A stretch of 41,906 bases of DNA from contig JAFECP010000020.1 of assembly GCA_018242105.1 (NCBI GenBank), forward strand, positions 1 to 41,906. The letters are read 5' to 3'. This document shows, one piece after another, positions 1 through 41,906 of the stretch. The notes below the pieces were generated by a model. It worked only from the letters and a program-made list of their open reading frames with translations. It had not been told where the DNA came from and did no database searches. The first letter of the stretch is position 1. Every line of letters begins with the position of its first letter. The position numbers and the translations under genes were made by a program. Origin of the DNA: Pseudomonadota bacterium. GTDB lineage: Bacteria; Pseudomonadota; Alphaproteobacteria; Micropepsales; Micropepsaceae.

Positions 1-617
1 TGCTGGAAAGCGCCAAACCCGGCGACAAGATTCTGCTCGCACAATTCGGCCAGGGTTGCGACGCGCTTCTGTTCGAGGTGACGCCGGAAATTTCCTCCAT
101 CAAGCGCAATGGCGTCTCTGGATCGCTCGCGCGCCGCAAGGAAGAAACCAACTACAACAAATATCTCGGCTTCAATGGGTTGATCCAACTCGAAAAGGGC
201 ATGCGCGCCGAAGTCGACAAGCGCACGGCGCTCACCGTCCTCTATCGGAAGAACGACATGATCACAGGCCTCGTCGGCGGCAAATGCCGCGTCTGCGGCA
301 CGGGGCAATTTCCGCGCACGCGCATCTGCGTTAATCCGAACTGCAAGGCCGTCGACAGTCAAGATCCGTACAGCTTCGCAGACCAGCAAGGCACCATTCT
401 CTCGTGGTCGGCGGATTTCCTCACCTATTCGATGTCGCCGCCGAACCATTACGGCATGATCACCTTCGCCGATGGTGGCCGCTTCATGGCGGATATCACC
501 GATGTGGATCAGGGCCAAATCGACAGCGGCACCAAAGTCAAAATGGCTTTCCGCATGAAGGATCGCGACGAGAAACGCGGCTTCATTCGCTATTTCTGGA
601 AAACGGTCCCAGTATGA
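1..617 (+). CDS. HMG-CoA synthase-like / DUF35 OB-fold fusion protein, 3' part
   Basis: The open frame is already running at base 3, so the gene begins before the window and only about 204 residues are seen. The first part (GQGCDALLFEV) matches the C-terminal end of thiolase-superfamily HMG-CoA synthase-like proteins. It is followed by a rubredoxin-like zinc ribbon (C-x2-C-x10-C-x4-C, bases about 289-351) and an OB-fold, which together make up DUF35. DUF35 proteins usually form a scaffold that holds acyl-CoA between a thiolase and an HMG-CoA-synthase-like partner; here that domain is fused to the synthase side. The stop overlaps the next start (ATGA), so the genes are probably translationally coupled. 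The substrate cannot be told from this fragment. Confidence 0.8.
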   Translation, partial: LESAKPGDKILLAQFGQGCDALLFEVTPEISSIKRNGVSGSLARRKEETNYNKYLGFNGLIQLEKGMRAEVDKRTALTVLYRKNDMITGLVGGKCRVCGTGQFPRTRICVNPNCKAVDSQDPYSFADQQGTILSWSADFLTYSMSPPNHYGMITFADGGRFMADITDVDQGQIDSGTKVKMAFRMKDRDEKRGFIRYFWKTVPV

Positions 618-1054
618 CCACGGACGAGGACGCCATCGGCCGCGTGATCGACGCCATGTATGCGATGGTGTCCGGTCCCAAGGGCCCGCGCGACTGGAGC
701 AAACAGCGCGACGTGTTCCACGATGAGGCCCGCCAGATGCGCACCGGGCTCGACGCGAACGGCAAGCCGTGGATCAAGATCATGGGGCTGGACGATTATT
801 CGTCCGGCACACGAGACTTCTTTGCCCAGAATGATTTCTTCGAAGTCGAGATAGGCCGGCGCATCCGCGTATTCGGTAACATTGCCGATGCATGGAGCCT
901 GTACGAAGCGCGCACCGCGCCCGATGACAAGAACCCCGAACGTCGTGGCATCAACGCCATCCAGTTTTATCGGGGTGATGACGGTCGCTGGCGCATCATG
1001 TCGATGATCTGGGATAACGAACGTCCTGGCCTGAAGCTGCCGGATCTCGATTGA
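614..1054 (+). CDS. NTF2-like / SnoaL-like protein
   Basis: A 146-residue protein whose length, mixed alpha/beta pattern and aromatic C-terminal strand (FYRGDDGRWRIMSMIWDNE) fit the NTF2-like fold used by SnoaL and DUF4440 proteins. These are small cone-shaped domains that bind or isomerise hydrophobic molecules. The family assignment is from general pattern, not a diagnostic motif. The ATG overlaps the stop of the gene before it by four bases, and its own stop overlaps the TTG of the next gene, so it sits in the middle of a tightly coupled operon and probably acts in the same pathway. No signal peptide or membrane segment is visible. Confidence 0.7.
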   Translation: MTTDEDAIGRVIDAMYAMVSGPKGPRDWSKQRDVFHDEARQMRTGLDANGKPWIKIMGLDDYSSGTRDFFAQNDFFEVEIGRRIRVFGNIADAWSLYEARTAPDDKNPERRGINAIQFYRGDDGRWRIMSMIWDNERPGLKLPDLD

Positions 1055-2211
1055 GCCGCCACGACGTCATCGTTGTCGGCCTGGGCGCGATGGGGAGCGC
1101 CGCGCTCTACCAACTCGCCAAGCGCGGCGTGGGCGTGCTGGGTATCGACCGTTTTGCGCCGCCGCATGAACAAGGCTCCAGCCATGGCGATACGCGCGTT
1201 ACGCGGCTCGCGATAGGCGAGGGGGCGCATTACACGCCGTTGGTCAAGCGCAGCCATGAAATTTGGCATGACATCGAGCGCGAGACCGGTGCCGACCTTC
1301 TCACCCAATGCGGTGAGCTGATCATTTCCAGCAAGAACCGAAAATCATCCATTCATGTCGAAGGCTTCTTCCAGAACACCGTGGATGCCGCGCACGCTCA
1401 TGGCGTCGCGCATGAATTGCTGGACGCATCGCAAATCCGCACGCGCTATCCGCAGTTCAATATCCGCGATGACGAAATTGGCTATTTCGAAGCCGAAGCA
1501 GGCTTTGTCCGTCCGGAAGCTTGTATCGATGCTGAGTTAACTCTGGCGAGAAAGCACGGAGCGGAAATTCGCACGGGTGAAACGGTCCTCGGCCTTGACG
1601 CCGGCCGGAACGGTGTAACGGTTAAAACAGATCACAGGACTTATCAGGCGGACAGGCTGATCGTTGCCGCCGGTGCGTGGCTGCCGAAGCTGCTGGGCCA
1701 CGATTTCGACAGGCTGTTCAAAATCTATCGTCAAGTGCTGTGCTGGTTCGCGGTCGAGGGTGACGTCGCTGCTTATGAGCCAGAACGTTTTCCCGTATTC
1801 ATCTGGGAATTGCCGGTTTCGCCTCAGGGCATCTACGGCTTCCCGGCGATCGACGGTGCCCTTAAAGTCGCAACCGAACAATACGCTGCCACGACGTCAC
1901 CGGAACATGTGGACCGGTCTGTTTCGACAGAAGAGGTCGAAAACATGCACCGCAATTATATCGCTCCCTATCTGAAGGGTGTGACGTCTAACTGCGTAAA
2001 GGCAAAAGCCTGCCTCTACACGGTGACGCCGGATGCGGGCTTCATTCTGGATACGCTGCCATCGTCCGAGCGGGTGATCGTTGCGTCCTGTTGTTCCGGC
2101 CACGGCTTCAAGCATTCCGCGGCCGTCGGCGAGGTTCTGGCGGACAAGGCGGAAAACCGCGCGGGATCGCTGGATAGCGCCCTGTTCCGTCTGGGGCGGT
2201 TTTCGGTTTAA
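1051..2211 (+). CDS. FAD-dependent amine oxidase, sarcosine / N-methyltryptophan oxidase family
   Basis: 386 residues, the usual length of monomeric sarcosine oxidase and N-methyl-L-tryptophan oxidase (SolA). The N-terminal dinucleotide-binding motif GLGAMGSA (residues about 10-17) is followed by GSSHGDTRVTR, typical of the family. A cysteine at about residue 321 in ACLYTVTPD lies where these enzymes carry covalently bound FAD, and CSGHGFKHS near the end completes the FAD site. Such enzymes oxidise the C-N bond of secondary amines and give H2O2 and an aldehyde, often formaldehyde; frmA lies about 5 kb downstream. The start is TTG overlapping the preceding stop. The real substrate is unknown. 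Confidence 0.85.
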   Translation: MSRHDVIVVGLGAMGSAALYQLAKRGVGVLGIDRFAPPHEQGSSHGDTRVTRLAIGEGAHYTPLVKRSHEIWHDIERETGADLLTQCGELIISSKNRKSSIHVEGFFQNTVDAAHAHGVAHELLDASQIRTRYPQFNIRDDEIGYFEAEAGFVRPEACIDAELTLARKHGAEIRTGETVLGLDAGRNGVTVKTDHRTYQADRLIVAAGAWLPKLLGHDFDRLFKIYRQVLCWFAVEGDVAAYEPERFPVFIWELPVSPQGIYGFPAIDGALKVATEQYAATTSPEHVDRSVSTEEVENMHRNYIAPYLKGVTSNCVKAKACLYTVTPDAGFILDTLPSSERVIVASCCSGHGFKHSAAVGEVLADKAENRAGSLDSALFRLGRFSV

Positions 2212-2240
2212 GCTTCATAAAAATATCCCAAGAGGCCGCC

Positions 2241-3428
2241 ATGCCCTATGTCGAGAACCGCATCGTTCACGATGCCGATTCCCATTTAATGGAATTGACC
2301 GATTGCCTGGACGCGTTCCTCGATCCCAAATATCGCGCCGCCTACGACGACTTGCCCAAACTGAAAGCATGGCCGCGCGACGGCAAGCTGGTGAAGCACG
2401 CCAACCAGCAGCACGACGACGCCGAATTCCGCGCCGGTTCCGATACCAACATTCTTCTGCGCAAGAACTACGAAGCGCTGGGCTCGTTCCGCAAACAGGA
2501 CCGTCCGCACGCGCTCGATCTTCTTGGTTTCACCAGCCAGTTGATCTTCACGACTTGGTGCCTCGGCAATTTCGGCCTCGACGACGACAATCCCGAACTC
2601 GCTTATGCCGTGGCGCAGGCGCACAACCGCATGATGGTGGATTTCTGCTCGGTGGATCGCCGCTTTCTCGGCACCGGTTATGTGCCGCTCTCCGATTTCG
2701 AGCGAGCGCCTAAAGCTGCGCGCGAGGCTATCGATCTGGGTTGCAAGGCGCTGCTCATTCCGTCCAAGCCGCCGCGTGGCCATTCGCCCAGCCACATCGC
2801 CTTCGATCCGATCTGGGCGATGGCGCAGGAAGCCGGATTGCCGATCGTGTTCCACGTCGGCGGCGAAGAGAAGCTCGATCCGGCCTATTTCGAAAACGGT
2901 CTGCCGCGGGTGAAGGATTTCCACGGCGGCGAGGAGAACTTTACCTCGGTCAGCTATATGCCGATCCCACATTCGGTGATGAACACACTGGCCGCGCTGA
3001 TCTTCGACGGTGTGTTTGATCGCTTCCCGAAGCTGAAATTCGGCGCCATCGAATTGGGTGCATCGTGGCTTCCCGGCTGGATGCGCAATCTGGATAGCGC
3101 CGCGCAAGCCTTCATCAAGAACGAGGACCGACTCCAAAAGCTTTCCGCGCGTCCATCGGAGATCGTGCGCCGTCAGTTGCGCGTCACGCCTTATCCGCAT
3201 GAGGATGTGGGCTGGATCATCGCCAATGCTGGCGAGGAGGTGTGCCTGTTCTCGTCCGACTTCCCGCATGTGGAAGGGGCCCGCAATCCGCTCAAACGCT
3301 TCAACGACAGCCTCGCCGATACAGCCCCCCGTGCGGTTGAGCGTTTCTATTGCGACAATTTCGTCGATCTGATGGGCGAGGGTCTTGCGGCCGATCTGCG
3401 GCATCCTAGGATGCAAAGCGCCGCATAA
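2241..3428 (+). CDS. Amidohydrolase family protein (amidohydrolase 2, ACMSD-like TIM barrel)
   Basis: 395 residues. The N-terminal DADSHLME replaces the classical HxH pair, as in a large group of uncharacterised amidohydrolase-2 proteins. Other recognisable pieces are the HVGG strand, GAIELGASWLPGWM and the late metal/active-site segment FSSDFPHVEG. Members hydrolyse or decarboxylate small acids; no substrate can be inferred. It starts 29 bp after the oxidase stop with an AGAGG-type ribosome site and is probably the last gene of this operon, because a strong hairpin terminator follows eight bases after its stop. Confidence 0.82.
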   Translation: MPYVENRIVHDADSHLMELTDCLDAFLDPKYRAAYDDLPKLKAWPRDGKLVKHANQQHDDAEFRAGSDTNILLRKNYEALGSFRKQDRPHALDLLGFTSQLIFTTWCLGNFGLDDDNPELAYAVAQAHNRMMVDFCSVDRRFLGTGYVPLSDFERAPKAAREAIDLGCKALLIPSKPPRGHSPSHIAFDPIWAMAQEAGLPIVFHVGGEEKLDPAYFENGLPRVKDFHGGEENFTSVSYMPIPHSVMNTLAALIFDGVFDRFPKLKFGAIELGASWLPGWMRNLDSAAQAFIKNEDRLQKLSARPSEIVRRQLRVTPYPHEDVGWIIANAGEEVCLFSSDFPHVEGARNPLKRFNDSLADTAPRAVERFYCDNFVDLMGEGLAADLRHPRMQSAA

Positions 3429-3430
3429 AC

Positions 3431-3460
3431 AAAAAGGCCCGGTGGTGACACCGGGCCTTT
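3431..3460. terminator. Bidirectional rho-independent terminator
   Basis: A perfect 9-bp stem (3436-3444 with 3449-3457, GGCCCGGTG/CACCGGGCC) and a 4-base loop, with an A-run on the left and TTT on the right. It lies between the convergent amidohydrolase and DUF992 genes and can serve both. Confidence 0.85.
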
Positions 3461-3480
3461 CGCTTTCACATGCAACAGGA

Positions 3481-3954
3481 TTAGTCGTGCGTGAATTTCA
3501 GGCTCATCGCGCCGATGCCCGCTGCGACGTTCAGGCCTTTTTCGCCCGAAATGCTGATCGGCTGCAGGGTGATCGATTTGTCGAAGCCGCCAATGAGCAC
3601 GTTGGCGCCCACACCTACACCGACCGCAGCAGATGCTGTCGCGCCGGCATAGTCGCCTTCCAGCGCACCCGGCTTCAGGTCGGAAGTCGGCGCAATCACG
3701 CCCCACACGATGACCGAGCTTTCCGTATAGCCCAGATCGATGCCGTATTTGTTCACGGTGCCGATATAATGCTCTGGACCGTGGTGCGGGCGGTACACGC
3801 AGCGCAGATCCTTGGAGGAGCCGAACACGAAGCCCCAGCCGCTGGAAACGTGGCAGGTCAGAACGCCGACCTTTATGCCGGCGGCGCTGGCGGGGACGGC
3901 CGCGAGGCCGACGGTGAGGGCGGCAGCGGCCGCGGCAATGGCAAATTTCTTCAT
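3481..3954 (-). CDS. DUF992 family secreted protein
   Basis: 157 residues with a clear Sec signal peptide (MKKFAIAAAAAALTVGLA..., cleavage near ASA-AG at about residue 25). The mature part has the DUF992 signature: VGVLTCHVSSGWGFVFGSS followed by DLRC and a glycine-rich C-terminal half rich in small residues. DUF992 proteins are short exported proteins almost confined to Alphaproteobacteria and have no established function; periplasmic or outer-membrane location is likely. The ribosome site AGGAG lies 11 bases before the ATG. An EcfG-type stress promoter candidate lies about 100 bp upstream. It converges with the amidohydrolase on a shared terminator. Confidence 0.88.
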   Translation of the reverse strand: MKKFAIAAAAAALTVGLAAVPASAAGIKVGVLTCHVSSGWGFVFGSSKDLRCVYRPHHGPEHYIGTVNKYGIDLGYTESSVIVWGVIAPTSDLKPGALEGDYAGATASAAVGVGVGANVLIGGFDKSITLQPISISGEKGLNVAAGIGAMSLKFTHD

Positions 3955-4288
3955 GGGATCACATGCTCCTGAGTTAATCCGATTTGGTCAGCCACTCTCG
4001 CGGAACGCGAAAATGCCGCCGCGAAACTTCAATCGCGACTGTATCGATAGAACGGCACCCACAACCGAAGGTTCCATGGATTTTGCGCAAAGTTCCCTCC
4101 ATATCTATCCTTGCAATTAGGAAATAAAGTTTCACTATAGAACGTTCCGATTCGACCCTTCGGTTGGCACCGCAGGGGAGGGGGGTAGGTGGAAACCTAA
4201 AACAAATAATCGAGTGTTGAATTCCGCTCGCTTTACACCCCCTCAGACCGGTTCTTAGATGACATCCAGTCAGGTACTGGAGGAATCG
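3955..4288. other. Divergent intergenic region, DUF992 / thiolase
   Basis: About 330 bp without a convincing gene, visibly more AT-rich than its surroundings between 4090 and 4140. It contains the GGAAC-N16-CGTT site described separately. A possible sigma-70-type pair on the plus strand (TTGCAA and TATAGA around 4112-4141, spacing 19) could drive the thiolase. No tRNA, riboswitch or clear small RNA was recognised. Confidence 0.5.
4051..4075 (-). promoter_or_regulatory. Candidate EcfG (general stress sigma factor) promoter for the DUF992 gene
   Basis: On the minus strand GGAAC (4071-4075) is followed after exactly 16 bases by CGTT (4051-4054), the consensus of alphaproteobacterial EcfG/RpoE2/SigT promoters. 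It points at the DUF992 gene, leaving a leader of about 90 bases. Confidence 0.55.
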
Positions 4289-5491
4289 ATGGCATCGGGC
4301 ATCAAAGACAAGGTCGCCATTCTGGGCATGGGCTGCTCGAAATTCGGTGAGCGCTGGGAATCCGGTGCCGAGGAACTGATGGTCGAAGCCTATCTCGAAG
4401 CTATGGTGGACGCCGGCGTCGAGACCAATCAGGTCCAGGCCGCCTGGTTCTCCACCGCCATGGAGGACCAGCATGTTGGCAAGGGCGGCACGCCGCTTTC
4501 GGTTGCCCTGCGTCTGCCCAACATCCCGGTGACGCATGTAGAAAACTTCTGCGCCTCCGGATCGGAAGCATTTCGCGGGGCAGTCTATGCGGTCGCCGCC
4601 GGCGCTTGCGACATAGCGCTGGCGCTGGGCGTCGAGAAGTTGAAAGACACCGGTTATGGCGGCCTGCCGCAACGCGAGAACGGCACGCTCAATCCGCTGT
4701 GGAGCGCAAACGGTTCGGCTCCCGGCAACTTCGCTCAACTCGCGAGCGCCTATCGCAACAAGCATGGCGTCTCGAAAGAAGATTTGAAGCGCGCCATCGC
4801 CCATGTTTCGGTGAAGAGCCACGCGAACGGAACGAAAAATCCGAAGGCGCATCTGCAAAAGGCCATTACCGAAGAGATGTGCCTGAACGCGCCGATGATC
4901 GCCGAGCCGCTGGGCCTGTTCGATTGCTGCGGTGTTTCGGACGGCGCCGCCTGCGCTATCGTCACGACGCCGGAAATCGCCCGCGCGATGGGCAAGAAGA
5001 ATCTCATCACCGTGAAAGCGCTGCAGCTTTCTCTCTCGAACGGGTCGGAGAGCCAGCACAATTCCTGGGACGGTTCTTACTTCCACACCGCCCGTATCGC
5101 CGCGAAGAAAGCTTACGAGGAAGCGGGCATCCGCGATCCGCGCAACGAAGTCTCGATGATGGAAGTGCATGACTGCTTCTCCGTCACCGAACTGGTGACG
5201 ATGGAAGACCTCCATATCTCGAAAGAGGGCGAAGGCTGGAAAGATGTCATGAACGGCTTCTACGATGCTGACGGCCAGGTGCCGTGCCAGATCGACGGTG
5301 GCCTGAAATGCTTCGGCCATCCCATCGGCGCCAGCGGGTTGCGCATGCTGTACGAAATGTATTTGCAGCTTCAGGGGCGTGCGGGTGCGCGGCAGCTCAA
5401 CGACCCGAAGATCGGCCTCACGCACAATCTCGGCGGCGCGCCCAATATGAATGTCTGCTCCGTCGCGATCATCGGCGCGCGGGGCGCCTAA
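4289..5491 (+). CDS. Thiolase family protein (acetyl-CoA acetyltransferase / SCP-x-like)
   Basis: 400 residues from the ATG at 4289, chosen because GGAGGA lies just before it and the protein then begins like its relatives (MASGIKDKVAILGMGCSKFGE). An ATG in frame 30 bases upstream has no ribosome site. The nucleophilic cysteine is in ENFCASGSEA (about residue 88), and the C-terminal catalytic region reads CFGHPIGASG. This is the thiolase branch that usually works with a DUF35 OB-fold protein, as in thiolase/HMG-CoA synthase/DUF35 complexes and SCP-x-like beta-oxidation thiolases. No stand-alone DUF35 gene adjoins it, but the fusion at the left end of the window could serve. It condenses or cleaves acyl-CoA; chain length is unknown. 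Confidence 0.85.
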   Translation: MASGIKDKVAILGMGCSKFGERWESGAEELMVEAYLEAMVDAGVETNQVQAAWFSTAMEDQHVGKGGTPLSVALRLPNIPVTHVENFCASGSEAFRGAVYAVAAGACDIALALGVEKLKDTGYGGLPQRENGTLNPLWSANGSAPGNFAQLASAYRNKHGVSKEDLKRAIAHVSVKSHANGTKNPKAHLQKAITEEMCLNAPMIAEPLGLFDCCGVSDGAACAIVTTPEIARAMGKKNLITVKALQLSLSNGSESQHNSWDGSYFHTARIAAKKAYEEAGIRDPRNEVSMMEVHDCFSVTELVTMEDLHISKEGEGWKDVMNGFYDADGQVPCQIDGGLKCFGHPIGASGLRMLYEMYLQLQGRAGARQLNDPKIGLTHNLGGAPNMNVCSVAIIGARGA

Positions 5492-5510
5492 AAGGCGCTA
5501 AGGGTACGGC

Positions 5511-6950
5511 ATGAGCACCGTCACGATTTATCCGGCCATCCTTTCGGGCGGTGTTGGCACACGTCTCTGGCCGCTAGCGCGGGCATCCACGCCCAAACAG
5601 CTTCTCGCGCTCTATGGAAAAAACACGCTGATCCAGGACACGGCTCTGCGCGCCACGTTTCCCAACGCCGCTCCGCCGCTGGTGGTCTGTGGTGAAAGAC
5701 ATCGCTTCATCGTTGCCGAACAGATGCAGGAAGTGGGCATATCACCCGCCGCTATCGTGCTGGAACCGGTGGGTCGCAATACGGCCCCCGCTGCGGCGAT
5801 CATTTCGCTGATGGTTGCCGAGAAGTATCCGCAAGGCCTGATTCTTCTTCTCCCGTCGGATCACGTGATTCAGGACATTGCTGCGTTTCAGACTGCCGTC
5901 GCCAAAGCTACTACCGCAGCGCGAGATGGCTACATCGTAGCCTTCGGTCTGAAACCGAGCGGCGCCGAGACAGGCTACGGCTACATCGAAGTCGGCCCGC
6001 CACTTAAAAATGGTGAAGGGGCGAACAGTATATCCCGTTTTCTCGAAAAGCCTGACGCAAAAGCGGCCGCTGCGTATTCGCAATCCGGCAACTATTGCTG
6101 GAACAGCGGAATGCTCCTTTTTCGCGCGGACGTCATGCTCGCCGAGTTGAGAAGCTTGGCCCCGGACATCGTCGGTCCGTGCACGTCTGCGCTGGCTGCT
6201 GCGTCTCGCGATTCCGATTTTGTTCGCCTCGATACACCGTCTTTCGAGAGTGCGCCGAACATCTCCATCGATGTCGCAATAATGGAAAAAACGGCAAAGG
6301 CTGCCGTCGTTCCTTGTGATCTGGGATGGGCGGATGTCGGCACCTGGTCCTCTTTGTGGTCGTTGGAAGAACGGGATGCGGACGACAACGTCCTTCAGGG
6401 CGATGTTGTTACGGTCGATGCGCAGGGCTCCTTCGTGCGCAGCGACCGCGGTTTGACAGCGCTTGTCGGCGTGAAGGACCTGGTTGTGGTCGCGATCGAG
6501 GACATCGTGCTTGTCGCTGACCGGATGCACACGCAAAGCGTCAGCGCGGTCGTTCAGAAGTTGAAGTCGTTAAATAGACCTGAAGTTTCGGATCATCCTC
6601 GTGTGCAGCGTCCATGGGGTAGCTATCAATCCATCGACAGCGGCGCTGGCTTTCAGGTGAAAGAAATCGTGGTGAAACCCGGTGGGCGGCTTTCGCTTCA
6701 AATGCATCACAAGCGCGCCGAGCATTGGGTGGTGGTTGAAGGCACGGCGCAGGTCACTTGCGACGGCAAGGTCTTCACCCTCAATACCAATGAAGCGACC
6801 TTCATCCCGCTTGGTGCGAAGCACCGTCTGGAAAACCTCGGCAAGACGTTGCTGCGCTTGATCGAGGTACAGTGCGGGTCTTACCTCGGCGAGGACGACA
6901 TCGTCCGGTTCGAAGACGTTTACGGCCGTGCCGACAGTAGGAAAGCTTAG
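5511..6950 (+). CDS. manC: Mannose-1-phosphate guanylyltransferase / mannose-6-phosphate isomerase
   Basis: 479 residues, the normal length of the bifunctional type II enzyme (ManC/AlgA/XanB). The N-terminal nucleotidyltransferase carries the pyrophosphorylase signature ([18 protein letters not shown], residues about 12-29) and FLEKP near residue 173. The C-terminal cupin-type isomerase begins at RPWGSYQ and contains [19 protein letters not shown] with its metal-binding histidines. It makes GDP-mannose in the cytoplasm for exopolysaccharide, O-antigen or GDP-fucose. It follows the thiolase by 19 bp but is probably functionally separate. Its stop overlaps that of the convergent frmA by three bases, so no terminator fits between them. 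Confidence 0.93.
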
Positions 6951-8056
6951 TAAACGACGACCGACCGGATCGATTTTCCTTCGTGCATCAGATCGAAGGC
7001 GTCGTTGATCTTCTCCAGCGGCATCTGGTGCGTGATCAGATCGTCGATATTGATCTTTTTATCCATGTACCAATCGACGATCTTCGGTACATCGGTGCGG
7101 CCTCTGGCGCCTCCGAAGGCCGTGCCCTTCCAGACACGCCCTGTGACCAACTGGAACGGCCGGGTTGCGATTTCCTGGCCGGCGCCAGCCACCCCGATGA
7201 TGATGCTTTGTCCCCAGCCGCGATGGCAACACTCCAGCGCCTGCCGCATCGTGTTCACATTGCCGATACATTCGAAGCTGTAGTCCGCGCCGCCGCCGGT
7301 CAGTTCGACCAGATGCGCGACGAGATCGCCTTTCACATCCTTCGGATTAACGAAATGCGTCATGCCGAACTGCCGCGCAATCGCCTCGCGCGCGGGATTG
7401 AGGTCAACGCCGACAATCATATTGGCGCCCACCATCTTCGCGCCCTGAATGACGTTCAGTCCGATACCGCCAAGGCCGAACACGACGACATTCGCGCCGG
7501 CCTCGACCTTCGCCGTGAAAATCACCGCGCCAACGCCTGTCGTGACGCCGCAGCCAATGTAGCAGACCTTGTCGAAGGGCGCGTCGGAACGGATTTTCGC
7601 CAGCGCGATTTCCGGCATCACGGTGTGGTTCGCAAAGGTCGAGCAGCCCATATAGTGCAGTACGGGCTTGCCCTTGAATGAGAAGCGGCTGGTGCCGTCC
7701 GGCATCACGCCTTTGCCCTGTGTCGCACGGATGGAGGTGCAGAGGTTTGTCTTGTGGCTCGTGCAGCTTTTGCATTCGCGGCATTCCGGCGTGTAGAGCG
7801 GAATGACGTGGTCGCCTGGCTTGAGCGACTTCACGCCGGGGCCGACTTCCAGCACAATGCCTGCGCCTTCATGGCCGAGGATGACGGGAAACTGTCCCTC
7901 GGGATCGGCACCCGACAGCGTGAACGCGTCGGTATGGCAGATACCGGTCGCTTTCAACTCGACGAGGACTTCTCCGGGCTTGGGACCTTCCAGATCGACC
8001 ATCTCGATTTCCAGCGGCTTTCCTGCAGAAAAGGCCAATGCAGCGCACGTCTTCAT
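6947..8056 (-). CDS. frmA: S-(hydroxymethyl)glutathione dehydrogenase / class III alcohol dehydrogenase
   Basis: 369 residues from the ATG at 8056 (GGAGA about 8 bases before it); an upstream in-frame start adds only eight residues. Catalytic zinc ligands are visible: Cys40 in GICHTD and the GHE motif near residue 62. The four-cysteine structural zinc loop ([15 protein letters not shown]) follows. The NAD-binding glycine motif GLGGIG lies near residue 195. [11 protein letters not shown] and [10 protein letters not shown] are characteristic of class III enzymes. It oxidises the glutathione adduct of formaldehyde to S-formylglutathione; it also acts on S-nitrosoglutathione. No frmB esterase or frmR repressor adjoins it. 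It is read alone on the minus strand. Confidence 0.95.
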
Positions 8057-8166
8057 AGTTCTGTCTCCGATTCCCAGCACAGGATTTGGTCATATTGTGC
8101 TGCCATAGTGGCGAAGCTGAAGGGTCATACCTATCTTTCTGGCGTGGGCACAAGATTCGGGGCACA

Positions 8167-9081
8167 ATGATCGAAGTCCGCGAGCTGGTTTATGAGTATC
8201 CGACGAAACGGGCGCTGGAAGGCGTATCGCTCAGCGTGCCCGCGCAAACCATCGTGGCCCTGGTCGGCCCCAACGGGGCGGGCAAAACGACCTTGCTGCG
8301 CTGCCTCGCTGCGCTTGAGCCGCCTTATTCCGGAACGGTGACGATCGACGGCCTCGACACGCGCGAACACCCTCGCGAAATCCATGCCCGGCTCGGTTAT
8401 CTGCCCGATTTCTACGGCCTTTATGACGAACTCACGGTCCGCCGCTGCCTGACCTATGCCGCCTGGTCGCACGGACTGGCTGTGGAAGCGGTCGATACTG
8501 CTGTCACGAAAGCTGCCGGCCGTGTCGGACTGTTGGACCGCATGGAAACCAAGGCGGGTGAGCTTTCGCGCGGCCTGCGTCAGCGTCTTGGTATCGGTCA
8601 GGCCATCGTTCACGAACCGAAGGTGCTGTTGCTTGACGAACCGGCCGCCGGTCTGGACCCCCAGGCGCGGCGCGACCTCTCCAGTCTGCTGACGTCTTTG
8701 CGCGACGCAGGCATGACGCTGGTCGTGTCGTCACACATTCTTGCCGAGCTTGAAGATTATTGCTCCGAAATGATCATCATCGAGAACGGTCGTATCGTTG
8801 GTGGCCGTCCCATCAAGGTCAAGGATGTCGAACGGCCGCGCTTTATGATCGAAATCGCCACAGCGCGTGCCGATTTTGCGCAGTTTCTCAAAGACGCAGG
8901 CGTCGATGTGGTGGAAGTAGACGAGCATCACGCTCTCATCACGTTTACGCGCAATGCGGCGGCTCGGGCCAAATTGCTGCGCGATCTGGTCACGGCGGGA
9001 TTTGAAGTATCGAGCTTCGGTGAATCCTCGAAGGCGCTCGAAGAGACTTATTTCAGCCAAATTGGAAGAGGGGCGGCATGA
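8167..9081 (+). CDS. ABC transporter ATP-binding protein
   Basis: 304 residues from the ATG at 8167; the frame extends further upstream, but the family begins at MIEVRELVYEY. Walker A is GPNGAGKTT (about residue 37), the signature is LSRGLRQRLG, and Walker B is VLLLDEPAAGLDP, followed by the H-loop SSHI. The signature replaces the common LSGGQ with LSRGL, as in many ABC-2 type exporters. The C-terminal 80 residues form the regulatory tail seen in CcmA/NatA-like subunits. The gene overlaps the membrane subunit by four bases (ATGA), so the two form one transporter; the cargo is not evident. Confidence 0.9.
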   Translation: MIEVRELVYEYPTKRALEGVSLSVPAQTIVALVGPNGAGKTTLLRCLAALEPPYSGTVTIDGLDTREHPREIHARLGYLPDFYGLYDELTVRRCLTYAAWSHGLAVEAVDTAVTKAAGRVGLLDRMETKAGELSRGLRQRLGIGQAIVHEPKVLLLDEPAAGLDPQARRDLSSLLTSLRDAGMTLVVSSHILAELEDYCSEMIIIENGRIVGGRPIKVKDVERPRFMIEIATARADFAQFLKDAGVDVVEVDEHHALITFTRNAAARAKLLRDLVTAGFEVSSFGESSKALEETYFSQIGRGAA

Positions 9082-10424
9082 TGGGCCCGGAATTCCGGCG
9101 CAACCTCTGGCTTGAGCTCACGCCGCGCCGCATTGTTTTCATGGTCGGCTTTCTGGCGTTGGTGTTCTTCGCCGCTGCGGTGTCCGGTCCATCTTACACG
9201 CCTTATTCGGCGGCGGAGACGATCTACTATCTGATCGTCGTGATCTGGGGCGCGCGCAATGCGGGGCTCAGCATCGTCGGCGAAATTCGCGACCGCACCT
9301 GGGATCTGCAGCGCCTGTCATCCATCGGTGCCGGTGAGATGACCTGGGGAAAACTGCTTGGCTCCACAATCTATAACTGGCTAGGCGGAGCAATCTGTCT
9401 TGCGGTTATGCTGGTCTATGGCTTTGCGCACGGAGCGCCCATGTCGGCGATCCTCGATCTTGTTTATTACGTGATCGTCGGCCTTGTCGCGCAGGCTTCG
9501 GCTTTGCTCGCGAGCCTCGTCGCCATTCGTCGGCGTTCTGCTCATTCGCGGCTGGATGTGTTTCTCTATCAACTGGTAGGCATTGTCGCCGCGCTCGGCG
9601 TTTTCTACCTGTGGCAGGCCGCCGATCCGGAAAGCGCCCTGCTTTTCGGCAAGAAGTCGACGGATATCATAAATTGGTGGGATGCGATCATCGGCGCGCG
9701 GCCCTTCCTATTGATCTCACTAGCCGCTTTCACGGCTTGGATACTCGCGGGTTGCTATCGGGAAATGCGCCGTGAGTTGAAGATGCGCAACGGCCCATTG
9801 GTTTGGTTTGGGTTTCTTGTCTTCATCGGTCTCTACGTTGCAGGTTTCGATGCATGGTTGCCGCATGCCGAGGCGATGGCGCAGTGGAATACCGTGGCAT
9901 TGCGGCTGGCGCTCGCAGCCACTGCCTATGGCGTCTTGACTTACGTGATGGTGCTTCTGGAGCCGAAAGACCGGGTTCTCTATCGTTGGTATGGCAGCCA
10001 GGTCGCCACGGGCGCCATCGGGCGTGCGCTGTGGAGTTTTCAAGCTTGGATCATGAGCTATATCGCGACGGCCATCGTTGCTCTCGCGCTGATCTGGTGG
10101 CTGTCTGCACAGCATGCTGGCGCATGGTACCCGGCTCTGACGGTTGCCGGGCTTGGCTTCCTCACGCGCGATGTCGCCATCTTCGTCTTCTTTGCCGCAA
10201 CGCGCCGCCGCGGTGACTTCGCGGCGATTGTAACGCTTATTGGCCTTTATGTGCTCATCCCGGCGATCCTCGACGGCATAGGTGGAAAGGCCGCGTTGCC
10301 GTTCTTTTACCCGACGCCCTCGAATCCGGTTTGGATGGGCCCGGCGATCGTATGGGGCGAGGCGGTCATAGCTGTTGTTGTTGCGGTAAGCCGGGTGGTT
10401 TTGAGCGAGAAGCGTGCGGCCTAG
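9078..10424 (+). CDS. ABC-2 type transporter membrane subunit
   Basis: 448 residues with about 10-12 hydrophobic segments spread along the chain (the first, RIVFMVGFLALVFFAAAV, at about 18-35). It has no catalytic motif and no signal peptide beyond the first membrane segment. Coupling to the ATPase by a four-base overlap identifies it as the permease of the same system. EIRDRTWDLQRLSSIGAGEM is reminiscent of ABC-2 permeases, in which a cytoplasmic helix follows the first membrane helices. Its TAG stop sits in the palindrome CTAG at 10421-10424, which also provides the stop of the convergent DUF6285 gene. Confidence 0.75.
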   Translation: MMGPEFRRNLWLELTPRRIVFMVGFLALVFFAAAVSGPSYTPYSAAETIYYLIVVIWGARNAGLSIVGEIRDRTWDLQRLSSIGAGEMTWGKLLGSTIYNWLGGAICLAVMLVYGFAHGAPMSAILDLVYYVIVGLVAQASALLASLVAIRRRSAHSRLDVFLYQLVGIVAALGVFYLWQAADPESALLFGKKSTDIINWWDAIIGARPFLLISLAAFTAWILAGCYREMRRELKMRNGPLVWFGFLVFIGLYVAGFDAWLPHAEAMAQWNTVALRLALAATAYGVLTYVMVLLEPKDRVLYRWYGSQVATGAIGRALWSFQAWIMSYIATAIVALALIWWLSAQHAGAWYPALTVAGLGFLTRDVAIFVFFAATRRRGDFAAIVTLIGLYVLIPAILDGIGGKAALPFFYPTPSNPVWMGPAIVWGEAVIAVVVAVSRVVLSEKRAA

Positions 10425-10792
10425 CGCGATTTTGCGATCTTGAGGCCCGAATAGGTCGGCTGGTCGATGCTCACCTTGTCGAGCGTCGTCAGTTCCAGAT
10501 GCCGGCGCAAGGCTTCGGACTGGATGTCGATCCTGCTCTCGCGGATCCGTTGGCAGAGATCACGGTTAAGATCTTCCAACGATCCTTCACGGCCCAGCAG
10601 GGTGGCAAGCCGGGCCTCTTCCGTATTTGCGGTCTTAGGACCCAGCTCCAATTCGCGTGCGACAATGCCCAAAGCGTTTGCCGCGACACGCGCGTGAAAG
10701 GCCGTATGACCTTTCAGTTCGGGCATCGCTTTGGTTTCGATAAAACTCTGCACGGCTTTCACGAGTTCCAGCATGGAAGGTTGGTCCATCAT
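10421..10792 (-). CDS. DUF6285 protein (LvaB-like)
   Basis: 123 residues from ATG 10792 (a second ATG follows at once). GGAAGG, formed by the end of the preceding gene, lies about nine bases before it, and the gap after that gene's stop is only four bases. The conserved N-terminal half (LELVKAVQSFIETKAMPEL, then HTAFHARVAANAL and REL) is that of DUF6285. These proteins are usually encoded next to an APH-like kinase and an acyl-CoA dehydrogenase. In the Pseudomonas putida levulinate pathway the small protein LvaB is needed for LvaA kinase activity; equating this protein with LvaB is an inference from size, pairing and pattern. Cytoplasmic, all-helical by appearance. Confidence 0.72.
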   Translation of the reverse strand: MMDQPSMLELVKAVQSFIETKAMPELKGHTAFHARVAANALGIVARELELGPKTANTEEARLATLLGREGSLEDLNRDLCQRIRESRIDIQSEALRRHLELTTLDKVSIDQPTYSGLKIAKSR

Positions 10793-10796
10793 GGCA

Positions 10797-11798
10797 TTAC
10801 ATCCTTCCATGAATGATGAGGTTGACGAGGTCGATCTCGGTTTCCGATGAGCGGCGGCCAATCGCGGCGCGCTCGACCGAGCCGTCATTCCTGAAGCCCT
10901 GATACATGCTCATGCACATCACGCCCCATTTGAGCGAGCCATAGACAATCCATGTACGGGCTTCGTCTATATCGATTTTCCCGCCACCGGCTTCTTCATA
11001 GCCGGCAAGGAGATCGCGCAAATCGCCGAAGCCGCCGACAACTTTGTCCGCTACTCCGAACCGCCAGGAGTTTGTGCAGATCCAGCCGATATCCTCCAGC
11101 GGATCGCCAATATGGGTCAGTTCCCAGTCCAGCGCCGCTTCAACTCCGTTGGGTGAGATCAACAAATTGCCATGCCGGAAATCTCCATGCACCAATGTTT
11201 GGCGTTTGGCCCGTGCCATGCGGGGTTCAAGCCATTTGAACGCGAACTCGAACACCGGATGCGGATAGTCGTAGGAATCATAGAGATCGCGATACCGCCG
11301 CAACTGCGCCGGCCCGTCGATAAAAGGCAGGACTTTCGACAGCACCGCTGTATCGACTTGATGGATCTTCGCGAGGATCGCGCCACACTGATATGCGAGG
11401 CGGGGGCGAACGGCATCGAATTCCGTGTCGCGCAGAATTTTGCGGGCGATGGTCTCACCCGCCAACCGATCCATGACATAACCGTGACCGACCTTGTCTT
11501 CCTCCTTGAGGACGTAGCGCACGCGAGGTGCGGCGACGCCGGTCACGCGCGCAGCTTCGATGACGACCGCTTCGGTCTCAAGCGGTATGGACGCCGAACC
11601 TTCCGTCACGCGCGCGCCACCGCCGGGGCTGCGGCGCAAGATGAGTGGCTCGCGCCTCCCGTTGATCAAGGCATCGAAAGACCATGTTTCCTGGCTCGCG
11701 CCGCCGGACAGGCGTGTGATGATATCGACACGTTCAAAACCTGGCAGCGCCAATGCGAGCGCATGGTCCAGATCTGCTAAAAAATCCACCTGGGGCAT
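10797..11798 (-). CDS. APH-family phosphotransferase (LvaA / ACAD10-11 N-terminal type)
   Basis: 333 residues with the aminoglycoside-phosphotransferase fold. The catalytic loop VHGDFRHGNLLI (about residues 195-206) is followed by the metal-binding ALDWELTHIGDPLEDIGW. The N-terminal LSGGASQETW forms the nucleotide loop. This subgroup resembles the kinase domain of animal ACAD10/11 and bacterial LvaA, which phosphorylate 4-hydroxyacyl-CoA, rather than true antibiotic-resistance kinases. The adjacent DUF6285 gene supports this. The ATG overlaps the recG stop by one base (TAATG), so it is translated after recG. An acyl-CoA dehydrogenase that could complete the pathway is not adjacent; one lies at 22800-24632 but is of a different subgroup. 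Confidence 0.82.
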   Translation of the reverse strand: MPQVDFLADLDHALALALPGFERVDIITRLSGGASQETWSFDALINGRREPLILRRSPGGGARVTEGSASIPLETEAVVIEAARVTGVAAPRVRYVLKEEDKVGHGYVMDRLAGETIARKILRDTEFDAVRPRLAYQCGAILAKIHQVDTAVLSKVLPFIDGPAQLRRYRDLYDSYDYPHPVFEFAFKWLEPRMARAKRQTLVHGDFRHGNLLISPNGVEAALDWELTHIGDPLEDIGWICTNSWRFGVADKVVGGFGDLRDLLAGYEEAGGGKIDIDEARTWIVYGSLKWGVMCMSMYQGFRNDGSVERAAIGRRSSETEIDLVNLIIHGRM

Positions 11799-13879
11799 TA
11801 TCCTGTCCGCAAATATCGCACGGCTTCGTCGCGTTCGAAGAGGTAGAGCAGAACCCGCAGCGCCTCCCCGCGCGGAGACTTCAACTCCGGGTCCTTCGAC
11901 AGGATGAGTTTCGCATCATCGCGCGCCGCCGCAAGCAGTTCCGCATGTGCCGTAAGGTCAGCCATGCGAAATTCTGGCAGCCCGCTCTGGCGTGTGCCCA
12001 GCAACTCGCCCGCGCCGCGCAGTTCCAGATCGCGCTCGGCAATGACGAAGCCGTCGTCGGTTTCACGCAAAGTCTTGAGCCGTTCCTTCGCGGTTTCGCC
12101 CAGCGGCGGCGAATAAACCAGCAGACAACTCGATTTGGCTTCGCCTCGGCCCACGCGTCCGCGTAGCTGGTGCAACTGCGCCAAACCGAAGCGCTCGGCG
12201 TGTTCGACAACCATGATCGTGGCTTCCGGAACGTCAACGCCGACTTCGATCACGGTGGTGGCAACAAGAACCTTTGTCTCGCCGCGCTTGAGCTTCGCCA
12301 TCTCCGCGTCGCGCTCCGGCCCCTTCATACGGCCGTGAACGAGACCGACGGCGGGACCGAGCATCTCGCGCAATGCCTTGGCGCGATCTTCCGCAGCCGT
12401 GAGGTCGACAAGTTCGGATTCTTCCACGAGTGGACACACCCAATAGGCGCGCGCGCCTTTGGCGATGGCGCGGCGCAGATGTTCGACCACTTCATCGACA
12501 CGTTCGGCCGAGATAAGCCGGGTTTCGACCGGCTTGCGGCCGGGCGGGCGGCCTGTGAGACGGGAGACGTCCATGTCGCCATAGGCGGTCAGCGCCAAGG
12601 TGCGCGGGATCGGTGTTGCTGTCATCACCAGCACATCGACTGGCCTGTGACCCTTGCCTTGCAGTGTCATCCGTTGGTGAACGCCGAAGCGATGCTGCTC
12701 GTCCACCACAGCGAGGCCAAGATCGCGGAAGGCGACATCTTCCTGAAAGATCGCATGCGTGCCGACGAGAATGTCGATCTTGCCGTCTGCCAAGTCTCTG
12801 AGAACGGCATCGCGCGCCGCGCGCTCGCGGCCGGTGAGAAGCGCCATACGGATACCCGCTGCGCGCGCCAACGCTTCGAGAGAAGCCATGTGCTGCCGGG
12901 CAAGGATTTCCGTCGGCGCCATCAGCGCGCCCTGCATTCCAGCTTCCACCACGCTCAGCAACGCCAGAAAGGCGACGATGGTTTTGCCGGCACCGACATC
13001 GCCTTGCAGCAAACGCAACATGCGCGTTGGCGCTTCCATATCGGCGCCGATTTCGGATAGCGCCTGCTTCTGCGTGTCCGTCATTTTGAAGGGCAACGCG
13101 GCGATGGCTTTTGCGCGCAGTTCGCCGGTTCCGCTGATGCTGCGGCCCTTGATGCCGCGCATCGCGTTGCGGATCAGGACCAGCGCGAGCTGGTTGGCGA
13201 GAAGCTCGTCATAGGCAAGGCGCATCCGTGCGGGGGAGTGCCGGGCGAGTTCTTCTTCACTCGACGGATTGTGCGCGGCTTCCATGGCTTCGAGAAAGCT
13301 TGTCCAGCCGCGCGCTTTCTTGAATGCGGGGTCCAGCCATTCCGGCATATCCGGCACTTTCTCGACCGCGGCGCGCGCGGCCTTCAGCATGGATTTCGAT
13401 GGCAGGCCCTCGCTCAGGCGATAGATGGCTTCCTGCTGCGGCAGTGTTGCGGCTTCCTCCAGTGTCACAATGAAATCCGGATGCGGCATCTGCAGGTTGC
13501 CGTTGAAACGCTCGGCGCGGCCGCTGATGACGCGCTTCTGGCCGATGGGCAGTTGTTTGCTCAGATAATCGGCATGGGCGTGGAAGAACACCAGTTCGAT
13601 CATGGCGGTGTCGTCGGAGCAGCGCACCTTGTACGGCTGGCGGCGATCGCGCGGCGCGATGTGGTCCAGCACGTTCACTTCGGCTGTGAGGATGCGGCCT
13701 TCTTCGGCGGCGATCAGCTTGGGACGGTAGGAGCGGTCTATGATGCCAGAGGGCAGGTGAAAGATCAGATCGAGTAGCCGCGTTCCTGCCGCACGCCCGA
13801 TCAGCTTGGCGATCTTTGGGCCGACGCCGGGCAAGGTGCGCGTCTCGGCGAAGAGGGGAAATAGAATCGAAGGCCGCAT
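11798..13879 (-). CDS. recG: ATP-dependent DNA helicase RecG
   Basis: 693 residues, the standard length. The N-terminal wedge OB domain binds the fork; helicase motif I GDVGAGKT lies at about 293-300, the DEAH-box variant DEQHRFGV at about 393-400, then TATPIPRTLALT and the C-terminal QLRGRVGRG motif VI region. RecG reverses stalled replication forks and branch-migrates Holliday junctions. It is transcribed away from sdhE-mfd, an arrangement common in Alphaproteobacteria, and heads an apparent operon with the kinase and DUF6285 genes. Its ATG at 13879 lies 66 bp from the divergent sdhE start, so both promoters must share that short interval. Confidence 0.97.
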   Translation of the reverse strand: MRPSILFPLFAETRTLPGVGPKIAKLIGRAAGTRLLDLIFHLPSGIIDRSYRPKLIAAEEGRILTAEVNVLDHIAPRDRRQPYKVRCSDDTAMIELVFFHAHADYLSKQLPIGQKRVISGRAERFNGNLQMPHPDFIVTLEEAATLPQQEAIYRLSEGLPSKSMLKAARAAVEKVPDMPEWLDPAFKKARGWTSFLEAMEAAHNPSSEEELARHSPARMRLAYDELLANQLALVLIRNAMRGIKGRSISGTGELRAKAIAALPFKMTDTQKQALSEIGADMEAPTRMLRLLQGDVGAGKTIVAFLALLSVVEAGMQGALMAPTEILARQHMASLEALARAAGIRMALLTGRERAARDAVLRDLADGKIDILVGTHAIFQEDVAFRDLGLAVVDEQHRFGVHQRMTLQGKGHRPVDVLVMTATPIPRTLALTAYGDMDVSRLTGRPPGRKPVETRLISAERVDEVVEHLRRAIAKGARAYWVCPLVEESELVDLTAAEDRAKALREMLGPAVGLVHGRMKGPERDAEMAKLKRGETKVLVATTVIEVGVDVPEATIMVVEHAERFGLAQLHQLRGRVGRGEAKSSCLLVYSPPLGETAKERLKTLRETDDGFVIAERDLELRGAGELLGTRQSGLPEFRMADLTAHAELLAAARDDAKLILSKDPELKSPRGEALRVLLYLFERDEAVRYLRTG

Positions 13880-13945
13880 GTTCCCGCCAGTTTAGCCCAA
13901 AATGCCCCACTGGAAGGGGCGGGGCCGCCACGCTATATCCGCCCC

Positions 13946-14242
13946 ATGACGACTGACCCCAACGGTGGCTCGAAAGAGGTCCGCCGCAAACGCCTATTGT
14001 TCCGCGCCCAACGCAGGGGCTTCAAGGAAGTGGATTTGATCTTCGGCGCTTTCGCCGCCGAAGCGCTTTCCGCCATGGATGACCGCGCGCTGGACGAGTT
14101 CGAAGCCTTGCTCGCTGCGCCGGACAAGGACGTCTTCCTCTGGCTTCAGGACCAGGCGCCGGTGCCGCCCGAATACGACAACCCAACTTTCGCGGGGCTG
14201 AAAGCCGTCTGCGGCCGCAAGAATCCCACATGGAACGTCTGA
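13946..14242 (+). CDS. sdhE: FAD assembly factor SdhE (DUF339)
   Basis: 98 residues. RRKRLLFRAQRRGFKEVDLI contains the conserved RGxxE-type region of the family in the form RRGFKEVD: the usual glutamate is preceded by an extra lysine. WLQDQAPVPPEYDNP is the characteristic C-terminal stretch. SdhE assists covalent attachment of FAD to the flavoprotein subunit of succinate dehydrogenase in the cytoplasm. It overlaps mfd by 13 bases; the two are neighbours in many Alphaproteobacteria although functionally unrelated. Confidence 0.9.
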   Translation: MTTDPNGGSKEVRRKRLLFRAQRRGFKEVDLIFGAFAAEALSAMDDRALDEFEALLAAPDKDVFLWLQDQAPVPPEYDNPTFAGLKAVCGRKNPTWNV

Positions 14243-17200
14243 CCTATATTGCCCGCGAGCGCGGCCGGCTTTCGGTCAGCGGGGCGCCGGGTGGATACGA
14301 CGCTTACCTCGCGGCGGAAGCGGCTGTGCGGCGCAAGGGGCTTGTGCTGTTCGTCGCCGCCGACGATGCGCATGCGGTGGCCGCGTCCGATGCGATGCGG
14401 TTCTTCGCGCCGGATGTTTCGATCCTGCCGTTTCCGGCATGGGACTGTCTGCCTTACGATCGCACCTCGCCGAAATCGGATATCGAGAGTCAAAGGCTGG
14501 CGACGCTCGCGGCGCTGACGCGGCGCGGAAAAGACGCGCCGCCAGCCATCGTCGTCACCACCATCAATGCCATTCTGCAGCGCGTGCCGCCGAAAGATGA
14601 GATCGCCAAGGCGAACTTCTTTGCGCGCGTGGGCAACGATGTTCCGCATGAAGTCCTGACCGCGTTCCTCGTCAAGAACGGCTATGTCAAAGCCAGCACC
14701 GTGCGCGAGCCGGGCGATTTTGCGCTGCGTGGCGGCATCGTCGATCTGTGGCCGCCGGGGAGCGAGCAGCCGCTGCGGCTGGACTTCTTCGGCGCGACCT
14801 TGGATGCGATCCGCACCTTCGATGCCGAGACGCAGCTTTCTTCCGACCAGATCCGGGATATCGAACTTCTGCCCGCCAGCGAAGCGCCGCTGGATGCGCA
14901 AAGCATCAGCCGCTTCCGCAGCGGTTATGTGGCAGCCTTCGGTCCGGCCACCAGCGACGACAACCTTTATGAAAGCGTCAGCGCGGGCCGGAAGATGCAG
15001 GGCATGGAGCATTGGCTGCCGCTGTTCCACGATCATCTCGACACGCTGTTTGACTATGCGCCGGATGCGCTGGTGATGCTGTCGCACCAGACCGAGGAGG
15101 CGAAGGCCGCGCGTCTCGAACTGGTGAAAGACTATTACGAAACTCGCCGCCAGTTCCTGCGCGAAAAGCGCGAAGGCGAGGCGAAAGTTGCCGCGCCGCC
15201 TTACAAGCCGCTGCCAGCGGAAAAACTCTACCTCACCGATGGCGAATGGAACGCCGCGCTGGGCAGCAGAGATGTGCGCGAGTTGTCGCCGTTTCAAGCC
15301 CCTGAATCCATGCGCGCTGTCGATGCCGGCGGCAAGCAGGGCCGAGACTTCGCGCCGGAACGGGCGCAGGGCAAGGTCAACATCTTTCAGATCGCGGCGG
15401 ATCATATTCTGGATCTGCTGAAGGCCAAGAAGCGCGTTCTGGTGGCGACATGGAGCAACGGCTCGGCGGAACGTATCGGCGGGCTGCTCTCCGATCACGG
15501 CATCGGCGCGATCCGGCAGATCGATAGCTGGCCCGACGCGGCGAAGCTGCATGACGATGCCGTGGGCGTTGCCGTGTTGGGGCTGGAGCGCGGCATCGAG
15601 GCCAGCGCCTTCGCGATCGTGTCTGAGCAGGACATTCTGGGCGACCGCATGGTGCAGGCGCGCGGGCGGCAGAAGCGGGCACAGAACTTCCTGCAGGAAG
15701 CCTCGTCCCTCGCGCCGGGCGATCTTGTCACCCACATCGAGCATGGCGTAGGCCGCTTCAGTGGGCTTCAGACCATCGATGTGATCGGTGCGCCGCATGA
15801 TTGCCTGGAGCTGCAATATGACGGCGGCAAGCTGTTCCTGCCGGTGGAGAACATCGAGCTTCTGACGCGTTATGGCTCTGACGAAGGCGCGCAACTGGAT
15901 CGCTTGGGCGGCGCGGGCTGGCAATCGCGCAAAGCCAGGATGAAGGCGCGGGTGCGCGAGATCGCGGGCGAGTTGATCCGCATCGCCGCGGCGCGCGAAC
16001 TTAAGCAGCTTCCTTCCACCGAACCACCGGCGGGACTCTATGACGAGTTCTGCGCGCGCTTTCCCTATCAGGAGACGGAAGATCAGGAGAAAGCTATTGC
16101 CGACGCCATCGAGGATCTGGCGAAAGGCCGGCCGATGGATCGCCTCGTCTGCGGCGATGTCGGCTTCGGCAAGACCGAGGTGGCGCTGCGCACCGCCTTC
16201 GTCGCCGCGATGAGCGGCATGCAGGTGGCGGTGGTGGTGCCGACCACCTTGCTGGCCCGCCAGCATTACAAGAACTTCGCTACGCGCTTTCAGGGGTTTC
16301 CGCTGAAAGTGCGGCAGTTGTCGCGCTTCGTGGATGCCAAGGAAGCGAAGGAGACCAAGGCTGCGCTCGCCGCCGGCGATGTGAATGTTGTGATCGGCAC
16401 CCATGCGCTGTTGGCTAAGGGCATCTCGTTCAGCAATCTCGGCCTGCTTATCGTCGACGAAGAGCAGCATTTCGGCGTTTCGCACAAGGAACGGCTGAAG
16501 GCGCTGAAGGCCGACATGCATGTGCTGACGCTGACCGCCACGCCGATCCCGCGCACATTGCAGCTTGCGCTGTCGGGTGTACGCGATCTTTCCTTGATCA
16601 CCACGCCGCCGATCGACCGTCTGGCGGTTCGCACCTTCGTCACGCCATTCGATCCGCTGGTGATCCGCGAAGCCCTGCTGCGCGAGCATTATCGCGGCGG
16701 GCAGAGTTTCTACGTCGCGCCGCGCATCGCCGATCTTCGCGAGGCGCAGGAATTCCTGAAGGCCACCGTGCCGGAAGTCAAAAGCGCCATCGGCCATGGG
16801 CAGATGACGCCGGACGCGCTGGAAGACGTGATGACGTCGTTCTACGAAGGCAAGATCGACGTTCTGGTCTCCACCAACATCGTGGAAAGCGGCCTCGACA
16901 TTCCCACCGCCAACACGATGGTGGTGCATCGCGCCGACATGTTTGGCCTGTCTCAGCTCTATCAGCTTCGCGGACGCATCGGCCGCTCCAAGCAGCGCGC
17001 TTATGCTTATCTGACCACACCCAATGACCGGAAGCTGACGGATACGGCGGATCGCAGGCTTCAGGTGCTGCAATCGCTCGACCAGTTGGGCGCGGGTTTC
17101 TCCGTCGCCAGCCATGACATGGACATTCGCGGTGCTGGAAACCTCTTGGGCGAAGAACAGTCCGGCCATGTCCGCGAAGTGGGCATCGAGCTTTACCAGG

Positions 17201-17718
17201 AGATGCTCGAAGAGGCCGTTTCGCAGCTTCGGGCGGGCGGTGGCGGCGAGGAAATCGCGGACCAGTGGTCGCCCACCATCAATATCGGCGCGGCGGTGCT
17301 CATCCCCGAAAGCTATGTCTCCGACCTCAACGTCCGCATGGCGCTCTATCGCCGCCTTGCCACGCTCGAAGACGGCACGGAGATCGAACGCTTCGCCGCC
17401 GAACTGATCGACCGTTTTGGCAAGCTGCCCGACGAGGTGAAGCATCTTCTGGAGATCGTCGCCATCAAGCGGTTGTGCCGCATTGCATTGGTGGAGAAGA
17501 TCGAAGCCGGGCCCAAGGGCGCGACGCTGACCTTCCGAAACAGTCAATTTCCCAATCCGATGGGCTTGGTGCGGCTCATCAGCGAGCATCAGTCCACGAT
17601 GAAGGTGCGGCCCGATCAGAAGGTCGTCATCTCCCGCGACTGGCCGACGCCGGAGCTGCGTCTGAAGGGAGCACAGAACCTGCTCGGGCAACTCGCGAAA
17701 CTCGCCGCGGCGGCGTGA
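14230..17718 (+). CDS. mfd: Transcription-repair coupling factor Mfd
   Basis: 1162 residues, full length. The N-terminal UvrB-like region includes LPFPAWDCLPYDR. The RNA-polymerase-interacting domain begins at GDLVTHIEHGVGRF (about residue 497). The RecG-like motor has Walker A GDVGFGKTE (about 641-649), DEEQHFGV (about 742), TATPIPRTL and QLRGRIGRS, and the C-terminal TRCF autoinhibitory domain completes it. Mfd displaces stalled RNA polymerase at DNA lesions and recruits UvrA. Translation starts inside sdhE. The last 92 bases are overlapped on the other strand by a small gene, so transcription from the LexA-linked operon would run into mfd antisense. Confidence 0.97.
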   Translation: MERLTYIARERGRLSVSGAPGGYDAYLAAEAAVRRKGLVLFVAADDAHAVAASDAMRFFAPDVSILPFPAWDCLPYDRTSPKSDIESQRLATLAALTRRGKDAPPAIVVTTINAILQRVPPKDEIAKANFFARVGNDVPHEVLTAFLVKNGYVKASTVREPGDFALRGGIVDLWPPGSEQPLRLDFFGATLDAIRTFDAETQLSSDQIRDIELLPASEAPLDAQSISRFRSGYVAAFGPATSDDNLYESVSAGRKMQGMEHWLPLFHDHLDTLFDYAPDALVMLSHQTEEAKAARLELVKDYYETRRQFLREKREGEAKVAAPPYKPLPAEKLYLTDGEWNAALGSRDVRELSPFQAPESMRAVDAGGKQGRDFAPERAQGKVNIFQIAADHILDLLKAKKRVLVATWSNGSAERIGGLLSDHGIGAIRQIDSWPDAAKLHDDAVGVAVLGLERGIEASAFAIVSEQDILGDRMVQARGRQKRAQNFLQEASSLAPGDLVTHIEHGVGRFSGLQTIDVIGAPHDCLELQYDGGKLFLPVENIELLTRYGSDEGAQLDRLGGAGWQSRKARMKARVREIAGELIRIAAARELKQLPSTEPPAGLYDEFCARFPYQETEDQEKAIADAIEDLAKGRPMDRLVCGDVGFGKTEVALRTAFVAAMSGMQVAVVVPTTLLARQHYKNFATRFQGFPLKVRQLSRFVDAKEAKETKAALAAGDVNVVIGTHALLAKGISFSNLGLLIVDEEQHFGVSHKERLKALKADMHVLTLTATPIPRTLQLALSGVRDLSLITTPPIDRLAVRTFVTPFDPLVIREALLREHYRGGQSFYVAPRIADLREAQEFLKATVPEVKSAIGHGQMTPDALEDVMTSFYEGKIDVLVSTNIVESGLDIPTANTMVVHRADMFGLSQLYQLRGRIGRSKQRAYAYLTTPNDRKLTDTADRRLQVLQSLDQLGAGFSVASHDMDIRGAGNLLGEEQSGHVREVGIELYQEMLEEAVSQLRAGGGGEEIADQWSPTINIGAAVLIPESYVSDLNVRMALYRRLATLEDGTEIERFAAELIDRFGKLPDEVKHLLEIVAIKRLCRIALVEKIEAGPKGATLTFRNSQFPNPMGLVRLISEHQSTMKVRPDQKVVISRDWPTPELRLKGAQNLLGQLAKLAAAA

Positions 17719-17920
17719 TCTCATCGGCGTGTTCCGCCAGCAGCGCCAGCGAGGCCTTGACGGCCTGCAACAGCATCCGCGCTTCCATGCGCCGCCGCCT
17801 GGCCTCGGAGCTGAAACAGCCGTGCTTCAAGGCATTGCGATTTCCCTTCGGCGCACCTCTACGGAAAGTATTTGAATTGCACATTGATGGGGGTACCGCC
17901 CCCACCCCTCCGGCCTTCAT
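17627..17920 (-). CDS. Small basic protein with GAPxGNRNALKHG motif, unknown function
   Basis: 97 residues from ATG 17920, which overlaps the stop of the gene before it (ATGA) and has a GGAG-like site; an internal ATG at 17884 would give 85. The core RRGAPKGNRNALKHG, followed by basic SSEARRRRMEARMLL, is a motif met in many short alphaproteobacterial proteins and in terminase-small-subunit-like proteins. The tail is rich in Arg, Ala and Ser. A nucleic-acid-binding role is conceivable from charge only. The 3' end lies antisense within mfd. The upstream LexA box suggests DNA-damage control of both genes. No function is known to me. Confidence 0.6.
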   Translation of the reverse strand: MKAGGVGAVPPSMCNSNTFRRGAPKGNRNALKHGCFSSEARRRRMEARMLLQAVKASLALLAEHADEITPPRRVSRVARAGSVLPSDAAPASASRGR

Positions 17921-18201
17921 GGCGCAGCTCCATTGGACACGGTGACATGCTGGTGAAATTCGCTGCCACGGATGCGCTTGATCGCGCTGGCGGCAGCGGC
18001 CGATGCCTGGATCAAGCGGGTGGCGATCTTCAGCGCATCGAAGCGGTGGTTCAGATAGTAGTTCTCCGTGTCTCTGCTGACATCGAAGCACCGGGAGGCC
18101 GCCTCATTGCAGGCGTCGATCTGACGGGCCAGCAAGGCCGCAATGCCGTCGAGGCCGGAATCGGGCAGGGGATTCTGGGAAGTTTCAGGCGTTTCAAGCA
18201 T
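17917..18201 (-). CDS. Small helical protein of unknown function, first gene of LexA-linked pair
   Basis: 94 residues. AAGGAG lies 12 bases before the ATG. The protein looks soluble and helical (IAALLARQIDACNEAASRC, then ALKIATRLIQASAAAASAIK) and ends with a short beta-like HQHVTVSNG. I recall this type as a hypothetical protein found beside GAPxGNRNALKHG proteins, as here, but cannot give a function. It overlaps the second gene by four bases. A sigma-70-like promoter (TTCTCT 18248-18253, 16-base spacer, TATAGT 18226-18231) lies just upstream with a LexA box over its -35 region. Confidence 0.6.
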   Translation of the reverse strand: MLETPETSQNPLPDSGLDGIAALLARQIDACNEAASRCFDVSRDTENYYLNHRFDALKIATRLIQASAAAASAIKRIRGSEFHQHVTVSNGAAP

Positions 18202-18225
18202 TTAGACAATTTTCTCCTTCTTAGG

Positions 18226-18254
18226 ACTATACAGAAATAGAACACAAAGAGAAC
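18226..18254 (-). promoter_or_regulatory. LexA box over a candidate promoter
   Basis: GTTC-N7-GTTC, the alphaproteobacterial LexA operator, lies at 18240-18254 on the minus strand. It covers the -35 hexamer TTCTCT (18248-18253) of a promoter whose -10 is TATAGT (18226-18231). The ATG of the small gene is 24 bases beyond the -10. LexA bound here would block that promoter. The box is 121 bp from the divergent DUF1345 start. Confidence 0.6.
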
Positions 18255-18265
18255 GAATGCAAGGG

Positions 18266-18287
18266 CTCTCGATTAAAAATTCGAGAG
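18266..18287. promoter_or_regulatory. Dyad symmetry in the 18202-18374 intergenic region
   Basis: CTCTCGA (18266-18272) and TCGAGAG (18281-18287) form a perfect 7-bp inverted repeat around an AT-rich 8-base centre, between the LexA box and the DUF1345 gene. It may be an operator or a leader hairpin; no regulator can be named. Confidence 0.3.
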
Positions 18288-18374
18288 GGAGGCGCTTTCT
18301 GCATTTCAGGGCGTGGCGCAAAGGCCGGTTGGACGATTGCATGTGCCGGTCGATTCCCCGGGGGCGGGCAAAAT

Positions 18375-19049
18375 ATGGCTGTTCAAAGAGCGTCGCGCGG
18401 GTGGCTCAGCGCCGTGGCTGCCCGGCCATACCTGCTGGCGGCCATCGCGTTCGGCATGGTGCTCTACATCGCTTCCGGCCATTCGTTCCTGCGGGAAATC
18501 ACGCGCGCGCTGATCGGCTGGGACGGCGGTGTGATCCTGTTTCTGCTGTTGATGTTCTTCCTCTTCATGCACGACCAGGATGTCGACGACATGAAGCGCC
18601 GCGCCATTGAGCATGACGAAGGCGGGCATCTGGTCCTGATTATCGCGATCTTCGCATCGGTGGTCAGTGTGGGGGCGTTGATCGCAGAGCTTTCGGCGGC
18701 GAAGGATCATCCCGATGGCGGCTTCCGGCTTGCGCTGGCGGCTGTGACGGTCGTGCTATCGTGGCTGTTCGTGCAAGTCGTGTTCGCGGCGCATTACGCG
18801 CATGTCTATTACCTCGCCGAAGCGAATGGCGAGCCGAAAGGCGGACTGGAATTCGGCGAGGCGGGCGAGCCGGATTACTGGGACTTCGTGCATTTCTCCG
18901 TGGTGCTGGGCACGGCCTCGCAGACCGCCGACATCATCTTCACCTCGAAGGAGATGCGCCGCATCGGCACGGTGCATACCATCGTGGCCTTCGCGTTCAA
19001 CACGGCCGTTCTCGCCACCATGATCAATCTGGCAGCGAACTTTATCTAA
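18375..19049 (+). CDS. DUF1345 integral membrane protein
   Basis: 224 residues with about five membrane segments. The conserved C-terminal block PDYWDFVHFSVVLGTASQTA, followed by the run to HTIVAFAFNTAVLATMINL, is diagnostic of DUF1345. YLLAAIAFGMVLYIASG and ILFLLLMFFLFMHDQD form the first helices. DUF1345 proteins are inner-membrane proteins of unknown function. The ATG at 18375 was chosen because the protein then starts just ahead of the first basic/hydrophobic segment; no strong ribosome site is visible. It converges with the phosphodiesterase gene on a shared terminator. Confidence 0.85.
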   Translation: MAVQRASRGWLSAVAARPYLLAAIAFGMVLYIASGHSFLREITRALIGWDGGVILFLLLMFFLFMHDQDVDDMKRRAIEHDEGGHLVLIIAIFASVVSVGALIAELSAAKDHPDGGFRLALAAVTVVLSWLFVQVVFAAHYAHVYYLAEANGEPKGGLEFGEAGEPDYWDFVHFSVVLGTASQTADIIFTSKEMRRIGTVHTIVAFAFNTAVLATMINLAANFI

Positions 19050-19080
19050 ATCACCTCCCCACAAGGGGAAGGTGATTTTC
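19048..19080. terminator. Bidirectional terminator
   Basis: AAATCACCT-CCCC (19048-19060) pairs across an ACAA loop with GGGGAAGGTGATTT (19065-19078) with one bulged A; T-runs on both strands. It starts inside the DUF1345 stop codon and ends one base before the last codon of the convergent gene. Confidence 0.85.
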
Positions 19081-20424
19081 TCAGAAGAGCGGCTTCTGCT
19101 TTGCCGTAGGCAGGCTCACGCCCATCACCTTTGCAAGCGTCGGTGCGATGGCGCGCATGTCGATCTCGCCCAGTTTTTTGCCCTTCGCGATGCCCGGGCC
19201 GTCGATCATGAAAGTGGCGCGCATTTCGGGATGCGTGGGGAAATAGCCATGCGTGCCCTTGATGCTGCCCGCCGTCACCATCGCGCTGACGAGCTGGCGG
19301 CCGCCTTCGTAGCCGGGCTTGAAGTCCACCCAGAACGAAGCTTCGACCGCGCCGCCCATTTTCTGGATCGCCGGTTTGTCGATCACCTGCGCGATGCCGT
19401 TGGCCGGATCGGCGGCGAGCTTGTGGAGCAAGTCCGCGACCTGCTTCTTCACCGCTGCGTCGTTCGGATCTTTCAGCACCACGGCTTCCGATCCGCCCGC
19501 ATCCCATGGCTCGGCTTTCCAATCGGTGATTTTGCGCGTGGCGGGGTCGATGGTGATGAGGCCGGCCTGGATGAACGGCACCATCAGGTTCACGTCATGC
19601 TCCACCGGCGCGAAGCCGTGATCGGAGACGATGGCGACGACCACATCGGGCTGCGCCTTGCGCGCGGCGGCGACGAGATTGCCGACGGCGGTGTCCACTG
19701 TTTCGATGGCTTCATGCGCCTGCGGCGTATCGGGGCCGAACTCGTGCTGGGTGCCGTCGATGCTGACCAGATGCACGGTCATGAATTCCGGCTTCACCTG
19801 CGCATAGAGTGCGGAAGCGAATTTGGCGCGGGCGAGATCGGAGGCCGGGGTTTCCGCGAACATCGCGGCCATCGGCATGCCGACGGCCTTTTCAAGCTGC
19901 TCGGGCAGGCCGCGGGTGGTGAGGGCATGGATGATCTTCAGATCGTCCGGCTGGAAGGCGCGCCAATATTCGGGGACATTGTAGTCGATGGACGGATTGT
20001 CCACGCTGACCGGCCAGTCGAGCGAGGCGACGACCTTGTGATCGTTGTGCACCGCGTCCCATAAGGTCGGCACCTTGATGTCGGACGAGTACCAGTACCA
20101 GCCCTCGTAATTCTTGCCCAGCGGATCGAATTTCACATTGTTGCCGATGCCATGCACATCCGGCCACACGCCGGTGATGAGCGTGGTGTGGTCGGGATAG
20201 GTGACGGTGGGCAGCACGTTCTTCACGCCCGTCGCATAGGCGCCGTCCGTCATGAAGGCGCGCAGGTTCGGCACCTTCAGGCCGCGCTTGCCGGCGTCGA
20301 TGACGTCGAGTGGGCGAAGGCCGTCGAGCGAGATCATCAGCACCGGATTGGCGATGGCCGGCGTGCCGGCGGCGCCGGCCGCGAGCGTGATGGCCGTGGC
20401 GGTGGCGAACAGGAATTTGCGCAT
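19081..20424 (-). CDS. Exported alkaline-phosphatase-superfamily phosphodiesterase (NPP-like)
   Basis: 447 residues with a Sec signal peptide (MRKFLFATATAITLAAGAAG..., cleaved near AIA-NP). Metal and active-site elements of the nucleotide pyrophosphatase/phosphodiesterase group are visible: ISLDGLRP, the nucleophile threonine in PTVTYPDHTTLITG, then GVWPDVHGI, VSIDGTQHEFGP, VSDHGFAPV and finally GTHGYFPTHPEM. It probably hydrolyses nucleotide or phosphodiester substrates in the periplasm to release phosphate. GAGGGGG lies six bases before the ATG. It is monocistronic between the shared terminator and the divergent PIG-L gene. Confidence 0.9.
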   Translation of the reverse strand: MRKFLFATATAITLAAGAAGTPAIANPVLMISLDGLRPLDVIDAGKRGLKVPNLRAFMTDGAYATGVKNVLPTVTYPDHTTLITGVWPDVHGIGNNVKFDPLGKNYEGWYWYSSDIKVPTLWDAVHNDHKVVASLDWPVSVDNPSIDYNVPEYWRAFQPDDLKIIHALTTRGLPEQLEKAVGMPMAAMFAETPASDLARAKFASALYAQVKPEFMTVHLVSIDGTQHEFGPDTPQAHEAIETVDTAVGNLVAAARKAQPDVVVAIVSDHGFAPVEHDVNLMVPFIQAGLITIDPATRKITDWKAEPWDAGGSEAVVLKDPNDAAVKKQVADLLHKLAADPANGIAQVIDKPAIQKMGGAVEASFWVDFKPGYEGGRQLVSAMVTAGSIKGTHGYFPTHPEMRATFMIDGPGIAKGKKLGEIDMRAIAPTLAKVMGVSLPTAKQKPLF

Positions 20425-20485
20425 GAATTTCCCCCTCGAGATTCGGACGTTTGGTGAACCGATATTTGTCGGTTTAGCTTAGGGC

Positions 20486-21238
20486 ATGACCCGCATCCTG
20501 GCTATTCATGCCCACCCGGACGATGTCGAAAACCTGTGCGCCGGGACACTGGCGCTGCTGGGCGGGCAGGGGCATTCCATTGCGATCGCGACCGTCACTG
20601 CGGGCGATTGCGGCGCGCTGGACACCGACAACGCCACGACCGCACGAATCCGCAAAGGCGAAGCGGCGGCGGCGGCGAAGCTGATCGGCGCAGAGTATAT
20701 GTGCCTCGATGTGCCGGACCTCTCGGTGTTCGTGGACGATGCGACCCGGCGGCGCGTGACCGAAGCGTTGCGCGTGGCGCAGCCCGACATCGTCATCACC
20801 GCATCGCCGGTGGACTATCATCCGGATCACGAAGCGACGAGCGCCCTGGTGCGCGATGCGTGCTTCGCCGCGCCGGTGCCGAATTACAAAACCGGCAGCG
20901 CACAAGTGCTGGCGGGTATCCCACATCTGTATTTCTGCGATCCCATCGCCGGGCGCGACCGCGGCAACAACAAGGTGATGGCGGAATTCGCGGTGGATGC
21001 CGCGCCGTTCTTTGAAAAGAAGAAAGAGATGCTGCGCCAGCACAAGAGCCAGGCGGCATGGGAGGCCAAGCAGCATGGCCTCGACGATTATGTGGAGGCG
21101 ATGGCGGACTGGACGAAACGGCGCGGGCGGCATTTCGGCGTGGGATATGCCGAGGGGTTCCGGCAGTACCGCACGCATCCCTATCCGGCATCGCCGCTAT
21201 TGCAGGAGTTGGTGGGGAACGCGCTGCTCACGCCGTAA
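20486..21238 (+). CDS. PIG-L / LmbE-like N-acetylglucosaminyl deacetylase family protein
   Basis: 250 residues. The zinc site is complete: HAHPDDVE (residues 8-15, His10/Asp13 as ligands and Asp12 as base) and the distal HPDH at about 112-115. Members remove acetyl groups from amino-sugar conjugates such as mycothiol or bacillithiol precursors, or from antibiotics; Alphaproteobacteria make neither thiol, so the substrate is open. Cytoplasmic, with no signal peptide. It is followed after two bases by a large palindromic element that may end its transcript. Confidence 0.9.
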   Translation: MTRILAIHAHPDDVENLCAGTLALLGGQGHSIAIATVTAGDCGALDTDNATTARIRKGEAAAAAKLIGAEYMCLDVPDLSVFVDDATRRRVTEALRVAQPDIVITASPVDYHPDHEATSALVRDACFAAPVPNYKTGSAQVLAGIPHLYFCDPIAGRDRGNNKVMAEFAVDAAPFFEKKKEMLRQHKSQAAWEAKQHGLDDYVEAMADWTKRRGRHFGVGYAEGFRQYRTHPYPASPLLQELVGNALLTP

Positions 21239-21240
21239 CT

Positions 21241-21353
21241 TTCCTCCCCCGTTTTACGGGGGAGGTGCCGAGCGAAGCGAGGTGGAGGGGGACTTCCTGC
21301 AACGCCCCCTCCACCGCTTCGCGGTCCCCCTCCCCCGTAAAACGGGGGAGGAA
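21241..21353. repeat. 113-bp palindromic intergenic element
   Basis: The outer arms 21241-21255 and 21339-21353 are a perfect 15-bp inverted repeat. Each arm is itself a hairpin (CCTCCCCCG-TTTTA-CGGGGGAGG type). The inner arms GGTGGAGGGGG (21281-21291) and CCCCCTCCACC (21305-21315) pair perfectly, and GCGAAGC/GCTTCGC flank them. The whole unit folds into one long cruciform. It resembles dispersed REP/BIME-like units of Alphaproteobacteria; copy number cannot be judged from one window. Confidence 0.8.
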
Positions 21354-21468
21354 AACCCTGCCGTTAGCCACATCTGCGCAAAATTCCCGCAGCCATCCCG
21401 ACTTTGGCGCATTCTTTCTGTAGGATTTTAACGATGCGGGCCGTTTCCGCGCGTTTGGGGGATTTGGG

Positions 21469-22161
21469 ATGCTGACTTTGGTTTCCTCGCTCGGCTGGTT
21501 TCTGATCGCCATTCCGCTGGCCGTCGCGGTAATCGGCGTGTTCGTGTTTCTTCGTGGGCTGGGCCATGTGGCCACGGGCGAGGGCGGGCGCGGCGTGCCG
21601 CGCGTGGTCGTCGGCGCGCCGCTGGCGGTGATCGGCCTGGCGTTCGGTTTGCTGGGCGCGAACACGCAGACGTTCGAGCGGCTCACCTATGAAGCGCCGG
21701 TGGCGATGGTGAGCGTGAAAGCCGTCGATCCCTCGCAGCAACTGTTCGATGTCACCGTGAAGCGCATGGATGCGAGTTTTCCCGCGCAAGTGTGCCGCTT
21801 GCAGGGCGACGATTGGGAGATGAGCGCGCGCGTGCAGAAGTGGAAGCCGTGGGCGAATGTGCTGGGGCTCGATACGACTTATCAGCTCGACCAGATCTCC
21901 AACCGCTATTCCGACGCCGAACGCGGCAACGGCAAGACGATCACGTCGTGCGACCTCAAAGGCCCGCCGCCGGCGGTGAACCAGTGGGTGCCCAAGAGCT
22001 GGGTGTTCTGGATCGTGGACCATTCTTATGCCGAGCAGCGGCACTTCGGATCGGCGGCCTATATGCCGCTGGCCAATGGCGCGGTGTTCAAGGTGATCAT
22101 GACGCAATCGGGCCTGAACGCGGAGCCCGCGAACGATGCGGCGGGCAAGGCGAAGTTGTAG
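21469..22161 (+). CDS. Membrane-anchored protein of unknown function
   Basis: 230 residues. Two N-terminal membrane helices (about residues 9-29 and 46-62) are joined by a short glycine-rich loop. A mostly beta periplasmic domain of about 150 residues follows, with two cysteines (in VCRLQGDDW and SCDLKG) that could form a disulfide. Related proteins are sometimes labelled cation/multidrug efflux pump, which nothing in the sequence supports. A G-rich ribosome site (GGGGG) precedes the ATG. It stands alone between two palindromic elements. Function unknown. Confidence 0.7.
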   Translation: MLTLVSSLGWFLIAIPLAVAVIGVFVFLRGLGHVATGEGGRGVPRVVVGAPLAVIGLAFGLLGANTQTFERLTYEAPVAMVSVKAVDPSQQLFDVTVKRMDASFPAQVCRLQGDDWEMSARVQKWKPWANVLGLDTTYQLDQISNRYSDAERGNGKTITSCDLKGPPPAVNQWVPKSWVFWIVDHSYAEQRHFGSAAYMPLANGAVFKVIMTQSGLNAEPANDAAGKAKL

Positions 22162-22188
22162 ACGGTCCGCTTCGCTATATCCTCAATC

Positions 22189-22287
22189 GTCATGGCCGCC
22201 CTCGTGGCGGCCATCCATTTTCCAGAAGCGGTGCAGGAAATTGTCCATCTCTGGAAAATGGATGGCCGGGACAAGCCCGGCCATGAC
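22189..22287. repeat. 99-bp compound palindromic element
   Basis: GTCATGGCC (22189-22197) pairs with GGCCATGAC (22279-22287). Inside are two side hairpins (ATGGCCGCC-CTCGT-GGCGGCCAT and ATGGCCGGG-ACAA-GCCCGGCCAT) and a perfect 16-bp inverted repeat, 22211-22226 with 22250-22265. A related but much shorter hairpin occurs at 27878-27910. This GTCATGGCCG type is a common dispersed intergenic repeat in Alphaproteobacteria. Confidence 0.8.
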
Positions 22288-22316
22288 GGAATAGTAGTTG
22301 ATCTCTGCAAGAGACT

Positions 22317-22784
22317 TCACCAACGCAAATATAGATGCCCACTCCGCATTTCCACCGATTTCAAGCGGCGCAGAAATGTCATGCCGAGCAGCGACGCGCC
22401 GCCTTCCTGCTCCACCGTCACGGGGAAATCGGTGACGGCGAGAGGGCCTATCGCCAGTTTCTGCACCGTGGTGTCCGCTTCCACGCCCGTCCCGCTGGCG
22501 GCGTCGTAATCTTCCGAAAAATCGAGTCTGGAAACATCGATCCCGGCGCGGCGCGCATCCTTGCGCGTGAGAACGACGTCGTCCGAGCCGGTGTCGATCA
22601 CGAAGCGCACCTCTGCGCCGTTCACGTCCGCGCGGATGTAATAGAGGCCATCCGAATCCGGCCGCACCGAAAGCTCATGCGCACCGCTGAAGGTGGGGTC
22701 GGCGGAATTCATGAACGAGAAAATCCCCGCACGCGCCGGCTGCGAAATCAGCGCGCAGAAAGCCAATGCGAGGAGCGGGCGCAT
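22317..22784 (-). CDS. Retropepsin-like aspartic protease (clan AA), exported
   Basis: 155 residues from ATG 22784; an in-frame GTG two codons earlier is also possible. A short signal peptide (LLALAFCALISQPARA) precedes a single retropepsin domain: catalytic FVIDTGSDDVVLT and the distal SLLGMTFLRRLKS typical of bacterial TIGR02281-type proteases, which act as dimers. The last residues reach the end of the domain, so it looks complete. It starts 15 bases after the acyl-CoA dehydrogenase stop and may be co-transcribed, though no functional link is evident. The target is unknown. Confidence 0.85.
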   Translation of the reverse strand: MRPLLALAFCALISQPARAGIFSFMNSADPTFSGAHELSVRPDSDGLYYIRADVNGAEVRFVIDTGSDDVVLTRKDARRAGIDVSRLDFSEDYDAASGTGVEADTTVQKLAIGPLAVTDFPVTVEQEGGASLLGMTFLRRLKSVEMRSGHLYLRW

Positions 22785-22799
22785 GCCCACATAACCGCT

Positions 22800-24632
22800 T
22801 CACGCCGTCGCCGGTTCCAGCGCCATGAGGTTCGCGGAGCCTGCCTGGATGCGTTCGAACAGCATCGGGCATTCGGGGATCATGCGCTCCATCCAATAGC
22901 GCGCCGAGACGAGCTTGCCCTGATAGAACTCCGCGTTCGGCGGATTGCTCTTCAGCTTCTCCGCCGCGAGCTTGGCCATGCGCGCCCACATCCAGCCGAC
23001 GCTGACGATGCCCATAAGGCGCAGATAATCCACCGCGCCCGCGCCGGCGTCGTTCGGGTTCTGCAGGCCGTGCTGCGCGAACCACATCGTCGCCTGCTGC
23101 AAAATATCGAGGCCGCGCTTCACCGGCTTCACATAAGCGGCGAGGGTTTCGTCCTTCTCGTTTTCGGAAAGCCAGCTTCCGACGACCTGAAGATAGGCCA
23201 TCGGCGCCGCGCCACCCTTGCGGCCCAGCTTGCGGCCGACGAGGTCCATCGCCTGTACGCCGTTGGCGCCTTCATAGGTCTGGTTGATGCGCGCATCGCG
23301 CACGAACTGCTCCACGCCATTGTCGCGGATGTAGCCATGGCCGCCATAGCACTGCATCGCCATGTTAGCGCAATCGAAGCCCATGTCGGTGAAGAACGCC
23401 TTGATGACGGGCGTCAGCAGATCGGCAAGCAGGCCGGCCTGATCCTTGTCGGCACGATCGGAATCCATGATGGCGTGGTTGATCGTGGTCCACATCGCCA
23501 GCGCCCGCGCGCCTTCCACGAAGGAGCGGCAATGCAGGATCATGCGGCGCACGTCCGGATGCACGATTTCCAGATCGGCGGATTTGTCCGGCTCTTTAGG
23601 GCCCGTGAGCGCATGGCCGACGCGGCGTTCGTGCACATAGTCCCACGCGTTGTCGAGAGCGACCTGCGCGATGGACACGCCCTGGATGCCGACGCCGAGA
23701 CGCGCGGCGTTCATCATGCCGAACATGCCCGCCATGCCCGCGGAGGCCGAACGCTTCTCGCCCGGCTTGGGCAGCACGGGCTTGGGGCCGAGCCGCCAGC
23801 CTTTGGCTTCGTCGAAGTTCAGCACGCAGGTCGCCTGCGCCTTGATGCCCATTTTGTGCTCGATGCCGCCGGTATTGACGCTGTTGCGCGTTCCCATCTT
23901 GCCGGCTTCATCGACGAGGAATTTGGGCACCATGAAGAAGTTCACGGTGGAAAGATCGTCGTGGATCTTGCCGTTCTCGTCCGGAATCTTCGCGATCACC
24001 ATGTGGATGATGTTGTCGGTCAGGTCCTGATCGCCGCCGGAGATGAAGATCTTGGTGCCGCTGACCTTGTAGGTGCCATCCGGTTGTTCGACGGCCTTCG
24101 TCTTCATCAGGCGCAGATCGGTGCCGCAGCCCGGCTCGGTGAGGCACATGGTGCCGGCCCATTCGCCGCTGATCATCTTGGTGGCGATGTTCTCTTTCAT
24201 CCACGGCTGGCCCGTCGCGAGCAGCGCGCCGGACGCGGCGCCGGTGAGGCCGGGATACATCGCGAAGGCCTGGTTGGCCGATTGCATCATCTCGCCCACG
24301 GCGAGGTTCACCAGCATCGGCATGTCCGCGCCGCCGAATTTCGCCGGTGCGGAGAGCGCTCCCCATCCGGCTTCGCAAAACTGCTTGTAGGCTTCCTTGA
24401 AACCTTTCGGCGTGCGCACGACGCCATTCTCGAAATGCGCGCCTTCCTCGTCGCCGGACTGGTTGATCGGCTGCAGCACTTCCTCCGCGAACTTGCCCGC
24501 ATTGGTGAAGATGTCTTCCAGCAGGTCCGATGTCACTTCCTTGAAATCGGGAATATCGCGCTGCTTTTCGATCTCGAACAATTCGTTGGCGAGGAAGAGA
24601 AAATCCTGAACGGGTGCGCGATAGACGGGCAT
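22800..24632 (-). CDS. Acyl-CoA dehydrogenase with C-terminal extension (FadE-like)
   Basis: 610 residues, the longer acyl-CoA dehydrogenase type that carries an extra C-terminal domain and is annotated as 3-methylmercaptopropionyl-CoA dehydrogenase (DmdC)-like or FadE-like. The FAD-binding signatures LTEPGCGTD and SGTKIFISGG lie near 150 and 185; CYGGHGYI and YEGANGVQAMDLVGRKL (holding the catalytic glutamate) lie near 420-455. It introduces the trans-2 double bond in acyl-CoA with electrons passed to ETF. GGGAG precedes the ATG by eight bases. Chain-length preference cannot be read from the sequence. Confidence 0.9.
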   Translation of the reverse strand: MPVYRAPVQDFLFLANELFEIEKQRDIPDFKEVTSDLLEDIFTNAGKFAEEVLQPINQSGDEEGAHFENGVVRTPKGFKEAYKQFCEAGWGALSAPAKFGGADMPMLVNLAVGEMMQSANQAFAMYPGLTGAASGALLATGQPWMKENIATKMISGEWAGTMCLTEPGCGTDLRLMKTKAVEQPDGTYKVSGTKIFISGGDQDLTDNIIHMVIAKIPDENGKIHDDLSTVNFFMVPKFLVDEAGKMGTRNSVNTGGIEHKMGIKAQATCVLNFDEAKGWRLGPKPVLPKPGEKRSASAGMAGMFGMMNAARLGVGIQGVSIAQVALDNAWDYVHERRVGHALTGPKEPDKSADLEIVHPDVRRMILHCRSFVEGARALAMWTTINHAIMDSDRADKDQAGLLADLLTPVIKAFFTDMGFDCANMAMQCYGGHGYIRDNGVEQFVRDARINQTYEGANGVQAMDLVGRKLGRKGGAAPMAYLQVVGSWLSENEKDETLAAYVKPVKRGLDILQQATMWFAQHGLQNPNDAGAGAVDYLRLMGIVSVGWMWARMAKLAAEKLKSNPPNAEFYQGKLVSARYWMERMIPECPMLFERIQAGSANLMALEPATA

Positions 24633-24733
24633 GAGAGGGACTCCCGGAAACGAAAGTGATTTGCTGTGCGAATGTACGGCAGGCGCTTCCCGCCTTCCAT
24701 ACCCTACGGTGTCATTGCCTGCGCGAGGGCGCC

Positions 24734-25047
24734 TTATTCGGCAGCATGCAGCGTTGGAATATGCGCAAGCTCCTTGGCGATTTCCTTTTCCGTTTCGGAC
24801 AGGCCGTATCGTTGCTGCATCCTGAGCCAGATTTCAGGTCTGCCGCCGACCAGTTTGCCTATACGGAGAGCCAGTTCGGCGTGATCGGTCTTTTCTCGTT
24901 CAGTACGTCATAAAGGGTGGGGCGCGAGACACCGAGAAGCTCGGCAATCTCCGTCCTGGATTTGTGCAGCGCAGGCAGAACGTCCTCCCGCAGGATTTCT
25001 CCGGGAGGCGTAGGGCGAAGGCCCTTGAGAAGCGCATTCCTTGTCAT
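24734..25047 (-). pseudogene. HigA-type antitoxin, frameshifted, without a toxin gene
   Basis: From ATG 25047 the frame gives RPTPPGEILREDVLPAL, then an XRE helix-turn-helix (EIAELLGVSRPTLYDVLNEK), and stops soon after PITP at 24859-24861. One frame over, the usual HigA continuation is present to a TAA at 24734: ELALRIGKLVGGRPEIWLRM, then QQRYGLSETEKEIAKEL. A single missing base near 24870 (CCGAACTG where CCGGAACTG would keep frame) explains it. Reconstituted length is about 105 residues, normal for HigA. The toxin gene higB, normally just upstream, is absent: the S9 peptidase ends there. So this is an orphan, probably decayed antitoxin or a sequencing error. Confidence 0.8.
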
Positions 25048-25095
25048 CAATGATAATGTCAAATAGAGCGTTACAACAGGCTTCCTATATTCCAA

Positions 25096-26991
25096 TTACC
25101 TGGCGTTCCCCAAATGCCGGTCGTACCAGTCGAGCAGGCGCTGGAACATGTCGACGTTGTAGCTGCCTTTCCTCGGCGAATGGCCCTCATTGGGATAGAG
25201 CACCATCCGCGTTTCCACGCCCATATGCTTCAGCGCGCGGTAAAGGCCCTTCGACTGGCCGGTGGGATTGGCGGCATCGTCTTCGCCGTCGAAGATCAGC
25301 GTCGGTGTTTTCGCTTTGGCGATATATGTGGCGGGCGAATTGCGCGCGAAGACGTCCGGATGCTCCCATGGCGTGCCGAAATACCATTCGTCGCCTTGCG
25401 GAGCCTCCTCGGTTTCAAATTCGGCTTGTTGATCATAGACGCCCGCGCCCGCGACTGCCGCCTTGAAACGGTTTGACTGTGTGATCGCCCACATCGTCAT
25501 CTCGCCGCCATAGGACCAGCCGCCGATGCCAAGGCGGTTGGGGTCGGTTTTGCCTTTGGCGATCACGGCGTCGAGCGCCGCCATCAGATCCTTGTAGTCG
25601 CCACCGCCCCAATCGCCGCGATTGGCCTTCATGAAATCTTCGCTGTAGCCGTTGGAGCCGCGCGGGTTGACCATCAGCACTTGATAGCCGTGGCTGGCGA
25701 GCATCTGCGCCCAGGCGGTCTCCCAATAATAGCCGGCGGTGAAGCGCGAGGACGGCCCACCGTGAACGAGCAGCACCAGCGGCAGCTTGCCCTGCGCGTG
25801 CGCAGGGTTGACCAGCGCGGCCTCGATGTCAGTGCCATCGAAGCTCTTTGTGTGGAAAAGCGTTGTGGGCGCGAGATGCCCCGCCACCGGCACAGCCTGC
25901 ATGTGCGTCAGTTGCCGGATCGCGCCGTCCGGCGCGCGCAGATAGATTTCCTGAAGATGGTTGAAGTCCTCGCCGACAAAGGCGATGGCGCCGTCTTGCG
26001 CAACGTCGAACGCGCCGACGGACAGCGGCAGCTTGATCTCTTCAGGCTTCGCGCCCTGCGAGAGCTTGTAGAGCCGCGTGTAAAATCCATCCTGTACGCT
26101 CATGAAGATGATGTTCCCATGCCAGAGCATCTGCACGACGGCGCGGTCCACGGGTTGCGAAACGTCCCGCAGATCGCTGCCGCCGATCGTTCCCACGAAC
26201 AGATCGCGCGGCTGCGGTCCCTTGGCTCGCGTGGCCTGGACGGCGAACTGTTTTCCGTCCGGCGAGACCATAAGATCTTCGAAGGGCAGCGGCGGCTGGC
26301 TGGTTTTGGCGATGGCGCCGTCCGGAACGGAGACGCTGTAGATCGCGTCGGTATGCTCTTCCACGCGCGGTCTGGCGGTGGCAGCGACGAGAATGCGCGA
26401 CGGATTCTGCCACTGGAACTCGTCGATTCGATAACCTGTCTCGCCGAGGCGCGCGACTTTTTTCGTTGCGATATCGATCGTCCACAGCCGATCAAGCTCA
26501 CGCTCGTCATCCGCGATCTGCGGGCCTTCATCTTCCGATGGTGCAGCATCGTCCTTGGCGAGATAGGCGATGGATGTGCCATCGGGCGACCAGTGGAAAT
26601 CCGACACGCCGTTCTTGCATGCGGTGAGTGCTGCCGCCGCTCCGCCAGCGGCAGGCATCAGCCAGACCTGCGTGTGGCCGCCGCGGTTGGAGAGGAAGGC
26701 CAGCGTCTTGCCGCCTGGCGACCATTGCGGCGACCGCTCGCTCTTGCCTTTGGGTGTGATCTCGTCTGTCTTGCCCGTCGCGATGTCGAGGATGCGGACA
26801 CGCGGCTTCCAGTCCTGCGGATAGCTCAGCACGATGTAGGCGAGCTTTTTGCCGTCCGGCGAGACATGCAGATCGCCCGCGCGGGTGTAGTTCAGCACCT
26901 GCGCCGGCGTGAAGGCGGCCAGGGCGCTCGCGCCTGACAGAATCGTAAGCATCAGGGCGAGGAAAACCCGCAAGGCAAGGCTCGGTTTCAT
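25096..26991 (-). CDS. S9 family peptidase (prolyl oligopeptidase / acylaminoacyl peptidase type), exported
   Basis: 631 residues from ATG 26991, chosen because the protein then starts with a signal peptide (SLALRVFLALMLTILSGASA). An N-terminal beta-propeller with TolB/WD40-like repeats (VSPDGKKLAY, QWSPGGKTLAFLSN, HWSPDGTSIAYLAK) gates a C-terminal alpha/beta hydrolase. The catalytic serine is in GGWSYGGEM (about residue 493), the aspartate in DGEDDAANP and the histidine in NEGHSPRK. It cleaves short peptides in the periplasm. It is divergent from an AraC regulator 108 bp away. An AT-rich -10-like stretch (TATATA) lies near 27005. Confidence 0.9.
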   Translation of the reverse strand: MKPSLALRVFLALMLTILSGASALAAFTPAQVLNYTRAGDLHVSPDGKKLAYIVLSYPQDWKPRVRILDIATGKTDEITPKGKSERSPQWSPGGKTLAFLSNRGGHTQVWLMPAAGGAAAALTACKNGVSDFHWSPDGTSIAYLAKDDAAPSEDEGPQIADDERELDRLWTIDIATKKVARLGETGYRIDEFQWQNPSRILVAATARPRVEEHTDAIYSVSVPDGAIAKTSQPPLPFEDLMVSPDGKQFAVQATRAKGPQPRDLFVGTIGGSDLRDVSQPVDRAVVQMLWHGNIIFMSVQDGFYTRLYKLSQGAKPEEIKLPLSVGAFDVAQDGAIAFVGEDFNHLQEIYLRAPDGAIRQLTHMQAVPVAGHLAPTTLFHTKSFDGTDIEAALVNPAHAQGKLPLVLLVHGGPSSRFTAGYYWETAWAQMLASHGYQVLMVNPRGSNGYSEDFMKANRGDWGGGDYKDLMAALDAVIAKGKTDPNRLGIGGWSYGGEMTMWAITQSNRFKAAVAGAGVYDQQAEFETEEAPQGDEWYFGTPWEHPDVFARNSPATYIAKAKTPTLIFDGEDDAANPTGQSKGLYRALKHMGVETRMVLYPNEGHSPRKGSYNVDMFQRLLDWYDRHLGNAR

Positions 26992-27098
26992 CAGGCAACA
27001 CCTATATATCGTTAGATAGCCATAAAGCCGCCACGGGCAGAGGTTGTCTTTCACAATCCTAGCGTGGTTGCACGGGACGAGCGTCAGGGGAGCAGGGC

Positions 27099-27863
27099 AT
27101 GTTTGCATCCGACAGTCTGCGCGTCAGTGACTATGCGCCGTTGGGCGCGATGGAGCCGCATAGCCACGATGCGCCATCCTTCGGCATGGTCGTGCATGGC
27201 GATTTCCTGGAGCGGATCGGAAAATCCGAGCGCCATTACCGGAGCGGTTGCGTGACCTTCGGGCCTGCCGGCATCACACACTCCCAGAACTTCGGCGCCG
27301 AGGGCGCGCGCCAGATCATAATCCGGCCCGAAGATGCGTGGCTTGCTTACCTTTCCGACTCCCGCATGCGTCTTTCCGATGCGCCTTATGCCCAGGCGCC
27401 GCTGTTCCAACGTCTGGGCCAGAGGTTGCTGGGCGAAATAGCGCATGAAGACGAGTTCTCGAATGTCGCGCGCGAGGGGATCGTTCTGGAGATCATCGCT
27501 GCGTTCGGCCGCGCGGCGCATGTCGTGGATTGCGATGCAAAGCCACCGGCCTGGCTGGCCGCCGTGCGCGACTTCCTGCACGCCAATGCCGCGACCACGC
27601 CGCTCACGATGAAAAGGATTGCGCGCGCGGCGGGGCGGCACGAGATCCATCTGGCGCGGGAGTTTCGGCGTTACTTCGGTGTTTCCGTCGGCGCCTATCT
27701 GCGGCAGGTGCGGACCGAACGCGCCGCGCATCTGTTACGGAACACCGGGTCCGGCATCACCGAAGTCGCGCTGGATTGCGGTTTCGCAAGCCACGCGCAT
27801 CTGTGCCGCGTGTTCAAGGCGCATTTCGGCGTCTCGCCCTCGCAATACCGCGCGCGGCATTAG
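27099..27863 (+). CDS. AraC family transcriptional regulator
   Basis: 254 residues. The N-terminal cupin-like sensor carries HSHDAPSFGMVVHG. The C-terminal domain has two helix-turn-helix motifs: ARAAGRHEIHLAREFRRYFG and the canonical second motif ITEVALDCGFASHAHLCRVF, ending in FGVSPSQYR. GGGGAG lies 7-12 bases before the ATG. It is divergent from the S9 peptidase and could regulate it, a common arrangement, but no operator was identified. A hairpin followed by TTTT ends the transcript. Confidence 0.92.
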   Translation: MFASDSLRVSDYAPLGAMEPHSHDAPSFGMVVHGDFLERIGKSERHYRSGCVTFGPAGITHSQNFGAEGARQIIIRPEDAWLAYLSDSRMRLSDAPYAQAPLFQRLGQRLLGEIAHEDEFSNVAREGIVLEIIAAFGRAAHVVDCDAKPPAWLAAVRDFLHANAATTPLTMKRIARAAGRHEIHLAREFRRYFGVSVGAYLRQVRTERAAHLLRNTGSGITEVALDCGFASHAHLCRVFKAHFGVSPSQYRARH

Positions 27864-27877
27864 AGTTGCTTTGAATG

Positions 27878-27914
27878 CCGTCATGGCCGCCACGAGAGCG
27901 GCCATGACGGTTTT
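27878..27914 (+). terminator. Hairpin terminator built from a GTCATGGCCG repeat
   Basis: A perfect 13-bp stem (27878-27890 with 27898-27910, CCGTCATGGCCGC) with a 7-base loop, followed by TTTT. It is close in sequence to the ends of the element at 22189-22287, so a repeat seems to serve as terminator for the AraC gene. Confidence 0.7.
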
Positions 27915-27934
27915 GGCCGGATTGCGAAAGGCTG

Positions 27935-29782
27935 TTAAATCAAATCCCTCAACGTCACCGAAACGTCCTTCGTCTCGGCGCCGCGCTTCACCGTGAACTT
28001 CACGACCGTACCCGGTGCATCGTTGCGAAGGCGAGCGCGGGTTTCATAGAGCGGCGTGGCCGTTGCGGGCTTGCCGTCGACCGACACGATCTCGTCGCCG
28101 GTCTTCAAGCCCGCTGTATCGGCCGGTGTGCCTTTGGTTACGTCCACAACGCTGTAACCCGTGGCGCTTCGGTTGATCCACATGCCGGAACGGTCGAAGG
28201 AATCCAGATCGCTGACCGGTTGCGTTACCGGCTTCAGGTACATCTTGTTGTGGCCGTAATCGAGCGTGACCACGAAGCGCTTCAGCACGCCGCCGCCGAT
28301 ATTGCCCGACTGGGTCGCATCCGCGTCCGCGCCCTTGGTGGCCGTGGAAAGCAGGACGACGGGGGCAGCGACGGTCTGCCCGCCAATGACGAGATTGTGG
28401 CCGCGGATGACATGGCTCTTCGTCGGCCCGCCGATGCCCCAGCCTGTCGTTGCTTCGGGTGCGATGCTGTATTTCGCGAACTGTGCATGCGCGGCGACGA
28501 AGGGCGAGTTGAGGATGAGCGAGCCGCGATTGCCGGTGTCGATGGTGAAGGTGCCCGGCACGCCATCATAGGTCGCGGGCACTTCGATGGTGTTGCCGTT
28601 GAAGCTGATCGGCACGGCCGTTCCCGCGTCTTTCGGGTCGAACGCATCGGGCTTGATGAGCGTGATTGTGTGCGCGCCGTAATCGATGCGCGTGACGAAA
28701 CGGCGGAAGGTTTCGAAGCCCACCATGCCCGGCATGCCCACGCCTTCGATGTTGTCCATGCTGTCGAGCGGGATCTGCGCGAACACCTGGTCTTTCACCG
28801 TGGCGTCGCCGAGCTGCAACGACGACACTTTTGTGAGCTGCACGTCCATGTGGCCGCTGCCCGCGCCATTACCCTGCATGTGGCCTTCGGCGGCGAGGCC
28901 AAGCTCCCTGGCGAGCGGTGGCGTCACCAGATTGATGCCGCCCGTGTCGAAGATGAATTGATAGGGACCTTTGCCGTTCACCTTCACGTCCGCGAAGATG
29001 TGGTTGTTGTAGAGATGGAACGGAAAGGTGGTCTCTTTCGCGTTGCCTGCAATGGTATAATCGTTAAGGACGACCTTCGGCGCAGCATAGGCGGACGCGG
29101 GCCGCGGCGATAGGAAGGCAACGCTTGTCGCCGTCATGTCCTGATCGTATTGCGCGGCGCCGTTGCTGACATGGATCTTGTGCGGAATCTGAACGCTGTC
29201 CGTTGCCCGATAGTCCGACAGTGTGGTGGTGAAGGTCTGGGTGCCCTGCATTTCCACGACGCGCGACAGAAGATGCGATTTGGCATCGAACCATGCGTCG
29301 AAATTCTTGCCGTTCTTCGGCGTGACGGTGAGCACATCATAGCTGTTGCCGCCGTCGGTCTTTTCGCCATCGGAGACAATGGCCGCGCCGGCGTGGTTCG
29401 GCTGCCACCACATATTCGCGCGGCGATAGCCTTCGTTCGTGCCGAGTGCTTTCTGGTCGCCACCATCCTGTTGCGTCACAGCGCCGGAAGCGTCTTTCGC
29501 CCAGCTATGCGCGCCGTCGAAGCCTTGCGTTTCGGTGGCCGGGCCGATGACGGCGGCATCGACCCACATGCCCGTTTTGAGATCCCAGAGCGAGTCCACC
29601 TTGCCCGTCATGCCCTGGCCGGAATAGGCGTATTCAACCTTAACGGTTTGCTTCGGCGCGGCGCCGGTGGCGGCCTTGTTCGCGGCGAGAACTTCGCTCA
29701 CCGAAGGTGCGGCGAAGGCGAGAGTGGAATAAGAGACGGTGGCCAGGGCCGCGATGGCGATGGCGGAAAATGTGGTGCGCAT
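27935..29782 (-). CDS. Exported protein with two retropepsin-like domains and a PDZ domain
   Basis: 615 residues from ATG 29782 (GGAGGAG just before it); the open frame runs much further upstream, but that part is antisense to btuF. A signal peptide (IAIAALATVSYSTLAFA) is followed by about 200 residues of beta-rich LolA/lipoprotein-carrier-like sequence. Two aspartic-protease domains carry FDTGGINLV (about 292) and IDTGNRGSLI (about 420). The C-terminal PDZ domain holds GTPADTAGLKTGDEIVSVDG (about 545-565). The two catalytic aspartates could give a pseudo-dimer in a single chain. DTGG and DTGN replace the usual DTGA/DTGS, so activity is unproven. Periplasmic location is likely. Confidence 0.82.
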   Translation of the reverse strand: MRTTFSAIAIAALATVSYSTLAFAAPSVSEVLAANKAATGAAPKQTVKVEYAYSGQGMTGKVDSLWDLKTGMWVDAAVIGPATETQGFDGAHSWAKDASGAVTQQDGGDQKALGTNEGYRRANMWWQPNHAGAAIVSDGEKTDGGNSYDVLTVTPKNGKNFDAWFDAKSHLLSRVVEMQGTQTFTTTLSDYRATDSVQIPHKIHVSNGAAQYDQDMTATSVAFLSPRPASAYAAPKVVLNDYTIAGNAKETTFPFHLYNNHIFADVKVNGKGPYQFIFDTGGINLVTPPLARELGLAAEGHMQGNGAGSGHMDVQLTKVSSLQLGDATVKDQVFAQIPLDSMDNIEGVGMPGMVGFETFRRFVTRIDYGAHTITLIKPDAFDPKDAGTAVPISFNGNTIEVPATYDGVPGTFTIDTGNRGSLILNSPFVAAHAQFAKYSIAPEATTGWGIGGPTKSHVIRGHNLVIGGQTVAAPVVLLSTATKGADADATQSGNIGGGVLKRFVVTLDYGHNKMYLKPVTQPVSDLDSFDRSGMWINRSATGYSVVDVTKGTPADTAGLKTGDEIVSVDGKPATATPLYETRARLRNDAPGTVVKFTVKRGAETKDVSVTLRDLI

Positions 29783-29836
29783 AGCTCCTCCGAGTGGAAT
29801 GGGCATGAAGTGAGAAGGGGTATCTAGGGGATCAAG

Positions 29837-30703
29837 ATGCGATTGGCGCATAGCTGTTATGTAGCATGCCTGCTTGGGGCGTTGCTGGGCGCGCATGCCG
29901 CGGATGCTGCGCCGCAGCGCGTGGTTTCGACATTCCTGTGCACCGATGAATATGTGTACCGGATGGTGCCGCGCGGGCGGATCGCGGCGCTGTCCTATCT
30001 GTCGGCGGACCGCCATCCGGTGGTGTCCACCATCGCGGACAAGGTGAAGGGCATCCGGCTGACGCGCGGGTCCGCCGAGGAGGTGCTGGCGCTGCATCCC
30101 GATCTGGTGGTGATGTATCGGGGCACCAATCCGCGTCTGAAGGCGCAACTGGTGCAAACGCATACGCCGCTGCTGGAAGTGAAATGGGCGAACTCCCTTG
30201 CCGACATCCGCGATGTGACGCGGACCCTGGGCAAGGCGTTTGGCGCGGAAAAGCGCGCGAACGCGATGATCGCAGCGATGGATGCCAAACTGGCCCGCGC
30301 GGCGAAACATGCGCCGTATCCGCCGGTGCGCACGCTGATCTATGAGCCGAACGGTTATGCCAATTCCGGTGGCGTGTCGGACGATATCCTGCGCCGCATC
30401 GGCCTGATCGACGTGGCGCCGCGCATGAACCAGACGCGCAGCGGCACCGTGCCGGTGGAAGCGGTGATCGCGAACCCGCCGGAGCTTCTGATCCTGAACG
30501 GCGAACGCGAAGCAACGCCGACCCGCGCCGATCTGGTGCTGAAACATCCGGCCTTGCGCGCGCTGCCGAAAAGCACGCTGGTCGCGAACACCTCGCTGAC
30601 GCCGCTGCTCTGTGCGGGGCCCTGGAGTGCCGACGTAGCAGAGCCGCTGATGGAATTGGGGCGGAAGGCGCGTTCGCTTGCCTCGCCACCGCACACAAAC
30701 TAA
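29837..30703 (+). CDS. btuF: Corrinoid (B12) or iron-chelate ABC transporter substrate-binding protein
   Basis: 288 residues with a signal peptide (LLGALLGAHAADA) and the type III binding-protein fold. RVVSTFLCTDEYVYRM starts the first lobe; VLALHPDLVVMYR and VEAVIANPPELLILN are the hinge-side strands typical of BtuF/FhuD proteins. AGGGGA lies a few bases before the ATG. It is placed immediately before a cobalamin riboswitch and btuCD, so corrinoid is the most likely ligand. It has its own start region with no riboswitch upstream, unlike btuC. Confidence 0.85.
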   Translation: MRLAHSCYVACLLGALLGAHAADAAPQRVVSTFLCTDEYVYRMVPRGRIAALSYLSADRHPVVSTIADKVKGIRLTRGSAEEVLALHPDLVVMYRGTNPRLKAQLVQTHTPLLEVKWANSLADIRDVTRTLGKAFGAEKRANAMIAAMDAKLARAAKHAPYPPVRTLIYEPNGYANSGGVSDDILRRIGLIDVAPRMNQTRSGTVPVEAVIANPPELLILNGEREATPTRADLVLKHPALRALPKSTLVANTSLTPLLCAGPWSADVAEPLMELGRKARSLASPPHTN

Positions 30704-30713
30704 GAGTCCCGCT

Positions 30714-30858
30714 GACGCATCGGTGTAGGGAACGCGGGGTCTATCCGCGGCTGCCCCCGCAACTGTAGGCGGCGATGTCTCTCCATAGAGCCACTGGAAA
30801 CGGGAAGGCTGGAGAGGCGCCAGAGCCGCGAGCCAGGAAACCTGCCGGCGCGTGTCGT
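30714..30858 (+). promoter_or_regulatory. Cobalamin (B12) riboswitch
   Basis: Conserved elements in order: GGTGTAGGGAACGCGG, then the core CTGCCCCCGCAACTGTA (30751-30767), GCCACTG (about 30790), CGGGAAGGC, and the B12-box-like GAGCCAGGAAACCTGCC (30830-30846). It binds adenosylcobalamin or a related corrinoid and represses the genes downstream, here btuC and btuD. It lies after btuF, not before it. Confidence 0.95.
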
Positions 30859-30873
30859 CCATCTTCTGCCGGG

Positions 30874-30904
30874 CGGGCGGAGGACAAGCGGATCGATCCG
30901 CCCG
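30874..30904 (+). promoter_or_regulatory. Candidate expression-platform hairpin of the B12 riboswitch
   Basis: CGGGCGGA (30874-30881) pairs with TCCGCCCG (30897-30904), and the loop contains the self-complementary GCGGATCGATCCGC. It ends 22 bases before the chosen btuC start. There is no U-run, so control of translation rather than termination is more likely. Confidence 0.45.
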
Positions 30905-30926
30905 TGGCGACGCGAGATGCGGAGCT

Positions 30927-32066
30927 ATGGTTTTGGACGAGACACTTCACTTTCAGATTCAAAATGAATCTCCCTCTACCCCTTTAGGGGGAGAGGGCTG
31001 GGGTGAGGGGGGCAGCCCCGCGCTGGTGGAGAGGCCCCCTCACCCCGACCCTCTCCCCCTAAAGGGGGCGAGGGGGATTCTTTATGTAAATGCGCTGACG
31101 ATCGCACTCGCTCTTCTCGCCATCGTTCTTGCCGCAATCTCTTTCGCCATCGGCCCCGCACAAATCGGCTTGGGTGATCTCTTCTCCGGTTTGTTCTCCG
31201 ATCACGGCACAGCCACCGTCATCGCGCGCGAGATACGTTTGCCGCGCGCATTGCTGGCTTTGGTGGTGGGTGCTGCGCTCGGCGCCAGCGGCGCGGCGCT
31301 GCAGGGGCTGTTCCGCAATCCGCTGGCCGATCCCGGTGTGACGGGCGTGACATCTTCCGCCGGTTTCGGCGCGGTGATCGCGATGTATTTCGGATTCGCG
31401 GCTCTTAACCCGTTGATCCTTCCCGCCTCCGCCATTGCGGGCGCGGTGGCGACATCGACCATTCTCTATTTCCTCTCGCGCGCGGGCGCGGAACGCACGG
31501 CATTGATCCTCGCAGGTGCGGCGATTGCCAGCCTTGCCACTGCGATGACGGCGCTGGCGATGTCGCTCGCGCCAAACCCTTACGCGATGAGCGAGATGAT
31601 CCGCTGGATGATGGGATCGCTAAAGGATTCCACGCTCTTGGATTTCTGGCTCGCGCTGGCGCCGGTGGCGATCGGCATCGCGATCTTGTGGAGTGCGGCG
31701 CGCAGCCTCGACGCGCTCGCGCTGGGCGAAGAAGCGGCGCAATCGCTGGGCGTGAATGTGCATGGCGTGCGGCGTCGTGTGGTGATCGGCGTGGCGCTGG
31801 CCACGGGCGCGGCGACGGCGGCGGCGGGCGCGGTGAGTTTCGTTGGGCTTGTGGTGCCGCATCTGCTCAGGCCGTTCTATGCCTATGAGCCTGCGCGGTT
31901 GATTCTGCCGTCGGCACTCGGCGGCGCGGCGCTGGTGACGGCGGCGGATATCGCGGTGCGCCTGATCGCGCCGGACGGGCAGCTTCTTGTCGGCGTGATG
32001 ACGGCGATGATCGGCGCCCCGTTTTTCGTCTGGCTCATCATCCGCATGCGGCGGGAGGCGATATGA
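30927..32066 (+). CDS. btuC: Corrinoid ABC transporter permease (BtuC/FecCD family)
   Basis: The recognisable FecCD permease runs from about 31090 (ALTIALALLAIVLAAIS) to the end with about nine or ten membrane helices. It includes GAALGASGAALQGLFRNPLA, GVTSSAGFGAV and FVGLVVPHLLR, the last being the site contacting the ATPase. The start is uncertain: no ATG, GTG or TTG lies close to the first helix in frame, so the ATG at 30927 (379 residues) is chosen, making the first 50 residues a translated palindromic repeat. A GTG at about 31030 is an alternative. The stop overlaps the btuD start (ATGA). Expression should fall when corrinoid is plentiful. Confidence 0.85.
   Translation: MVLDETLHFQIQNESPSTPLGGEGWGEGGSPALVERPPHPDPLPLKGARGILYVNALTIALALLAIVLAAISFAIGPAQIGLGDLFSGLFSDHGTATVIAREIRLPRALLALVVGAALGASGAALQGLFRNPLADPGVTGVTSSAGFGAVIAMYFGFAALNPLILPASAIAGAVATSTILYFLSRAGAERTALILAGAAIASLATAMTALAMSLAPNPYAMSEMIRWMMGSLKDSTLLDFWLALAPVAIGIAILWSAARSLDALALGEEAAQSLGVNVHGVRRRVVIGVALATGAATAAAGAVSFVGLVVPHLLRPFYAYEPARLILPSALGGAALVTAADIAVRLIAPDGQLLVGVMTAMIGAPFFVWLIIRMRREAI
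30966..31080. repeat. 115-bp palindromic element inside the 5' end of btuC
   Basis: GAATC (30966-30970) and GATTC (31076-31080) bound two near-identical arms. Each arm contains a CTCCCCCT/AGGGGGAG-type hairpin and a GGTGAGGGGG/CCCCCTCACC pair. The element is read in frame with btuC (SPSTPLGGEGWGEG ... PHPDPLPLKGARG). It is similar in size and design to the one at 21241 but different in sequence. Confidence 0.8.
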
Positions 32067-32809
32067 GCGCGCTCGCGCTTTCGCAGGTCCGCGCGGCTTA
32101 TGCGTCGCGCGCGGTGCTGGACGATGCGTCCGCTTCGTTCGCTACTGGAAAGGTCACGGGCATTGTCGGTCCTAACGGTGCCGGCAAGACCACGCTGCTG
32201 CGTGTAGCGCTGGGACTTCTGCCCATCGAAGCCGGCGATGTCACTGCGCTTGGGCGTTCGCTCAAGGAATGCTCGCGCGAATGGCTCGCCCGCTCCATCG
32301 CCTATCTGCCGCAGGAGAATGCAGTGCAATGGCCGATGCTGGTGGAGCGCATCGTGGCGCTGGGGCGGATACCCCATGGTGCGCGCGATGATGGCGCGGC
32401 GGCGATTGCCGATGCGATGGGGCGCTGCGATGTCTCGCAATTCGCGGCACGGCGGCTGAACGAGCTCTCCGCCGGCGAGCGGGCGCGGGTGCTGCTGGCG
32501 CGGGCGCTGGCGACGCAGGCGCCGATCCTGCTGGTGGATGAACCGGCTGCGCATCTGGACCCAGCGCATCAGCTTCAGTTGATGGAATTGCTGCGGGCAG
32601 AGGCGGCGCGGGGCGTGGCGGTGGTAATCACCTTGCACGATCTTTCGCTGGCGTCGCGCTTCTGCGACGAGATCGTCATGTTACGAAACGGCCATGTGGC
32701 CGGGCAGGGCGCGCCGGGCGAGGTGCTCTGCGACGCCGCTCTGGCCAAGGTGTTCGGCATTGCGGCAAAACGGCTCGATGGGAACGTGGTGCCCTGGTCG
32801 CGGGTTTAG
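32063..32809 (+). CDS. btuD: Corrinoid ABC transporter ATP-binding protein
   Basis: 248 residues with Walker A GPNGAGKTT (about 36-44), the Q-loop YLPQENAVQWP, a signature in the variant form LNELSAGERAR, Walker B ILLVDEPAAHLDP and the H-loop LHDLSLASRFCD. Together these are the HmuV/BtuD/FecE type used by vitamin B12 and iron-siderophore importers. It overlaps btuC by four bases and completes the btuFCD importer at the inner membrane. No TonB-dependent BtuB receptor is in the window. It follows the riboswitch in the same transcript. Confidence 0.9.
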   Translation: MSALALSQVRAAYASRAVLDDASASFATGKVTGIVGPNGAGKTTLLRVALGLLPIEAGDVTALGRSLKECSREWLARSIAYLPQENAVQWPMLVERIVALGRIPHGARDDGAAAIADAMGRCDVSQFAARRLNELSAGERARVLLARALATQAPILLVDEPAAHLDPAHQLQLMELLRAEAARGVAVVITLHDLSLASRFCDEIVMLRNGHVAGQGAPGEVLCDAALAKVFGIAAKRLDGNVVPWSRV

Positions 32810-32845
32810 GTTGCAGCAGCCAGTTTCCGCACGTTTAATCCCCTC

Positions 32846-33640
32846 ATGGCCAAGCACAAAAAGCATCCCGCTTACGATGACGGTGACGACGAGGATCGCC
32901 ATTACAAGAAAACCTTGCGCGATCTTCAGATCGAGCTGGTGAAGCTCCAGCGCGAATTGATCGCGAATGGCAGCAAGATACTTCTGATCCTGGAAGGACG
33001 TGATGCCGCCGGAAAGGACGGCGCGATCAAGCGCATCATCGATCACATGAGCCCGCGCGACACGCGCGTGCATGCGCCGGGCAAGCCGTCGGATCGTGAG
33101 GAGACGCAATGGTATTTCCAGCGCTTCGTGCCATTCCTGCCATCTGGCGGGGAATTCGTGATCTTCAACCGTTCCTGGTACAATCGCTCGGGTGTGGAGC
33201 AGGTGATGGGCTTCTGCACCAAGAAGCAGCTTGAGATATTCTACAAATCCGTCGTCCCGTTCGAGGACATGCTGGTGCGCGACGGCATGGAGATCCGCAA
33301 ATATTATCTCGACATCAGCCGCGACGAGCAGAAGAAGCGGTTGGCCGAGCGCGACGAAAGCCCGCTAACGCGGTGGAAGATCTCGCCGGTCGATGCGAAA
33401 GCGCAGAAGATGTGGAGAGAATACAGCAAGGCGCGCGATGAAACCTTCGAACGCACCGACCATCCGTCCGCGCCATGGCGCATCGTGAAGACCGACGTGA
33501 AGAAGATCGCGCGGCTGGAGATCATCCGCGATTTTCTGTCCAGCTTCGACTACAAAGGCCAGAACAGGAAACTCACGCGCCCAGACCGCGATATCGTGTT
33601 CTTCTTCACGCCGGACGGCAAAAAGAGACTCGCCAGATAA
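32846..33640 (+). CDS. ppk2: Polyphosphate kinase 2
   Basis: 264 residues, a one-domain PPK2 of about the usual length. Walker A is EGRDAAGKDGAIKR (about residues 50-63), Walker B region VIFNRSWYNRSGVE, and the lid segment RWKISPVDAKAQKMW is followed by the conserved DHPSAPWRIV. It transfers phosphate between polyphosphate and nucleoside diphosphates (usually GDP or ADP). The last 49 bases including the stop recur 1,210 bp downstream beyond a methyltransferase gene, so the 3' end of this gene appears to have been duplicated by an insertion. No strong ribosome site is visible before the ATG. Confidence 0.93.
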   Translation: MAKHKKHPAYDDGDDEDRHYKKTLRDLQIELVKLQRELIANGSKILLILEGRDAAGKDGAIKRIIDHMSPRDTRVHAPGKPSDREETQWYFQRFVPFLPSGGEFVIFNRSWYNRSGVEQVMGFCTKKQLEIFYKSVVPFEDMLVRDGMEIRKYYLDISRDEQKKRLAERDESPLTRWKISPVDAKAQKMWREYSKARDETFERTDHPSAPWRIVKTDVKKIARLEIIRDFLSSFDYKGQNRKLTRPDRDIVFFFTPDGKKRLAR

Positions 33641-33642
33641 AG
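33594..33642 (+). repeat. 49-bp direct repeat, copy 1 (3' end of ppk2)
   Basis: Identical to 34804-34852. With two mismatches the match extends left to 33587 (CGCGATATC here, CGCGACGTC in copy 2). It encodes VFFFTPDGKKRLAR and the stop. Confidence 0.9.
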
Positions 33643-33657
33643 GTTGACGCGTGGACT

Positions 33658-33701
33658 ATTGTGGCACCGCAGTTGGCCCGGTGGCCGGGTTGTGCCACAA
33701 T
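33658..33701. repeat. Inverted repeat between ppk2 and the methyltransferase
   Basis: ATTGTGGCAC (33658-33667) and GTGCCACAAT (33692-33701) pair perfectly. The inner part can form a second stem (CCCGG-TGG-CCGGG). It may be a terminator for the convergent genes, though the T-run is poor, or an end structure of the inserted segment. Confidence 0.6.
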
Positions 33702-33735
33702 TTGTTGCGCTGAAATGTTGTTGCCGCCGCCGAAT

Positions 33736-34707
33736 TCATGACCGCTTTGCGACTACGGTGATGCCTGCTTCCTCGACGTGGAAGTGTTCGATTTCAAGGC
33801 CGAGTTCACCGCACCATTGTCTGACCTCATCCGGCGTCTGCCTGTGCGCATAAGCGGGTGCGAACCAGTCGAAATTGATGTGATTCATATCGGCGAATGA
33901 CAAATCGGGCCGAACGAAGGCTTTGAGGACATGCCAGTAGAAAAAACGCTGGACCGGCCATTTTCCAGCGGGAATGCCCAACGCGCGCACCGGTGCATCA
34001 AGTTCGATTTCGGCGTCGATCTTGCCGAGAGCTATTCCCAGCCGAGTGATGTCCTCCGTCGCTTCCCACGCTTTCTCTGGAGACAGATGAGAAAATTGCT
34101 CTCGTACATAATCGTCCGTGAATTCGCGGATGGCCGACTTCTTCGCGTAAACGTAGAACGCAATTTTTCCGCCGCGCCGCAGCTTCGGAACCAGCGAGGC
34201 GAGCGCCCCGCGCGTTGACGGTGTGTGATGGAGCGTTCCTTCCGCCATGATGAAATCCACCGCCTCATTCGCGATGGGCGCTTTCGTCATGTCGGCTTGA
34301 ATGAAAAGATTTTGAGATGAAGCCGCACCGATCGTTTCCGCCGCGATATCGACAGCGCGCGAGATATCAAGTCCGACATAACGAATATCGTCAAACATGC
34401 CGCTGAAATTGACCAAGGCCGCCAGGCCGCTACCGCACCCTGCATCGAGGACAATCGGGTGCTTTCCGGCAGGAAAATAGGAAGCAATCTCCCTTCCGCC
34501 GAAACGTGCGACGGTCCAGTCGTGGTGCAATTTTCGGATGGATGGATTATCTACCGAGTAAGTGTCGCGCTGGTGCCATTTGAATCCGAAGGCATCGCTT
34601 GTTTGCGCCTGTTGATTATCGACAAGAGACGCATCGCGCAGAACCCCATCTGACATCACCAAATTTCGGTCCGGCAATAGAATTTCAGAAGCCCAATCGG
34701 CGTGCAT
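33736..34707 (-). CDS. Class I SAM-dependent methyltransferase
   Basis: 323 residues. Motif I is VLDAGCGSGLAA (residues 86-97), then VGLDISRAVDIA, MAEGTLHHTPS and LRRGGKIAFYVY, the order of a methyltransferase-11/25 type Rossmann fold. An N-terminal segment with FGFKWHQRDTYS (about 40-51) resembles methyltransferases found in polysaccharide and secondary-metabolite loci, where W-x-x-x-D-T near the start is common. The substrate is unknown. The gene lies alone between the two 49-bp repeats, runs against ppk2 and is by eye less GC-rich than its neighbours, which suggests acquisition from elsewhere. Confidence 0.85.
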   Translation of the reverse strand: MHADWASEILLPDRNLVMSDGVLRDASLVDNQQAQTSDAFGFKWHQRDTYSVDNPSIRKLHHDWTVARFGGREIASYFPAGKHPIVLDAGCGSGLAALVNFSGMFDDIRYVGLDISRAVDIAAETIGAASSQNLFIQADMTKAPIANEAVDFIMAEGTLHHTPSTRGALASLVPKLRRGGKIAFYVYAKKSAIREFTDDYVREQFSHLSPEKAWEATEDITRLGIALGKIDAEIELDAPVRALGIPAGKWPVQRFFYWHVLKAFVRPDLSFADMNHINFDWFAPAYAHRQTPDEVRQWCGELGLEIEHFHVEEAGITVVAKRS

Positions 34708-34803
34708 ATCGATAACTCGCGAAGTTTGAAGAGCGGGGAATATAGACTGCTATTTGGGCCCGCACCAAGAGGAGATCGTCAAGAAACCCCTCCGCCCGCG
34801 ACG

Positions 34804-34852
34804 TCGTGTTCTTCTTCACGCCGGACGGCAAAAAGAGACTCGCCAGATAAAG
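34804..34852 (+). repeat. 49-bp direct repeat, copy 2 (displaced ppk2 3' end)
   Basis: Identical to 33594-33642. The frame RDVVFFFTPDGKKRLAR-stop is kept, preceded by unrelated sequence, so it is a gene-end fragment without a gene. A terminator hairpin that may once have served ppk2 follows at once. Confidence 0.9.
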
Positions 34853-34882
34853 AAATGGCCGGAGCCCGGACGCTCCGGCCAT
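34849..34882. terminator. Terminator of the 34901-35359 gene
   Basis: An 11-bp perfect stem (34855-34865 with 34872-34882, ATGGCCGGAGC/GCTCCGGCCAT) and a six-base loop, followed on the minus strand by TTTCTTT. It could also act for transcripts coming from ppk2. Confidence 0.8.
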
Positions 34883-34900
34883 CTTCGAGAAAGCCTGCAA

Positions 34901-35359
34901 TTAATGCGGCTGCGGCGTTGACACGTTGGTGTCCGTCGTCGTCGCTGCGTTCGGATTGGCCTTCACGCTTGTACCTGTGTTGGCTGAAGCGTTCGGTGTT
35001 GTAACGCCGGTATTTACGCTCGTGTCATCGGCTGGCGTCGCCTTGCGATGATGCTTGGATTTGCTCGATGCCGAGCCGCTGGAGCCGGTATCGGAGACCG
35101 GCGAGGCGGTGTTGGCGTTCACGCCCGCGCTGGTCGCCACGCCATTGGGTGAGGCCGAGGTGCTGATTTGTGCGTTGCCGGTGCCCGAGACGCCGGGGGC
35201 TGCAACGCCGCTGTTGACGGTAGCGTTTGCCGCCGGTGTTTTCGCGGAAAGGCCCGCGCCCAGCGAGCCGCTGCTCACCTGCGCCGTGGCCGATGTCGTG
35301 AAGGCGAGCGCGCCACAGAGCAGCGCTGTGCGAATGGTGTTGTGCATGGTCTTTGTCAT
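34901..35359 (-). CDS. Low-complexity exported protein of unknown function
   Basis: 152 residues from ATG 35359 (GAGGAA six bases upstream). A signal peptide (TIRTALLCGALAFTTSATA) is followed by a chain made almost only of Ser, Thr, Asn, Ala, Gly, Val and Pro, interrupted by one basic patch SKSKHHRKATP. There is no recognisable domain; it is probably disordered and periplasmic or surface-exposed. A GGAAC-N17-CGTT site about 55 bases upstream suggests general-stress control, and a strong terminator follows. I do not recognise the family. Confidence 0.7.
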   Translation of the reverse strand: MTKTMHNTIRTALLCGALAFTTSATAQVSSGSLGAGLSAKTPAANATVNSGVAAPGVSGTGNAQISTSASPNGVATSAGVNANTASPVSDTGSSGSASSKSKHHRKATPADDTSVNTGVTTPNASANTGTSVKANPNAATTTDTNVSTPQPH

Positions 35360-35413
35360 ATCCGTTTCCTCGGTTGTGATTTTTCGCGCACGGATACGCG
35401 CACGCATTAACTG

Positions 35414-35439
35414 AACGGAGGAACAGGCAATGCTGTTCC
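35414..35439 (-). promoter_or_regulatory. Candidate EcfG promoter for the low-complexity secreted protein
   Basis: GGAAC (35435-35439, minus strand) and CGTT (35414-35417) with a 17-base spacer, within the range accepted for alphaproteobacterial EcfG promoters. It would give a leader of about 45-50 bases. Confidence 0.5.
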
Positions 35440-35516
35440 GGCGCGTGTGGAAGGGTTCCGGGAACTTCGGCGCGATCAGGCGGCCTGCCAATCGAAGCTG
35501 CGCGTGATCCCGCGCA

Positions 35517-35575
35517 GCCTCCCTACGCTCTTGCGAGCTTCGGGAGGCAATCTCCGCTGCTCGCGCAGCGTAGAT
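35517..35575. repeat. Tandem hairpins abutting the 3' end of tRNA-Arg
   Basis: Hairpin one is 35517-35548 (GCCTCCC ... GGGAGGC with an inner GCTC/GAGC stem). Hairpin two is 35550-35575 (ATCT, CGCTGC-TCGC-GCAGCG type core, AGAT) and touches the CCA end of the tRNA. They may be the processing or termination structure of the tRNA transcript, or a REP-like doublet. Confidence 0.6.
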
Positions 35576-35652
35576 TGGCGACCCCGGGAAGACTCGAACT
35601 TCCGGCCTGCGGTTTAGGAAACCGCTGCTCTATCCTGCTGAGCTACGGGGTC
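35576..35652 (-). tRNA. tRNA-Arg (anticodon CCT)
   Basis: A 77-nt cloverleaf on the minus strand: acceptor GACCCCG/CGGGGTC, D stem GCTC/GAGC, anticodon stem GCGGT/ACCGC with loop TTCCTAA (anticodon CCT, reads AGG), T stem GGAAG/CTTCC with TTCGAGT. The discriminator G and CCA are encoded. Confidence 0.97.
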
Positions 35653-35703
35653 GATGCGCGGGAAATTGCCGGAACCGCGCCAGCGGAGCAAGCGCGCTCT
35701 TTG

Positions 35704-37260
35704 TTATTGGGGCCGGCCTTCGATCGAGAGCCAGCGTGTGCGGTTGAAGCCGCGGATATTGGGGATCCAGCCCTTCACCCAGGGCTGCACGATGTCCATC
35801 GTCAAAAGGAAATAGCAGGGCAGCCACGCATACTGGCTGAGCGCCAAGGCCTCGGCCTGCTCCATCAGTCTGCCACGCTCCTTCAGATCGGCGGTCTGCT
35901 GCGCCTTGTCCATCAGCGCATCGTATTGGGGATTGGAATAGCCGCCGTAATTGTTGTCTGCCGTGGTGCGCAGCAGATCGAGGAAGTTGCTGGCGTCGTT
36001 GAAATCGGCGATCCAGGCGGCGTTGGCGATGTCAAAATCGTGCTGCTGCATGCGTTGCAGATGCTGCGCGATCTCCACCGAGCTGATCGTCATGTCGATA
36101 TAGATTTGCGCGAACATCTGCTGGATCGCGGCAGCCGCGCGCCGCTGGTCCGGATTTGTGGAAGTCGCATAGACCAGATGAAAATGGTGCTGCGGGCCAT
36201 AGCCCATCGCGCGCATCAGCGCACGCGCTTTCTCGATGCGCGCGGCATAGGGCATGGCTTTGAAATCCAGCGATGCTGTGTTGGGATAGTTGGCGACGCC
36301 TGGCGGGATCATGTTGTAGGCTGGCCGCTCGCCCACGCGGCGGATTTTGTAGGCGACAGCCTCGCGGTTATAAGCGAGGGACAGCGCCTCGCGCATGCGG
36401 ATATCCTGAAAGGCCTTGCGCCGGAAATTCGCGACGATGTAATCCACGCCGAGATAGGGAACGCTCTTGATCGTGTCGGGTGCATGAGCGCGCAGCCAGC
36501 CGATCTGCGCGGCGGGGTAGGGGTTCTGCGTGTCGAGCTCGTGGCCGCGAAAGCGGATCAACGCGCCCTGCGCGTCCGGCGTGTTGAAGTAGCGCACAGT
36601 CTGAATCTTCACATGCGCGGCGTCGTAGAACAGCGGATTCTTGACGAGTGTGACGTGATCGTTAGGCACCCATTCGCCGATCTTGTAGGCGCCATTGGAA
36701 ACGTCGTTGCGCGGGCGCGACCATGCGTTGCCGTATTTCAGAACGGTATGGCGCGGAATCGGGAACGCCGTCTGGTGCATCAGCAATTCGGGCAGATAGG
36801 CGGCGGGATGCTCAAGCTGGACGACGAGCGTCTTGTCGTCGGGCGCGCTCACGCCCAGCGCCGATGGCGGCAGCGCGCCCGCACTGATCTTCTCGGCATT
36901 CTTCACCACCCACATATTGTAGGCGTAGGGCGCGGCGGTTTTCGGATCGAGCAGCCGCCGCCAGGCAAAGACGAAATCCTGCGCCGTTACCGGCACACCA
37001 TCGGACCAGCGATGGTCGCGGATGTGGAAGGTCCAGGTTTTGCCGTCCGGCGATAGCGCCCAGCTTTGTGCCGCGCCGGGAATGGGACGGCCGCGGGCAT
37101 CTTCCGTTGCCAGGCCCATCATCAGGTCGCCCATGATGTTGGATTCCCATTGGCCGTCGATGAATTGCGGATCGAGGCTTTTAATTGCCCCGCCATTGCC
37201 GCGATTGAGATAAGGACCGTCCGGTGGTGCGGGTGAACAGGCAGCGGCAAGCCCCGCCAA
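35704..37260 (-). CDS. Oligopeptide ABC transporter substrate-binding protein (OppA family), second paralogue
   Basis: 518 residues from TTG 37260, a typical SBP_bac_5 domain: GAIKSLDPQFIDGQWESNI, WSDGVPVTAQDFVFAWRRLLDP and NGAYKIGEWVPNDHVTLVKNP. The lipobox GLAAAC at the very start shows that the true signal peptide lies further upstream. In frame, only CTG at 37314 (with GGAAG seven bases before it) or the deletion of one base after an out-of-frame ATG at 37291 gives one (MRRRALAAIALAGLAAAC). It probably is a periplasmic lipoprotein feeding the permease encoded to the right. It follows its paralogue with almost no gap. Start and possible frameshift are unresolved. Confidence 0.85.
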   Translation of the reverse strand: MAGLAAACSPAPPDGPYLNRGNGGAIKSLDPQFIDGQWESNIMGDLMMGLATEDARGRPIPGAAQSWALSPDGKTWTFHIRDHRWSDGVPVTAQDFVFAWRRLLDPKTAAPYAYNMWVVKNAEKISAGALPPSALGVSAPDDKTLVVQLEHPAAYLPELLMHQTAFPIPRHTVLKYGNAWSRPRNDVSNGAYKIGEWVPNDHVTLVKNPLFYDAAHVKIQTVRYFNTPDAQGALIRFRGHELDTQNPYPAAQIGWLRAHAPDTIKSVPYLGVDYIVANFRRKAFQDIRMREALSLAYNREAVAYKIRRVGERPAYNMIPPGVANYPNTASLDFKAMPYAARIEKARALMRAMGYGPQHHFHLVYATSTNPDQRRAAAAIQQMFAQIYIDMTISSVEIAQHLQRMQQHDFDIANAAWIADFNDASNFLDLLRTTADNNYGGYSNPQYDALMDKAQQTADLKERGRLMEQAEALALSQYAWLPCYFLLTMDIVQPWVKGWIPNIRGFNRTRWLSIEGRPQ

Positions 37261-37316
37261 CGCAATCGCGGCGAGCGCGCGGACGACGCATACGGGAAAG
37301 GCGCGAAGATGCAGGA

Positions 37317-38963
37317 TCAGACTTCCGCGACGGCGCGGTCGAGCCGGATATAGCGCGTGCGATTGATGTTCACGTCGTTGCCGATCCAGTTGCGCACCTG
37401 CTTGGAGACGATATTGCGTGACACGCCATAATAGACGGGTGCGAACGGCGAATCGTCAAGCATGATCTGTTCTGCCTGCTCCAGGATGACGCCGCGCTGC
37501 ACCGGATCGCGCGTCACGTCGGATTGCGCGACAAGCGCATCGAATTTGGGATTGGAATAGCGGCCTATGTTCATGTCGTTCGACGATGTCTGGCCGAGGA
37601 AGAGGAAATCTTTCGCGTCATTGTAATCCGCGCTCCAGCCCGCCCACGCGGCCTGGAAATGCTGGCGGCGAAGCTGGTTGTAGTGAACCTGCGAGTCTGC
37701 AGGATGCAGGCTGACATTCGCGCCGATTCCTTTCCACATCGATTGCAGCGCGACGGCGATCAGCCGCGCATCGCTGGTGGCCTGGAAATTGTAATCGAAG
37801 GTGAGCGGATTGGCGGGCCCATAACCGGCTTCGGCCAGCAGCGCTTTTGCCTTTGCGATGCGTTGTGGCATTGCCGCGCCGGCGAAGTCGAGGCGCGGCT
37901 TGCCCGGATAGCCGGATATATGCGGCGGGACCATCGTATAAGCAGCGCGTTCGCCCGCGCACATAACGCGGCTCGCCATGATCTCGCGGTCGATGGCCAT
38001 GGAAACGGCCTGGCGCACCCGCATGTCGTTGAACGGCGGCTTGGTCAGGTTGAACTGCACATAGGAGATGGAGACATAGGGCGTGACGCGCAAGGTGCCC
38101 GGAAGATTGTCGCGCAGCCACCCGAACTCCGACGAGGGCACGCCTTCGGTGATGTCGAACTCGCCGGCGCGGAAGCGCTTCAGCGCGGCCGCATAGTCCT
38201 GCGCCGGGTAATAGTTCACCGTCTCGATATGGACGCTTTTCGCGTCGTAGAACTGCGGGTTCTTGACGACGGTGATGTGGTCGTTCGGCACCCATTCTTT
38301 CAGGACATAGGCGCCGTTGGTCGCGATGTTCTGTGGCTGCAGCCACTGATCGCCGTGTTTCTCCACCACGTGCTTGGGCACCGGCATGCAGGTGTAATGC
38401 TTCAAAAGCTCGGGCAGGTACGGCACCTGGTATTCGAACGCCATTTCGAACGTGCGATCGTCGATGGCGCGCACGCCAAGCGCCGTTACCGGCATCTTGC
38501 CGCCGTTCACGGCCTGCGCATTCTTGATCGGATAGAGCAGCGACGCATATTGCGCGGCCGTTTTCGGATCGAGGATGCGCTGGAATGAGAACACGAAATC
38601 CTGCGCCGTCACCGGCACGCCGTCGGACCATTTGTGATCGCGAATCTTGAATCTATAGACGAGGCCGTCGCCGCTTTGGCTATAGCTTTCCGCCGCGCCC
38701 AGCACGGGTTTGGCCGCGGCGTCTTCGGTCATCAGACCCAGGAACATGTCGCCGACGATATTGTTTTCCCAGCTCGTCTGGATCTTCTGCGGATCGAGTG
38801 TGTCGGGCTCCGCGCTGTTGCCGCGGTTAAATGTTCTGTCATCGAAGCTGGTGTGGCGTGTCGTGCCGCCGCCCAGCGAGAAGGCAGCTCCACCGACAAC
38901 GGCCAGGGTCGCGCCTGCGCCCATCAAAGCGCGGCGGCTCAAGCCAAGGCGGGTCTGTGCCAT
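37317..38963 (-). CDS. Oligopeptide ABC transporter substrate-binding protein (OppA family)
   Basis: 548 residues from ATG 38963, chosen for GGGAGG four bases before it; the frame extends 12 codons upstream without a better start. LSRRALMGAG followed by a hydrophobic stretch looks like a twin-arginine (Tat) or Sec signal. The mature protein has NRGNSAEPDTLDPQKIQTSW and DHKWSDGVPVTAQDFVFSF. NGAYVLKEWVPNDHITVVKNP is almost shared with the downstream paralogue, so the two genes arose by duplication. It binds peptides in the periplasm for the importer whose ATPase and permease genes lie at 39719-41906. Confidence 0.9.
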   Translation of the reverse strand: MAQTRLGLSRRALMGAGATLAVVGGAAFSLGGGTTRHTSFDDRTFNRGNSAEPDTLDPQKIQTSWENNIVGDMFLGLMTEDAAAKPVLGAAESYSQSGDGLVYRFKIRDHKWSDGVPVTAQDFVFSFQRILDPKTAAQYASLLYPIKNAQAVNGGKMPVTALGVRAIDDRTFEMAFEYQVPYLPELLKHYTCMPVPKHVVEKHGDQWLQPQNIATNGAYVLKEWVPNDHITVVKNPQFYDAKSVHIETVNYYPAQDYAAALKRFRAGEFDITEGVPSSEFGWLRDNLPGTLRVTPYVSISYVQFNLTKPPFNDMRVRQAVSMAIDREIMASRVMCAGERAAYTMVPPHISGYPGKPRLDFAGAAMPQRIAKAKALLAEAGYGPANPLTFDYNFQATSDARLIAVALQSMWKGIGANVSLHPADSQVHYNQLRRQHFQAAWAGWSADYNDAKDFLFLGQTSSNDMNIGRYSNPKFDALVAQSDVTRDPVQRGVILEQAEQIMLDDSPFAPVYYGVSRNIVSKQVRNWIGNDVNINRTRYIRLDRAVAEV

Positions 38964-39079
38964 GGTGCCTCCCTTGCGCCCCTCCGGGCGCCCTCGCATC
39001 GGACGGAGCGCTAAACTATGATTGGAACGGTCGCCCCGAACGACCCCAACGTATTTTGCCAGATGGGAGTGAACGAGTT

Positions 39080-39688
39080 ATGAATTTGCGTGCTATTGCG
39101 GTAACTACCGCAGGCCTTCTGGCTGTTTTTTCAGCAAGTGCCGTGGCTGGACCCCGCGACGACGTGCTGGAGGCCATGGGCAAATGCGCCGCAATTACGG
39201 ACAGCAAGGCCCGTCTCGACTGTTATGACGCCGTCGCCCCGCGCCTGCGCGATGCGTTGAACCAGCCGCCGGAGACCCTCTCTCATCCGCCGACGAAAGA
39301 GGAGCAGCAATCGTGGTTCGGGTTCAACCTGGGCAGCATTTTCGGAACCTCGCCGGACAAGCAGACGACGCCGCAGCAATTCGGATCGGATCAGCTTCCC
39401 GCGCCAGCAACGTCTTCGGCGCCTGCCGCCGGGGCCGCCCCCGTACCAGAAGTGATCGACAGCATCACCGCCAAGTTGACCGATTATTCGTTCACGCCGT
39501 TCCACAAATTCATCATCTTCCTCGACAACGGGCAGGTGTGGCGCCAAATCCAGGGCGATTCAGAGATCGCGCATTTCAGCCGTGCGGCGGCGGACAACAC
39601 CGTCACGATCGAACGCGGCGCGATCGGCAGTTACAATCTGCGGATCAACGACAGCAACAAGATATTCAAGGTCTCGCGCGTGAAGTGA
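39080..39688 (+). CDS. Exported protein with a K-C-x(8)-RLDCYD motif, unknown function
   Basis: 202 residues from ATG 39080. A signal peptide (IAVTTAGLLAVFSASAVA) is followed by MGKCAAITDSKARLDCYDAV, a two-cysteine helical motif found in various short secreted proteins, including T6SS-associated ones. Then come a Pro/Ala/Ser linker and a beta-rich C-terminal domain (FIIFLDNGQVWRQIQGD ... YNLRINDSNKIFKVSRVK). The cysteines probably form a disulfide. It lies on the opposite strand inside the peptide-transporter locus, and no link to transport is evident. No domain name can be given with confidence. Confidence 0.75.
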   Translation: MNLRAIAVTTAGLLAVFSASAVAGPRDDVLEAMGKCAAITDSKARLDCYDAVAPRLRDALNQPPETLSHPPTKEEQQSWFGFNLGSIFGTSPDKQTTPQQFGSDQLPAPATSSAPAAGAAPVPEVIDSITAKLTDYSFTPFHKFIIFLDNGQVWRQIQGDSEIAHFSRAAADNTVTIERGAIGSYNLRINDSNKIFKVSRVK

Positions 39689-39718
39689 GGTCACTCGCCC
39701 CCTTTTAGGGCGCGCTCT

Positions 39719-41536
39719 CTAAGCCGGATCGTGCTCGGCCACATAATGGCCGGGCGCGATCTCGATCAGCTTGGGCCGGTACTGTTCGGCGTCAGGATCG
39801 TCGATCATGCGCGATTTAAGGAAGCTGAGCTGCGCGCGGCTGTCGAGTGGAGACGGCAGTTCGCCTGCAAGGCCCGCGTGGTTTTTGCCGCGCTCGGCCT
39901 TCGGATCGGGAACCGGAACGGCGGCGATCAGCGCGCGCGTATAAGGATGGCGTGGATCTTCATAGATCGAATTGCGATCCGCCAATTCCACGATGCGCCC
40001 CAGATAGAGCACCATCACGCGGTGCGCGACCTGGCGGACCACCGACAGATCATGGCTGATGAAGATCATCGACATGTCGAATTCCGACTGAAGATTAAGG
40101 ATCAGGTCCACGGTCTGCGACTGAATCGAGACGTCGAGCGCGCTCACTGCTTCGTCGCACACGATGAGCTTGGGTTTGAGGATCATGGCGCGTGCGATGC
40201 CGACGCGCTGGTTCTGGCCGCCGGAGAACTCGTGCGGATAGCGGTTGATCCAGCCCGGCTCAAGCCCGACGCGCTTCATCATGGCGCGGACTTCGTCCTG
40301 GACCTGCGCCCGCGTGAGTTCGGGATGCAACGTGGCCAACGGCTCGGCAATGGATTGGCCGATGGTCATGCGCGGATCGAGACTGGCGAGCGGATCCTGG
40401 AAAACGATCTGGAATTCCTTGCGCAGCGCGCGCACCTGCGGGCCTTGCAGATCGCCCAGATCGCGGCCGCACCAGACGACCGCGCCGTCCGTCTTCTCGA
40501 TCAGCTTCATCACCGCGCGCGCCAGCGTGGATTTTCCGCAGCCGGATTCGCCCACGATGCCCAGCGTTTCGCCCTGGCGCAGCGAGAAGCTCACGCCATC
40601 GACAGCCCGCAGCGGCTTGGTTTTTGAAACGAGAAAGCCGCCGGTCTTGATCGGGAAATGGACTTTCAGGTCTTCGACATCGAGCAACCGCTTCTCGGCG
40701 CCGATGGTGGACAAGGGTTGCAGGATCGCATGGCCTTCGCGCATCGGCCTGTCGATGCGCGGCATCGCGTCGAGCAGGGCCTTCGTGTAGTCGTGCTCCG
40801 GCGTATAGAACACCTTGTCTGTGCTGCCGCTCTCCACGACTTCGCCCAGGCGCATCACCTGCACCTTGTCCGCCATACCCGCGATCACGCCCATATCGTG
40901 GCTGATCAGCACGATGGCGGTTTTCAATTCCTTCTTGAGATCGCGCATGATCTCCAGGATTTGCGCCTGCACGGTCACGTCCAGCGCGGTGGTCGGCTCG
41001 TCGGCAATAAGAAGATCGGGCGCACACACCGTCGCCATTGCGATCATGATGCGCTGGCGCATGCCGCCCGAAAGCTCATGCGGATACTGGCCCATGCGGT
41101 TGTGCGCTTCGGGCATGCGCACAAGATCCAGAATCTCCAGACAGCGTTTCTGCGCTTCGGCGCGTGGCACATGCTGGTGGGCGCGCAGGGCTTCCATCAT
41201 CTGCGCGCCGATGGTCATGTGCGGCGTCAGCGCGGTGAGCGGATCCTGGAAAATCATGGTGATCTTCGAGCCGCGCACCTTGTTGAGCGCGCGTTGCGGC
41301 AGGCCGAGAAGCTCGTTGCCGCGATATTTCACGCTGCCGGTGGCGCGGCCATTGGATGTCAGAAGGCCCAGCGCGCCGAGGAAAAGCTGGCTCTTGCCGG
41401 AACCGGATTCCCCGACGATGCCGGCGCATTCGCCTTCGCCGATATCGAAGTTGAGATTCTTGACGGCATGGACTTCCTGGTCGTGTGTTTCGAACAGCAC
41501 GTTGAAGTCGCGGATCTGGAGGATCGGCTCGCCCAT
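39719..41536 (-). CDS. Oligopeptide ABC transporter, fused double ATP-binding protein (YejF/GsiA-like)
   Basis: 605 residues from ATG 41536, one base after the permease stop. Two complete ATPase halves are joined in one chain. The first has GESGSGKSQ, LSGGMRQRIMIAMA and LLIADEPTTALD. The second has GESGCGKST, FSGGQNQRVGIARA and LIVCDEAVSALD; its catalytic region reads DEAVSALD, normal for OppF-like halves. Each half ends with the oligopeptide/dipeptide C-terminal extension (HDYTKALLDAMP; HPYTRALIAAVP). It energises peptide import at the inner membrane with the OppC-like permease upstream. Confidence 0.93.
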   Translation of the reverse strand: MGEPILQIRDFNVLFETHDQEVHAVKNLNFDIGEGECAGIVGESGSGKSQLFLGALGLLTSNGRATGSVKYRGNELLGLPQRALNKVRGSKITMIFQDPLTALTPHMTIGAQMMEALRAHQHVPRAEAQKRCLEILDLVRMPEAHNRMGQYPHELSGGMRQRIMIAMATVCAPDLLIADEPTTALDVTVQAQILEIMRDLKKELKTAIVLISHDMGVIAGMADKVQVMRLGEVVESGSTDKVFYTPEHDYTKALLDAMPRIDRPMREGHAILQPLSTIGAEKRLLDVEDLKVHFPIKTGGFLVSKTKPLRAVDGVSFSLRQGETLGIVGESGCGKSTLARAVMKLIEKTDGAVVWCGRDLGDLQGPQVRALRKEFQIVFQDPLASLDPRMTIGQSIAEPLATLHPELTRAQVQDEVRAMMKRVGLEPGWINRYPHEFSGGQNQRVGIARAMILKPKLIVCDEAVSALDVSIQSQTVDLILNLQSEFDMSMIFISHDLSVVRQVAHRVMVLYLGRIVELADRNSIYEDPRHPYTRALIAAVPVPDPKAERGKNHAGLAGELPSPLDSRAQLSFLKSRMIDDPDAEQYRPKLIEIAPGHYVAEHDPA

Positions 41537-41537
41537 G

Positions 41538-41906
41538 TCAGCGGTCCTTGGGGTCGAGCGCGTCACGCAACCCGTCGCCGATGAAGTTGAAGCAGAACAG
41601 CGTCACCGCCATGAACAAGGCCGGGAAGATGAGCATCCAGGGCGCGGTTTCCATGTGATCCTTGCCGTCTGCGATCAGCACGCCCCAGGAGGTCAGCGGG
41701 TCCTGCACGCCCAGCCCTAAAAACGACAGGAAGCTTTCCGCGAGGATCACGGTGGGGATCGTCAGCGTGACATAGACGACGACGGGGCCCAGCACGTTCG
41801 GAATGACGTGATGGCGGATATTGGCGAAGGTGCCGACACCGGCGGCGCGCGCCGCCTCTATGAATTCCTTCTGCTTGATGGACAGCGTCTGGCCGCGAAC
41901 GATCCG
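41538..41906 (-). CDS. Oligopeptide ABC transporter permease (OppC-like), C-terminal part
   Basis: The frame is open to the window edge: about 122 residues, the 3' end of the gene. The EAA loop that contacts the ATPase is visible (EFIEAARAAGVGTFANIRHH), preceded by RGQTLSIKQK and followed by VIPNVLGPVVVYVTLTIP and LAESFLSFLGLGVQDPLTSWG. The end, FNFIGDGLRDALDPKDR, is the standard OppC/DppC terminus. The stop is separated by one base from the double ATPase gene, so the two are co-translated; other permease genes probably lie beyond the window. Confidence 0.92.
   Translation of the reverse strand, partial: RIVRGQTLSIKQKEFIEAARAAGVGTFANIRHHVIPNVLGPVVVYVTLTIPTVILAESFLSFLGLGVQDPLTSWGVLIADGKDHMETAPWMLIFPALFMAVTLFCFNFIGDGLRDALDPKDR

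Follow-up and report, generated by a model that had tools for sequence, protein, structure and literature searches.

By its sequence, a segment of foreign DNA carrying a methyltransferase gene is inserted behind ppk2, with the 3' end of ppk2 duplicated around it and the gene itself unbroken. The window, that is the whole 41,906-bp stretch of DNA that was analyzed, contains an intact ppk2 (positions 32846–33640, plus strand) encoding a polyphosphate kinase 2 of 264 amino acids (PF03976, E = 7.2e-89) with orthologs in the genus. This gene is the source of the direct repeat that brackets the segment.

Positions 33594–33642 and 34804–34852 are an exact 49-bp direct repeat with a spacing of 1210 bp, which confirms the identical copies, including the ppk2 end and its stop, described in an earlier note on this DNA. 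Extension to the left gives a repeat of 33586–33642 versus 34796–34852, both on the plus strand, with 55 of 57 positions matching, and outside these 57 bp the flanks show only chance similarity. The repeat contains the last 14–15 codons of ppk2, the TAA stop and 2 bp beyond it, where it ends, leaving ppk2 intact. The left copy is attL-like with native context to its left, and the right copy is attR-like with native context to its right, namely a terminator and the next gene. The two mismatches are adjacent, with GATATC in the left copy and GACGTC in the right; the left form is common to G034, one of the two closest relatives compared. The change of GAT ATC to GAC GTC turns D-I into D-V in the right copy and keeps the PPK2-like coding sense.

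The 49-bp repeat is the longest exact repeat of the window, the runner-up having 18 bp. With up to 3 mismatches allowed, just these two copies are found in the 3.2-Mb genome, and a reversed control gave zero matches. As for other genes flanked by the same repeat, which the earlier note had envisaged, no second site appeared in the same genome or in the genomes of the genus. Within the repeat, no core dyad of the integrase type was found beyond chance. A scan of 448 kb of this genome (about 14%, in stretches of four contigs) found no further gene-end duplication of like kind. At C78:18582-28851, many exact repeats, mostly with 819-bp spacing, lie in apparent long repetitive proteins.

The insert between the two 57-bp copies is 1153 bp long (33643–34795) and has a GC content of 54.9% versus 61.3% for the window; just 0.5% of equal-length stretches are as low. 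One large open reading frame lies between the repeats (33736–34707, minus strand), and the others are small and overlapping. No integrase was found between the repeats in the list of open reading frames or by Pfam, as all PF00589 matches of the genome lie elsewhere, and no open reading frame of the segment encodes a transposase. The earlier description of the segment as a lower-GC methyltransferase gene plus an inverted repeat, with no integrase, is upheld. The inverted repeat, TTGTGGCAC...GTGCCACAA, forms a hairpin 3' of the methyltransferase gene (33659–33700), which is possibly a weak terminator; its folding energy is no better than that of shuffled sequences (z about −0.5). It occurs at a single locus among 69 genomes of the genus, and a genus-wide element was rejected because the repeat is unique to this locus. 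When the hairpin was read by eye only, no clear RYYYAAC/GTTRRRY core-site pair, as in the attC of an integron cassette, was seen. A transposon or insertion sequence was rejected, since there is no transposase and a duplication of 49–57 bp is far above the usual length of target duplications.

The large frame encodes a full-length class I SAM-dependent methyltransferase of 323 amino acids (PF08241, E = 2e-12, along with related families), with a GC3 of 60% versus 78% for ppk2. A protein search of 36 members of the genus found no ortholog. At the class level, homologs (E<=1e-15) with 36–55% identity are present in 8 other genomes of 385, and a collection of 84,980 species yielded 58 homologous loci with full-length similarity at about 40–54% identity, spread over Hyphomicrobiales, Betaproteobacteria, Nitrospira and others. 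At the DNA level, matches to the insert are short or weak stretches inside the methyltransferase gene, none of them strong. As the best homolog is only 54% identical and the homologs are scattered among distant bacteria, the donor appears not to have been sampled. Among the homologous loci whose neighbors were scanned, L053, L055, L057 and L064 have adjoining genes for a DegT aminotransferase, an Asn-synthase-like amidotransferase, an epimerase or a formyl transferase, and judging from these genes the setting is that of surface-glycan (surface-polysaccharide) clusters. The substrate of the methyltransferase is thus probably a sugar of a surface glycan or its precursor. The nearest solved sequence is the d-glucose O-methyltransferase 6uv6 (E = 3.7e-9), which matches in the methyltransferase core alone.

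Of the relatives compared, G034 and G435 are the closest (PPK2 81–82% identical, DNA 84–85%), and both have an empty site. In each, a hairpin terminator comes directly after a single ppk2, and next to it lie the same small open reading frame, on the opposite strand, and a tRNA-Arg gene. The order ppk2 then terminator, free of the insert, is what the earlier note had proposed to look for in relatives. In the window, the hairpin terminator lies behind the right copy (34853–34884), and its counterpart in G435 stands directly behind ppk2. Once the insert is taken out, the window can be aligned with G034 and with G435 through the junction. Native sequence therefore flanks the left copy on its left and the right copy on its right, what lies between them has been added, and the 1.15-kb segment is a lineage-specific insertion. 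Counterparts of the ppk2 tail FFFTPDGKKRLAR are confined to its own clade (FFYTPD... in G034 and G435), and the remaining 28 ppk2 loci examined have unrelated tail sequences, so the duplicated end is of the lineage's own kind.

An island at the nearby tRNA-Arg gene was rejected because the relatives share the order tRNA-Arg, small open reading frame, ppk2. An Rfam search matched the tRNA alone. The small frame in the window (34901–35491, minus strand) is rich in Ser, Thr, Ala and Asn, has 196 codons from its upstream start, and has no Pfam or NCBIfam match; its position between ppk2 and tRNA-Arg is kept in G034 and G435, and an inner Met start would yield a likely signal peptide. Farther right, two adjacent minus-strand genes of similar size (35704–37260 and 37317–38999) encode a family 5 solute-binding protein that matches PF00496 and a probable second one, which looks alike by sequence.

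The arrangement suggests a possible route of entry, to which we assign a probability of about 0.45: a Campbell-type integration at the ppk2 3' end by a site-specific recombinase, which is the usual agent of such integrations. A foreign molecule of about 1.2 kb, bearing one methyltransferase gene together with the terminal ~57 bp of ppk2, would have entered the lineage. The crossover with the chromosomal ppk2 end would have taken place inside the 49-bp identical part, as these 49 bp are exact and the differences are confined to the outer left edge. The outcome would be a whole ppk2, with the displaced copy of the gene end now beyond the insert. The recombinase might be of the tyrosine type, acting from elsewhere or since lost, and the piece itself would be a small integrative element that has decayed or lacks an integrase. 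The layout is that of att sites in gene 3' ends, as the repeat continues the 3' end of ppk2 and the gene stays whole. The mechanism is unproven, and what speaks against it is that only one genome shows the structure and that no integrase, recurrence or att-bearing molecule was found. All probabilities given to mechanisms here are judgement.

The site-specific integration put forward in the earlier note therefore stands in part. The foreign insertion, the duplicated gene end and the empty sites agree with it, while site-specificity as such did not gain support, as neither a second repeat nor a contig bearing attP turned up. A narrower form, a minimal one-gene cassette that uses the ppk2 3' end as its integration site with the integrase supplied in trans, seems improbable to us. 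The cargo-only element mobilized in trans of the earlier note is likewise unproven: there is no integrase and no second repeat, and around the approximately 60 homologous methyltransferase loci no direct repeats of at least 16 bp were found within 3 kb.

A mobile source was sought in several directions. No phage, plasmid or viral contig bearing the att sequence of the repeat was found in the collections searched. A phage origin was rejected as searches of phages matched neither the protein nor the DNA, and a plasmid origin because plasmid homologs of the protein are at most 46% identical and no plasmid DNA matches. The tail pattern has six matches in IMG/VR, which fall within an unrelated protein of a phage contig and were set aside. 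The IMG/VR contig L110, with a 54% homolog, was also discarded as a link to mobility, since its two scanned neighbors have no Pfam match. Behind ppk2 in the relatives, no integrase was found as far as a crude motif test on open reading frames lying within 1.5 kb can tell, in which a very loose motif flagged five frames. By our reading of the sequences, the host has at least one phage-type integrase, on contig C27 (C27:13258-14523), a short recombinase on C6, and XerC-like and XerD-like proteins. Near the resident integrases, no trace of the repeat core exceeds 13 bp. Some 7 kb past the right end of the window, a tyrosine recombinase fragment (C12:48779-48907) covers the C-terminal 42 positions of PF00589 in a 102-aa frame; it is apparently a decayed integrase among small unassigned open reading frames. 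As an agent this fragment, 14 kb off, was rejected, since no link to the repeat was found. A literature search gave no report of ppk2 as an integration site.

The absence of an integrase and of any recurrence would also fit a one-off illegitimate insertion, which we hold to be a serious possibility. A staggered break at the ppk2 end, with nicks about 57 nt apart, would be filled in, and end joining or template switching would capture a foreign fragment. The fill-in would yield the 57-bp duplication, and neither an integrase nor a mobile element is needed. Such capture deserves consideration because the host genome encodes Ku, a protein of end joining. The two mismatches lie 7–8 bp from the junction of the right copy, where an error-prone fill-in would end. 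Illegitimate recombination has also been held responsible for much of the small-scale diversity of bacterial genomes (PMC2884548). What speaks against such capture is that it would make the end of the 57-bp duplication, 2 bp past the stop codon, a coincidence. Moreover, end joining does not usually leave long fill-in duplications.

A remnant of a tandem ppk2 pair, in which the second gene was replaced by foreign DNA save for its last 57 bp, is rather unlikely. With its two mismatches the right copy remains PPK2-like in coding sense, which would fit a formerly coding sequence. However, no relative in the genus has two ppk2 genes here, the sequences to the left of the 57 bp are alike only by chance (p about 0.1 to 0.3), and 49 identical bp beside nothing alike would demand a sharp cut. 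A collapsed pair of ppk2 paralogs, offered in the earlier note as the alternative, finds no support for the same reasons: ppk2 is single in the relatives and the homology stops at 57 bp.

An assembly artifact, the wrong joining of two real sequences with the 49-bp stretch in common, is very unlikely: the genome is a draft in 78 contigs, in which runs of N mark scaffold gaps, and one 23-bp exact repeat lies directly at an N gap (C12:122090-122113), but the region is free of N, either path needs the repeat to be real in some molecule, and the outer flanks are the native neighbors seen in the relatives, which puts both junctions at the right locus. The 23-bp repeat itself (C12:122090-122112 and 122415) has its first copy ending directly at a 2-base N gap and looks like a scaffolding scar.

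As it stands, the locus is a clean case of a single, probably glycan-modifying gene entering a chromosome with no harm to its neighbor. If the trans-mobilized cassette were true, the segment would count as a cargo-only integrative element of very small size, and ppk2 would be put forward as a site of integration.

The methyltransferase belongs to the same family as the class I SAM-dependent methyltransferases of surface-polysaccharide clusters and resembles them over its full length, whereas the gene here stands alone, with no adjoining glycan gene. With integrative elements in the 3' ends of protein-coding genes, which restore the gene end, the locus shares the duplicated end, the intact gene and the identical core; unlike them, it has no integrase and no attP-bearing relative. 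A close parallel in organization is the microcin H47 island of E. coli, which has no integrase of its own, lies between direct repeats and recombines through functions that are encoded elsewhere (PMC3191183). Both have integrase-free cargo between attL/attR-like direct repeats (PMC3191183). The microcin H47 island is 13 kb long with longer, imperfect repeats, and its excision has been shown by experiment, whereas the segment behind ppk2 is 1.2 kb long, carries one gene and is known from sequence.
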